From positions 209,732 to 273,731 of the forward strand of contig JASANH010001517.1 in NCBI GenBank assembly GCA_030248295.1: a stretch of 64,000 nucleotides of DNA, given 5' to 3'. The notes under the pieces were generated by a model. That model saw only the letters and a list, made by a program, of their open reading frames with translations. It was not told where the DNA came from and did not search any database. Shown here in pieces: positions 1 through 64,000 of this stretch. The stretch comes from Mesodorylaimus sp. YZB2_4 (lineage: Eukaryota; Nematoda; Enoplea; Dorylaimida; Dorylaimidae). How positions within the stretch are numbered: the first letter of the stretch is position 1; every line of letters begins with the position of its first letter. The translations under genes were made by a program, and so were the position numbers.

Positions 1-182
1 ACCAGTGGCAGAATCTGCATATTTCAGATCATCATGGACGCCAGAATGGATTCATGGGCACATCAAACCGAAGCGCACCCTGACTGTCGTCAGGTCTGTG
101 AAAGACGCAGAAAAAACGGTGTTGCGCTGGCAGTTCGAGACCAGTGCCAATGTCGACTTTACTGTTTATTATGCGACGGAAG
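1..182 (+). CDS. SEC14-like protein, 3' part of an exon (left-most tandem copy)
   Basis: The window opens inside an exon that reads without stops to 182 and matches the end of the long exon of the two SEC14-like genes downstream, covering the first half of the GOLD domain (HIKPKRTLTVVRSVKDAEKT, then RWQFETSANVDFTVYY). The exon closes in phase 1 before a GTAGGT donor at 183, the same intron position as in the paralogues. The family (SEC14L/CRAL-TRIO plus GOLD) binds and moves lipids in the cytosol. The expected 179-nt last exon is not found before the next gene at 1508, so this copy may be 3'-truncated and would end a few codons after the donor. Confidence 0.75.
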
Positions 183-1507
183 GTAGGTAAGGCGGAAGAA
201 GACAGTGTTGCCTAGTACTTTTTGAGTTGCTTCTGTCCGGTCTGTAGAAAAGTGCTTGGGGGGGGGGGAGGCGAATTGGAACTGTTCAGGTAGGCTTTTG
301 TGTTCTGCCACAGCAATATTTTTTGATAATTCCAAACCATTAGATCCTTAAGTGATCCAAGTTTTCGAATCTTCTTACCTCCAAATTTTCGTATGCATTT
401 TTCCTGACAGATATTGTCTAATGTTTGTTGAATTCTCCTTCGAACTTGCACATTGCCTTGCCCAGGGTTTCAGTGGGGCTAATGTTTAGTTGGAATACCA
501 CACAATCGAGAAATTCTTTAGTCGTCACTATGATCATGCTTTACCACATCAAAACACGGATATACGCACCCGAGCGTGAAGGGACACATACTCACGCCTA
601 ACCTACCTGGGCGTGGGTGCTGGCGGCTTCATCATTGCATGTTGAACCTTCTGCATACTGAACACAAACGTTACTTTCACCGCGACGGCCATGTAAGCAG
701 GTATACTAGGCATCAACGGTGGGTATACTCGCACTACTCGTCACACGGCTTGTCCAGATATGCTTGCCATACCAGTGCTTATTTGTATGCAGGCTAGATG
801 TAAAGCCAAGGGCGGGGGGGCAGCCGAACTACATCGACGCAAGCTACGTATATTAAAAAGGCACCCATCAGCAGCTTCGGATGAATATCAAAAGGGAACA
901 TAAGACCTCGAGCTAGTGCACCACATCATGGATTCCCCGACGGTGAAACGCCCTAAGGGCAATGGTAGCATAACCAGCAAAACTTTGCTCATGCACCTGC
1001 ACTTTACAAGTTCTCTGTATCCGTACTCGAATTAGTACATGAGACTGTTCTCCACCAGTACATCCCAGCCCTGCACTTCTCCTAGTGTCTACAGCAGCCA
1101 CCAGTGCGATACTCTTATCAGACATCGGTGCTACTAAATGCTCGTCTGGTGCACTTCTCAGTGAAATAAATCTGTTATCGCATTAGGAGAACGCACAGAA
1201 GCTTTAAAATCATAGACCATAGAACAGTAAAGACAGCTAAGCACCTGATAAGCAATTGATTTTCGGATATGATTCTGCATACAGAAAACAGTGCGGCTGT
1301 TCTTACACTTCAAGCCTCACACTTGACCGATTCTCCACCAAAGGTAGCATCCTGTTGCACTTGTAAAATAATGCAGATAAGAAAATGATAAGGCACTAAA
1401 CCTAGCAGGTTTGTCAAACTTTTAGCGAACGACTAAATCAAAACTAGTTCCTTCTCAAACCCCCATCCGTCGAGTAGTAAAATTTACAGCTTCGGCTCCC
1501 TGCAATA
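183..1507. other. Stretch between SEC14-like copies
   Basis: No convincing gene is visible. A G11 run lies at 258-268. At about 535-590 there is a minus-strand fragment of the SINE-B family (block CCCTTCAC plus TTTTGATGTGG on the minus strand). The rest holds only short shadow reading frames. The GOLD-domain last exon that follows the matching intron in both paralogues was searched for by eye and is not present. Confidence 0.6.
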
Positions 1508-3712
1508 ATGTCTAAATTTCTGCCCCCTATTAGTGAATCAGAGAAAGAAGGCATCGAGAAGATCAGGGAAATATTGGGGAACGAATTGCCTCACGATTTA
1601 GACACCGACTTCAATCTCCGAAGATGGGTTTGTGGCTGGAAAGGGGACATGAAGCAAATCGAACCCAGACTCCGCACATACATCCAAAACAGGAAGGCCC
1701 TCAAACTGGACGCTCCTGATCTGCTCGACCAACCAATTGATCCAATTATTCATCGAGGGTTCAAGCATTTATCGCTCAGCGTCCGCATAAATCCATTGAT
1801 CAATCCAATCGATAACACAGTTGTCGTTTATTATCGATTAGGAAATGTTGATTTGACCGGATTGACTAAAATATTTACACCGAGCGAGTATCTGTACATG
1901 TCATTTCACATGTCTGAGGTCGTCCATCGACATATCATGCGTCAAGAAAAGATTAGTGGGAAACCCTCGGGTATTACTCTACTTTATGATTTGCACGGAA
2001 TTCACTACGGCGATTTCATCAATCCATCAGCACCGCACATGAAATTAGGCGCCTTGGCTATGGCTTTGCAGCAAGACTACTACTGCGATATGCTGCATCA
2101 GATCGTGTGCGTTCGTGTTCCCCCATTCATGAGCATAGTGTGGGAGATCATGAAAAGATTTCTGAATGAGGCCACTCAAAAGAAGTTCATTATGTTCACC
2201 GAGCACAAATTTCGGCAGCACATTTTCGATTACGTCCACCCATCGTGCGTGCCATTGTCCTATGGAGGCGAGTACAGAGAAACTGACGACACCACTGATC
2301 CACGGTTGGCATATTTGCAGATCGATGCAGATATGGGCACTTCTATCCCACAACCAGTGGCAGAGTCGGAATATTTCAAATCGTCATGGATACCAGAGTG
2401 GACATGTGAGCACATCAAACCGAAGCGCACCCTGACTGTCGTCAGGTCTGTGAAAGATGCGGCGAAGACGGTGCTCCGTTGGCAGTTCGAGACCAATGCC
2501 AATGTCGACTTTACGGTTTATTATAAAAAAGAAGGTACCTACAAGGAAAATGAAGAATATTGGGAAATGAAGGATATTGCTTCTCCTTCCCGCCAGGCTT
2601 GACTCGCCTTTCTCTGCCTTACGAGAATTCCTCTGTAACCAGCATTCCTGGGCGGTCGGGAGATCGATACTCTCCCTGGCTGGGAGACATCAACATCTCT
2701 GCTTGGTGTTTCTAGGGCATGTAGAGTCGCGAGACTAACCTGGCTCCAGTTGGGGGTATTTGTTGCAGAGACTTCGGTCTCGACTATCTCCCGCCGGCGC
2801 GCTGGTTACACCCCGGCTCACAATGAGTCACTCTCGCTTCTGCTTCAAAAGCCAAACAATTTGTGAGGGTGAAATTGAAATTACATATATTCCCTAGGAC
2901 AGAGTAACGGTGCGCTTGCGCTATCGAGAGATAAGCGTGCTAATGAGATACAGCGAGGAGCCTTTGTCGATCTGATTCGAGTGCTTTCAGACATTGAGTT
3001 TTGGACATAGAATGGGATATTGAGGGCGGAATGGGTGAACTTAATCCATTACTGCAAAATATTCGGGGATGGCTAATAATATACATACTAAAGTCAAAAC
3101 TGTATTTTTTTCCATCCACTTACGATTAGCTTATAACTTTTGCTTATCCTACTTCATCATATATTTTCCAGATGGTGTAATGCAAAGAGGTTACATACTG
3201 ACTTTTATTGCTTTTGACTGATTGACCTTATGGTTTTCGCGCTAGCAGAGGTATCAGGCATCGAGGAGCCAATCGAGCATAATCAGGCGACCCGTTCTGT
3301 CGCTACCATGCAGTACATAAGAAAGCATAAGCTGGTACTGCACCCTGTCATGAACGATATCATTACGGCCTATAAGCGTGAGGGGCCGTGTGGCGTAATG
3401 GAAAACGCGTCGGACTTCGGATCCGAAGATTGCAGGTTCGAGTCCTGCCACGGTCAGCCACCCATTTTGTAGTTTCTACTGGGTCAGCACCTGTTTTTTT
3501 TTGTACATATGACATCAGCTGTTGCATTTTCAGGTCATTCACGGAAAATGGTGGTTCCGAAATTCACTCTGTGCACACCTCATTTCCCAGAAGAAAATCA
3601 CCTGCGTTGTCGTGATTACGGCGATGGTGACTACACTTTTGAATTTTCCAACCGCAGCACTTCTTGGTTTAGTTTGAAATTATCTTATTGCATTATTGAA
3701 ACAGAAGGTTAA
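1508..3712 (+). CDS. SEC14-like protein (CRAL-TRIO + GOLD), two exons
   Basis: Exons are 1508-2534 and 3534-3712, joined in phase 1 (GTACCT donor, polypyrimidine-TTTTCAG acceptor), giving 401 residues, close to the usual length of vertebrate SEC14L2-4. An N-terminal CRAL-TRIO helical region (DTDFNLRRWVCGWKGD, about residues 37-52) is followed by the lipid-binding SEC14 core to about residue 245. The C-terminal GOLD beta-sandwich is split by the intron (RWQFETNANVDFTVYY, then FSLKLSYCI). Proteins of this family bind hydrophobic ligands such as tocopherol, squalene or phosphoinositides in the cytosol and pass them between membranes. About four in five residues match the copy at 4837, so the pair is a tandem duplication. 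The intron carries a MITE and a tRNA gene. Polyadenylation signals AATAAA lie near 3894 and 3947. The ligand cannot be told from sequence. Confidence 0.93.
2634..2810 (-). mobile_element. MITE, TGTAACC superfamily, subfamily 1
   Basis: The element starts TGTAACCAGC and ends GCTGGTTACA, a 10-bp perfect terminal inverted repeat, and is 177 bp long. It lies in the SEC14-like intron. Close relatives are at 42913 and 44685. Its reverse complement shares internal blocks (AGTATCGAT and a TCTCGCGACT-like block) with a second subfamily at 7321, 50578 and 63975. It has no coding capacity. Confidence 0.85.
3384..3456 (+). tRNA. tRNA-Arg-TCG: tRNA-Arg (anticodon TCG)
   Basis: A 73-nt cloverleaf folds fully. 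The acceptor GGCCGTG/CACGGTC has one G-U pair, the D stem is GCGT/ACGC, and the anticodon stem TCGGA/TCCGA encloses loop CTTCGGA with anticodon TCG. The T arm is GCAGG-TTCGAGT-CCTGC and the discriminator base is A. It has no intron and reads CGA/CGN arginine codons. It sits on the sense strand inside the intron of the SEC14-like gene, 78 bp before the last exon. Confidence 0.96.
3465..3468 (+). terminator. Pol III T-run terminator of tRNA-Arg
   Basis: A TTTT run starts 8 bp after the discriminator base, the usual place and minimum length for RNA polymerase III termination. A longer T run lies further down, in the polypyrimidine tract of the SEC14-like acceptor. Confidence 0.7.
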
Positions 3713-4836
3713 GAGTAGGCAGGTGTGACAATCTCCGAGACTGGCTGATTGTGAATGAAATAGAAGCGTGTTTTGGAATTGATGCTGGAAATCGGGCTCG
3801 GCCCATCACCCCACAGGACATGCCACAGATGTGTAACAGCTACTATCGATGCATCTCATCACTTGTTTTCCAATGAGGGGTGATAGATCGAATAATAAAT
3901 CAATGAAGCGATAGAGTAGGTTTCTAAAGCATCATCAAGTTAAGGAAATAAATAGTTTAATTGGCTGACACGGAAAATATCTCATCAAAAAGTGATATTG
4001 TGCTTTATAAATGGTTAATACAACAACGTAAACAGCGAGAGGCGAAGAAAAATTATAAATAAAATACTGCGAATTTTATTCAATTTTTTTAAACAAAGTC
4101 TTGTTCACCTGGTTGTTAGCCTTACGCACTTGCTGTCTGCTCGAAGCGCCTGGCGCCATCGGATAGTTTGCGTAAGCAATAAAAACTAGTGTGGGTGTAG
4201 TTTTCAGTGTGTGCTTTTGAGATTGAGAAGAACATTGAGAACTCAATATTTCGTGCTGTGATTGTAGTGACAAGCGTGGTGCATGAGGCACACCCTAGTT
4301 ATCGAGTTGAAAAGCTGACCACTGCTGGCCACGTGAATGAGGGCAGCCAAAACTATGAACCAGAGTAAAAGCTACCGAAGGGAGCAACACAAGCCATTTA
4401 AAAAACAGCGGGCTTCTCACTGCACCGAGACACTACTATGTAAAAGCGGAGCCAGATTGAGAGATTTGTGCCGAATATGACCGAAATAAATTTAGCTCAA
4501 AGTTAGGCAAAACAGTTCCACCTTCCAAAAGATTATCAGAAGGTGGTCGGCATATGAACGTATAAACATATGCCAGCGCGGCTACGTGTCCATAAACGGC
4601 GCGAACTGGGATACCTGGCTAACAATGGAAGACCAGACCAGTCCTAGCACGTCCCCGTTCATCATTCGTTAGTCAGTTGTGACAACAGAAGATAAAGCGG
4701 CCATACCACCAATGTGCCAGGCAACCGCTTAGCACTTTCAGATAAAACTAGTTCTCAATTTTCATCAGCTGGCGGCTGACATTCTTTATAGAACATTGCT
4801 ATACATTTTATGACATTGTACAGTTAGCCGTTAAGA
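3713..4836. other. Spacer between the two complete SEC14-like genes
   Basis: No gene is seen. It holds the 3' flank of the upstream gene (AATAAA-type signals near 3894 and 3947) and presumably the promoter of the downstream gene. No clear TATA box stands within 100 bp of the start at 4837. Confidence 0.5.
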
Positions 4837-7037
4837 ATGGAGAAATTTCTGCCTCTTGTCAGTGAGTCGGAGAAAGAAGGCATCGAGAAGATCAGGCAAA
4901 TATTCGGGGACGAATTGCCCCATGACATAGACACCGATTTCAATCTCCGAAGATGGGTTTGTGGCTGGAAAGGGGACATGAAACAAATCGAACCCAGACT
5001 TCGTGCGTACATCCAAAACAGGAAGGCCCTCAAATTGGACGGCCCCGATCTTCTGGACCAACCTCTAGATCCCATTGTCCGTCGTGGGTTCAAGCATTTT
5101 TCCATCAGTGTTCGCGCAAATCCCTTGATCAATCCAATGGACAACACAGTGGTGTTGTATTATCGGTTGGAAAATGTTGATTTTCCAAAATTAACCAAGA
5201 TGTTTACTCCCAGCGAGTACTTGTATTTAACATTTCTGATGTCAGAAATGCTTCTTCGACAAATCCTTCATCAAGAAAAGATCAGTGGAAGGCCGTCTGG
5301 AGTTACCCTACTTTATGATTTATATGGAATTCATTTTGGCGATTTCATGAATCCATCAGCGCCGCACATGAAATTAGGGACCTTGGCCATGACGCTGCAG
5401 CAGGACTACTTCTGCGATTTGATGCATCAGTTCGTGTGCGTTCGTGTTCCCTCATTCATGAGCATATTGTGGGAAATCACAAAAAAGTTTATGAACGAAG
5501 CTACTCAAAAGAAATTTCTGATGTTTTCTGAACATAAATATCGGGAGCACATTTTTGACTACATCGATCCATCGTGCGTGCCAGTGTTTTTTGGGGGCGA
5601 ATATAGAGAGACTGAGGAGACCACTAATCCCCAAATGAAATATTTGCACATCGATGCAGATATGGGCACTTCGATTCCACAACCGGTGGTTGAATCAGAG
5701 TATTTCAAATCCTCGTGGACGCCTGAATGGATTCATGAGCACATCAAACCCAAGCACACTCTGACTGTCGTCAGGTCTGTGAAAGATGCGGAAAAAACAG
5801 AGCTGCGCTGGCAGTTCGAGACCAATTCCAATATCGATTTTGCAGTTTACTACGAAAAAGCGGGTAAGTGGTCATTGGCCACTGGAGTTTGGGTGGCCAG
5901 AAGTGATGTCCAGCTATGGTGTCTTTATAGGGGGAAAAATATTTTCTAGGGGCTATATCAAAACTTCTTTGTTTCCTTTTTTGGCCCATTTTCTCGTTCC
6001 AGGCGAGGCTACCTTTTTATTGTTTTGGAAAACAGGACTTGACTGTTGAGCCTAGTTATGCTGCCGCCCGTGACGGATGTATGTTCACAATCAGAGAGAG
6101 CGCGTAGAGCTCTTTTTACGCGATTTTGGTTCCCCAAACCCGCCAGCGCCCGTGAGGGGACCTGGATTAAAGACTCCGCCATACTGTACATATATCTACG
6201 TAATGGCTTTCGGCTTTCGGCTTTCGCCCTGAAGAGATAAAAAGTGGCTCAGCCATCGTCGGGCGTGCAGGGCGTTATTAAATAAACCCAGTTTCTCTGA
6301 CGGCTGGGATTCGAACCCAGGTCGACCAGCTGCTATGACAGACGCCTTCACCACTTTTGCCCTGTTTTCTCGTTTGTTGCTTCCCAGTGCGAGTCTGTTG
6401 CACCAGCATCGACCGAATCCCTGAACTGGCTGAACCAAACCACCACACTGGCGATCTTTTACCGAACCGAGTCAGCTTTTTTGGACAGAACCACTGAACA
6501 GAACCAATGCATTTGGAATTTCCTGCGCACATTCGTGAAAATGCGAATATTTTGCTCCAGATTTCAGTTTTGCGATGATTTTCTTTTTTTTTCTTACTTG
6601 TGGTTCTGTCTTTATTGACTTCAAAATTTGCATTCCAAAACTGGTTCAACGGGATTGACTACTAAAACTTTGAAATTATAGGTGATGATAAACTGAATGT
6701 AGGATATAAGATGTATGAAAACATGGGAAATTCGGTTCGGTTTAGTCGATGCTGGGTTGCGTGGCGAGGATAAATATATGAGACGGCAGTTTTGGTAGCC
6801 TCGGAGGGAGCTGTTTTCTGCATGCACCTACAGTAACTAATATTGCTCTTTACTGTAGGTCAGCCCCGGAAATTGGTGATTCCGAAATTGACTCTCTGCA
6901 CGCCTCACTTTCCAGAAGACAATCATTTATTCTGCCGCGATCACGGCGAAGGTGATTATATCTTCGAGTTCACAAATCATAGCACTACTTGGTTTAGTTT
7001 GAAATTATCCTACTGTATTGTGGAAAGGGAAGTGTAG
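4837..7037 (+). CDS. SEC14-like protein (CRAL-TRIO + GOLD), two exons, second complete copy
   Basis: Exons are 4837-5863 (1027 nt, the same length as exon 1 of the upstream copy) and 6859-7037 (179 nt, again identical in length), joined in phase 1 by a GTAAGT donor and a CTGTAG acceptor, for 401 residues. The CRAL-TRIO N region (DTDFNLRRWVCGWKGD) and the SEC14 core (block GIHFGDFMNPSAPHMKL) are present. A C-terminal GOLD domain is split at the same codon as in the paralogues. The role is inferred as cytosolic lipid transfer or sensing. The ATG context is CAGTTAGCCGTTAAGAATGG. Reading through the donor gives a false 370-residue frame. The intron holds a tRNA-like SINE fragment. Confidence 0.93.
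6240..6372 (-). mobile_element. SINE-B type fragment with tRNA-Ser/Leu-like head
   Basis: On the minus strand a box A-like GTGGTGAAGGCGTCTG and a perfect T arm CTGGG-TTCGAAT-CCCAG are followed by a body that ends GATGGCTGAGCCACTTTTTA. The acceptor stem does not pair, so it is not a functional tRNA. A sister copy with head GCGGGTTAAGGCGTCTG is at 43556. It lies in the SEC14-like intron, in antisense. Confidence 0.65.
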
Positions 7038-7320
7038 GATCAGCAGTGATTGCTGTTAGCCCGTGGTCTATGTCAGAATGAACTTTGGACACAGAGGGAC
7101 TTGATTTTACTGCTGAGCGGAGGGCGCTGAATTGTATTTGGGGATCATTTGCTAATTTTCGCGAAAAGCAAAAAGTCGATCTACCACCTCACAAAAAGAC
7201 ATGCGCACAAGTTCCTTCTTCTATGTACTCGCCATTTGCCAGATAAATTAACTTTCGACCAACGAATTTTAACCGCCAGACCAGTTGCCTCTGACCTAGT
7301 GCTTCAAGTTGGGCAGGCAA

Positions 7321-7453
7321 TGTAACCAAGCCTGGCAGGCGTAGGAGGGAGCGTGGTCGGCAGAACACACACTCCAGGCAAGTCTTGCGACTACCTATGG
7401 CCGAAACATCAACCCGAGAGGATAGCCATGGCCTACCAGGCACGAGGGTTACA
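7321..7453 (+). mobile_element. MITE, TGTAACC superfamily, subfamily 2
   Basis: It starts TGTAACCAAGCC and ends GAGGGTTACA, with short terminal inverted repeats, and is 133 bp long. The last 24 bp recur, inverted, at the right edge of the window (63975). A longer sister is at 50578. It carries no coding sequence. Confidence 0.8.
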
Positions 7454-7905
7454 CTAATCGCAAGAGGCTTGTAAAATTTCCAATCCACTAAGCTGGATTA
7501 CACAGACCTGGGGCCGGTTTCACAATGAGGGGGTTAAAGCTTGTGCCTAGGTGTTGCAAAACCAGTCCTTGGCTCCGCCCATTTCTCCGCACATCTACCG
7601 GTCCATGGCCGAAGGGAGATGCGGGGTACATGATTTTAGTCGCTCTCATTGTCAGACCCCCGTTCCGCAGTACTGTAGTGATCAAACATAGCACTCCACA
7701 ACAGACTACCCCGAACTCATCCGACTCCCTTATTGACCGCTGACCTTTATTTGCCTTTTATTTCTTTGTTCATGGCCTCAGCGAAACACCGAAATTTACT
7801 GTCTAGCATAACCCTATGCATATCTGTTCCCCACGGCATAACAAGAATACATAACCGAATAAAAGTTTCTAAAGTTATAAAATATTTGGTTTCCGTAAGA
7901 CATGA

Positions 7906-8589
7906 TTATCGTGTGGGAAACCTGTCAGGGAAAACTTTACACTCACAAAACACAACAACGTTATACTTAACAAACTCCCAAGCCTCCACTAAAATCGGTT
8001 CGTCTTTGTCCAGAACATCGTAGGGTAACATGTCCACATTATTGGCCGTGATCTCGACGCAGGTACCGGGTAGACGTCGCAGAACATTGACCAGGTACGT
8101 TCGAGGTCTGCAATAATATGTCCCGAAGAAGCACCGGTCGCTCGTACATTTCTTAGAATTCAAATATCGTGGATAATGATCAAGACCCAAATCGACCACT
8201 TCCGGCACCGTATCGCAAGTCCATGGTTCCTTCCAATTCCGTCTTCTATGTCGTCTACCCGATGTACCGAAATCATCCGCCATGTCCAAGCTGGCTAATT
8301 GGGGTCCTAATGGAGCAGAGTTTGATTTCCTCGGGTCGGCCATACTCATGTAACGAGCATCGAATGCTTCGCCTAATCGTCGATGTAAAGATTCATCGGG
8401 CATCGGTCGGCAATATCGCTGATTTGAAACGTGCAGGCCCAAACCTAGCACCAAATCCAGATTCGAACAAATGAAGGTCGATAATACGAGTAAATGTAAA
8501 AATAATAACCCGAGCATGGCCTCTGCATTGGATAAAATAACAGACGAAGAATAACGTAAATTATGCGGCACAATGGTCATCGCACGCAC
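7906..8589 (-). CDS. Trunk/PTTH-like secreted cystine-knot ligand
   Basis: One open frame of 227 residues. The likely start is the in-frame Met at about residue 25, since it leads straight into a signal peptide core (LGLLFLHLLVLSTFICS). A low-complexity pro-region ends in a basic cleavage site RRHRRR, giving a mature domain of about 115 residues. The mature domain has seven cysteines spaced as in insect PTTH and Trunk: one in PWTC, two in KKCTSDRC, one in YYCRPR, one in GTC and a terminal CEC pair. It also shares the block DLGLDHYPRYL, which noggin resembles. Family members are secreted dimers; in insects they activate the Torso receptor tyrosine kinase to control terminal patterning or moulting. 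The last residues after CEC may be intronic. Noggin-like is the main alternative. It is divergent from the gene at 9101. Confidence 0.72.
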   Translation of the reverse strand: MRAMTIVPHNLRYSSSVILSNAEAMLGLLFLHLLVLSTFICSNLDLVLGLGLHVSNQRYCRPMPDESLHRRLGEAFDARYMSMADPRKSNSAPLGPQLASLDMADDFGTSGRRHRRRNWKEPWTCDTVPEVVDLGLDHYPRYLNSKKCTSDRCFFGTYYCRPRTYLVNVLRRLPGTCVEITANNVDMLPYDVLDKDEPILVEAWEFVKYNVVVFCECKVFPDRFPTR

Positions 8590-9100
8590 GAGGTCAACAA
8601 AGCAGCCGCTTCAACAAATCGACATTAGTGACCAATCGGTCACCTCTTCCCGCCAAGGTTGTTGTCTGTATGCCTGCGCATCACAAAATGGCGCCAAATT
8701 CAAATGGTTGTAGGATTTAAGAATTATAGTAATATTGAGTTTTTATCAGTGGGCAATAATGGATACAGTCTGATAAATGTGTAAGCTGATAAGTCAGTAA
8801 TATTCATCATTAGTACTCATATTCTGATTAGTATTCATATGCTCTTCCTCCCACCACCAAACAACCGGCATCAATGCAAGTGCTACGATGACAAGGTGAC
8901 TGCAGAAAATGGGGTCTTTGCGCGACAAGCCATGATGACAGGCTGCAACATACTTCACACTGCTTACAACAAAGCGGAACCGAGACAGTATCTGGTCACT
9001 TTGCATTGCTCCTCCCGTCGGGGGTGGTCGTGTCTGATTCATGCTCGGCACATTGTTTTGTCACCTACAGTATTTGTCAACAGTCGTTGCCTTGGAAGAA
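8590..9100. other. Divergent intergenic region
   Basis: This 511-bp gap separates the minus-strand ligand gene from the plus-strand membrane protein gene and must hold both promoters. No clear TATA box or repeat is seen. Confidence 0.4.
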
Positions 9101-10063
9101 ATGGCGCCATCGCTTGATCGCAATATGAAGCCTTCAGTTTGGCTATTAGCGTCGTTCACGAACACTTGGTCGAGCTTAGCCCTGACGGTACTGTCATCCA
9201 TTTTGTTTTCGGCGTTGGTTTGGTTGTTGTTGGGTTTGTGCGCGTGTTGTGGGGCCGATAAGACCAAGAAACGCCATCGCCGATTGCAGGAATTAGCTGA
9301 TGCTGCTGTTCCTCCGCCGCCTGATGCAGTGAGTCTCCTCTCAACTACGACCGCTTCCCGTGTGTCTCTAGATCGGAGTGGAATGGACGTTTGGAAAGGA
9401 ATGTCAAAAAAAGAAAAAGCAAAATCGAGGAGCAGGAAGAAACAAAGACGCACAAATAAGGACAAGATTTCTGTGATTTCTGAAAAAAGGACACGAGGAC
9501 ACGCGGACACGACAGGAGCTACTGATGAAGAAACAATCTCCTCGAGGCTGTCAGGCACAACGGCGATTTATAAAGATAAGAAACCGTCGAAGTATCGGCG
9601 TAACATGGACAACGGAGACGCATCGACCGAAATAAACAACAAAACGGTGTTTACTCCACGAATAACTGACGTGTCGACCATCCGTACTCGAGATACGATA
9701 AATACTCGGCCAAGAAAATATATCGCAGTGAGTTGAATTTACCCAGACTACGACAATTGAATTTATCATTGCTGTCTTTGTTCTGTTTACAGTTCTCGAA
9801 AGAGTCAAATGCGGTAAATTACGTGACATTGCATCCAGCTGCTTCACTGGTACACAATATTTTTCATAAATTCCAAAAAGAATGCTACCCGAGTCTTACT
9901 TTTTTTATAGCCCGGTGCTAGAATGAAAAACCAACAATCAGTGGCTCGATATATCGAACTACCATCGATCACTACAAAATATACGAATGATCGCACCTTG
10001 GGCCATTATCGAACTTTACATCTTGCCGACTCGCGTGTCTTCGACAAACCGCAGACTACCTGA
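9101..10063 (+). CDS. Single-pass membrane protein with basic cytosolic tail, three exons including a 21-nt microexon
   Basis: Exons are 9101-9727, 9793-9813 and 9911-10063. All junctions are phase 0 (GTGAGT and GTAAAT donors, TTTACAG and TTATAG acceptors), for 266 residues. The start is the Met with good context (GAAGAAATGG); an upstream Met at 9041 would add 20 residues. One hydrophobic helix lies at about residues 20-48 (SILFSALVWLLLGLCACC) followed by a Cys-rich juxtamembrane turn, so a type I/III topology is likely. The tail is rich in Lys/Arg (SKKEKAKSRSRKKQRR), Ser and Thr. I do not recognise the family. The small middle exon encodes FSKESNA and keeps the frame whether included or skipped. 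Confidence in coding is moderate. Confidence 0.6.
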
Positions 10064-10749
10064 GGTAATGAGCGTGGGTAATATTTATTGTAGCGCAAGA
10101 ACACTTCAAGTCGCTACGGTCGATCCTAACTGCTGTAAAATCCAATCAAGTTTCGTGTCATATGCATCCGAAACGTTCGTCGTCATGTTTTATTACATGC
10201 CAAACGCCTATGTGCACTGGAGGGAGAACAAACGAAACGAATTACTGGACCACGAGTCGAACACTCGCCCGTAACCGCACTAGGCATGAAAGGGGGACTC
10301 TAACCCACCGGCTCTGTCCGGCCTGTTCGCACAGCGTATAAGCGAATGGAGCCGTGACCTCGGAGTCCAGTCTGCTCGCCTAATGTTCAAATCAATGATA
10401 CCGTATCCGCACAAAAAAAGGAAAGCAAGCAAATGCGTACTTACTGTAATTTACTACCAATGCCAGAGGTGCTTGGAGCTTGGTGATAAGCAAAAGTTCC
10501 ATGTGACTGACCAAAATGATCGAGTGATGAATCCTGACGGCGTTCATGCCCAGTTCTGAACTCCCTGTAATCGACCGGCGGTCGAGGTTTTGAAAATCGA
10601 GCGCGAAATCATCGAACGCACTGGCCGTGAAGGGCTGAAGCCATTGCAAGCGTACGGACAAGGCGTTGCGTCGATATCCTGCTCAGGCTGATCAAGAAGC
10701 AGTTGAATTGGCTTTTCATCCTTTCAAGCAAATGAGAAGTAGTCTCCAT

Positions 10750-11177
10750 TTTTTTTTAATTTCTGTGGGCCGAAGCCCGTTTTTGCTTGTAGCCGACCAG
10801 CAGTCAAACCTTATAAGCAGGGCTGTGCGGGGACCGGCACACACAGCAGCTTCCCCCTGCGTGTCTCCACTAGGAGCACCTCCACGCGAGGGCATCCTAA
10901 ACAGGACACCGACTTCCTCGGACGATGGCGGGTGGGCTTTGAACCCTGTCGGTGTTCGACACCGAGACTGTCTATCCGTTTAGCTTCCGTCTCTCCACTC
11001 GGAGCGCCTCGGCGGTACCGGTTGAGTCACCCACGTCCTGGCGTGCAAGGTCAGCAGGGTTTATGGTTCGCAAACCGACCTCCATCGCTGGGGATCGAAC
11101 CCAAGACTAGTCCAGCTACACGCTCTAAATCAATACGGAGAGACGGATGCTTAACCGCTGCACCAATGCTGCCGCAG
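10750..11177 (-). mobile_element. SINE-A, tRNA-derived, nearly full length
   Basis: On the minus strand it begins with a box A-like segment (TGGTGCAGCGG in the other copies) and a box B (TGGGTTCGATCCC), and ends in a GGGCTTCGGCCCAC hairpin and an A-rich tail (T run at 10750). Other copies are at 46250 (+), 50227 (+), 57035 (-) and a decayed one at 29730 (+). It is about 428 bp. The long frames seen across it in several registers are repeat shadows. Confidence 0.88.
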
Positions 11178-11380
11178 AAGTAGTCTTCATGGGGAGGAGA
11201 TGTAGTCCTAAGTGTGACGTGTTCCTTTGTGACTAAGTACCCATCTTTATGGCTCTGGCTAGGAATGTCATCCCTATCGCGGACATCAATGACCCACCTG
11301 CCCCATATCAGCTGACGATGCGGGGTCGAGAAGCCTTTACCACTGACCTGGATCATCCTTGAGCTAATGAGAACAAGTTA

Positions 11381-11644
11381 TTGCACAATGCAAACAACAT
11401 TCTCATCTTCGCCTCGGAGTTGGACCTCGAAGTTATGAACTCGTGTGAATACTGGATTGGAGATGGCACATCGAGTTCTTCCCATCCGAACTTCATCAAC
11501 TCTACACAATTCATGCGCTTTGCAAAATATTGCTGCGCGCAAATCGAGGTTGCTACGCGAAATAGCTGCTTTACTGGTCGGTCCAATGAAGCCTTGATGC
11601 AGCTGATCGAGAGACATGTGCGTTTTATGATGCATCGTCTGTAA
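11381..11644 (+). pseudogene. MULE-type transposase fragment, frameshifted
   Basis: The frame carries a core typical of MULE transposase domains (SELDLEVMNSCEYWIGDGT, the WxxDGTF-like site). The expected continuation (a QLYTIHALCK-like block) is present but in another frame, so there is a frameshift near 11495. No start codon context or full catalytic set is present. It lies between the inverted repeats of 10128-12050 and is read as their decayed transposase. Domestication is unlikely given the frameshift. Confidence 0.65.
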
Positions 11645-12073
11645 TTCTAACGCTACTCGCATGTAATTTGCATCTTTTTATATCGTATAGTCTACAGCTC
11701 GAAGTTTTCCTGGAAAAAAAACTAAGTTGACAGCCCAAAGTACCTATCGCATCTAATGCGTTCAAAATTCGCGACTAGGTCATCTTTCACATCAGTCGAA
11801 TAGGCTGGACTCCGAGGTCACGGCTCCATTAGCTTAACCATTGGGTGAACAGGCGACAGAGCCAGTAGGTTAAAGTTCTCCTTTCATGCCAGGTGCGGTT
11901 ACGAGTGAGTGTTCGACTCGCGGTCTAGTGACTCGTTTCGTGTGTTATGTGCCCCTTCACCCTTCAGTGCGGATAAGCGTTTGGTATGTGGTAAAACATG
12001 ACGATGAACGTTTTTGATGCATATGACACGAACTTTTATAGGATTTTATAGGACGGGCGAACACCCAAGACAC

Positions 12074-12142
12074 AACCCGGCCACGAACCCGGCCACGAAC
12101 CCGGCCACGAACCCGGCCACGAACCCGGCCACGAACCCGGCC
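12074..12142. repeat. 12-bp minisatellite (CCCGGCCACGAA)n
   Basis: Nearly six perfect tandem copies of CCCGGCCACGAA lie just outside the right inverted-repeat arm. On the minus strand this gives an artefactual (GRVR)n peptide. Confidence 0.95.
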
Positions 12143-12143
12143 T

Positions 12144-13860
12144 GGTTTCACTCATCGTGCCTCTAACTATTTAGCACATAACAGCATCGTAGCACATAAC
12201 CAGTACGTACTGTAGATTGCATGCTGGTGTGCACTTGCAGACGTCAATCTGCTTTATACAGCGTCTTGAGGAATTTTGTGTTAGTGAAGGAGACATTGCA
12301 TTTTTATGTTTTCCATGCAAAGTATATAATAGAAAGGGTTGAGAGTCGAGGTCATTTATCTTGAGAACATGAAAGTATTGCCTGATCAATTTATTTGTAG
12401 TTCCAAAAGAATTCATATTCCTATATTTGTTGGTCCCTCACTCATAGGCGCCACTTCCAGTGCCCTTTTTTCATTGATAAATGCCATGCTGAAAGCCCGT
12501 TGGCACAGAAAGCATAATACGAGCAGATGACTTCGGATACTTTTATGTACACCATGCTAAACATTTGTGAGCAATGTTACAAATTTAGTTATCATTCTCA
12601 ATTTTTTAAAAGAAAAACTGCCTGATTTAGGGTGAAAATGGTGATTAATTTGTGATAGACCGTGGCTCAGATTTACACCAGAAGTCATTATTGTATTAGC
12701 CCCTCACTCATAGGAATAGTGGTTGCATTTTTAATTTTTGGTCTGATTCGATCGAATTTTGATAAAATCCAATCCAGTCCAGTCTCCATCGGATAAACTG
12801 GTTGATCTCGAACCTTATGACCATCCTAAATTTGTGTGATGTCATAAAACTATGAAAGTACCCCCCAGGTGCACAAGGCCATCAATCTGTTTTAGGAACA
12901 TGTGATGCGGAACAATCGATGCAAGAATTGATCAAGTATTGGAAGAATAACAAATTGTACTAGTATTGCCCTTGTGCTGTGTGTATCCACTGAAATTACT
13001 ACTTCACTTGCACTGTGGAATGATACGCTTCTCACCAAGTTCCACAAGAAAATATCTGCAGAACCTCGGTATTGATGGCCTACTTTCACTATTGTAGGGT
13101 CAACTATTAGTGTGTAACGAGTTGGATTGGTGGTGCAGCCATTAATGGCGAGCTATGCAGCTGACAATACCAAAGTATCTTGCTCTTTTGATATCGTTAT
13201 CAAATTTGTCAATATCGGTTTCATCATTCCGTCTTATGGAGTCTTGATTTATGGCCTCTGTCAGCTAGCCGCACCCATTTTTGACGCAGCTATGTTTTTA
13301 TTCGACCTGGTTTTATCTGATGCAATATTATAACCGTCTGCTCTGCAGTCCATCACATGTGCATAGCATGTAGAGCACTAGCCAACATTAAGTCAGACGG
13401 TAAGTTCGCACATGGAATTGAATGTCGCAACTTTTTTATAGCGCGTGCTTCGTACATTGAAGAAAGAGTTTGAACATAAACATCAACTAATTCTGTAAAT
13501 ACTGTAAATCAGCCTCATTTTGAGCTGCACATAACGTCAAAAAATAGCGGCCGCACCCACTATCTGCATGTCATCCTTGTTCTACTTATTCGCTTACTCA
13601 TTCTTATCACTAAGAAACCTTGCCAAATTTACCAGTCCCTTGTGCTTTGGCAAAAACTTACGCTGACGTCAAGTATTTTATTACTTGTGCTCATTTTATT
13701 CAAAATAAGTCTTATCAGTTTTTTGAATGACCCAATGTACTTGAATACCAATACGTGGCCTGGCCCAATGATCAGTTTTGAATGATGAAAGCATTGACGA
13801 TACTGTCAAGGACGAGTGATGGTCCTGTTTACGTAAACGTGTAAGCAAGATGATAAGCCA
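12144..13860. other. Stretch without recognised genes
   Basis: Only short frames occur. One plus-strand frame near 13127-13333 is hydrophobic (68 codons) but has no homologue I recognise and no supporting splice or promoter context. Confidence 0.5.
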
Positions 13861-13864
13861 TGGC

Positions 13865-13871
13865 TATATAA
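13865..13871 (+). promoter_or_regulatory. TATA box of the trypsin-like gene
   Basis: TATATAA inside GGCTATATAAGG lies 72 bp before the start codon, placing transcription initiation near 13895-13900 and a 5' UTR of about 45 nt. A strong TATA box fits a highly expressed digestive or secreted enzyme gene. Confidence 0.8.
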
Positions 13872-13942
13872 GGACCTTTGGGTGAGGCTGGAGACAACAT
13901 CGGTCGGTACTCGAATGGTTGCTAGCAGAACTTTAAGCCAAG

Positions 13943-14909
13943 ATGAAAGTCATCATCGCCTTAATCCCGATTCTTGCCACCTGTTTGGCAAGTCCAGTCC
14001 CCGTGCAGGATAATGCCAAGTGTGGTGTTCCAGCCGTCAAGCCAGACACAACCAAGATTGTCGGCGGCAAGGATGCCATTCCTTACAGCTGGCCCTGGCA
14101 AGCAGCTTTGTTCAAGAAGCCAATTTTCGGTAGTGCGTATCAGTTCTGCGGTGGAAGTATCATCTCGCCGCAATGGGTCATGACGGCGGGACATTGCTTC
14201 TATGGTGATGACAAGAACCCGCAGAAGTATTCGGTCAAATTGGGTGTGTTCAACAAAGCGAAAGCTGATGAACCAGGAGAGCTGGTCTTGGGTGTCAGCG
14301 AAATCCATGTCAATCCTAATTACGACCCCAGCAAGATCGTATATGACATAACATTGCTGAAGGTAAAAATATTTTTGCCTAGCGGGTTTGACGAGCTCGT
14401 AATTGATGATCATTTTTAGTTGGAACAAGCTGTGAATTTCACTGATCATATTTCTCCCGTATGCCTGCCAGGCCAAGGCGAAGATTTGCCGGGTGCAGGA
14501 AGCGATACATACGTCACTGGCTGGGGAGCGACGTCACGTAAGAATACTTGTTTTTCAAAGACGACCCCCATATACTAAATCGTTTCCTTTTTCAGAGGGT
14601 GGCCAGGATAGTCCCACTCTGAAACAAGTGTCCGTGCCAGTTGTATCCAATGACAAGTGCCAGGCAGCTTATCCCGGACAAATCTACAATGACACCCAAT
14701 TCTGCGCTGGTTACGACAAGGGTGGCAAGGACTCGTGCCAGGGTGACAGTGGTGGACCAGTCGTTTATCAAGCGTCTTCTAAAAAGCCGTGGAAACAACT
14801 GGGCATCGTTTCTTGGGGATACGGATGCGCCCAGGCCAAGTATTACGGAGTGTATAGCAAAGTGTCAGCTTATATCGATTTCATCCATCAGTTTGTAAAC
14901 GATTTATAG
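13943..14909 (+). CDS. Trypsin-like secreted serine protease (S1A), three exons
   Basis: Exons are 13943-14362, 14420-14537 and 14596-14909 (phases 0 and 1; consensus GTAAAA/GTAAGA donors and TTTTAG/TTTCAG acceptors), for 283 residues. A signal peptide (about residues 1-16) and a short pro-peptide end in TTK, followed by the mature start IVGG at 39. The triad is complete: His84 in TAGHC, Asp135 in YDITLLK and Ser231 in GDSGGP. Asp225, six residues before the serine, sits where trypsin has Asp189, and Gly residues line the pocket (SWGYGC), so cleavage after Lys/Arg is predicted. It is most likely a digestive or extracellular enzyme. AATAAA lies at 15074. Reading through intron 1 gives a false early stop. 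Its 3' flank is repeated near 29.9 kb. Confidence 0.95.
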
Positions 14910-14929
14910 AGTTAGGATCACTATAGATT

Positions 14930-15510
14930 CGTAGACTTCATTTGGTGTCAATATGGTGTGAATATGTATCTAACCGAATTTGCTAGGACTTTGGTTAACA
15001 CGGTGGCCTTTTTGTCGAGTTCGATTACTGTTGGCTTGTGAATTTTTTAGATATGTCTCTCTGCACCCCTGGTGTAATAAAGCAAACTTGCAATGGATGG
15101 TGAACGAAGAGGAGCGTACATCCATACGTAGTTTATAACACTGTCCAAGTATGCGGCCTCTCTTCGCGTTTATTATAAATAAGAAAATCAGAATTCGGAT
15201 GAATGATTACTCAAAAAATTTTCAATAATTTATTTGCTCAACACTCCCGGAGGCTAGGCAAGAAATGGTCAATCATTAAAAGTTTCTATTTCTCCTGATG
15301 GCCTCCCGATTTGTTGTCAGCTACAGCCTCATACGTCTGGGCTATAGCAAAAAAAAATAACCGTAATACAAGCACTGTAGAAAATATCTTAAGAGCATAT
15401 TTTTTGGAATTATCGGTTTGAAAATCAGAAATTCTGTTTTGCAATCAAAGTAAAAGTGCGGAGTCTCAGGGAAGACAAAGAGCTAAGTATAAGCTAAGAT
15501 ACTTAGCAAT
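14930..15510. repeat. Copy 1 of a duplicated about 580-bp segment (trypsin 3' flank)
   Basis: The 3' UTR and downstream flank of the trypsin gene align with 29880-30470 on the same strand (shared blocks TGTCTCTCTGCACCCCT, CAGAATT, TTTATTTG, GAAATTCTGTTTTGCAATCAAA). The two have diverged by substitutions and small indels. Confidence 0.75.
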
Positions 15511-15667
15511 AAGCAATAAAAGCATGCTGTATGCTCTTTTATCCGTTTCACTATTGTGTAACATGGGTCAGTATCACCGACTTAGCATCTAATTGTAAGA
15601 TCAGTCTGTCGCGGAATGTGAGGAGCTTGCACAACTCTCCTTCCACCGCACCTAACCTTGTAACACT

Positions 15668-16243
15668 GACGAATAAAAGAATAAACAATCTTTAGCCTTT
15701 GCTATTACATTTTCCCACGTGTCTGACCAATACATCAAACGAGTTCCGCTTGAACTGATCGTATACATATTGGGACAGATTGGCCTTTGGTAGTAACGGG
15801 TTAGACACTGGTCGGGCCTGCAACTTCGTCTGCAACAAACTCACTGACCATGAGCTACACAGACATTGCAAAAGCTGCTCTCCGTTTACCAAAATATAGC
15901 GACAGAAGACAGAAACCCATGTAGATAATTGGGTTGCCGGATACGGGTTGGGATTATGGGAACGGAGGACGGGGAAAATCCTAGACGCATTGACTATGAG
16001 AATGAGACTTCACACACACTTATGTACTCTCAGACCAGCAGGCCTGGAGCTTTTGTAATGTCTGTGTAGCTCATGGTCAGTGAATTTGATGCAGGTGAAG
16101 TTGCTGGCCTGACCAGTCTCTATAACGTTTACTACCAAAGACCAATCTGTACCAACACTGATACAAGCAGAGAATAAGTGGAATTTGGTTGACGTATTAG
16201 TCAGAAAACACTAAAGATTGTTTAGACTTTTACCCATAATAAA
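15668..16243. repeat. Long imperfect hairpin, arms about 210 bp
   Basis: The segment 15668-15885 is the inverted complement of 16030-16243 (shared blocks AAACAATCTTTAG, TCACTGACCATGAGCTACAC, AGACATT), around a loop of about 145 bp. No frame of note lies inside. It may be a foldback transposon or a source of long double-stranded RNA. Confidence 0.8.
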
Positions 16244-16534
16244 GACTTTGCAAACAGGACATCGAAGATTTGCGAAATAGGTACGCTCTACCCCTCTGTC
16301 ATACTATTAGTCAGCACTGAAAACAAAGCATCAGCGTCGCAGAATGAGACCCGCGTCCGCAGGAAGGTCTTCCTGACAGCGCTTGATCGTGCGCAAGAGC
16401 TCGCTTGATTTTGCTTGTTCAACGGGAATGGCTCAGGAGGGTCATTTAGGGCAAGGCGTGGCAAAGCCAGCGACATACTTACCCATCACGAAAAATCATC
16501 AAAAGTTTAGAAGTCTTGCGGCCAAACCATCCTG
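16244..16534. other. Stretch without recognised genes
   Basis: Nothing is seen beyond short shadow frames. Confidence 0.4.
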
Positions 16535-17150
16535 ATGAATCATCATCATCATCATGTTTTACTGATACCTGAAACACTAAGAGTGCACTCGAGCAGGTAC
16601 AGACACGAAAGAAAGAAAAATTTACGTGTTGCAGAACAAAAAATTTTCAAAAACACTTTAAGCTATCGCAGATTTAAAACGGTCAAAATTACACAAAGCT
16701 ATATCCGAATCAACGCTATTCCATAGTTTTATACCAGAATAAATGAAACTCTGCTTGAATGATTTTGAGAAATGTTTTGGCATCAAAAGATGGTGTACCT
16801 GAGAATTACGATCACTACGCTGGCATGTATCAGAAAGGTGAATTAAACGACTGCTACAAAAATCATGTAAGCCATGATAGAACTTAAAAAATTGAGAAAG
16901 CTTAAGCTGTTTGCGCCTGTTACAGAGAGAAGTCCACTTGGCTTGTGTCAAGGCATTATCATCATGCGTAATAGTAAAAATATTCAAAAAAAGCCTAAAC
17001 GCATAAAATTGGGCACGCTCAAGCTCAGCAATATCCATTTGAAGAATTAGATCCCAAGCAGCTGACCCGTATTCCAGCACTGAGCGGATACAAGATTCAT
17101 AAACACTACCGAAAATAGATGGATTTATGTGCATTCCATTTTCCTTGAGA
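16535..17150 (-). pseudogene. LINE (non-LTR retrotransposon) 3' fragment
   Basis: The minus-strand frame 17134-16658 (158 codons) reads as the region downstream of a non-LTR reverse transcriptase core (YESCIRSVLEYGSAAWD, then ELERAQFYAFRLF), as in Jockey/CR1/I-type LINEs. The catalytic domains are missing, so the copy is 5'-truncated at about 17150. It ends in a (ATG)n tract at about 16538-16555, the kind of simple-repeat 3' tail many LINEs have. Confidence 0.78.
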
Positions 17151-17760
17151 AGAATGGTCGGGTACTCGAAATTTACACGTTGTACTCATTACAGTAATTA
17201 CCAAGACTTTTGTTACTGAGCAAGGCTTTATGCAAAAGAAAAACATGGACACTCTAAAACAAGGTTTTAGGTAAATTCCTTTTTAGCTCGATTCGTCTCA
17301 GGTAAATGAGTAAGTTCCTAGTATAATTCGTTTGCGTAAGTTCACTTCTGTCAGACAGTAAAATATTTGTACTCTAGATTTATTTTTAATATCAACAGTA
17401 AATCAAGAAAAGATCTTTCATAGTCATTTGGAAACCCGTTGGCCATTCTCAGAGGCAAGGATGAGTTCCAAGAAGCATGCCATGCTATATCGCACTTCTA
17501 TCCACAAGTAAGCACTTCGATCTAAAACCATCTTTGATCTAAAATTGAAAAAGAACTGTCCGAACTGATGACAAATTATTATGCATTGTACAAAAAATTA
17601 TTCTACAGAAGTTACAGCACAGTAAAAAGTCGCTAGATGAGATCACGCGGCTAAGAGAGTACACTCATGTACGCTGTCCAAATATGGCCAGCAACACACA
17701 AGCGCTCCAAACACAACAGTGATTCAGGTGAAACTTTATTGGTGATTGTACAAATAATAA
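17151..17760. other. Stretch without recognised genes
   Basis: It is AT-rich; no gene or repeat was recognised between the LINE fragment and the GPCR gene. Confidence 0.4.
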
Positions 17761-18876
17761 TTACTGGTTCTGCCAGGCTTCTCGAGCGTCATTATTTAAC
17801 CCCTGTGATTGGCCACCACCCAGCTCTGATCCTGCATTGCAGCGCGAGAAAAGCTGATGGATAGGCAGCACACTGAGATAGGCTTCCCTAGTCTTCTTAC
17901 TGGCCGCAATTTGGACTAGAAAGTCCATTGTATCAGCTACTTCGATGCCCAGGTCTACGAATGGGGCATTAAATGTGCCCCAACAAGCCAACCAGTCGCG
18001 AGGAGCAGCCAAAAATATGACAGTGAACGCCGAGTTTGGTGTTTGATTAATTAGGCCCAGACAGCTTTGGCATATAGCCAAAATTTAAAAAGCCCTTTCG
18101 GCCGCAGCATGCTTTCTCTGCTCATTATCAACTGTCATTTTTTCAAGCTTTTTCGTGCGTCGGCGCAAGGCGGCGACCAAAAGAATATTGAAAACCATCA
18201 ACATGATCACGGGAAACACTCTTGCAGCCGAGCGCAGATAACCAATGCTTTGACCCCAAACAGTGAAAAGTACGCTAGTATTGGTTGACCGGATGACGAA
18301 TATTTCGTCTCCATCGCTTGTGTGATTTGCTGCACTGTCGAAGCTTGATCTAGCGTACACTTCGAACACCCATCCGTCCCACACGTTTAGAATTACAGCC
18401 AAAGCTAGGCAAGCTGTTGCGGCTGATATGTGGTACAATTTGGCATTTTTCTTTTCGTATTCTACTGGGCTCCATAAGGAGAACACTCGATCAGCTGACA
18501 TGGAAAGTGTCAACAGTAATGAGTTCATAGTAAATATGGCACTAATAGGCATGATGATGTGGGCGGTAAAATACTGCAAATTGTATATTCTCATAAAACC
18601 AACCACGCCTTCATTGAGAAATCCACTGCAGTCATAAACGACTATAAAAAGCATTTCAGTGAAAATTTCGGAAATTTTACTGACTGTTAAATAGATTTGA
18701 TAAATGTAAGCGTCTTCTTTTTTGGATTGCTGATAAAAACTTATCAGCGAAACTATGTGTCCGCTTAGACCCACTAAAAAATAAAGGGGTGGCAAAATCC
18801 TGTAGGCGATAAACCTAAGATAATAAATGGCCATTTGAATAAATTCTTTGTCACACAGATAATCCATGATTACCAC
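17761..18876 (-). pseudogene. Rhodopsin-class (peptide-type) GPCR, intronless, with one in-frame TAA
   Basis: Frame 18876-18085 gives TM1 to TM5. It includes a TM1 core YFLVGLSGHIVSLISFY, an ionic-lock variant ADRV in place of DRY at the end of TM3, N-glycosylation sites in the second outer loop and a basic third inner loop (RRRTKKLEK). The same frame continues after a single TAA (18085-18087) to 17761 with TM6 and TM7-like segments, a TM7 end (VADTMDFLVQIAASK) and a C tail. The family looks like the divergent FMRFamide-receptor-like GPCRs expanded in invertebrates. Either this is a recent pseudogene or a polymorphic null, or the stop is a sequence error. No GT-AG intron removes the stop. Confidence 0.68.
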
Positions 18877-18879
18877 TCT

Positions 18880-19574
18880 CGCCTTTTATTGTGCATAAAG
18901 ATTTTATTGGTCAGTAGGCGTTGAGCGCCATGGTCTTCCGAGTGTCTTGACTAATTTCGAAGGGGATACTCAGTGATTCGAGCAAGAGGGGAACAACATC
19001 AGAGTGCGAATGCTGGAAACCAAAGGAGGGTTCAACTCCATGACGAATAATCTGCATTTGGTTTGCTCAAGCTGCAATAGTGAGCTTTTGATATGGCGTC
19101 TAAGCTATGTGAATACTTCGAATAATGATCCTGCTCTCTGTGCTATGACAGTTGAATTGAAAAGCCAATGAGGCCGGTTAGTAGTCGTTCAGTGCATAGA
19201 GCGCCAGACAGAAAGGCCAAAAAAGGGCGTGCCAGCTGCACAGAATTGCGAAAGATGGCAGTTCTTACTAAAAGTGTAGCTCTCATTGGCGTATACTCAT
19301 CATCCTATGTAATTAAAACATCATCGTCAGTGTCCAGTAGTCTCGCGCACTTGGCGTCGCGCATCTCTTATTGAGGGAATACAATGATAGACCCAAGGGA
19401 CTAACGATAAGAGATGAGTTTGTGAGTTTGGGCCTCATTTTTCACTGACTCCATGTACAACTTCTCTTTGATTCCACTTTTTTCACCTCACAGGTAGATG
19501 CAGTTATTTTCAGATCATGGCCAGATAGGGGGCCATAAAATTTGGGCTTCTTGGTTAGATAGCGCTGGTGTGAT
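18880..19574. other. Stretch without recognised genes
   Basis: No gene is seen between the GPCR start and the left LTR of element A. The GPCR promoter should lie at its left end; no TATA box was recognised. Confidence 0.4.
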
Positions 19575-19742
19575 TGTAGTATGTTCACCCGCCACGCGCC
19601 AAGCGACTTTACTAGACGGCGACCCGGGACAAGACTACTTATCGTTAGTTAGTCCATATCGGCACACACGACGAGACCAGACACAAAAAGTTGAAGGGCA
19701 TGATTAGAACCAGTTATAAGTAAACATCACGTTATCACTACA
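19575..19742 (-). repeat. LTR of element A (3' LTR)
   Basis: The 168-bp repeat starts TGTAGT and ends ACTACA, with 5-bp inverted ends. It differs from the right copy by three substitutions and one 6-bp indel by eye, so the insertion is young. Confidence 0.93.
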
Positions 19743-19799
19743 TCACACCCTCACCAAATTCTCACACGTCCCCGTGTGACGCAAAAAAAAAGAAACGAG

Positions 19800-20865
19800 G
19801 GAGGAAAAAAAACAAACAAATCACCATAAGTCACGCTTGGACCGATGACGTCGATCATGTTGGGCACGAGGAAGTGTCTGAGTCGAATAGGGCGAACGTG
19901 GTCTTGATGAGCGGAAACGATCGTAACGAGGTGGAGGGCTGGGCGTGGGTGTGGACTGGCGGAGGGCTCGAGGTCTGGATCGGGACCGTGACCGTGATCG
20001 CGTTCGGGACGAGGCACGTAGCTGTGCGCTACGAGCGGGCTGTACGGTATCTCTGGAAGGACCCAATCGAAGGAAGGACCCAAGGAGGACCCAATCGAAG
20101 GAAGACTGACCCTTCCCGTCGCCTACCAGGCGTAGTCACGGCAGGAGACGTCGCTCGCCCGTCGGGCGTGTCATCGAGGACGACATCCACTGTACCCAGC
20201 GACGAGCAATCTGAACGGACTTCGACGTCCTCGAGCAACTGTGGTGATCCATCCGTTGGTGCCTGAGAATGGTCACGCGCCTGATCCGACAGGGATTGAT
20301 GTTCACGTTTCCGCACCCGACTCCGGACTAAACGTGGAATGGCTTCACGTCGGACCATGCCCTGGAATGCCAAGAATCGTTGACACAGCATATTAAAGCG
20401 AGAAACAGACAAATTCGCCTCTCAAAATCGACAAGCTGCCCACACGTAATAAGAGTGCTCGAAGGCTCGGAGTTGTCCTAGGGAGAGCCTCGAGTTATCA
20501 AAATCCAGCAGAGTGCGTATGGCAGGGGACCTGTAGAACTGATGACACTCCCGCAATAAAGCCTTCTCCCGCTGAGAAACCCTATCACTCTCCAAAGGCT
20601 GTTCCCAAAATTCTGGAAACCTCGGGTCCAAATCACTCTCGGCTGGGCCCACCAAGGGCGGTATAGAATGAGCTGACTGAGGCGCCGTCACTGGCACTCC
20701 CGACGGCTCCCTGTGATGAGTACAGTCGACCAACGAAGCTCGGCCCGGACGACCCGAACCAAAACTCGATTCGCCTCCCAGGCATCGTCCAGGAGACCCG
20801 AATCGATGCCATCGTTCCTGGCACCGCCACCGGAAACTCATCACTAAAACAAAACGCAAAAACAA
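19800..20865 (-). pseudogene. 3' ORF of element A, gag-like candidate with Arg/Ser-rich tail
   Basis: Minus-strand frame 20865-20422 continues in frame, past one TGA, to 20029. A duplicated GGACCCAATCGAAGG segment (about 20058-20103) then shifts the frame into an Arg/Ser/Pro-rich end that stops near 19824. The product would have a Pro-rich N part, a helical middle (RECHQFYRSPAIRTLLDFDN, then FNMLCQRFLAFQGM) and a basic RSRSRSRPR-type tail. Basic Arg-rich tails are used by some Gag/core proteins to bind nucleic acid. No zinc knuckle is seen. Its place downstream of integrase is unusual. A role as Gag is inference; an accessory or captured ORF is possible. Confidence 0.5.
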
Positions 20866-21009
20866 GGAGTTCGTTAAATGATTAGGGTGGAAACAGGGCC
20901 CTCACACCCAAACATCGTAATTCCAACTAGAAAGAAAAAACGTCAGCAGTGGATAGACCCGGTGTAAAACAAATGCACACAAAACACACAGCAAGGTCAT
21001 GCGACTGGT

Positions 21010-22920
21010 TCAGTCGCTAGCATCGATGTCCGCTTGACGTGCTTGCGCTGCGGCGAACTCCTCCAACTGAGCCATGGCTGTGCGAATCGCCTTTTTCTGA
21101 GAAGCATGCATCGCCTTCGTCTCGAAATATGGCTCGATGTCTTTCAGGTGCACAAAAGCCTGGCGATCACGATCATTTATAAAATAAACTAATATCCAAG
21201 GACCCTTTGTACGCGGTTTTAGACATTTGGCTTCCGACTATGGCAGTACACGAGCAGGCCACCAAGGAATATATTTGAGTTTAGCCCACACCAAAGAGCC
21301 AGGTACTAATTGCGAAGTCTGCCCACCGGGCGTGATATTCGTGCCGTGACTCTTCGATTCCTTGATGTTCACCCACTGATCGTTCTCAGATTCTGGTTCG
21401 TCCTCCGGACGTCCTGACACTGACCCCCGATATAGTTGCAAGTGATTCACGTGAATGAGCTTGTCAGCGCCAGCACTAAGCAGCGGACGAATGCATGCGG
21501 TCACTTGCGATGGCATTGCGACAATACGATATGGACCCGAAAAACGATCACATAGTTTGGCAGACAAACGTCGTGGTGCTGCATTCCTCCTAATCATGAC
21601 TAATGAGCCGACTTTAAAAGGAATTTCATGGGCTGCCCTGTTATACTGCTTAGCCTGCTGTTCCTGAGCTGCGGAAATCGATTTGCGTACTTCGGTGTAA
21701 GCATCGGCTAAACGTTTTTTCAACTGCACTACATAGTCGTGGGCTAAGTATTGCTGCGAGTCATCTGAACCAAAGGCGCGATCGAAGGGGAACGGCAACT
21801 CTCGGCCATAGACCAGTGAGGCTGGTGAGTAACCCGTGGATGAGTGCAAACTCGAGCGAAAGGCAAATAAGGCAAACGGGCTGAATAAGTCCCAGTCTTC
21901 CTGATGAGCACTTGCGTAGACTGCAATACTGTCGATCAAAACCTTGTTATACCGTTCGACTTGTCCATCGCACTGTGGGTGATATGCTGTAGTGGATAAC
22001 TTGCGGATGTCCAGAAAGCGACAAATACCACGAAACAGATCGGATGTGAATTGAGACCCTAAATCAGACAATACTGTACGCGGGCATCCAAAGCGACAAA
22101 TAATATGCTCCACGAAAATCTGTGCGATGGTTTCAGTTCTGCAATCAGGCATTGCGACTGCTTCCAGCCACTTTGTAAATGCATCGATAAGCACTAAGAT
22201 GTACTGATTGCCGGCGCGTGTAGTTGTCATTGGTCCAACGATATCCAAACTGATACGTTCGAATGGATTACGCACTGGGATCGAAACCAAAGGTGCTTTC
22301 CCCCACTTATGCGGCGACTTACGACGAGCACAAATCAAATAAGTACGGCAGTAGTTGTGCACATCCCTACGCATCGATGGCCAGTAGACACGGTCCATAA
22401 GACGAGCCAAGGTGCGTTCTTCTCCCATGTGACCCGCCAGAGGATCGTTGTGAAATGCTGCCAAGACTTCCTGCTTCAGACTAGATGGTAAGGCAAGAAC
22501 TGAGCTTGTGATACCACGAGATTTGCGACGGCGCGGAAAGCAAAAGCAAAAACGAAGAACTGAGCCCTTATCTCCCTGCAGAAAGTATGACTCTGCCAAC
22601 TTCGCCAGTTCCTCTCTCTCCCCCTCAACGCAGGTACCAGCCTCCACAAAATCGATAATACGCTTCAAAAACGGATCTTCTTCTTGCTCTCTGCGCAGCA
22701 CTGTATCATCAAAAATGCCAATTCGTCCTCCGCCACGCACTCTTCCCCGTCATCTCCGACAGATATACCCGAATCTATAGGTGCCAGCGTTGCGTGGGTG
22801 ATACCCGAGATCATGCGAACCATGCTCGAAGAAGGCTCTGCAGTAGGAAGGCGGGACAATGCGTTCGCGTGACCCTGAGCTGTACCGCCGAAGTCATTGG
22901 TTGCCCATATTCGGTCACGT
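21010..22920 (-). pseudogene. Element A pol 3' part: RNase H tail, integrase and C-terminal PWWP-like domain
   Basis: Reading leftwards, an RNase H end (GHANALSRLP, near 22860) is followed, after a frameshift near 22735, by a 500-codon integrase frame (22740-21238). It has the HHCC zinc-binding region (HNDPLAGHMG, then CRTYLIC) and the DDE core: Asp in SLDIVGP, Asp in VLSDLGSQF and Glu in DGQVERYNK. After the usual GPY/F-like part (FSGPYRIV) comes a linker, then VPGSLVWAKLKYIPWWPARV, a textbook PWWP start. A TAG at 21240-21238 interrupts. The frame then stays open to a TGA at 21010 and supplies the rest of a PWWP fold (GPWILVYF, HLKDIEPYFE) and a helical tail. PWWP domains read methylated histone H3K36 and DNA, so a targeting role is inferred. 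Confidence 0.82.
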
Positions 22921-23214
22921 TTGGGGCATGAGGCTCAGTGTGCAGTGGCTGGGTCGCAGTTGAGCGTAGGTCTGACTGGAATCGACTCGTTACAAGTCAG
23001 CGACTCGATCGACGACACCACTGCGCGTCACTACAAGGAGCTCTTGGATCGCTATGTCACGCTTAAGTTTGTATCTCACATTCCAGCATTATCTTATGCT
23101 GCTCCAATTGCCTCTCTTCCTGCCGTTTTCGTTCCTCAGCCTCTCTCTGCCTGTCTTCTAGTTGCCTTTCTTCCTGGCGTTTCCGCTCCTCAGCTTCGCG
23201 GCGCCTGTCCTTAA

Positions 23215-26200
23215 ACTGAAGGGAGACGGCCTCGTGCCAGTGATGGTAGCTAATACAGCTACGGACGATAAGGTATTGCATAAAAATACGCGAGTCGGCC
23301 AGTTCACGGTCATCGATAAGGGTGACCAAGTGGTGGCAGCTTGCGGTTCTGCCGAGGGTAAACCGGTGTCCATTATGGACCCAATCGCGAAGATCGATTG
23401 GAGGGAGTCAGAGTTGACTGAGGATCAACGGAAACGCGTTGTTAGCGTATTACGTCAATACGAAGATGCTTTTGCTGAGCATGAAGGTGATATCGGAAAG
23501 ACGACGTTGCTACAACACAAAATCGTGTTGACAGGGGCGCCTCCGCCCAAGATGAGAGCTCGGAGAATACCAGAGGCAGTGAAGCCAGAGGTTGAGCGGC
23601 AATTGAAGGTGATGCAAACGCACGGTTGGATCAAACCGTCGTGCAGCCCAGTATCGGCTCCGCTAGTTATAGTGCCAAAGAAGGATGGAGGCACTAGGAT
23701 TTGTATTGACTTCCGGGCATTGAATGCTGCAACAAAGAAGGACTTGTACCCCATGCCACGCGTAGACGAAGCGTTGGATGCATTGGGAGGTGCGAAATGG
23801 TTCACAAGTTTGGACCTTCAGAGTGGGTACTGGCAGGTACCACTGAGCCCAGAGTCACAAGAATGGACGGCATTTTCAGCGCCAGGTGGACAATTCGAGT
23901 TCACAGTAATGCCATTTGGGTTAGTGAATGCGGGAGCGACATGTGAACGACTACTGGAGATGGTCCTATCGGGCCTGCAGTGGGATCACTGTTTGGTTTA
24001 TATCGATGATATACTGATCTACAGTAAAACGTTTGACGATCACTTGCGGCATATCGGCAATAAGTTTGATCGGTTAGTGAAAGCGGGCTTGAAGGTTAAG
24101 CCATCAAAATGTCACTTCGCGAGGGCTGAAGTACCTTTCCTGGGTCATGTGGTCTCGAAGGCTGGGATCAACATGGACGAGAAGAAGGTTGCAGCAGTGC
24201 GGAAGTTTCCAGGCCCACAGAACATCAAGGATGTGTGGCGGTTCCTGGGTATGTGCAACTTCTATCGGGATTTCATCCCTCGATTTGCCATGATAGCGGC
24301 TCCGTTGTACAAACTGCTATGCAAAGATCAGAGCTTCGTCTGGGATACCCAGTGCGAGGACGCGTTTATGGCGTTAAAGGAGATGTTGGTGTCCAAAGCG
24401 ATCTTGCGGTTCCCTGATTTCAAAAGGCAGTTCATACTGCAGACAGATGCGTCGAATGTCGGCATCGGGGCAGTGCTGTATCAACAGCATGGGAACGACA
24501 AATGGGACGTAGCATACGCGTCAAGGACGCTAACGAAAGCTGAAAAGAATTATTCAGCGCTGGAGAAGGAATGCTTAGCGGTTGTTGAATATGTTAAGCA
24601 CTTTCGACCATACCTTTATGGGGCAAAGTTCCTGTTGAGGACAGACCATCAACCGCTGAAGTGGCTGATGGCACACAAGGAACCCACAGGTCGGATTGCA
24701 CGGTGGGTATACCAGTTGTCGGAATACACGTTTGATGTAGAGCATGTACCGGGGAAGACCAATGTTGTGGCAGATGCACTTTCTCGAAGCCCGATGTGCA
24801 TGGTTTGCCCAGTGGCTGTAGAGACAGTCGGACAAAAAGCAGTGGAGTTGTCGGACCAGACACTTAAGGACGCACAGAGGGCAGATCAGTTCTGTCGGGC
24901 GCTAATTGACTATTTGGAACAAAGAATGTTGCCCAAAGATCCGCGGGATGCGAGGCGGCTAAAAAAGCTTGCGCAGAGCTTTAGTCTTTCGGAAATGGGC
25001 GTATACATTTTCCATTGGGGCAAGAACGGAGAAAAGAGGATTGGATACAGATGGTAGTTCCATTATCCTTGCAGCGCTTGGTGTTTGACGCACTGCATGG
25101 TGATGCCATGGCAGGTCATTTGGGTTTCACGAAGACCTTTGTCAAGCTGAGGCAACGGTTCCTTTGGCCAGGCATGTACAAGGACACTTTTCGCTGATGT
25201 CAAAGTTGTTTGCCATGTGCGAAGAACAAATCGTATGGTCAGACGGGTCGGGCACCCTTGAAACCACTGTGTGTGGAGAATCCGTTCGAGTTGGTGGCGA
25301 TCGATGCCACGGTTCCATTCCCTACAGATAGGGATGGCAGTAAATACGTCGTAATCGTGAGCGACTACTTGACGAAGTACATCGAGGCGTTCGCAGTGCC
25401 AGACATCAAGGCAGCGACGGTAGCCCAGATCTTGGTAGACAAGATCATATGTCGGTGGGGAGCGCCACGACGATTGCTGTCGGACAGAGGGGCTAATTTT
25501 ACCTCAGCGTTGGTGCAGGGCGTGTGCGAGGCATTGCGCATCAAACGATCCCTGACGGTAGCGTACAGACCTCAGACTGATGGTCAGGTGGAGAGAGTGA
25601 ATCGCGTGTTTCGCGATATGCTGAGAATCTACGTAGACCAAGATCACCAGGACAATTGGAGTGGTTTTGTTCCGTTTGCCCGATTCGCGTACAATACGTC
25701 AGTCCATGAAGCGACGGGTGAGACTCCGTTCTTTCTGATGCATGGTTTTGATGCACGGTTGGTGATCGATACGGGTATCTCGAGTTCGGCTAACAAATTT
25801 GGCAGCGCGATTGAATATCGCGATAACGTGGTGCAGCAGCTCGAGCGAGCTCGGAGGTTAGCTTATGAGAGCATAGAACGAGTGCAAGAACAGCGTAAGG
25901 AACGTTGGGATAAGAATACGAAACTGGAGAAGGAGTTTCAGGCTGGTGATATGGTGATGTATAAGCGAATGCAAACACCGGCAGGCTTATCATCGAAGCT
26001 GTTGGGCTCCTGGACTGGACCCTATCGTGTCACGCAAGTGATATCGGCTCACAACTTGATTATCTGCCCGCAAGGAGGATTAGTTGGCGAGGAGAAGCGT
26101 GTTCACGTAGAACAGGTGAAGCGGTATGTGCCCGAGGTGGATAGGCCACGCAAACCAAGACTGCTGAAGGTCGGTGATGCAGTGTGAACCAAACTGAAGT

Positions 26201-26478
26201 ACCACCCATATTTGCCAGCACGTATAGTGGATGAAACGGAATTCCCGGATAAGAGGCCTATAAAACCAAATTGGGTTCGTGTTCACTTTTTCGGCGAGAA
26301 GAAGTACGGACTAGTCGAGCGCGATAACATCTTCGACTACAGGCAGTATAAGGAGGTGTTAGCCTCCAAGGCGGTAGGTTTGCCTCGTGCGATGCGAGAC
26401 GCGGAGAGGTACTTGGAGGAGGAGAAGGACACGCGCAGTCGTGTGGCTTTGGTGAAGGAGAGACGGAAGTGGGTGCAA
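23215..26478 (+). pseudogene. Element B pol: RT, RNase H, integrase and PWWP-like C terminus
   Basis: The frame ending at 25057 carries a complete RT (KKDGGTRICIDFRALN; catalytic box YIDDILIYS) and RNase H (TDASNVGIGAVL; end motif VVADALSR). A frameshift near 25040 leads to integrase with zinc-binding His/Cys residues (HGDAMAGHLG; one TGA at about 25196), then the DDE core (AIDATVPFP, LLSDRGANF, DGQVERVNR) to 26187. After the GPY motif (WTGPYRVTQV) the frame reads KVGDAV, a TGA, then TKLKYHPYLPARIV and WVRVHFFG. This aligns with the PWWP start of element A, with PYLP in place of PWWP and the stop at the position of the first Trp of A's VWAK. The frame runs on to 26478. It is non-functional as it stands. 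Confidence 0.83.
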
Positions 26479-26625
26479 TAGGAATCGGAGACGTCGGTCA
26501 AACTCAATCAACAGCGTACAATACGGTCGTACGATGTCAATGAAGATGGGCGACTTACGACGTCAATGATCATGATTTTTGCGTTTCGATATTTTGTGTT
26601 TCGTGTAAACTGAGGGGGAGGTGAA

Positions 26626-26824
26626 TGTCACGGTTAAGTTTGTATCTCCCGCGTGGATATCATGTAGTGTAGTGTGCGTTATCGTAAAGCTTGCTCGCCA
26701 GGGCTACGGCTAGAGCAGGCGAACTGTGTAGAGTACGGAGGACCGTAATATAATTCTCGTCTAGTGCGGTTGGTCTCGAGATTACTCTTCTCCACACGCG
26801 GTCACGTCGGACAGCAACGTGACA
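26626..26824 (+). repeat. 3' LTR of element B
   Basis: It begins TGTCACG and ends CGTGACA (7-bp inverted ends), is 199 bp long, and is preceded by a polypurine tract and followed by the target duplication GCTA. Confidence 0.88.
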
Positions 26825-27124
26825 GCTATAAGGAACCACTGAAATCTATTCCTCCGCCAGCTAAGCAAGATCCGTCGCGCGTGGAGAGATTGCGTTCAAA
26901 GTTTAACATTTCTACAGCATGTCTAACAGATGAAGAACAAGCAGCCTTCGTGGACTTGATGTGTCAAAACGCAGACATCTTTGGTGAGTCGAATAAGGAT
27001 TTGGGGTGTATGCCAGGCGTCCATCATTACATTGACACAGGAGATGCTGCACCAGTCAAACGACAGCCATACGGGGTTCCGCAGGCCAAACAAGAGGAAC
27101 TACGTCGTCAAGTTGAAGAAGGCC

Positions 27125-27462
27125 TGTAACGACGCTGTCTTACGCTACCGGGTCGACCAGGTTCCTATCCCCCGGCTACGGTATGAGGACCGCAACTAGG
27201 TCGGAGACTTACCAAGCTTCCAATGGTTCATCGCTGATGGCCTCGACCAATCTCACCCAACTTTACTCAAACTCTCGACACAGCCGCAAGTGCCCCGAAT
27301 CAAAAACGAGAGACTGAGAGCGCGCAAGCTCTCCTCAGCTCTGCAGCTCTTCTTACCAGCCAATACTCACGCGCCCACACGCAGACACACCTGAGACACA
27401 GACAATGAAGTGGCGCCACATTCAAACCCCCAAGACAACGGACATCTCACAACTTCATCACA
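27125..27462. repeat. Solo LTR of a third retrotransposon
   Basis: A 338-bp insertion begins TGTAACGACG and ends TTCATCACA. It splits an RT codon series and is flanked by the 4-bp duplication GGCC (27121-27124 and 27463-27466). Removing it restores the reading frame of the RT piece. The TG...CA ends and target duplication make it a solo LTR. No internal coding sequence is present. Confidence 0.82.
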
Positions 27463-27689
27463 GGCCTCAAGAATGGTGTCTTGACTCACTCTTGCAGTCC
27501 GTGGGCGTCCCCGACTCTTCTAGTCAAGAAAGCTGATGGCTCCTGGCGTTTCTGCGTGGATTATCGCTTGTTGAACGCCGTCACCAAGAAGGACGTTTTC
27601 CCGCTACCTCACATTGAGACTCTTTTGAACAAGTTGCAAGGCAGCGTCATTTTCAGTGTTTGTGACATGCAACTAACGCCCTCATCCCT

Positions 27690-28715
27690 CACCGAGGGTT
27701 CTCCTTCGATATACTGAAACTGTTCAAGCGTGCCACACGGTATGTGATCGGAGAGTGCTAACTCATTCTCTCCAAAATTGACCAAGCACACTGGAAAACG
27801 CTGAGCCTCATTCAATTTGACCAAACTCGCGGGGGCAGCTACATTAAACTGCTTTTGAAAATCGGATGAGGGTATGAAAACCATCAAATCCTTATTCGGA
27901 CTCTCCGCCTGCGCCCAGAACAATTTCTGACTTCGGGGTGGAACGACCATGGACTCAGATGGACCACGGATCAGACGAACATTGGCCGTAGCCCGACAAA
28001 GCTCTCGTTGGAAAAACGAAACCATAGTACCGCAAAACGGATCACGCATCAGACGAATCGACTTGGCGTAATACGATATATCGGCTCCAAACACGTGAAG
28101 AAAATCTGATCCAAGAATGCAACCCCGATACGTGCCACACATAACATGCATGGGCCATTCCACTGTGATGCCTCTCACTGTGACTCCGATCAAGGCGATT
28201 CCCAACAAAGGCACGTCGTCTCCACTAGCTGCCTTACAACTCCAAATGCCCTTGTACAATGTGATCGGTGTGTTTCCCTGGCGCAATGAATCAATATGAA
28301 TCAAAGATATCTCAGCTCCAGAATCAACCAAGGCTACAACCTCAACGCCATTCACTAAGATCGACAATTCTGGACCAGAAACCAAACGAGCCAATGATCC
28401 TGGTGACTCCGCGTATGTTACATTATAGGTGTGCGATATCATCTTACCCCGTGCAGGGGATGGAACATCAGGGAGCTGCTTCAACTGAATGCGAAAATAC
28501 GCGCGAATACGACAGATAAGCTCATCGCGTCCCACGCGTGACTGATCCAACAGATTGTCCATCGAAATGTCTTTATGCAGACAGAAATTCACCAGGTACC
28601 GCAAAGGCAGGTCACTCAGATCCCGAAGAGCATACTTCCGTGCCAAGTCAACACCATCAGGACCAATAACTACATTCGACTGGTCCGCCACCTCCGGCGG
28701 TGCATCGGTCGCCAT
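27690..28715 (-). CDS. Element A 5' ORF: short N region plus aspartic protease
   Basis: The minus-strand frame starts with an ATG at 28715. Residues 1 to about 115 form an acidic helical N part without a zinc knuckle, followed by a retropepsin fold with the active site ALVDSGAEISLI (catalytic Asp in DSG) and a flap-like ILGSDFL segment. The C part (VPPRSQKLFWAQAE) resembles the linker between protease and RT. The frame crosses the inversion junction near 27690 and ends artificially at 27609. Only about 330 bp lie between the LTR and this ATG, too little for a normal gag. Confidence 0.78.
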
Positions 28716-29045
28716 GCTGGCGTGAGTATCACAAATATTCGAGGATGTTGGAGATACGCCAAAAACAAGCTGCCAATAGTCCAGTGCGTGACGGTAAGGT
28801 GACGCTCCCCAAAACGCTACGCCTCAATCGCCGGCCTACACTCAATTAAGAAAACTTGTGTTACCTGGAAGGCGTCAGACACTGTTCCGATATCGAACGA
28901 TTGAGATTGATGACTTGGCCGCACGAACGTCGAATCATAGAACCGATCTGCTTGTTCGATCAATTGATCGGCCCCCGGCCGTCTGATGGTTTCACCTTAA
29001 AAGGAAAGAGAAAAAAAAGGCAGCAAACGTGGGCCGACGCACCAG

Positions 29046-29207
29046 TGTAGTACGTTCACCCGCCACGCGCCAAGCGACTTTACTAGACGGCGACCCGGGA
29101 CAAGACTACTTAGTTAGTCCACATCGGCACACACGACGAGACCAGACACAAAAGGTTGAAGGGCATGATTAGAACCAGTTATAAGTAAACATCACGTTAT
29201 CACTACA
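29046..29207 (-). repeat. LTR of element A (5' LTR)
   Basis: The 162-bp repeat is nearly identical to 19575-19742. On the minus strand it is followed by CTGGTGCGTCGG, whose TGG could start a primer-binding site complementary to a tRNA 3' end. Confidence 0.93.
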
Positions 29208-29729
29208 ATAACCATTTCGGCTTTGAAGCCTCTTCGTATGTATCTTATGATCAATTGATGCTAACTACAAATACCAGTGCATAAAAACTTTTTTGGCTGC
29301 AGGATGTCATTTACTGTAATCCATGCTTTAGCAACAACTGGCAAAGTGAATGCAGATAGCAACACCCGCATAAAGCTAGGAGCAAAATCTACAGTAGAGG
29401 CAATTGTTTGATTTTGTCTCCTCAATGATGGGGCGCCTTACAGACAGACTAGCTGCAAGATTTCCGGTCCTCCTTGACATCAACGGCTTCACTGAAGAGG
29501 GCGGAGAAATGCTCCATAAAATAATTGACCCCCCTGAAAAAGGCAGTCAAAGTGCAGAATTTTTAATTATTTTTCATAGGCTGCTAAAAGTGCATTATAT
29601 TTTAAAGCATCCGCTGTTTATTGCCATTTAAGTTGTGAATTGTGACCTTTACCGGAATAATAGAATGTCTATAGCAAAGAAAAGCTATTCCGTAGACTAT
29701 TACTTCATTTGTATGCCATGAACCCTGCA
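29208..29729. other. Stretch without recognised genes
   Basis: A frame at 29404-29631 has no recognisable motif. Nothing else is seen. Confidence 0.4.
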
Positions 29730-29870
29730 CTCCTGGCTATGGGTGACTCACCCTAAACAATAGCCAGTCTTGGCTGTCGAACATTGACAAGCCTCGGAAC
29801 CCATCCGCCATCTGAGGAAGCTGGTGTCCAATCCAGGGTGACCATTTGCAGCAGCTCCCTGACAGGGTGC
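29730..29870 (+). mobile_element. Decayed SINE-A fragment
   Basis: The middle of SINE-A can be followed (GGGTGACTCACCC, AGTCTTGGCTGTCGAACA, CATCCGCCATCTGAGGAAG), with many substitutions compared with the four better copies. Confidence 0.65.
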
Positions 29871-29879
29871 TGCCCTGTG

Positions 29880-30470
29880 GTCAGTCATCACTGTGCTGTG
29901 GCTGTGAATAAGTACCTAACCAAATCTACTTAAGACTTTGGTTTCTTTGGTGGCCTTTTCTGTCGGGTTGATTAATGTTGACCTGTGAATTTTTTGAATG
30001 TGTCTCTCTGCACCCCTAGTGTAATAGCCAACTTGCATCGGAATGGCAAACGAAGAGGTACATATGTAAGGAGGAGCGCTGACTAACCCTCAACCTGCCC
30101 AAGTTCGTGGTATCTCCTTGCGTTTATCATCGTGTAAATACCCAAATCAGAATTGGATAATGATCACCCAAAACTTTCAATATCTTTGATCCAAAATTTA
30201 TTTGTTGACCGTTCACGGAGACTTAGCAAACAGTTCCAATGCCTAGTTTTCGATCTCTTCGATTGCGCAGCCTGCCTATGAACTCGTTTTTTAGCTAAAC
30301 CTTATAAATGTGTGCTATACCAAAATATCGTCAGTGGTGCAGATAACATCTTAGGGTAAAGGAGAATATTTTTGATTACCACTTTGAAAATCTGAAATTC
30401 TGTTTTGCAATCAAAATAAAAAAGCAGAGTTTCAGGGATGACTGCAAAAAGAAGAACGAAGAGTTAGATT
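29880..30470. repeat. Copy 2 of the duplicated trypsin 3' flank
   Basis: It matches 14930-15510 in the same orientation, including the TGTCTCTCTGCACCCCT block that belongs to the trypsin 3' UTR. No protease coding sequence precedes it here; a decayed SINE lies just upstream instead. Confidence 0.75.
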
Positions 30471-30840
30471 TAAAATTCATCCTGATTATGGATAGTGAGG
30501 GGAGATCCTCATAACAGAATCCAGAGAAAGACGAACTCGTGCGGATTCTTTTTGCGATCGCGGCGGATTATGAGAAGTTTCAGTGTGAGGTGTACTGAAG
30601 CACTTTTTTTGCGTAACAGAGCAATTAATTTCGGCACAAAAATAAAACAGAGCAAAAATAAATGAAACGAGCATCAGATATGCGCTGTAATGGAGAATAT
30701 ACTATAAGTGGTATTGAATCAATATAGCGCTTGGAAATTCTCCATGATAACCTGTGGCTTCAGCGGCAGTCATTTTTTGCAAAAGCATGTTCCGGCTTTG
30801 CAGCGTGTATCGCAGAGAATGTCCCTTGCACTTTCCCTAA

Positions 30841-31134
30841 AGGAAGATAGTGATAAAGACCAACATAAAGTTAATACCTTTTCTTAGCAAGAAATTGAAG
30901 GATCAAACTTCTCGAGAAGTACAAGTAAAATGCCTGGGTGCCAAAACCTTCATCGTACTTGAGCTTGAAGCGACGAAGCCGCTGGTGTTAAGTCCGCATC
31001 ACTTTTTCGTCACTGTTTGGAAAGGCTATTGCTGCAGACTAGAAGAACAATATACTAAATTCTTCTTTAGCCACGACTCTGTAACCGAGTGGTTCGCGGG
31101 CGCAGAAGGTCTCTATCAAATTATAGTAAAATAG
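30841..31134 (+). CDS. Possible terminal exon, unrecognised
   Basis: An open frame of 94 codons without an ATG near its start. A TTTTCTTAG acceptor at about 30889 would make it a terminal exon beginning KKLKDQTSREVQVK. The composition is protein-like, with alternating strands (AKTFIVLELEATKPLVL, FFVTVWKGYC). I do not recognise the family and no upstream exon was identified, so it may be chance. Confidence 0.25.
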   Translation, partial: RKIVIKTNIKLIPFLSKKLKDQTSREVQVKCLGAKTFIVLELEATKPLVLSPHHFFVTVWKGYCCRLEEQYTKFFFSHDSVTEWFAGAEGLYQIIVK

Positions 31135-31139
31135 GTCTC

Positions 31140-31724
31140 GGAAGGGGCACAATAAAGGAAAGGAAGAGGTTTGATTTTCTTGACAATTCTTGACATGTTC
31201 TTGACAATTCAGTTCTTGGCATGTGCAGTTTCACTGAACGTCAAGCTCTATAGTACATATTTCTGGGAGAACCAAACTTTCAATGACACACGACAAAGAG
31301 ACATTGTCATACCAACAGAATGATACATAGGAAAACTCATGTGGGTGCATGTCATTTACTGCTGTCACTCCCCTCACGTGAGTATAAAATTACCCAGAGA
31401 AATTTAGTATACTGCATTTTTTTAACGTAAGTCGTCCTGAGTAGGATCTACTGTATCTTGCTTTCTGTGCCCGCAGATCTGCGGTCCACCCTTATTGCTA
31501 GTATAGTATGTCGAAAGGGAAAGCGCAAGATGACAAATCATCCCGTATTCTTACTTCTGCCGTGTTGACAACGACCAGGAGAACGAGGAGCAGTGGAATA
31601 AAGTTCATGGCTTTTGTTAATCTAGTTTCGATTTTTCTCGGAGCAGTCGTCGTGTTCTGATACCAGGAAGTGTGCAGCTTGTTTCCTGGCAGCTATGGTA
31701 TCCATGGGGGCGCGGTAGCGTCCC
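31140..31724. other. Stretch without recognised genes
   Basis: No gene or repeat is seen; short direct TTGACAATTC repeats lie at 31180-31215. Confidence 0.4.
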
Positions 31725-34700
31725 CCATGTAGTACATGTGCCACACCAACAACGATATCTCAACAGCCTGATGTCATGAAGCGATGAAATTTCGTTTATT
31801 AGTGTAACTTCACACTAGATTAAGTTCTACCAAAGGAATTTGCAAAATCTTTTTCCGTTCGGGCTCCACTCATACTAGGGGTGCGAGGGTGAAAATCCCG
31901 ACCAGGTTTCTTGTTTTTGCTATAACTTGCGAATCATGCAGCCAAAACCAATGAAATTTGGTGTGGACATAGGGGACTAGTTGGAGAAGGCGCGTACCAA
32001 AAATCTTTTCGAAATCTTTACTGGTTATCCTTTTATGGGCAGAAACGTGCCCGCTTCATACATGTATGTATGTATGTAGGTAGGTAGGTATGGAGCTGTG
32101 TGAGAGTGGGAGATCCAGCTATATGCTCAAACAGCAGGGTAACATCACTGCTGGTGCCTTTTGGCATTGATTTTGACCAGTTATTGACCTAAATTGCTGT
32201 AGGGTGCTCAGAAGGGGGTCCACTCGGGTGGAATTATCATTTTTTGTACTTTTAGACCCGATAAAAACCGTCTGGAGAGGCCTAGGGCAACTTTCTATAG
32301 CTCAATCGAGTCAGGATAGTGCGGGGAGCAATTCCTGACCAAAAAATTTCACTTGTTACAAAAGTTGGAAGTTTTGGTTTTTGTTGGGGGTCCATTTGAG
32401 CAGAAAAACTGAAAAATTTGGAGACGCAGAAAAATTCTGCAGGATATGACTTGGTGGCTCATCGGGGATACAGGGTCATAGGACTCATGGAATTTCTGTT
32501 ATATCAACATATATGTAAACGAAAAAACCTGTCTAGTTTTTAAAATGGCGGGAAATTCAAACTGAGGGATTCAACACTTCTTGCACATTTTGAAAGCCGT
32601 CTCTGCACAAGAATGACGATGACAGTTATACTTGAAAAATAAAACGATACTAAAAAGGTTTAAAAAAGGCGCGAAACTCAAATTAAAGAACTGACTTTAA
32701 AAAACGGTGTTTATACAGAAAAGGCGTAATATGAAGAGTGACTGACAATAACAGCGGACGTTAGAGGGACCAGTTTCGCATCTTTCCCTCATATTTTTGC
32801 GATTTAGGCGCAAAACGAGGTCGCTGCATGAGCTTCAATAAACACAATATGCAGTAGATACGAGGGAAAGCGAGTCTGAAATCCTGTACATGGAAATCAT
32901 GTGAAAGAAGTAAAAGCATGAGACTCACAAGACTGCGTACTAGCATCGAACAACATTTTAAATGGGGAATTAAAAAACAAGCTAAAGATCATTTTTGACC
33001 GCCACAAAAGTTGTCATGTCTTAAAAAAGAGCGATATATTTTAAAAAGCGTTCTTCCTTCGCATTGTTATTGAAAAACTTGGCAATTGAACGGCGAAAAC
33101 GCAGGTTATAATTAAGGATAAAGGATGCACTGAAAACGAGGTTAAAATGTTATGCCGTGAATAGCATCGTGAAAAAATTGACTAGAGGTAATGCAGCAAC
33201 TTTTTTTATAAAATTGTTGTGGGAAATTTGGTTATTTGGAAACTTCTTGTCACCCACCATCAAATTTGACTTGGGCACATCATGTTTATGTTCATGTTTT
33301 TCCACATCACCAAACGCTTATGCACACTCGAGGGTGAAGGGACACATTTCACACGAAACGATTTACCGGCCCAACAAGTTGGAAGTCAATGAGGGATCCT
33401 CATGACATACAGAACTGACCTAATGTTAGCTGACTCAGTGTGCAGTGCAACGTCTAGTCTGAAGGAAAGGTTGTACTTCCCTGAAATACTAGTACTAAGA
33501 CACGTGCAAACGAGTGCCTAACCTGAGCTAAGCCAGAGAGAGTTTTAGAGGAAGACTCGTCATGGTTCGAGCGACAAAACAATGGCCACTGATTTTAATC
33601 TCTTGCGCACGCATGGAAGCAAATTTTGTAGAATGGTTCTACTTGCAATCTCGATTGCGTGTGCTCAAACGCGGCCAGTCCTCGAGGGGGTATATTAGGT
33701 GGGTGGAGAAGAGTCAGGACAGAAAAAGGAGTGAAATTAGCAAAAAATTCATGAAATGAAACTGGGAAAGGTAGTACATGTGGTCTGATGCGCCTTCGGA
33801 GCAGGCCAGTCCAGGCTGACAAAAGGTGATCAAGAAAGATCCTGCCTGGCTCTGGCTGGTCACATGTACTCGCGGTTTTAGGGTTGACAAGTAGACCATA
33901 ACAACTAGCCTCATTTATGTCATCAGCCATGCCAGATTCTACTCTGAGCAATGCTGATGAACGAAGTTATTGTTCCAGAAGCAGCGGATCTTGCATGCTT
34001 CTGCTTGATGCTTTCGTGATCGCGATAAAATCAAGCACGAGGAGCAAGTCCGACACCTTATTTCGCATTGCCTATCCATACATCAGGGGTTGCGCAATAA
34101 ATAGGGACTGAGTCATCATTTCCCATTCGCATCAAATATATTCTGGTCGAATGTCCACTCGCTATCTCTGAATGCCAAGGATATGCGAATCTTGCAATAC
34201 AGCGTCTGGCGCCAGGGTGATGATCCCTTCAGCTATTGGCAATTGACCCCAAAAGGTGCATAGCCGTTTAACTCACCAAAAATGTAATGGCCTAAAGAAT
34301 GGGTAACTACTGCAGATCTAGCTAGGTGGCTTCTGCTGACCAGACGTGTAAATCTCGCAGGTAGGTACTACAGTAAAACTTTCCTGCCAAGCATAATGGC
34401 TCAGGGACTCTAGAGGGAGCTTGTTTCACGACTCCCAAATGCTTTATTATGGACCCGTTTACAAGTTCATGAAATTACAGCGTTTTAGCTTTGAGCCCCA
34501 GAGTTCACTGGGCGCTGCATCTAACAAGTACCATATAAAATAATGAAAAACTAGGTTATCCACTGCATAGGGTAATATAGATCAGGAAAAGAAGATTATC
34601 CTTTCCTGTCGACTCCCCACCGACACGAGGCAACAGAAAGACAACGCGCTTGCGATCCAAAAGCAGTGTCAGCATAGACTAGCGTGGACACATCGACAGG

Positions 34701-35096
34701 TCCACGCGTATACACGCAAGAAATAGATCATTTCCTAATGCATAAATTATAAGATGGAGCCAAATCTCATGAGCAGTTATAATAAAAGTATTAAATTTAC
34801 TCGGCTTCAAATAGTTGTCATTACAAGTTCCCTGCCTGAAGTTGCATATCTCAGTTCTCAGGCAATGTGGCAGACGACAGAACTCATGACTCACTGACAC
34901 GACAAAGAGCTAAAACTCTGAACACTGTTTTTAGAATATGCCCCAACAGGGACTGAACGAGAGAAAAAAGTTTTCCTGCATTTAAACTGGAATATTATCT
35001 GCTACTATTCACTTGTCTGTTTAACATTCCGAGCATGTTTTACCTAGGCTCCTTGCGCTATTCTGCTTGGGGTAACTGCTGGATAATCTGAGGATC
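31725..35096. repeat. Tandem non-coding unit, copy 1 (about 3.3 kb)
   Basis: It aligns along its whole length with 35097-38400 (anchors: GTACATGTGCCACACCAA at both starts; CCGACCAGGTTT; GGGTCCACTCGGGTG; TGGTC-ATGT-CACTCGCT near 34146 and 37496). Neither copy has a long frame. Copy 1 has a short (GTAT)n tract at 32059-32094, a SINE-B insertion at about 33285-33390 and a segment at about 33735-33895 that copy 2 lacks. It may be a non-autonomous element or an old tandem duplication. Confidence 0.8.
33285..33390 (-). mobile_element. SINE-B fragment inserted in copy 1
   Basis: On the minus strand: TGTGTCCCTTCACCCTCGAG, then GCATAAGCGTTTGGTGATG, and a CATGAACATAAACATG tail. The matching site in the second tandem unit (about 37020) is empty, so the insertion came after the duplication. 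Confidence 0.75.
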
Positions 35097-38000
35097 CATG
35101 TAGTACATGTGCCACACCAATAACGATATCTCAGCAGCCTGATGTCATGAAGCGATGAAATTTGGTTTCTTAGAGTAACTTTACACTGGATTAAGTTCTA
35201 CTAAAGGAGTTTGCAAGATCTTTTTCCATTCGGGCTCCACTCATAACGTTACTAAGGGTGCGAGGGTGAAAATCCCGACCAGGTTTTTTATTTTTGCAAT
35301 AACTCGCGAACCGAGTGGCCGAAACCGATAAAATTTGGTATAGATATGAGGGACTAGTTGGGGAAGGTGTGTTCCAAAAAATCTTTAAAAAATCTCCACT
35401 GGTTATCCTTCTATGGGTGAAAACGTCCCGCGTCATATATGTATGTATGTACCTATGTATGTATGTATGTACATATGTATGTATGTATGTACCTATGTAT
35501 GTATGTATGTACATATGTATGGATGTATGTACCTATGTATGTATGTATGTACATATGTATGTATGTATGTACCTATGTATTATGTATGTACATATGTATG
35601 TATGTATGTACCTATGTATGTATGTATGTACATATGTATGGATGTATGTACCTATGTATGTATGTATGTACATATGTATGTATGTATGTACATATGTATG
35701 TATGTATGTACCTATGTATGTATGTATGTACATATGTATGGATGTATGTATGTAGGTATGTATGTAGGTATGTATGGAGTATGTATAGGTATGTAGTACT
35801 TATGACCCGATAGCACCATCGGGAGCTGTGTGAGAGCGGGGGATCCAGCTATATGTTCAAACGACAGGGTAACATCTCTGCTGGTGCCTTTTGGCCTTTA
35901 TTTTGACCAGGTATTGCCCCGGATTGTTGTACTGTAGGGTGCTCAGAAGGGGGTCCACTCGGGTGAAATTATCATTTTTTCCTTCATCATAAAAACCGTC
36001 TAAAGAGGCGCGGGGCAACTATATATAGCTTAATCGAATCAGGGAGGTGCGGGGAGCAATGCCTGACTTAAAAATGTTACTTATTACAAAAGTTTAAAGT
36101 TCCGGTTTTTGCTGGGGGGGTCAATTTGAACAGAAAAACCGAAAAAATTGAAAAACGCGGACAAAGTCTGCAGGATATAACTTGATGGCTCATAGATTGA
36201 TCGGGATCGAAGGATTTATGGAAACGCTTATCAAATCAATAAATACACACGAAAAAGCTATATAGTTTTTAAAAGGCGGGGAATTCAAAAAATGAGAATC
36301 AACATTTTTTTGTTCATTTTGAAAGCTGTCTATGCGCAACAATGATAATAATACTTGAAGGATCAGGTTATACAGAAAATTTTTAAAAAAGCGGGAAATT
36401 CATATTAAAAAATTCACTTTTAAAAAGGTGTTTATAGAGAAAAGGAGTATTATGAAGAGTGACTGACAATAACAGCGAATGACAGAAAGAATGGTTTGTA
36501 AGAGCTCGCATTTTCCCTTATACTTGCGCGTGTCAGAAGCAAAACGGGGTCGCTGCATGAGCCATGCAATGCGCCAACGTAATATTCATAGTTACACAGA
36601 TACGGGAAAGTGGATCTAAATTCCTAGCCCTTTCCTTCCTAATGTGGCACTGAGAGCATGAAACTTACAAGACAGCAGCAGAGAAGAACACTGTAACGAC
36701 GGGAAATTCAAATTCGAACTGAAACTTAAATTTATTAAAGATACAAACGAGGTCAAGTCAATAAGAGAAGAATAACATGCAATAAAAAAGTGTTCTTCCT
36801 TCGCATTGGAATCAAAAACTTGGCGAGTAAACGGCAGAAAATTCAGGTTATAATTAAGGATAAAGGATGCGCCGTCAAAATTTTTCAAAGTGTTATGCCG
36901 CCAATGACAGCATGCAAATATTGTAAGAAAAAAATGCTGCAAAATATTTGAAAAACTCTATGTTAATTTTTTACCAGCGCCTTTTAAAAATACTAAAGCA
37001 TGTATTCTAAACGAAAGCTTGTCACCCACCAAAATAAAATATTTATTTTCCATACATGGGTAAAGGACTAATCTTAGTCAAGCTAATGTCACACTGAGGA
37101 ATTTAGAGGAAGATTGAGAGGAGGGCGGCAGAGTTTGAAGAATGATGCTGTTTGCACTCAAGATTGCATGTGCTCGAACGCGGCCAGTCCTCGAGGAGGT
37201 ATCGTGGGCGGGTGGAGAAGAGTCAGGACTGAAAAATAACAACCATAACAACTAGCTTTATTTATGTCACCGGGTGCGGCTGGTGACACTCATTAGACCT
37301 TGAATGACATTGCATGCAGATTGTTCATGGAATGGAGGATTTTGCATGCCTTGTATTTGATGGCTAATGATAATCGACCACAAGAAGTAAATGCGGCACC
37401 TTATTTTGCGTGGAATAAGCCCATCTAAACATCGGAGAATACGCATTTCATAGTTTACTGAGCCATAGTTTCTTCTCTGCTATCACCAACAATTTGGTCA
37501 AATGTTCACTCGCTCTCCGAGAATGCCAAGGATGCGAATTTTACAATACAGCATTTGGCACCAGGGGAGTAATATCTTCACTCATTGACGATAGACCCCA
37601 AAATGTGCACACCCGTCCAACACTCCAAAAATGTCGGCCTCGAAAATGTTTAGATAATGTAGATCTAGCTTGGTGCTCTTGGCTGACCGGACCTCGAAGG
37701 TACGCACTTAGCATTCGCACAAAGCAAAATGGTTTAGAGAGACATAAGGGAACTTATCCCATGATATCTGTGTTTTATCATAAACTGGATCACAGTGCAA
37801 CAAAATCACAACGTGTTTTAGCATTGAGCCCCAGAGTTTACAGAGCGCTACCAAACATGTACAACATAAGTATGAAGAAACTAGTTCAGCAAAGCAGGGA
37901 AATGTAGATCAGGACAAGATTATCCCGTCCCACCGACACGAGGCGACGGAAATTCGATTGCTCCAGTGTTCTTAGCAGTATCACTAAGGGCTTGCACGGA

Positions 38001-38400
38001 CATACCGACTAAGGCTTATCCACGCTTGTCCGCCCAACATATATACATGATTCCTTCATGTCCGAGTCATAGAGATGGAGCTAACTTTCATGAGCAGCTC
38101 TGATAGCAATTCGTAATAAATTACGCATATTGGCTTCAAATCGCTGTCATTATAATTTTCGCACCCAGCCCCGCATATCAATGTTCTTAGGCAAATAGGA
38201 CGGACGACAGAACTGATAAACTCACTACAACAACTATGACTCCAAGTGTAAGCCTAACCCTTACCAGTGCGACTGACAAAAATGTTTTCCCGAGTTGTGT
38301 AACGTTAAAATGATGTCTTCTGGGATTCCTCCTGAGCGTTCACTATTTCAAGCGTGTGTTATATCGTAGCTCCTTGACCTATCTATTCAGCTTTGGATGG
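35097..38400. repeat. Tandem non-coding unit, copy 2 (about 3.3 kb)
   Basis: It is the same unit as 31725-35096 with a hugely expanded (GTAT)n tract at 35438-35790. It lacks the SINE-B and the 33735-33895 segment found in copy 1. The boundary between copies is sharp at the repeated TAGTACATGTGCCACACCAA. No coding sequence is recognised. Confidence 0.8.
35438..35790. repeat. Compound (GTAT)n microsatellite with a 20/40-bp higher-order unit
   Basis: Blocks of GTATGTATGTATGTA are separated alternately by CATAT and CCTAT, giving a 20-bp period and a partial 40-bp super-period, with occasional GGATG variants. All frames stay open (MYVC/IHTY repeats) only because the period carries no stop; these are not genes. 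Confidence 0.95.
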
Positions 38401-38759
38401 CCGCCAAATAAATCTTAAAGATGTGGAGAAAATCTGCATTAAAGGCTATTAAAGCTCATTCTTGCAATGATTTAGCAAATCCTTTTTTACTTTTAAAGAG
38501 AATCTACTAATATTCATCAGCATAAACTCCATGTATCGGCTCGAAAGTGACAGGCATGCAATACTGTACATTCCTGCGTTCGGAAACTCGATGCGCCCAA
38601 TAGCTGCAAGAAAGTGCAGCGAAGATGCAGATTCCTCAAAATTCCTGCCTAAAGCAGGATGATGAAATTAAAAGCGCTGTCCTGAGTGATAGCATTTTGC
38701 ATAACATAGTCCCTGAATATCCGCTATACAAGAAGTGCAGATGTGAGCATCTTCTAGGA
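38401..38759. other. Stretch without recognised genes
   Basis: Nothing is recognised between the second tandem unit and the inverted fragment. Confidence 0.35.
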
Positions 38760-38970
38760 GCCACCTTCCCCAAGCTGGTGACATAAATGAGGCTAGTTGT
38801 TATGGTCTACTTGTCAACCCTAAAAACCCGCGAGTACATGTGACTAGCCAGTAGACAGGCAAGATCTTTCTTGATCACCTTTTGTCAGCCTGGACCGGCC
38901 TGCTCCGAAGGCGCATCAAACCACATGTACTACCTTTCCTAGTTTCATTTCATGAATTTTATGCTAATAA
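38760..38970 (-). repeat. Inverted partial third copy of the tandem unit
   Basis: It is the reverse complement of about 33735-33925 in copy 1 (GTGACATAAATGAGGC, CTTGATCACCTTTTGTCAGC, ACATGTACTACCTTTCC). It covers the very segment missing from copy 2 and some flank. Confidence 0.8.
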
Positions 38971-39650
38971 AGGATGTTTTTACTTTGTCACATGTGGTAT
39001 GTAGGAGGTACATATCAGCAATAAGCCGCAAAAACGTTCTTTTCCCCTCTTACTATCCTGTAGCTCGGGTCAGTATCACCGACTCAGAATAATATCAGGA
39101 AGTGTGGTACAAAAGCCTGTTCTTCGCTTACAAAAATATAGAGACATATTTTCCGGGGGCTGCTGGGGCGGATTAAACTGAAAAGGACGAATTGAACCAG
39201 CCTGTAACCAATTGAATAACCTGTAACCAATTGAACCAGTCTGTAACCAATTGAATTAGAGACAGACAGGCGGTGGGAGGAGAGAAAACCCGGATTTTAA
39301 GTTCGTACCGTCAAATATCCGACTCGGATTGGATCAGGCCATCCGCTCGGATCCGAAAAAAACAACATCCGAAAATTCGGATCGGATCATCCGATCTGAG
39401 CTATCCGATCCGACATTCTAAGCCGATGGTGTTTGCAAAGACCGCTGGCAAACAACTAACTGTTGCGCAATGTTTCTCCAACCATTTACGTGTGATGAAT
39501 GAGATGAGATCAATATTTTGCATTGATACTCCCTTTCTTCTGCTTATGATTAGAGTTACGAGAACTTCTCACTATTATCATTTGAGATCAGAGAGAGCAT
39601 GGATGACTCACACAGGAACATCGACAGCCGTCAAGTCGAACTTTACAAAA

Positions 39651-40003
39651 CCTAAAATTTTGATGTGTTTCTAGTGCAAACAAAAGCTTTCTGCAAAATA
39701 TCAGAGGTGTCTAGCCAACTAATCAGCAGTGGCGGTGGCCTAAAGTCCTGAGAATTTTTGAATTCTTGTATGGTAAGAAGCCCAGCCGTTGAGAAAACAC
39801 GCAAGGATTCTTTCCAAACCTGGCTTTCGACTTTCAGGCTTTGGGTTAAAAAACTTGGGTTTCAGGCAAAAAAACTGCAAGAATTTAAAAATTTCCCAGG
39901 TTTTCAGGCGCTGATCACAGCAGACCAATTGGTCAGACGCCCCCGATATTTTTCAGAGTCCCTCATTTTGCACCTGGAAAGAAATTACAATTTTTGGTTT
40001 TGG
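39651..40003. mobile_element. Foldback MITE, copy I
   Basis: Its ends are inverted copies of each other (CAAAATAT-AGAGG-GTCT at the left; its complement with CAATTTTTGG at the right). Sister copies are at 56200-56570 and 62071-62431. It is about 350 bp and non-coding. Confidence 0.7.
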
Positions 40004-41497
40004 TGAGTTCGACGAACACTTGGCGAGGTTGCCTTGTCATATTTTGCAAATGTTCAGAGTCCGATGACAGAAATATTAGTGAGGAAACGAAGTGGAAATA
40101 CCCGTTTTCAAAAAAACATTTGAAGTTATGGTCAGAGTCATTTATGAACAGCATGGATCTTCTTTTTTTTATCAGCTTGTAAAGTAGATCCCTGATGAGC
40201 AGTGTGGCTGAGAGGGGCTGCTTGAGCCATGGCACCATGAATAAATACTGTATGTTTATCCTTTCGAAAAGGTTGATGCCGTATGATTGCTCAAACAATT
40301 ACATGTATTCCGCATGATCCGATCCAACAAACCCCCATTTGATCCGGCCGTGATCCAAGACCATCTGAGCATCCCATGTTTTACAATAACGTTTAATGCA
40401 TTTACCGCTTGCACCCATTGGGGATCTGGCCTTCACGGAGGAAAGCTCTGTGCTTGGTTTCTTTGTTGTCCTTGAAAACTTGAATTGTCATTATTTCCGT
40501 TATCGATCAGACAATCTGGCAATCATTGGGCCATCAGCGGAACAGATCGGAAGGTCGCCGAAGTGCAGTAGTTTTTGCAAGGCCATCCCAGTAAGTATTA
40601 CATACCTTGACCGCACACCCGATGGCGCGTTGCAGCATTGCCAAATGCGATCTACGATTATTACGGGTCTTTAAGAGAACATGCATCAGCTATTAGCTAT
40701 AGTCAGAGGGCATGCTCAACGAAACTGTCTCGTTAAACAAAGCATATTCCTATCAGCCCATTCACGTTTGGCTACGCTAGTCCACAGCTTTGCTCGTGTT
40801 GACCATTTCTTGGTGATCCCATTCAAGGCGTATTGACGACCTGACCGACCTGGCGACTTTGCGTGCTGTTCGCCGAAATTTTACAAAATCTCTTTTACTA
40901 AACCAGCTTTCTCTTTCTAGAGTTGAATGAAGATTTTCATTTGTAGAAAAGTGTCGATCAAGAACACATACTGTAGAGAAAATTCATTAGGCCGGCATCT
41001 TTCTTTTAAGAACCCGTCTGACGCACATTGGCGCCCACTTTCTTGTAAGTAGTCCGCTTAATGTTTTATTCGGACAGGCTTTGCTAGCTAAATCGATTTT
41101 TGATATCCTGAATCTTGTTTTCCCATCGTCTTCTGCCAACACAGTCATTAATTCAAAAAGCCTTTCGCTGTTGTCTTCGAAGCAAGGTCTAAACAGTGCT
41201 CGTTCGTTTACGTGCCAGCTTCATTAGCTCGTTACCAATGGCAACAAGCTGTTGCTATCACTGTTCACTTCTTTTTCCAGCCATGGTTGATGTCTTTTTC
41301 ACGACAATCCCTCACATCAGCTGGCCTCTTCGACGGAAGAATGTTCAGGGATGTGCATAAGGCTCGCCTTAGCAACCATTTTAGCTGGCGGCAATTATTC
41401 TACTCGTAGCCTTCGCTGAGAAGTTTTCTCGAAAAGGAAACAGACTTTCGCAAGGCTTCAACATTTACTCTTCGCTCACCGACATCCTTGAGCGACC
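40004..41497. other. Stretch without recognised genes
   Basis: Short frames only. The right end should hold the promoter and 5' UTR of the gene at 41498. Confidence 0.4.
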
Positions 41498-42163
41498 ATG
41501 TCGATCGCGCCCGAAGATGTTCAACCTTCTTTCGATTCGAATGCCCGAAAATTTCGATGCTGTTGCGGATGTGGCTGGCACGTTCGTACATGCGCAAGGA
41601 TTATCGGTGGATTGGAATCGGCTTGTATGACCATCGTGTTCGTGGCATCTTTGATCAATTACATTCATCAACGCACTTCGCATCCCCCCACCGCAGAATA
41701 CAAGAAAGAATTCGAGCACGAGCTTTCGTTTTGGAAACGGAATGATTCGCACGCAAACGGAACCACAGAGCATCCGCTCGAATCGAGTCCCGATGTCGTA
41801 TTCGCTGTGTACGCGTTTTTCTTCGTTGTCGTTTGGATCGCAGTGGTTTTGTTGTTTTATGGTATTAATCACATGAAACCGAAATGCCTGCTGCCTCATC
41901 TGTTCCTACAGTGCTTGAGCGTGGTGTATACTTTAGTCATGACAGCCGTCTACGCCGTGCGACACGGGAAATGGTCAGTGCTCACGTTCCCATCCAAGCC
42001 GGCTATAATCGGTTACAGTTTGGCCTGCATCGTGGAGATGTATTTCTTCATCAATATCATTCGTTGCTATCGTTATCTGAAGGCTAAACGACGAGCTTCA
42101 CCGATCTCACGCTTGGACAAGCATCATCCGATGGAAGAAGTCGGGGCTGGGGCACCTGCCTAG
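41498..42163 (+). CDS. Four-pass membrane protein, LAPTM/DUF7027-like
   Basis: A single complete exon of 221 residues; the ATG lies in GCGACCATGTCG. An N-terminal Cys cluster (CCCGCG, residues 22-27, then HVRT) leads into four hydrophobic segments at about 35-55, 103-124, 131-152 and 166-187. A glycosylatable loop (NDSHANGT) lies between the first two. The C tail is cytosolic and basic (CYRYLKAKRR). This layout, with the CCxC/HVRT start, resembles lysosome-associated LAPTM4/5-type proteins and the arthropod/nematode families grouped as DUF7027, which sit in endo-lysosomal membranes. There is no PY motif in the tail. A precise role cannot be given. Confidence 0.72.
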   Translation: MSIAPEDVQPSFDSNARKFRCCCGCGWHVRTCARIIGGLESACMTIVFVASLINYIHQRTSHPPTAEYKKEFEHELSFWKRNDSHANGTTEHPLESSPDVVFAVYAFFFVVVWIAVVLLFYGINHMKPKCLLPHLFLQCLSVVYTLVMTAVYAVRHGKWSVLTFPSKPAIIGYSLACIVEMYFFINIIRCYRYLKAKRRASPISRLDKHHPMEEVGAGAPA

Positions 42164-42912
42164 CCGCAGGGTCATCCAAGAGAGGCGAGCTAATGAGGAA
42201 CGTTAAGAAAGACTGAAAGAAAGTAATTCTTAGGCATTGTGATTAGGCTCGTGCCATACGGAAGAGGTGCCCAACCCGTGTCGATATAGTACGAGTAATT
42301 TATATAAGCGGGTTTGAAGGGTGCAAAGGCAGCAATATAACATAGGGTAACTAATTTTTGCACACGTTCATGCTAGCTCTACACGTTCATACTTTTTAAG
42401 TTATGTAAACAGTGGCACCAATTTTTGTTCGAAAATGTGGTGGTAAATAGTATTTTTATGCTAAGCTTGCACCCATATTTGATGAATCTAGACTTTAAAA
42501 GGTTTTCTTTGGTCGTGAATAATTATGTAGAATATGACCTTTATGATCGGACTGAATAACGGGGCGTTCAGTTATCAGGCCACCCATCATTCGCGGGGTT
42601 CGCTGACTTCGATGTACCAGCACAGAGTGTGATTGATACCCATCAGAAACGATGTGAGAGCCGCGGTGGTAAGACGATAATCCAGTATTGTGCCATCAAC
42701 CAAGTTCCACATAGGGAGGGCAGTTTGGTAACTTCCTTCTCCCATAACACTCCGTGGAGTGTGTCCCCTGGCTTTGCGTTAGCAGAGAGAAATGTAGAGA
42801 ATAGTCGGGCAGCACATTTGTTCACCGTCTGCGAGTCACGGGCGAATTGGTTCGGTTCTGGAGGCGGGACCAAAATTTTGGTTCAGTGCACCGAACCAAA
42901 ATTGTTTCGGTT
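42164..42912. other. Stretch without recognised genes
   Basis: The 3' flank of the LAPTM-like gene. A CGAACCAAA-rich simple stretch at about 42848-42912 precedes the MITE. Confidence 0.4.
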
Positions 42913-43094
42913 TGTAACCAGCATTCCTGGGCGGTCGGGAGGTCGATACTCTTCCCTGGATGGGAGACGTCAACCTCTTTGGTTGATGTTTATAGGGCAG
43001 GTATAGTCGCGAGACTAACCTGCCTCCAGTCGGGGTATTTATATTAGAGACTTCGGTCTCGACTATTTCCCGCCGCCTGGGCGCGCTGGTTACA
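42913..43094 (-). mobile_element. MITE, TGTAACC superfamily, subfamily 1
   Basis: TGTAACCAGC to GCTGGTTACA, 182 bp. It is close in sequence to the copy in the SEC14-like intron at 2634. GGTT on both sides may be a 4-bp target duplication. Confidence 0.88.
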
Positions 43095-43234
43095 GGTTCC
43101 GTGGCATACCAAGCAGCTGATGTTGCGTAATCGTGGAGCAATGGATGTAATTTTTGAATATATGGGTCGGGCCAATAAAATTTTGGGTGTGAGGCCGTAT
43201 CACAGAAAGCAGGTAGGGGGTACCTTTTGGCAAA

Positions 43235-43367
43235 GATAGGCCTGTCCCTACCTGGAGGTAGAGACAGGGCTATCCTCACCCTTACCAGTACCACAGAAAG
43301 AGCAGCTAGAGGGAGCCAACTGGTAGAGGTAGATGTCTACCCCTATCATTTGGCTACCCTCCTCTAG
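43235..43367. repeat. Two adjacent hairpins
   Basis: The first (43235-43274) has an 18-bp nearly perfect stem GATAGGCCTGTCCCTACC with a short loop. The second (43306-43367) has a stem of about 28 bp with a few mismatches (CTAGAGGGAGCCAACTGG). No frame lies here. Structured RNA or a foldback remnant are the options. Confidence 0.6.
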
Positions 43368-43555
43368 AGCAGGGTAGCCAACGTGTAGAGAAAGAAGTCA
43401 ATACGAAAGAGCGCGCAAAAGATGGGACGGCTGCACAGGATGATAGACAATGGGTAAGATAAGGTAGTCGACCTATCTAAATGCGGAAGGATGTCAGCCT
43501 TTCTCCCCGGCAGCCATGGCTACTTATTTTATGTGTTGCCGCCACTGATAATGCA

Positions 43556-43735
43556 GCGGGGTCGTGGTCTGGCGGGTTAAGGCGTCTGCCTCTCACGCTG
43601 AGTGCACTTTTACAGGGGACTGTTCGACTCCCGCCTCGGCACAAAATGATTGTCGAATAAATGTGTTCCTTAGCCCTCGAGTGCGCTGCATGGCGCTTGG
43701 CTAAGGATAAAGTATGATATGACATGACAGTGCCC
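43556..43735 (+). mobile_element. SINE-B with tRNA-Ser/Leu-like head
   Basis: The head GCGGGTTAAGGCGTCTG (box A) and CTGTTCGACTCCCG (box B) are followed by the SINE-B body (TGTGTTCCTTAGCCCTCGAG) and a GATATGACATGACA tail. The acceptor stem is not paired, so it is not a tRNA gene. Confidence 0.75.
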
Positions 43736-44684
43736 AGAGGCTTTCCCAGGCAGCGAAACACTAGCTCGTAGTCATACCCAGCCTACTGGAAATGAATTGT
43801 GCCTGCGCGAGAACGTACTGAGTTTTTATTAGAATTCATAATAATTCTTTGCTCTTATCTGATACAAAAATAGTGCGATGCCATGATTCAGCGTAAACTG
43901 CGTTCTGTTTGATTTTCTATGATGGTGCTTTGCACCCTTCTTTGTTGGAGGTAAATTATCACAGATGATTGACATGTTTGACCGACTCGAATTGACAGAG
44001 TCTGATCGCAGAATGAAAACGATTCAATGCTGCGCTGCTTCAAATTTTTTTGTTCTGTTCTATTTGTTCTACTGCATACTAGATTTGGTTCTTTTTCTAG
44101 TCGGGTAGGTAGGTACTTTGTTCAGTAATACGAGCTAGCTGGGATCCGTACGTGCGCCGAAAAACATTTAGCTGCTTCCTTTTGTGCGATGATGCTCAAA
44201 ATGTTATGAATATCTGACTCGATTTTCGCATACTGTAAGGATTATACTGTAGACAAATGACTAAATGGGTATCAAGAAAAATTGCTCAGAAGCATACCGT
44301 GAGAAAGAAGGGGCATTTTTTCAGGTTGGACAGGGTTGGAAACAAAAATCTGCCTGGGTCGTGTATGGGAAAATGCAGTTGTGAATAGTTGTACTCGACT
44401 TTAGAGCATAATTTTTTACCGTGGCAGCAGGTTTTGGTAGGAGTCCATGCGTTGCCGTGAATTGATTTTACCACAGTTTTTCATGACCAAGAAATCAATA
44501 GAAATAGATCCTTCCAGGCAAAATAAAATCGCGGCTTCAACACAAAACCGCCTGGTCTGATGCGTTCTCCTGAGCTTCTTGCAAAATACCAGCTTCATGT
44601 CAAACTTATCACTGCTCTAGCACAGTGAATGGACCCACCGGGAGCTAGCTACTAGAAGTAAAGGCGTTTTGTATGTCTCCCGTG
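43736..44684. other. Stretch without recognised genes
   Basis: Only short shadow frames. Confidence 0.4.
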
Positions 44685-44848
44685 TGTAATCAACTTTCCT
44701 GGCGGTCGGGAGATCGATGCCTTCTCTGACTGGGAAACGTCAAGCACTCCGCAAGTCTAGTCGAGAGACTTGTCCTCCTGCAGTCGGAGTTTTTAGTCCA
44801 AGAGAATTAGGTCTCTGATATTTCCCGCCGCCAGGGCGCGCTGGTCAT
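44685..44848 (-). mobile_element. MITE, TGTAACC superfamily, diverged subfamily 1 copy
   Basis: It matches the 42913 copy along its length (GGCGGTCGGGAGATCGATG, TTTCCCGCCGCCAGGGCGCG), with mutated ends (TGTAATC and GGTCATGG). Confidence 0.78.
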
Positions 44849-44944
44849 GGCGTTGTATGAGGGTGTTTGTATTTCTTGGTACAGTATCTGTCCAATAAGT
44901 TGGACTCACCATCAGCTTTGGAATCAGTTAAAACAAACTACACT

Positions 44945-45070
44945 ACGTGGCCGTTGGGCCTCTGGCTCTCACTCTGCGCAGTTGCTAACGAGTGCTCGAC
45001 TCGCGTCCGGGTAATCATTTCGCTTAATATGTCCCAAGCATACCTATGCTTAATGATGTGGTAGCATGAG
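44945..45070 (+). mobile_element. SINE-B fragment
   Basis: GTGCTCGACTCGCGTCC (box B region), then ATGTCCCAAGCATACCTATG, and a TGATGTGGTAGCATGAGCG tail match the SINE-B body with substitutions. Confidence 0.6.
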
Positions 45071-45402
45071 CGTGAACTCGTACAGCCTTCCTTTCTTCCT
45101 TCCTCAACATTTCTGTCCGCATCATTTTATTGCAGGCACAGTGCGAGAAATATCCTTTGCGATGCAGCATGCCTGCCATAGCGACTCCTATGGACGGGCT
45201 TACGTATTCATGTTACTGCATGGCACCTTTATGCTTCAGCTTTGATCTTAGTGATCGTCATAATTTTGATTTCCTTGGTTACAAAAACCTTTAAAAAAGC
45301 GTTTCGTCCTTTTAATTCGCTAGCAATATATGAAAATGATATGAAATGGCGATAAAACGCACGAAAGTAAAGTTTTGACCATTCTAGAGTGTTCTTTTGT
45401 TT

Positions 45403-45554
45403 TAGTCACAGTCCGGATATTGTCACATTTTCTTCCAGTCCGGAACTCCGGAGCGGAGTCGACTGTACATACTGTACATACTATCATACTATCAAAATAA
45501 AAAAGAATTGGGGAAAAATTCGGGGCTTCAAAATCTGTGATAATAACCGGACTG
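45403..45554. mobile_element. Short TIR element (MITE-like)
   Basis: The left end TCACAGTCCGGATATTGTCA is the inverted complement, with few mismatches, of the right end around CCGGACTGTGA. It is 152 bp and non-coding. Confidence 0.5.
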
Positions 45555-46249
45555 TGACATTATCCAGTGTGAGTACTACTGGACTCGACTGTAGCGAGTC
45601 AGTTTTACTTTGAAAATCACGCAAATGTAACCTTAAATGGAGGAGAAATGCATCGCCTTGTGGTCATATTTATTATTTTCGGTTTGTGGCTAATGAAGCC
45701 TTAGCAGCCACACATAACCTGGTAAGAAAACCCTGCAGTCTCTAGGTGATTGTTGATCTCGTTCAGACTGTTTTCTTTTTGCGAAAGTTTGGCGCCTAAA
45801 ATCCAGCAATCGGATGCCTTGCCATGATGAATTTCATCCTGCTTGAACTTGTTCATTTCGTGGCCAGTTTTGATGCATGGCGACATGATCTAATGCGCTG
45901 GTGCTTATGTATATTAAGGAAGACATGGGCGATCAGGAAGACATTGTCCCTGGGTAACAATCTAACTTACTTTGATGCTTCCATAAATAGCTGTCCTGGA
46001 ACTTGGCAGATTGGCACATTGTCTGCGATCGCAGACAATGTCCGCTCCACAGTCCGAATCATTGAAATTCACTTGCAACCTGATATGTACGGGTACATAG
46101 CGAGCCAATTTTACTTCCTGGACAGAATTGGTCATACTGTAGATTTTTGTACGAGGATATCATGACTATAGTGCATTAGTTTCAAACATTACAGTAGATG
46201 TAAACCTGCAACCTTTCAAATATCCACCAGGCAACCTGGCTGCAACTGT
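45555..46249. other. Stretch without recognised genes, with a perfect palindrome
   Basis: A perfect 26-bp palindrome (half-site ACATTGTCTGCGA) is at 46016-46041. A frame at 45824-46165 crosses it but shows no recognisable motif. Confidence 0.5.
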
Positions 46250-46650
46250 GGCCGCGGTGGTGCAGCGGCTCGGCATTCGTCTCTCCGTATTGCTTGGGAG
46301 CGATTGGCTGGACTCGTCCCGGGTTTGATCCCCCCGGTAATAGAGGTCGGTTTGCGAATCATTAACCCTCGCTGACCTTGCACGCCAAGCCGTGGGTGAC
46401 TCACCCGGTACTCGAGTGGAGAGATGGAAGCCAAACGGGTAGACAGTCTCGGTGTCAAGCACCGACAGGTTTCAAAGCCCACCCGCCATCGTCTGAAGAA
46501 GTCGGTGTCCAGTCGAGGATGCCCTCGCGTGGAGGTGCTCCTAGTGGAGACGCGCAGAGGGATGCTGCTGTGTGTGCCGGTCCCCGCACAGCTCTGCTCT
46601 GCGATTTTGGCCAGCTAGGCAAAACAGCCCACAAAAAATTTTCGAAAAAC
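46250..46650 (+). mobile_element. SINE-A copy
   Basis: The head GGCCGCGGTGGTGCAGCGGC (box A), box B CCGGGTTTGATCC and the conserved body are followed by the end CCCACAAAAAATTTT, an A-rich tail. Confidence 0.88.
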
Positions 46651-49027
46651 CCGACTGCCACTGGGGCTAACCTAAGCGGGACACGGCCGCTCATATATTG
46701 AGCCCTGGATTTGTGCTGCTACTGTCAAATCCTAGAAGCGCGGGGAAATTTTTGGTTGGCAGCCCAGACACTCTTGTGGTTTGTCTGCTTACAAATTAGG
46801 TTCAGTGTGTTGTGTATTCATTTGTTTTGTGCACCGAAATACAAGTATCGAGGCAGCTAATAACCTCAGACCATGGCGAGCTACAAAATGTGTAGGGCGA
46901 AATAAGCAGGCGCTGCTCTTCGGCGTCCCCATTTAATCAGTGGCACGAAGGATCCTCTTTTCGCCAGTATGTAACATTTCACACGCAAAATGTTCATTCC
47001 AGTCACAACATCAAAGAAACCTCTATCAGCTGAAATGCTGCCAAATTCAGGGGCATCTTATCGTTCAACCCTCGTGGCTTGTGGTTGGTCTTGGCGCGCA
47101 GTCTATTTGGCTTCTGAAAAGTAGCACGTCGCGCTCGTAGTTTACCCAGTGAGCAGGGCAGGCGAAGATGCAGACTTGATAGAAGATCAGTTGCTATGGC
47201 ACCGCCAAGTTCCGACCAGTCCAGCCTTGACATCGCCAACGGCCAGGTCTGTGGACCACATGGTCGATAAGTATTTGCTGGACCGGCTTTGTAGGCAAAG
47301 ACACGACGCAGCAGAAACACAAGAAACGGGCGTTTCAGCATCGCGCGGTTATTATAAGCAAAATGGCACACCACTGCAAACGTGTGGGAAACAGAAGGCG
47401 ATTGTAATGCCGATGGGAAGCGAGCACTTACTGTTCGTATTCTACATATGTTTCATGTGTGGTTAAGCCCTTAGAAGAGAAATAAACAGTATCAGATAAG
47501 AGTGCCGCACTTGTGGTCGATGTCGAGCTAGATCTGGGCTGTTTGAAGTAAAGGCGTAGGTCTCCAAATGCCGTCACACCTCAGTATCGCGCATGTCAGG
47601 AAATTGGTCGGGGCGGACCTTGCAAAGTTTATCAAGCGTGCGACGTTGCCATTTGCTTGAAGGCGATCGGCGAGGATGGAGGAGAGTCCAGTTGCGGCGC
47701 AGTGTTGCAGACTGGAGATGTGTAGGTAGCCACTCATAGTAGATGACCGCGAAGTTGCAAGCGGACATTTCGGTTTGTCTTCCAGATGTAATCTGAGCAG
47801 TCGCTGCAAGAAAGGTGATACACACTGCAATGTATGACAGTTCAGCAGTGGAGGCAATGCGTTTTTTGCGAGAGAAAGCCTGACGTAGCGCTACAAATAA
47901 GAGGGTATCCATCCTCTCCAAATTACTGTGCTCAGCTATTCTGCCCTCAACATGTTCCTGGAACATCGGAAGCCTTCGTATTTGTTTGCTTGGACAGACG
48001 ATCCATTTGCCAAACTATGGTATCACAAAGGGTTTATAATCGAATTTCAAAGAGTACTTTTGCTTGTACGCTGGGCTGCACGACAACACCTGCGCGTGTA
48101 CGTGCTCATAAGGTTTACTTATCCTTCTAGGAGTCGCTTAGCAGCGTTCATTCAGCGACGAGGTCTGTCAAAGAATTCGTAAGAAAGCAGAAGAAAATCT
48201 GTTCATCTTCTGTTAAGACGAGAAACATAATCACATGGAGTTCTCTTGTGTGCTTATACTGTAGCACCACGTTGGGTCCTCAACAGGCCTGTTCGGCTTC
48301 GATTCTTCCCCACTTTCCCACAAATACCAAATCAATTGCCACAAAATGCAAGTACAGGACATCAAATAAAGTGATCGTGAGCGGAAGATTCATATCTCTC
48401 GCGCAGTATTGAGTGACCTGCAATACAGATATCATAGACGTCCTTTATAAGGGTCGAACACGTTGCATCATTTTTTACTGACCGAACACGTGCAGTTTGT
48501 GAAATCTGAGCGTAGCAGCAGCTGCTAGTCATCATTCGTGAGAAGCAACTTCCTGTTTTGCTACTTTGGCATACGACCCAGCAAAGTATTTGATGCATCG
48601 ACAGTAATTTAGCACAAGTGGAGTTTGTAGGTCAACATCGTGTTTGCTACCATACTCGCGAAGGAGTAGCAACAGCGCGAATAATCCATTTTCCGCCTGT
48701 GATTCAATGATAACCTCGTGTTAAGAAAATGACCCTCATTTGTCAGGCGGTTCGCACAAAAGCTGAATTCCAAAAGATATATGAGGCGAAGAAAGCTTAA
48801 TAAAATTCAATAGTGTGAGTTATAGACAAATGCGGGGTCAGATGGCATGTTTTCCGCTCGTGGAAAAGTCCGATAGCGGAAGTACAATAATTCAATTGAA
48901 TGCCAAATTTGTAAACAAACTTTCAGGGATATATATCCGATGTTAACTACAGCTGAGGTTCACATAATTTCTGACTACCGAACAAACTGGTTGGTTCTGA
49001 AAGAGCAACACCACGTCTAGCAACGCC
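46651..49027. other. Stretch without recognised genes
   Basis: Several frames of 60-130 codons overlap on both strands, with no motif, signal peptide or splice support. Nothing can be named. A TATA-like GGATATATATCC at about 48928 is about 100 bp upstream of the next candidate gene. Confidence 0.4.
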
Positions 49028-49498
49028 ATGAAGGTTCAGGTTTTTGTCGTTTTTCTTATTCTGGTGGCCACTGTTTGCGTGGTCAAAGTAACGATGTTTT
49101 ATCTTATGGATCGTTCATGTCATAAAGCTGTTGCTTCTTCTAGCCGATGGAGGCAAACCTGGCAGAAAATGATGAGAAAATGGAACAAATCGTGCACCCG
49201 CGTGCGCGTCGCTTCAAGTAAGCTTCGAGGGTCAACATTGTCCCCTACTGTAGCCCTTTCTTATCTGCCCCAGTTTGACTTGACTCGAGTGTTGTACAGT
49301 GCACCCAGGCGGGAGGACATACTGTACGAGCATGAGAAGCCGAGTCTTGGGGAGAAAATTTGGCCAGGTGCGATTTGCCAAGGACGGCTGAAACATCACA
49401 CCTACAGGTCTGATGCCTCCTGGCGGGTAGTGTATATATCCCGGCCATCTAAAAATCCTAGTTGCAGCGTTATTACAGGTACCGTAAATCTAAATTAG
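49028..49498 (+). CDS. Small secreted or membrane-anchored cationic peptide, candidate
   Basis: The ATG is followed by a strong hydrophobic signal or anchor (MKVQVFVVFLILVATVCVVK). Next comes a short basic, Trp-rich amphipathic stretch (SSRWRQTWQKMMRKWNKSC) framed by two cysteines. A GTAAGC donor at about 49218 probably ends the coding exon after residue 63; the remaining frame to 49498 would then be intron. A TATA-like element is near 48928. The family is not recognised. Cationic amphipathic secreted peptides often act on membranes, but no function is claimed. Confidence 0.4.
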   Translation: MKVQVFVVFLILVATVCVVKVTMFYLMDRSCHKAVASSSRWRQTWQKMMRKWNKSCTRVRVASSKLRGSTLSPTVALSYLPQFDLTRVLYSAPRREDILYEHEKPSLGEKIWPGAICQGRLKHHTYRSDASWRVVYISRPSKNPSCSVITGTVNLN

Positions 49499-50226
49499 TC
49501 TCCCGAAGTAGACCTTTATTGACCCTTTCTCAGAGTCTGTACTCGGAACGCGAAGCAACAAGAACGCAATTTAATTCAGTTCCAACGACATGCACACTCA
49601 ACACGTAATACAGAACTGTGCCGTACACTCGTCAGACAAGCACAAGCTCTTGGGTATGCAGCTGGGTGCATCAGGGTCGAAACGCCAAAACTTTCCTCTG
49701 AAATAGATTCTCAGAACCTTGTCTCTCACAGCTGATTCGCTGACTAATCGGCGACAATTCGTTTTGTAGGAGCGCCATGCGACAGCTTATGTGTGATCCC
49801 ACATGTGGGTGTGTTTGTGGGAAACGATAAAAGTTGATACAGGCACGTGTTTTTTACATGCCGTGAATTCGAATTTTAACGCTATCCTGTGATTGATTGA
49901 TTTTTTGGCTTTTGCATATTATATGTGCGATATCTTGACAAATTTTAGTGTTTTACCCTCTATGCATCACATTAATCTGTTTCATACGGCATGGTCAACA
50001 GTAATGTTGGTCAACAGGTCGACGGCATGGTCAACAGTAATGTTGAAAAGAGCGCACCTACTGGAACTAATCGTAAGCTTGCACATACAGCACATCATAT
50101 CTGTTCGACACAAAAGCACAAAGAGCATTTGAAACAGAATTACCGAAATAAGGCTTCTTGTGAAAAGGAACCGCGGTCAGTGTTGTGTCAAACGTGGCTG
50201 TGGAAAGCACAAGCTAAAGCCAGTTA
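49499..50226. other. Stretch without recognised genes
   Basis: It contains a short tandem duplication (GGCATGGTCAACAGTAATGT twice, at about 49989 and 50024). Nothing else is recognised. Confidence 0.4.
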
Positions 50227-50577
50227 GGCGGCCACGGTGGTTCAGCGGCTCGGCATTCGTCTCACTGTATTGCTTGGGAACGAGTGGCTGGACTCGTCCC
50301 GGGTTCGATCCCTGGTGACGGAGGTTGCTTTGCGAACCATAAACACTCGCTGACCTTGCACGCCAGGCCGTGGGCGACTCACCAAGTAACCTACCTAGAG
50401 GTGCTTCGAATGGAAGCCGAACGAGTAGACAGTCTGGTGTCGAACACCGACAGGGTTCAAAGCCCACCCGCCATCGTTCGAGGAAGTCGGTGTCCAGTCC
50501 AGGATGCCCTCGCGTGGAGGTGCTCCTAATGGAGACACGCAAAGGGACGCTGTTGTGTGTGCCGGTCTCCGCACAGG
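50227..50577 (+). mobile_element. SINE-A copy, cut at its 3' part by a MITE
   Basis: Head GGTGGTTCAGCGGCTCGG, box B CGGGTTCGATCCC and body as in the other copies. The sequence stops at CTCCGCACAGG, where the TGTAACC MITE begins. The normal SINE 3' end does not resume on the other side. Confidence 0.85.
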
Positions 50578-50757
50578 TGTAACCAGGCCTGGCAGGCGTA
50601 GGAGGGAGGCGGCCGACCGAAGTCGGCGGGACAAAAACTCCGCCTGGAGCAGGATAGTCTTGCGACTATACCTACGGCTGAAACATCAACCCCCAGCCAG
50701 GGGAGAGTATCGATTACTCTCTCCCACTCGCCATGGCCTACCAGGCGGTGGGTTACA
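50578..50757 (+). mobile_element. MITE, TGTAACC superfamily, subfamily 2, full length
   Basis: TGTAACCAGGCC to GGTGGGTTACA, 180 bp, with CAGG immediately on both sides (50574-50577 and 50758-50761), a 4-bp target duplication. Internal blocks (AGTCTTGCGACTATACCT, GAAACATCAAC, AGAGTATCGAT) link it with subfamily 1 read in reverse. Confidence 0.9.
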
Positions 50758-50959
50758 CAGGCCTACGCCAACTGCAAATCAATCTCGAAAAGCATCTGCG
50801 CTCGATCGATTCAATGCTGGCATAGTCGATGAATCTTGGACCACAAGTTTGATCTGGCCGAAATTGTTAGCTTTTGTCCTTGAAAAGATCTATGAAAAGA
50901 AATCAATGGGTGCTCAACGAGCTGCGAGCTGAATTAACCAAGATTGTAGCAGTCCATGA

Positions 50960-53900
50960 TGCTGTTGCCCGCGAGCGTACCATGCAATACGAAAAAAAGA
51001 CGAATCACGATCAGGCCAGTCATCACAGCGGCGAAACAATTTGAAAACCCAGCGTGCCCAAAGCGAGCCATTCTTTCTTGGTCAATAGCAAGAACAAAGC
51101 AAAACGTGTGTCAAAAGCTGCCACCACTGGTCGAGAAGTCATCAGGGACAAGCGTTTTCCATGCGTCTACTGCGAGGGCGAGCACTGGGCTGATGAATGC
51201 CAACAAGTGCCTACAGTCGAGGAACGAAAGAAAAAACTCAAGAACAACTGCTGGCGATGTCTCAAACCAGGCCATCGAACTGATCAGTGCTGGGCGAAAA
51301 CGAAGAGCTATCATTCTCGAGACAACAGCCATCATTCAAGTGTGATAAGGGTATTTTGAAGTCGAATTCTACCGCGCAATTTTCTGATTGAGAATCACTC
51401 CCTATGACAAGCACTGCCAGGCCATAATCACCAATGGATCCTCACGCATTAGAATAGGTCCTGTTTGTCGTGTTAAGTTAGGCATGCACAGGTAATATGT
51501 TTTGGATCATGGGCCAGTCCCTGTGCTGCAGCCCATTTTGCATTATGTCATTTTGCCCGTGCATCTGATTTAGACCTGTTTTTCTTGGTGTGTGTTTGCT
51601 CTGATAAACCAGTTCTTACCAGGAATGTGTATTAGGAAAGGTATGAATAGGAGGCCTGTTCATGTATCAGTGGGGGTTCATGCTGTCCATTGCTTGAATA
51701 GAAACCACGTCGCTCCGTATAATCCTTATTTCGATCGCTTTTTCGTCAATGGCTCGTATTACCGGCGCCCGTCAAAGTGCACGATATCAACCGTATCAGC
51801 GCACATTGAATAAGCATCATTGAGTGTGGTGTGATTACGACTGAGGGCTAGGAACATCCCAGCCTAACTTCATCACACAAGCCTCTGCGACAAGCGATCA
51901 AATGCACAGCATATCGATACCGAGGCGACGTAAGCACCAGTTTCCTCACATCTAATCAAGCAGTGCTTTTTGCAGACAGCTGTTGGAGATATTTAATCTT
52001 TGGGTCAAACTCCCAGATCAATCAAAGGACAAAGTCTTCTTGATAGCGGAAGCCAGCGAACTTATGCGACTTAAAAACTTTTCAAGCGACTCTCTGTGAA
52101 ACTAACGTCGTACGAAAAAATCATGCTGTACACGTTTGGTGCCAAAGAACCAAAACAAATCAAGTATGCAATCGTTGAGCTCCAATTGAAGGGCAAACGT
52201 GGACAACGAATCAAAATCAAAGCCAATGTCGTCCCCCCCAGGGGTTACATGACAAAAGACCGCCAACAAAAGACAAATTGACAGCTGGTCATAATACCGC
52301 GTGTAAAAAAGACCGAACACAAAATGACCGAAAATAAACAAAGAAGGTCAGATAGATAAGGTATTGATGTTGCTAGTTTTCGATCTTATTATGAAATGCC
52401 TTTGGCTGTTATCGAGAGTCAGAAAGACTGCGATTTGTTCCTTCATCGCGGATACCTTAATTATTTGTCAAGAAGAAGGAAAGAGGGAAAGGTTTTCAGG
52501 AAGTGTGCATTTCATAAGAAGGCGAAGTGGCTTGCTCGGGTGCAGTACGACGCAGTCACAAAGGAGTCGTGATCATTCGCGCACAGCTCCTGATACAGCT
52601 AAAACAGATGAAACGTATCGTGTTGGAAAAGGAAGAATAAGCTTCTGCTTCTGAAGGAAAAAAGCATAAACATGTTGCAGTGGTAACTGTTGCATTTGTC
52701 GCGCGGTCTTTTGTCGTGCGTCGCCCCCCCCCCCCCCCCCCCCCCAGGTCGCTTAATCACTGTGGCGGAGCAACGCGATACTCGCGGATCTGAAGGACAC
52801 TCTCGACACCGACAGTCTAGCTGATCCAATCCTAAACAAATCACAAACGATCAAAACAGATGTACTCATGGGCATCAATGATTATGCGCGCATAATGGTA
52901 GCCAACAGCAAACAAATCGGGCCAAGCCTTTATCTCCTTAACTCTTTCTTCGGGTGGATCGTTTTCGGCTGAACCAATAATCAAATACGAGTAAAAATCG
53001 CCGAGCGAGTCTTCACATTCAACTGCTTTGTCTCGTCAGTCGCAATCAACATTCAAGAGCTGAACCATGTCGAGCCACACATCAAGAATCAAACTCAAGT
53101 CAACGACCTGCGGAAACTCGAGGGGATTGGCATCACTGATCAAATCATTGAACGTGTCGACGAGAAAGCCGTGCAGATTGTCAATGAAGCAATCGAATTT
53201 CAGGACAGTCGATATCATGTTTAATGGTCGCAAAAAGGTGAACATCTCGATCTGCCAGACAACTACGGACTATCCATGGGTGGGGGGGACTCAAGTCAGT
53301 GGTCCGTCGCTTACAATACGACCCCGAGCTGATGATCAAATATGATGCTATAATATTAGATCGGCTGCAAAAGGGCATCTTGGAAATATCGACAAAAACA
53401 GGATCGATGACCCCATTCGCTACCATCCACACCATCTCGTGATCACGCCTGATCAAGCTACAACCAAAGTACGAACTGTCTACGATGGCTCTGACAAGAC
53501 AAGCAATCAACAACGCAGCTTGAACGAATGCATGTGCAGGGGACCAGTCATGCTAGGCGACTTGACACAACTGCTGCTGCGCTTCCGAATGAACAAGGTG
53601 GCACTGATCGCAGATATCGAGAAGGCAGATATCGACAAGTCGGACTCCAACCCGTATCAAGGGACGTCACGCGATTTCTATGGCTAAAAGACCCCAAGAA
53701 TCCGAGTGTCAATGGCAACTTGCAAATCTATCGCTTCAAATGAGTCCCATTCGGCGTCATATCAAGTCCATTCCTGCTCAGGGCAACCCTCAAGCACCAC
53801 CTACAGTTGAACAGTGGACCAGGATCGAAGAAGATACAGGACAACATGTAAGTTTGACCAGGAAGATATCGAGAAAGGTAAAATCGAAAAGACAGTTCAT
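50960..53900 (+). pseudogene. Decayed BEL/Pao retrotransposon (gag knuckles, protease, RT)
   Basis: Gag end with two zinc knuckles lies at about 51156-51330 (CVYCEGEHWADEC, then CWRCLKPGHRTDQC). A BEL-type aspartic protease is at about 52036-52260 (LLDSGSQRTYAT, then SYEKIMLYTFGAKEP). RT-linker and RT are at about 52850-53830 (PSLYLLNSFFGWIVFG; LDLPDNYGLSM; KVRTVYDGSDK; LLLRFRMNKVALIADIEKA). Each piece is in a different frame with many stops and shifts, and a C22 run lies between protease and RT. RNase H, integrase and LTRs were not found. No function remains. Confidence 0.85.
52724..52745. repeat. Poly-C run (22 C)
   Basis: It lies inside the BEL/Pao pseudogene. The exact length is likely uncertain in any assembly. 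Confidence 0.95.
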
Positions 53901-55458
53901 CAGACAACAAAAAAATTAGCGCAGCCACCGTACTCTGCCCAAATGCAAAGGCGAGACGAAGTTGGCTGGGCTCACCATCGTTTCACTCCCCACCCTCCCT
54001 TAATGAATGGCTCTGTGATGTAATTGGTGCATCGCAACGTCATGGGGTCCATTGCATGATTTTATTCTTTCTCTTTCACACCAATGGCTAGTGCCCACAT
54101 CAATATATATTCATTTGTACATTCCCCACCCTATCCGACCCGATCCAACCCCAAATGCATGATTGCGCGTCCTTTGTCGTCGTTTGTTTGCGCAGTGGAA
54201 ATCGATATTGCTCGACGGCAGAATCACACGTTGATTTGACTTAAATAGAGTATTTCTATGACACACTTAATAACGACCGCACACAAGATACACAGAAAAC
54301 CACCCTGCCATGATCTCTAGAACCTTCTATCATCACCTTCACATTCTCGCTTCACATCACCAGCATTCCGGCTATGATATTCTTGATCACCGCTCGCGTT
54401 CGCGACACTCCTAATCCAATGAGTTCAAAAAGCTTTAGTGAACGCCGATCAGAAAGGCTTCACGTCCAACATTCAGTATGTTGAGCGCGTGGAAGCGTCA
54501 TTGGAATTCATTTAATGATGCGGCGACTCAAGGAAGCAAAATGAAAAATCGAAAACGCGGAAAGAAGCCGTCATATGGTTTCGGCAATTTGTGACACTCT
54601 GAATGGGTAAGTGGTTTATTTTGTCGAGATTCATCTCTTTGCTGTTGGTTCTTCATGCAGGTGCCATCAACTAAAATTTTGTTGTAGCAATAGTTCCGCA
54701 GTGTTTTCTAGGAACCCATTAGTCTCGAATTTTGGTTTCCGGATACCAAATTCTATAGAAAACCCTGAATTGTCGAAACAGTATGTGAAGCATCTCATTC
54801 GGCTAATAGTTTTATTTTTTGACGCCGAAATTTTTAGTACTTGGCTGTTGAGAGCGGCGTGCGTTCTAGGTTTCTTCTAAAACAAGCTCGCCTGTATATG
54901 TTTCTAGGCCTGGGAAAGTCGCACAAAATAGAACGAAAAATGGAGACATGACGACGCGAATGCATTTTATGAAACAGTTCTCTGCCGCAATCGGTAATCC
55001 TGGTGAGGGATACAGTGTAGCAAGGTGGGCAATAATGTCGAGTGCAATGTGTGCGTCGTGGAAGTGGAATGGCTCATCTTCATTTACGCACGGCCAACAA
55101 CGAATGAGGATGCTGGTTTGTGACAGGAGGTGATTTTTAGTTCGAGTTGCGGGTAAGTAATAGCAATTGTAACTAACGTTTAATTATTGGTTACAAGGAT
55201 TGAAATGTTTTCGTGATGTAATGAAATTTGTTGATTAGAGGCATGCGTCATAGAGGTAAGTGTGGTATTCACGTAATTTGAGTGAGCTAATACTGCAGAT
55301 CACTTGAGAAATGTGTATATCTCTTTTTAGGCCCGTTTCCTCTGTACATTCCACCAACTGTCAACTGTTGTCTTTCCTGTGCTGTATTGATAAGCACTGG
55401 ATAGACAACAAAAGACCACATGTGGACAGATCGGCATTTAATTTTTTTAATCTGACTA
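53901..55458. other. Stretch without recognised genes
   Basis: It is AT-rich with short frames only. The block TGTATATGTTTCTAGGCCTGGGAAAGTCGCACA at about 54892 recurs at about 57992, so a further dispersed repeat is present. Confidence 0.45.
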
Positions 55459-55639
55459 CAGTCGACCTCGCTTATTAGAAACCTGAATATTCAGCCAAAA
55501 AAGTTTCTTATAACCGAAGTTTCTTGTATCAAATGTTATCAAAAACATAAGACGAGAAGCCGGGACACAACCAGCGGTTTCATATAAGTGACGATGAGGG
55601 TTTCTTATGAGCATGTTTTTTACAAGCGAGGTTCTACTG
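55459..55639. mobile_element. Tc1/mariner-type MITE with TA target duplication
   Basis: The ends CAGTCGACCTCGCTTATTAG and its imperfect complement (AAGCGAGGTTCTACTG) are flanked by TA on both sides (55457-55458, 55640-55641). It is 181 bp. The CAGT-GACCTCGCTTA end type is common in pogo/mariner relatives. Confidence 0.82.
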
Positions 55640-55810
55640 TATACTATTTTCATGTACTTAGCGTTGTTACAGTTAACTGAAACTGAAACTGAATCTCCTT
55701 GCCAAAACTGAATTTAAGTGTCACTGAATCTTTTTAGAATCAGTCAAATTCAGTTTTCGAGTTACTACGCTTTTGAAAATTAGTAATCTGCTTGCTGATG
55801 TTCTCGCAGA

Positions 55811-56009
55811 TCTCAAAGAGAAACGAAACGCAGCTAGACGAATTGCTGGTTGGAATCATCTTTATCGCGAGTTGGAGGTGTATTTTGTTATCCTCAAAAC
55901 GCTAGTTATCGTGAAAGAAATCGATCCATCCGAATTTTGGTCCAAATGTGGAGAGATGTTGCAAAATCTTCACGAATATTGTAGTGCTTCATCATTTCCT
56001 GCAGGCTAG
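55811..56009 (+). CDS. Possible terminal exon, unrecognised
   Basis: After a good acceptor (TGATGTTCTCGCAG) a frame of 65 codons runs to a TAG. It has a helical, protein-like composition (LKEKRNAARRIAGWNHLYRE, then SEFWSKCGEMLQNLHEYC). AATAAA-type signals follow near 56076. There is no usable ATG and no upstream exon was identified. The product family is not recognised. It lies inside the TIR element, so it may be a captured or element-encoded exon. Confidence 0.3.
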
Positions 56010-56199
56010 CGCCGAGTGACAGAGTTATAAGCTAGGGGAGGTCCAAGTTGAAAAGCAGTCGGTATGATTGAAATAAAATAAAAGCACCTACACTATAAGA
56101 AAAAGGGTTTCTTCAATTTCAATCATTTTATTACAAACATTTTAAAGTTACATCTTCTTGATCTTAGAAAGCTTTGCCAACCAGTGAGTTGAACGACAT

Positions 56200-56570
56200 G
56201 CTTATTCGATAATTCCCGAGTTCCTATTGTGGAAGAAGGCTCTACTGAAAATATTTGGCCCTAATGGCCAGCTGGTCAGATGCAGTCAGCTCCTAAAATC
56301 TTGCGGGCTTCTTAACTTCGTGTGTTGCGAGGCGACAGAAAGTTTACAAACACTCGCGGGGTTCTTCTGAACCCGAAGTTCAGGTATGGGCTTTGGTTCC
56401 TTCTTCCAGGCTTCTGGTTCTGAATTGCTTTGCACAAAAGACCCGACGAAGCGAGAATGTTTCCAAAAATTTGCGGGACTTCGGCCGCTGACCTCTGCTG
56501 AGTAGTTGGCCTGACGAGCTAAATATTTTGCGCAGAGCTTTCTTTTGGACCAAAAGAAATTACAATCATG
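56200..56570. mobile_element. Foldback MITE, copy II
   Basis: The right end (GAGCTAAATATTTTGCGCAG, AGCTTTCTTTTGGACC, AAATTACAATC) and the inverted left end match copies I and III. It is about 370 bp, more diverged at its left end. Confidence 0.65.
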
Positions 56571-57034
56571 AGCTATGGCATTAGAATTAGAACCGTCACA
56601 AGGTTCAAGTACCTGGTCTGTCTGCGGATTTGTTGGTGGGTGGATTGTCGAGACATGGTCGCGCATCGCTGTGCTCTGGTGACCCTCTGGACCCTCTGGT
56701 GTTGTCTTTGGTCTTTACTGCGCCTTGTGAGCTGTTTAAAGTCTTAAATTCGGAAGAGCAGTTATTTGACTCGAGAAAAGTGGGAATTGTTGTCGTCAAG
56801 TGTTCACATCTAGATGCGAAATGCTTTATAAGGAAAAACTGAATCATTCAGTTGAATTCAGTTAACTGAATCTTTTGAGATTCAGTTAACTTGACTGAAA
56901 CTGAAACTGAATTTTTTTCTAAAACTGTATCAACGCTACGTACTACATTTTGGCCACTCAGGGAAATAAAAATTGTTGATTAAAAAAATGAAAATGGAGG
57001 CTTGACGTCGCATGTGATGTCACAGTTCATTTTT

Positions 57035-57462
57035 TTCTTAAAATTTTTGTGGGCCGAAGCCCGTTTTTGCTTATAGCCGGCCAGCAGTCAAACCTTCTAA
57101 GCAGGGTTGTGCGAGGACCAGCACACACAGCAACATCCCTCTGCGTGTCTCCACTAGGACCACCTCCACACGATGGCATCCTGGACTGGACACCTGCTTC
57201 CTCGGACGATAGCGGGCGGGCTTCACCCTGTCGGTGCTCGACAGCCGAGACTGTCTACTCGTTTGGCTTCCGTCTCTCCACTCGGAGCACCTCGGCGGTA
57301 CCGGGTGAGTCACCCACGGCCTGGCGTGCGAGGTCAGCGAGGGTTTATGGTTCGCAAACCAACCTCCATCACCGGGATTTGAACCCGGGACGAGTCCAGC
57401 CACTCGCTCCCAAGCAATACGGAGAGACGAATGCCGGACCGCTGCACCACCGCGGCCGCATG
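57035..57462 (-). mobile_element. SINE-A, nearly full length
   Basis: The minus-strand head GCGGCCGCGGTGGTGCAGCG and box B CGGGTTCAAATCC are followed by the common body. It ends in the GGGCTTCGGCCCAC hairpin and A-rich tail. It is the best-preserved copy, about 428 bp. Confidence 0.9.
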
Positions 57463-58576
57463 TCACAGTTCATGAGTGAGGGAATCGCAGCATAATTATT
57501 ATGTTACGTTTGATTCTATTGTCAGGCTAAAGAACGCCTTCTTTGTCTCCCATTTAGCATTAAGCAAGCAATAGATGGTAACAAATTGGTGACATTTGGA
57601 CCAGGGTGACTGGTTAGCTCAAGTTCGAGCTCAATGAATTCGAAGCAAAATACAAGTTTTAGAATAAGATAAAAATGTTACAAATGAAAAAAAATGGTCA
57701 GCAATGACCATTCCCCCCCCCCCCCCCCCCACGCAGCTGAGTGGGAGAATCTACTTCGAATAGACGCAGCTCTTGCAAAGAATAGTCACTACCTTCTTAC
57801 TGCGAAAAGTCTCCTACTAGGCTCATAATGTCTATAGAGTTATTTCGCACTGATTCTCAAGACGATTCAAGCTGCAAGCGAGGCGAGCAACTGGAAAATC
57901 ATAGCGAAGAGAGCCATTTTCTATGTAGTCTCTTCCAATTATACTAACGAACACGCCGTGTGCGCGTGCGTGTGCGCAAAAAAAAACTCACCTGTATATG
58001 TTTCTAGGCCTGGGAAAGTCGCACAGAAAAGCAAGAAAAACGGAGTTGTGACGACGCGTATGCATGAAATTTATAATTGCTCCATGCTTTTTCGCTTGGT
58101 TTTATTAAACAAGCCTTATCAGTTCGTTCATAATCATTTTTTGTTTCTGACGGCTGCAATATTGCCCAGGAATAAATTGTGCCACTTCGAAGGCGCCCGG
58201 CCAACGACTTTTTGATTTTTCCCTCTCAAGTGTATCACAGGGTTCAAATGTGGTAGCATTGCAAACAGACACACAGACAGAGAGGTGTACCGCATCTTCA
58301 GGGCAAAAATCAGAAATGACTTACCTACTCTTACAATGATTTTAGTCCTGCACCTGCGCACGCACCTTCAAGAACTGCCTCGCATTGCGGTAGACACGTG
58401 GCTGACATTTTGCATTCTGGCGAAATTTTCGAGCACAATTTTGAAATCAAAGTTTTATCTCGCTCAGGGCCACATTCAGAAATGCAGTATACTCTAGACG
58501 AACTGCGCGCTTAGCATGCGCAGTCATTCACTTTAAAATTAGTCTGCAGTTAATATCGCAATCCTGGTTTTATTCC
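57463..58576. other. Stretch without recognised genes
   Basis: It includes a C18 run at 57713-57730 and a repeat of the 54892 block near 57992. Short frames only. Confidence 0.45.
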
Positions 58577-61358
58577 TCATTTCGCCACTGACGTCAATCG
58601 TGAAATATTTTCATCAATCCATGTTCGAATATAAGCAGTTCTGGCAAAGATATTCGGCGCCGAAGAATCAGATGTCAGACAGGACATTTCGTTGACAGTG
58701 GCTGACACGCCCACCTGCTGCCAAATTCCGTCGATTTGGCAAGTCATTGGAGAACCGGCGTCGATCTGAAGAAAAATTAGGTTCGACTAAAAAGCCTTTT
58801 ATTTGGCCGTAAAAAGCCGTTTTGACGGTCAAAAATACTTTGGTTCGTGCTGTGACACCTGAGGACTTCATGAAGAGAGTGACCAGTTTCAGACTACTTC
58901 CTTCAGGCACCTTCCTCAAGTCAAAGATGTGTGACCAAAGAAGACTCTCTAAGAGCTCACCGACTTTTTGAAAAACGCGCAGTTTCTTCTGAGAAGCTTC
59001 TACGTGACAATTTGCGAACTTTTCCGGGCGGTTTGATCGATTGAGGAAAGGGAAATCGTCAGGTCAGCACTTACATTTTTTGCAGGGCCCATATTAGTCA
59101 CAAGACTGCCGCAAAAGCAAGGAACATTGTTGACACGCGTTCGACAGGCTGCTCGTCCAGCGCATTGTGTGGCTGGCAAAGGAGTGATTCGAAGTTGTGA
59201 CATTGTATTTTCCGCTAAAAATACGAAAAATCAGTTTCTCCTCGACTGCTAAAGTATTTCTCATATTTTACTCTGAGGGCTCTGATTGCCCCAACCCGTA
59301 ACCACGCACAATTTGTCGATTGTGAATGTGTCGCCAACCTTGGGAAGGCACACTGGTAAGACTGTGGCGCTGAACCTGACTGGCTTCTCTAATTTAAGCA
59401 AGGCCACATCTTTTTCGAAAAATGCCGGATTGAAATCTGGCATTTGGACGAATGAGTTGATTCCAGACGAGACTTGCCCAGCAATGGTCTCATTTGCACG
59501 GTGACTGCCGAGCACAGCACGGAGACCAGATGCGGGTAGATTGAGACCATCACTAAAAAAGAAGATAAGAGGTCGTTTTCGTGTTCTGGGTGTTTTTCTG
59601 TTAGCCGTGCAGCTCAATCATATTTTCCTGAAGGCACCTAGCAGCGAAAAAAACCTTGCGAATTCAATCGGAATCCCTAATGGCGATCTTATTTTGACTG
59701 CCATTAGTTCAAAGAAAATTCTGTGTGGCCTGCACGGCTAGCAAGAAAACTAAAAAGCGGGCAGTATGGGACACACTTGCCGACCAAACAGCTCGCGGCT
59801 GTCAGGACAATATCCGATTCATGGTACCAAGGACTAGCTCGCACTAAACTGCCAGTGCAACGACGTTGGCCTTGGTAAAAAATGTTGACAGTCCACGGCC
59901 AACTGTTCGGGACTGGCTCAGTCCCATACACACTAGGATCTGTCAAATCCGCGCTGATCCTGGGTTCATAACGGGCTTTACCACAAGAGGCGGCTTCGGG
60001 AAATGGATTCACAGCATCCGCCTGTGAAGACGTAGTCGATGGGATTGCTGGTTGGGTCGACACCGAGGTGGGTGGCGCACTAGTGCCTGCTGTTGAAGCG
60101 GTTGGGCTTTGAACTGCACCAGGAGGTAGTGCTATGGTAGGAAGCAAGACGTGAAAGACAGATCTCTGGAACAATATGTACAGTATGGCGACTCTAATAT
60201 TAGCCCTAATGCATTTAGTGGTGGAAAGGTTTTGAGCTGCTACAGCTGTGTGGATATGTAGCATGGCAGCAACGGTGAAAAGTGCGAAAGATCAGCTACC
60301 TTTGATTGAGGGGGCATGTCTGTCAGACTCGCTGAGACCACAGCCAGGTATAAAATAGCGCTATTTGCGGATTTGTTCGTTTCATTTAAAAGTTAACCCG
60401 AGGACAAGTGTAACACGGCTCCAACGCCATGCGTCCCGCCGATTATCGCCCTTTGATTTTGTACCTGGCAGTCGTACGGCAAATCCCAAGAGGGGTGACG
60501 TAGGTGACGCCGAGGGGACCTTACGCATAAAACTCACGATCAAAGCCAGACTCCATCTTCTGGTAGCCAAAGACTGGTAAAACATCAACTAGACTGGCTG
60601 AGTCTACTTGTGTCAATTGATGGGCACATTGCCAGTTCACGGGCACGGCTACATGAACGAGATCGATCTGTACTTATAATTATTAGCTGTCTCTCTTGAC
60701 ATATGGGTCGCCCGTAAATGACATCCGCACTGTTACAGTATTTTTGAATTTTTGACCCCTGCACCTATGTCTGCCATTCGTATAGCAAAGGGAAATATGG
60801 GTGAGGCTGAGGGGGTCGTGCAACCATCGCAACCAGGACTCGACTGCACTGCACTTTGAGAGGTGTTACCTTTACACTCGATCAAATCAGCGTGTCCCGA
60901 CTCCGTTATCTCTTTCAACTCGGCCAAAGTGCCCTCTGTTTCATGCTGATCATCGATAAACCTAATGGCTTCCAATTCGCAATATTTGAATTCTTGAATA
61001 TAATTGATCGATTTGCATCCACCGTGCTCGTAGCATTTCCTGACACAAGTCAGAAAACTGCCTACATTCGTAAAACTTTCCAGATATGCATCCAATAGCC
61101 AAAATCGACCAGTGAAAAGTCGTAGTGTACAATCGAGCTGTGGCTCAGGGCCTGCTCTTTGATGTGCCAATGGACGGTACCAAATAGCCTTTCGGGCCCG
61201 TTCACGTATAATTTTCTTTAATTCATCAGAACTAACCTCTTTTCTTGACTGACCTATAAAAACCTGAAAATACGAGGTGCAGCTCAAGATCAGATTCTGT
61301 AAACTTCAGCTGTTTTACATACCAGAGATAAGAGCACGAACATAGACAGGGGAACCAT
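58577..61358 (-). CDS. Secreted PAN/apple-domain serine protease homologue (catalytically dead), six exons
   Basis: Exons (5' to 3' on the minus strand) are 61358-61323, 61263-60765, 60131-59777, 59552-59272, 59214-59075 and 58765-58577. All have GT-AG junctions, phases agree, and they total 1500 nt, 499 residues. The signal peptide is MVPLSMFVLLSLVFIG. A PAN/apple domain follows (about 65-155; six cysteines, LTCVRKCYEHGGC). A Ser/Thr/Pro linker leads to an S1 fold from about 228 (SWPWTVNIF; KDVALLKLEKPV; VCLPKVG; VVTGWG). The His position reads LTAASC (Ser292) and the GDSGGP position reads IDAGSP (Ala440); only Asp345 of the triad remains. It is therefore a pseudoenzyme, likely an extracellular binding or cofactor protein, as clip-type SPHs are in arthropod immunity. 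No clip domain is seen. A TATA-like CATAAAAAG lies about 125 bp upstream. Confidence 0.85.
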
Positions 61359-61499
61359 GTCACGAATCCTTTCTGGTGGAGTGCTCGAGTGCCTTGTAGT
61401 CTACCAGTGCTCTGATGTCTACTGTCAATCTTGACAAGCACGAGCAAAAAATCAGCTGTCCCCACTCAAATAATCCCGCGCTTTTTATGTAAATTTTTA

Positions 61500-61849
61500 G
61501 TTTGCCTTGGCATGCTGTAATAGCCAGCGACCAGCAGCCCGCGAGAGTTATTTTCATACTGCAGCAGGAAAGACAGCTTGGGGATGGATTTTTGATCGAT
61601 ATGGCACCGGGAACGAAGTTCTGATCATTTGGCGCATTGGATTCATCGTCAGAGTAGGCAAGAGAACCTCACGAGATGGCAATCCAGAATTGGTATCGCA
61701 AAATGTTTTTCAGCAGGACAGAATGCAGTCTTTAAATCTTGGGATCTGATGACCAGCCATCTGTGATAAGACACGGATGAACCATGTCCTCGTGTACTCA
61801 GATATAAAGTTTGGTCACTGCACGCTGGCCACGGCTGACCACTTGGCCA
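61500..61849. other. Promoter-side flank of the serine protease homologue
   Basis: No gene is recognised. Confidence 0.35.
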
Positions 61850-62047
61850 TCAGTCCCCAAGATTTTCGAGGATGTGTTCCGTCATGTAGATGAAAATGTG
61901 ACCATTCACGATACCAAGTCCAGGTTGCCACCAAGCGGTTTCTTTGTGAGCTGGCTCTGGACATTTGACACCAACGCACACTTGTCCAAATGCAGATGAA
62001 GCTGCTAAAAAAACTAGCCCAGTCAACTTACAAGGAAACATCGCCAA
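61850..62047 (-). CDS. Small secreted protein, candidate (first exon or fragment)
   Basis: A 65-codon frame begins with a convincing signal peptide (MAMFPCKLTGLVFLAASSAF) and continues QVCVGVKCPEPAHKE to a stop 44 codons later. Possible donors inside (TTGGTATCG) suggest it may be the first exon of a longer gene whose other exons were not found. Two cysteines follow the signal. A foldback MITE starts 24 bp upstream. The family is not recognised. Confidence 0.35.
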   Translation of the reverse strand: MAMFPCKLTGLVFLAASSAFGQVCVGVKCPEPAHKETAWWQPGLGIVNGHIFIYMTEHILENLGD

Positions 62048-62070
62048 CCATTAATTCGAGCTTTGAGAAA

Positions 62071-62431
62071 CCAAAAATTGCAATATGTTCTTAGGTGCAA
62101 AAGAAAACTCTGTGCAAAATATTTGAAGCGTCTGGCCAACTGGTCACCAGTGGTAAGCGTTTAAAGTCATGAATTGTGTGGTAAGGTAGCCGAGCGTTGA
62201 GAAAAAACACGCAGAGTTGTTTCCAAACTAGGTTTTTAGGTTCGGAGTTTCGAGTTTAAGCTCTCAACACTCGGGTTTGGGGTTTTTTCCTGAAAAACCC
62301 CAAAAACTCCAGCAGAATTTGAAAATTTCACTGTACTCTACGCGCTGACCACAACTGACCAATTGGCCAGACGCCTCTAATATTTTGCACAGAGCTTTCT
62401 TTCGCACCTAGGAACAAATTGCAATTTTTGG
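62071..62431. mobile_element. Foldback MITE, copy III (best preserved)
   Basis: The left end CCAAAAATTGCAATATGTTC and the right end (complement CCAAAAATTGCAATTTGTTC) match, and the inverted arms extend for about 75-85 bp (GCGTCTGGCCAACTGGTCA). It is 361 bp and non-coding. Confidence 0.82.
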
Positions 62432-62674
62432 TTTTCCAAAATTCGACGGGTGGTGATGTTCCCTTGGGAGTTCGGGACAAGATCAACGGCCAAAACTCCA
62501 TGCATATCTCAGCAGATCTCCAGGAGATAGGATTTATGAAGCTGTCCGCACCGCTAAGGCCCTCCACCCTTGGCCCAACATATATCACAGATAGGAAAAT
62601 AGCCAAGAACCAAGACACAAAAGTCACAGGAAACAGACAGCACATACAAATTTCAAACCTAAAAACACCAATTA

Positions 62675-64000
<1,326 letters not shown>

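What the first reader, a model, noticed from the sequence alone, without database searches (positions are those of the whole stretch)
21010..26478. PWWP chromatin-reader domain fused to the C terminus of two different gypsy-type integrases
Element A integrase ends in LVWAKLKYIPWWPARV followed by VYF and HLKDIEPYFE blocks. Element B ends in TKLKYHPYLPARIV followed by WVRVHFFG. Both fit the PWWP pattern (hydrophobic-W-A-K, PWWPA, then a V-x-F-F strand), sit after the GPY/F-type part of integrase, and belong to clearly different elements on opposite strands. Chromoviruses carry a chromodomain at this position and use it for targeting. PWWP belongs to the same Royal superfamily and reads H3K36 methylation and DNA, which would favour gene bodies. 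I do not know of a described retrotransposon clade defined by an integrase PWWP.
Basis: partly seen in the sequence, partly recalled or inferred. Interest (0 to 1): 0.88.

Follow-up and report, generated by a model that had tools for sequence, protein, structure and literature searches.

The report
Retrotransposon integrases carrying PWWP domains
Several families of Ty3/gypsy jumping genes in a roundworm genome carry a chromatin-binding PWWP domain on the end of the enzyme that inserts them into DNA, which probably helps decide where they land, much as HIV does with a borrowed host protein.

Summary
Both window elements have a PWWP domain (PF00855) in frame after the integrase, each interrupted by one in-frame stop (A 21061-21300 minus strand, 57.4 bits; B 26173-26412 plus strand, 40.5 bits). 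Unbroken relatives in the same genome read RT-RNaseH-H2C2-rve-PWWP in one frame, so the fusion is real. The genome looks like a nematode's. PWWP integrases form at least three deep lineages, A, B and II; one metagenome protein, P0182, joins B. Near relatives lack the domain or carry a chromodomain there. Best explanation: a built-in chromatin tether, the cis counterpart of LEDGF for lentiviruses. Insertion-site checks were inconclusive. No paper listed in eight searches appears to describe such an integrase. New variant of the chromovirus kind; mechanism inferred, binding and targeting untested.

The parts
21061..21300 (-). Element A: PWWP domain at the C terminus of the integrase frame, one in-frame stop inside
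   Evidence: PF00855 57.4 bits, E 2.3e-13; two halves searched apart 20.7 and 22.6 bits
21238..21240 (-). Element A: in-frame stop inside the PWWP stretch (this copy is broken)
21976..22269 (-). Element A: integrase core (rve)
   Evidence: PF00665 47.1 bits, residues 161-258 of frame 21241-22749
22315..22488 (-). Element A: integrase H2C2 zinc-binding domain
   Evidence: PF17921 73.1 bits, residues 88-145
27612..28823 (-). Element A: open frame with aspartic protease
   Evidence: PF13975 28.2 bits, at the cut-off; 98-99% identical to A-family copies L014, L016, L017 over 27671-28439
19575..19742 (-). Element A: 3' LTR (element on the minus strand), TG...CA
   Evidence: direct repeat with 29046-29207; 3 substitutions and one 6-bp indel between the two
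29046..29207 (-). Element A: 5' LTR
20029..20901 (-). Element A: extra coding region between pol and 3' LTR (split here; 330 and 349 aa open in L006 and L008), RS-rich, no Pfam family above cut-off
23672..24151 (+). Element B: reverse transcriptase
   Evidence: PF00078 122 bits
24416..24727 (+). Element B: RNase H
   Evidence: PF17917 135.9 bits
25279..25572 (+). Element B: integrase core (rve)
   Evidence: PF00665 47.4 bits
26173..26412 (+). Element B: PWWP domain at the C terminus of the integrase frame, one in-frame stop inside
   Evidence: PF00855 40.5 bits, E 4.6e-8; tail after the stop alone 36.8 bits; the 50 Foldseek rows shown are PWWP domains
26185..26187 (+). Element B: in-frame stop (this copy is broken)
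26626..26824 (+). Element B: 3' LTR, TGTCAC...GTGACA
23051..23054 (+). GCTA flanking B on the left; second copy at 26825-26828: apparent target-site duplication of B inside A
   Evidence: 5-base overlap of the A-family alignments at the two edges of B and the sequence

Best explanation
These are Ty3/gypsy LTR retrotransposons whose integrase ends in a PWWP domain at the position where chromoviruses have a chromodomain. The PWWP most likely stays attached to integrase after processing of the polyprotein and tethers the integration complex to nucleosomes, so that strand transfer happens on chromatin that the domain prefers: a built-in version of what LEDGF/p75 does for lentiviral integrase. Shown: the fused domain, its presence in open frames of three lineages, purifying selection where it could be measured (pairs of the A and B clades; not lineage II), and its likeness to known PWWP domains. 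Inferred: that it binds nucleosomes, that it steers integration, and that the group with a complete aromatic cage (L046-L048) reads a methyl-lysine mark, while A and B rely mainly on nucleosomal DNA contacts or a different ligand.
Confidence: 0.7

Rival explanations
1. The PWWP reads H3K36 methylation and sends all these elements, A and B included, into gene bodies.
For: PWWP identity and closeness to LEDGF/HDGF proteins; L046-L048 have aromatic residues at the Y18, W21 and F44 positions.
Against: A has I and B has H at the Y18 position, and B has L at W21. Of 7 insertion flanks looked at, 2 show an ORF with a host-type domain (10 ORFs scanned; one of the two matches under cut-off), with no control set. 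Window element A ends about 0.7 kb from a receptor-like ORF (18085-18885; weak, sub-cut-off Pfam match), not inside it.
Confidence: 0.2
2. In A and B the PWWP is a plain DNA or nucleosome affinity module that raises integration efficiency without selecting a mark, like cage-less group II chromodomains of plant elements may be.
For: Degenerate cage but purifying selection; net positive charge of 1 to 7 over up to 100 aa in ten representatives; Y18A and M15A in LEDGF lose specificity more than affinity (PMC3663649, passages); the ligand of group II chromodomains is likewise unknown (PMC3350952, passages).
Against: The charge is modest in the A clade (+1 to +4); B also lacks the W21 residue, whose loss in LEDGF abolished all binding; no binding data.
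Confidence: 0.45
3. The PWWP serves something other than target choice, for example nuclear retention, particle assembly or protection from silencing.
For: Nothing here ties it to targeting directly; accessory C-terminal domains of integrase-like transposases can be proteases or PHD fingers (Ginger, PMC2836005, passages).
Against: Fixed position after the integrase core and a chromodomain at that place in two relatives.
Confidence: 0.12
4. The tail is a misread integrase SH3/GPY/F region or a neighbouring host exon, not a fused domain.
For: Both window copies carry a stop early in the PWWP stretch.
Against: Open frames of unbroken copies run through rve and PWWP; in L028 the integrase C-terminal model Integrase_p58_C (21.5 bits, under its cut-off) lies separately upstream at 597-629, with PWWP at 685-757.
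Confidence: 0.02

Closest known systems
Chromoviruses (chromodomain-bearing Ty3/gypsy elements)
   Same: Gypsy polyprotein with a chromatin domain at the C-terminal end, after integrase; relatives P0011 and P0013, near the B lineage in the tree, carry a chromodomain there (PF00385 confirmed for P0011; precomputed for both; tails printed).
   Different: The domain is PWWP, not chromo; no PF00385 match in the 11 frames scanned at E up to 0.01 nor in the 6 window pieces at E up to 1.
LEDGF/p75 (PSIP1) tethering of lentiviral integrase
   Same: A PWWP domain coupled to an integrase; the A-family tail matches the PSIP1 PWWP at E 1.4e-7.
   Different: LEDGF is a host protein acting in trans through its integrase-binding domain (PMC8149907, passages); here the domain is part of the element's own integrase. 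Cage incomplete in A and B.
Engineered LEDGF-IBD or integrase fusions to chromatin readers
   Same: A chromatin reader is joined to integrase or to its tether; LEDGF-IBD fusions with PHD or HP1 chromodomains redirected integration (PMC8149907, passages).
   Different: Laboratory constructs; direct integrase fusions often lost efficiency, and PFV integrase-CBX1 had little effect (same passages). The fusion here is natural and shared by deep lineages.
MBD captured by an arthropod retrotransposon family
   Same: Capture of a chromatin-reading domain by a retrotransposon.
   Different: A methyl-CpG-binding domain; seen only as a title in a reference list; the paper was not held.
Ginger1 transposases
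   Same: Gypsy-like integrase with extra C-terminal domains (PMC2836005, passages).
   Different: DNA transposons with OTU, Ulp1 or PHD domains; the word PWWP does not occur in the text.

Membership tests
Ty3/gypsy LTR retrotransposon | PR-RT-RNaseH-IN order in one polyprotein | tested here: met
   L014, L010, L031 and L038 carry protease, RT, RNaseH, H2C2, rve in that order (protease of L014 and L010 just under cut-off). Tested on genome copies; the window copies are broken
Ty3/gypsy LTR retrotransposon | LTRs with TG...CA ends | tested here: met
   A: 19575-19742 and 29046-29207; B: 3' LTR 26626-26824, only the start of a 5' LTR
Ty3/gypsy LTR retrotransposon | 4-5 bp target-site duplication | tested here: inconclusive
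   B: GCTA on both sides; A: flanks GTGAT and ATAAC do not match
Chromovirus | Chromodomain (PF00385) after integrase | tested here: not met
   No PF00385 among matches of the 11 frames (E up to 0.01) nor in the 6 window pieces (E up to 1)
PWWP domain family (PF00855) | Profile score over the curated cut-off | tested here: met
   L014 57.1, L010 56.8, L031 45.8, L040 43.4, L047 42.5 bits against 25.6; window B tail alone 36.8; window A halves 20.7 and 22.6 apart, 57.4 read past the stop
PWWP domain family (PF00855) | PWWP fold | tested here: met
H3K36me-reading PWWP | Aromatic cage (LEDGF Y18, W21, F44) | tested here: inconclusive
   A: I/W/F; B: H/L/F; L040: Y/W/L; L046-L048: F/W/F. Met by the last group, not met by A and B
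H3K36me-reading PWWP | Binding to H3K36me2/3 nucleosomes | not testable with these tools
   needs protein
LEDGF-like integrase tether | Steers integration to marked chromatin | not testable with these tools
   No chromatin map or gene annotation of this genome; coordinate-only comparison showed no difference

The most novel reading that the evidence does not exclude
Nematode gypsy elements contain old lineages that have built the LEDGF mechanism into their own integrase: PWWP took the place of the chromodomain, one group (L046-L048) keeps a complete methyl-lysine cage and integrates into H3K36-methylated gene bodies, and sister lineages have lost the cage and use the domain as a nucleosome-DNA clamp, in parallel with cage-bearing and cage-less chromodomains of chromoviruses.
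Probability: 0.33. Interest if true: 0.87.

Novelty: new variant of a known kind. Interest (0 to 1): 0.72.

Why it matters
If the PWWP steers integration, this is a natural cis-acting counterpart of LEDGF, the well-studied lentiviral tether, and a second chromatin-reader type in the slot known for chromodomains.

Tried and rejected
Rejected: the tail as a separate frame or a host exon (open frames); a chromodomain misread as PWWP. Relatives in other collections: viral contigs with A, B and lineage II tails gave none confirmed, genome contigs with P0182 none confirmed; these scans find close relatives only.

Inconclusive: a single origin of the fusion. The free tree needs two changes (A plus lineage II together; B apart); one clade is not rejected (p-AU 0.292). 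SL1 RNA was not found, but nothing rang in the controls either. Insertion-site checks. Contig-end location of many copies (9 of 146 PWWP hits and 12 of 109 other rve hits within 1.5 kb of a contig start on the minus strand) is probably assembly breakage at the LTR; not pursued. Host PWWP genes among the 146 hits were not separated out, and 103 of the 146 hits were neither in the window nor fetched, so further lineages may exist.

Results against the reading: full-length AF2 of P0182 gave pLDDT about 30 for the PWWP stretch; 0 of 120 listed A relatives (125 found), 0 of 61 for lineage II and 1 of 45 for B in the protein database carry PF00855, and my own profile of the tails found it in 1 of 226 collected homologs. 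So the fusion is rare outside this genome, or its relatives are not in that database within its word-sharing and length limits. Rows in the trees: one search took 49 of the 226 homologs, one (P0002) dropped for length, plus P0182 and 10 genome copies, 59 rows. One search took 44 rows: it left out the five long branches and the four rows under half filled that one search flagged (P0225, P0186, P0012, P0057, P0016; L033, P0001, P0125, P0126; P0186, like the others, by its flag) and six further rows for size alone (P0042, P0049, P0138, P0143, P0192, P0214).
Full report
What is there. Element A lies on the minus strand. Its frame 22749-21241 holds the integrase H2C2 domain, rve core and the start of a PWWP domain; one in-frame stop follows and the same frame continues with the rest of the PWWP. 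Element B lies on the plus strand with RT, RNase H, rve and, after one in-frame stop, a 97-aa tail that matches PF00855 on its own at 36.8 bits. The whole-genome scan scores the two stretches 57.4 and 40.5 bits.

Anatomy of the window locus. A is bounded by LTRs at 19575-19742 and 29046-29207 that differ by three substitutions and one 6-bp indel. Compared with A-family copies its middle is rearranged: 22886-23055 and 26825-27671 align in the opposite orientation, and the part of pol between L014 bases 1473 and 2420 finds no match here. B sits inside that block, with GCTA on both sides and a 3' LTR of 199 bp; matches to B copies begin only at 23211, so B lacks its 5' part. No duplication is visible at the outer ends of A.

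Unbroken relatives. The window's genome (145,146,385 bases, 1067 contigs) has 146 PWWP matches among 150 scored candidates of 173. Counted by eye in that table, 35 of the 146 rows lie in stop-free frames of 1000 aa or more. I fetched the surroundings of 40 places holding 41 hits. Of 11 frames scanned with Pfam, 9 hold both rve and PWWP (L014, L010, L028, L031, L038, L033, L040, L047, L046) and two short ones hold PWWP without rve (L026, L035). Among the 150 scored rve hits (of 526 candidates), 41 have a PWWP hit downstream on the same strand; 40 of the 41 distances fall between 599 and 751 nt, one is 2430; the uniform expectation is 0.19. Copies compared within families are 90-99.6% identical over 3.6-5.7 kb, which suggests recent activity of some families.

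Lineages. Trees of RT to integrase, PWWP columns left out, give an A clade (L014, L010, L028), a lineage II (L040, L046, L047, and L033) and a B clade (L029, L031, L038 and metagenome protein P0182). A and II are joined with support 98 (quick) and 100/99 (careful). B stands apart in the free tree, but one clade for all PWWP rows is not rejected (p-AU 0.292). Of 14 relatives whose tails I printed, two carry a chromodomain (P0011, P0013) and none a PWWP by my own profile.

Outside this genome. Database searches from A, lineage II and B tails listed 120, 61 and 45 relatives; only P0182 (53% identity over 94% of the B query; JGI source) carries PF00855 (confirmed at 52.3 bits). The search needs shared 5-residue words and a length window, so absence elsewhere is weak evidence. 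Host: 133 matches to the cuticle-collagen N-terminal domain PF01484 and 1893 matches of four TTAGGC units against 1 for the reversed control; that these mark nematodes is recalled knowledge, and the SL1 RNA test was uninformative.

The cage. In LEDGF, M15, Y18, W21 and F44 form the cage; M15A and Y18A lose K36me3 specificity more than affinity, W21A and F44A bind nothing, perhaps through misfolding (PMC3663649, passages). At these positions: A L/I/W/F; L010 M/V/W/F; L028 M/L/W/F; B M/H/L/F (L036 L/H/L/F); L026 M/H/W/F; L035 M/N/W/F; L033 V/S/W/F; L040 V/Y/W/L; L046-L048 V/F/W/F; P0182 A/Q/W/F. Only L046-L048 keep three aromatic residues at Y18, W21 and F44. PWWP identities between the three lineages (17-36%) are no higher than to the five solved PWWPs (19-40%), so a single capture cannot be read from the domain itself.

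How it most likely works. Chromodomains of chromoviruses are proposed to direct integration to heterochromatin, with binding to H3K9me2/3 reported for MAGGY (PMC3350952, passages), and LEDGF's PWWP, which binds H3K36me3, belongs to the protein that tethers lentiviral integrase (PMC8149907, passages). A PWWP in the chromodomain slot is best explained as a built-in nucleosome tether. For the L046 group a methyl-lysine reader is plausible; for A and B a nucleosome-DNA clamp is the safer reading, with the caution that B lacks the W21 residue. This parallels group II chromodomains, whose ligand is unknown (PMC3350952, passages).

Insertion sites. Contig numbers (which fall with length for the contigs seen) of PWWP hits do not differ from those of 109 rve hits without PWWP (p 0.14); PWWP hits form 10 pairs within 20 kb against 2.9 expected, the others 2 against 1.6. 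Of 7 A-clade insertions (L009, L010, L011, L012, L014, L016, L017), ten flank ORFs were scanned; host-type domains appear beside two (ubiquitin-like by L010; glutamate-receptor-like, under cut-off, by L012), without a control. This neither supports nor refutes gene-body targeting.

Literature. Eight searches (PWWP was a term in the first four and in 83 and 84) listed no title or abstract start on a PWWP-bearing integrase; two searches listed only 40 of 917 and 15 of 727 papers. Preprints and most subscription journals are not held. I saw passages of PMC11244446, PMC3663649, PMC8149907, PMC2836005, PMC3350952 and PMC11054761, and listings only for the rest.

Verdict. A real, recurrent fusion in at least three lineages of gypsy elements of what appears to be a nematode; a new variant of the chromovirus kind; mechanism inferred, mark specificity open.

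Noticed in passing
window 20029-20901 (-); L006:1935-2924, L008:1907-2953: A-family elements have an extra frame of 330-349 aa between pol and the 3' LTR, RS-rich, with no Pfam family above cut-off.
   Followed up: partly
L031 vs L038, L029 vs L034: B-family copies look like mosaics: RT-RNaseH almost identical (pS 0.024) while the PWWP differs strongly at synonymous sites (pS 0.49 and 0.41), as if template switching exchanged the 3' end of pol.
   Followed up: partly
window 27126-27461: About 336 bp without an A-family match interrupts the inverted block of element A between the matches at 26825-27125 and 27462-27671.
   Followed up: no
window 22886-27671: Inverted internal block of element A that includes the nested element B.
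   Followed up: partly
contig starts, e.g. C58, C334, C396, C779, C402, C78, C128, C174: Many integrase and PWWP hits lie within about 1 kb of a contig start, pointing outwards; probably assembly breaks in the 3' LTR.
   Followed up: partly
C15:246076-246784, C15:506545-506994 and others: TTAGGC arrays occur well inside contigs.
   Followed up: no
window 1481-2602, 4828-5949, 7906-8610, 18085-18885: Host-type ORFs: two CRAL_TRIO proteins, a Noggin-like protein, and a receptor-like ORF with a weak, sub-cut-off Srg match.
   Followed up: partly
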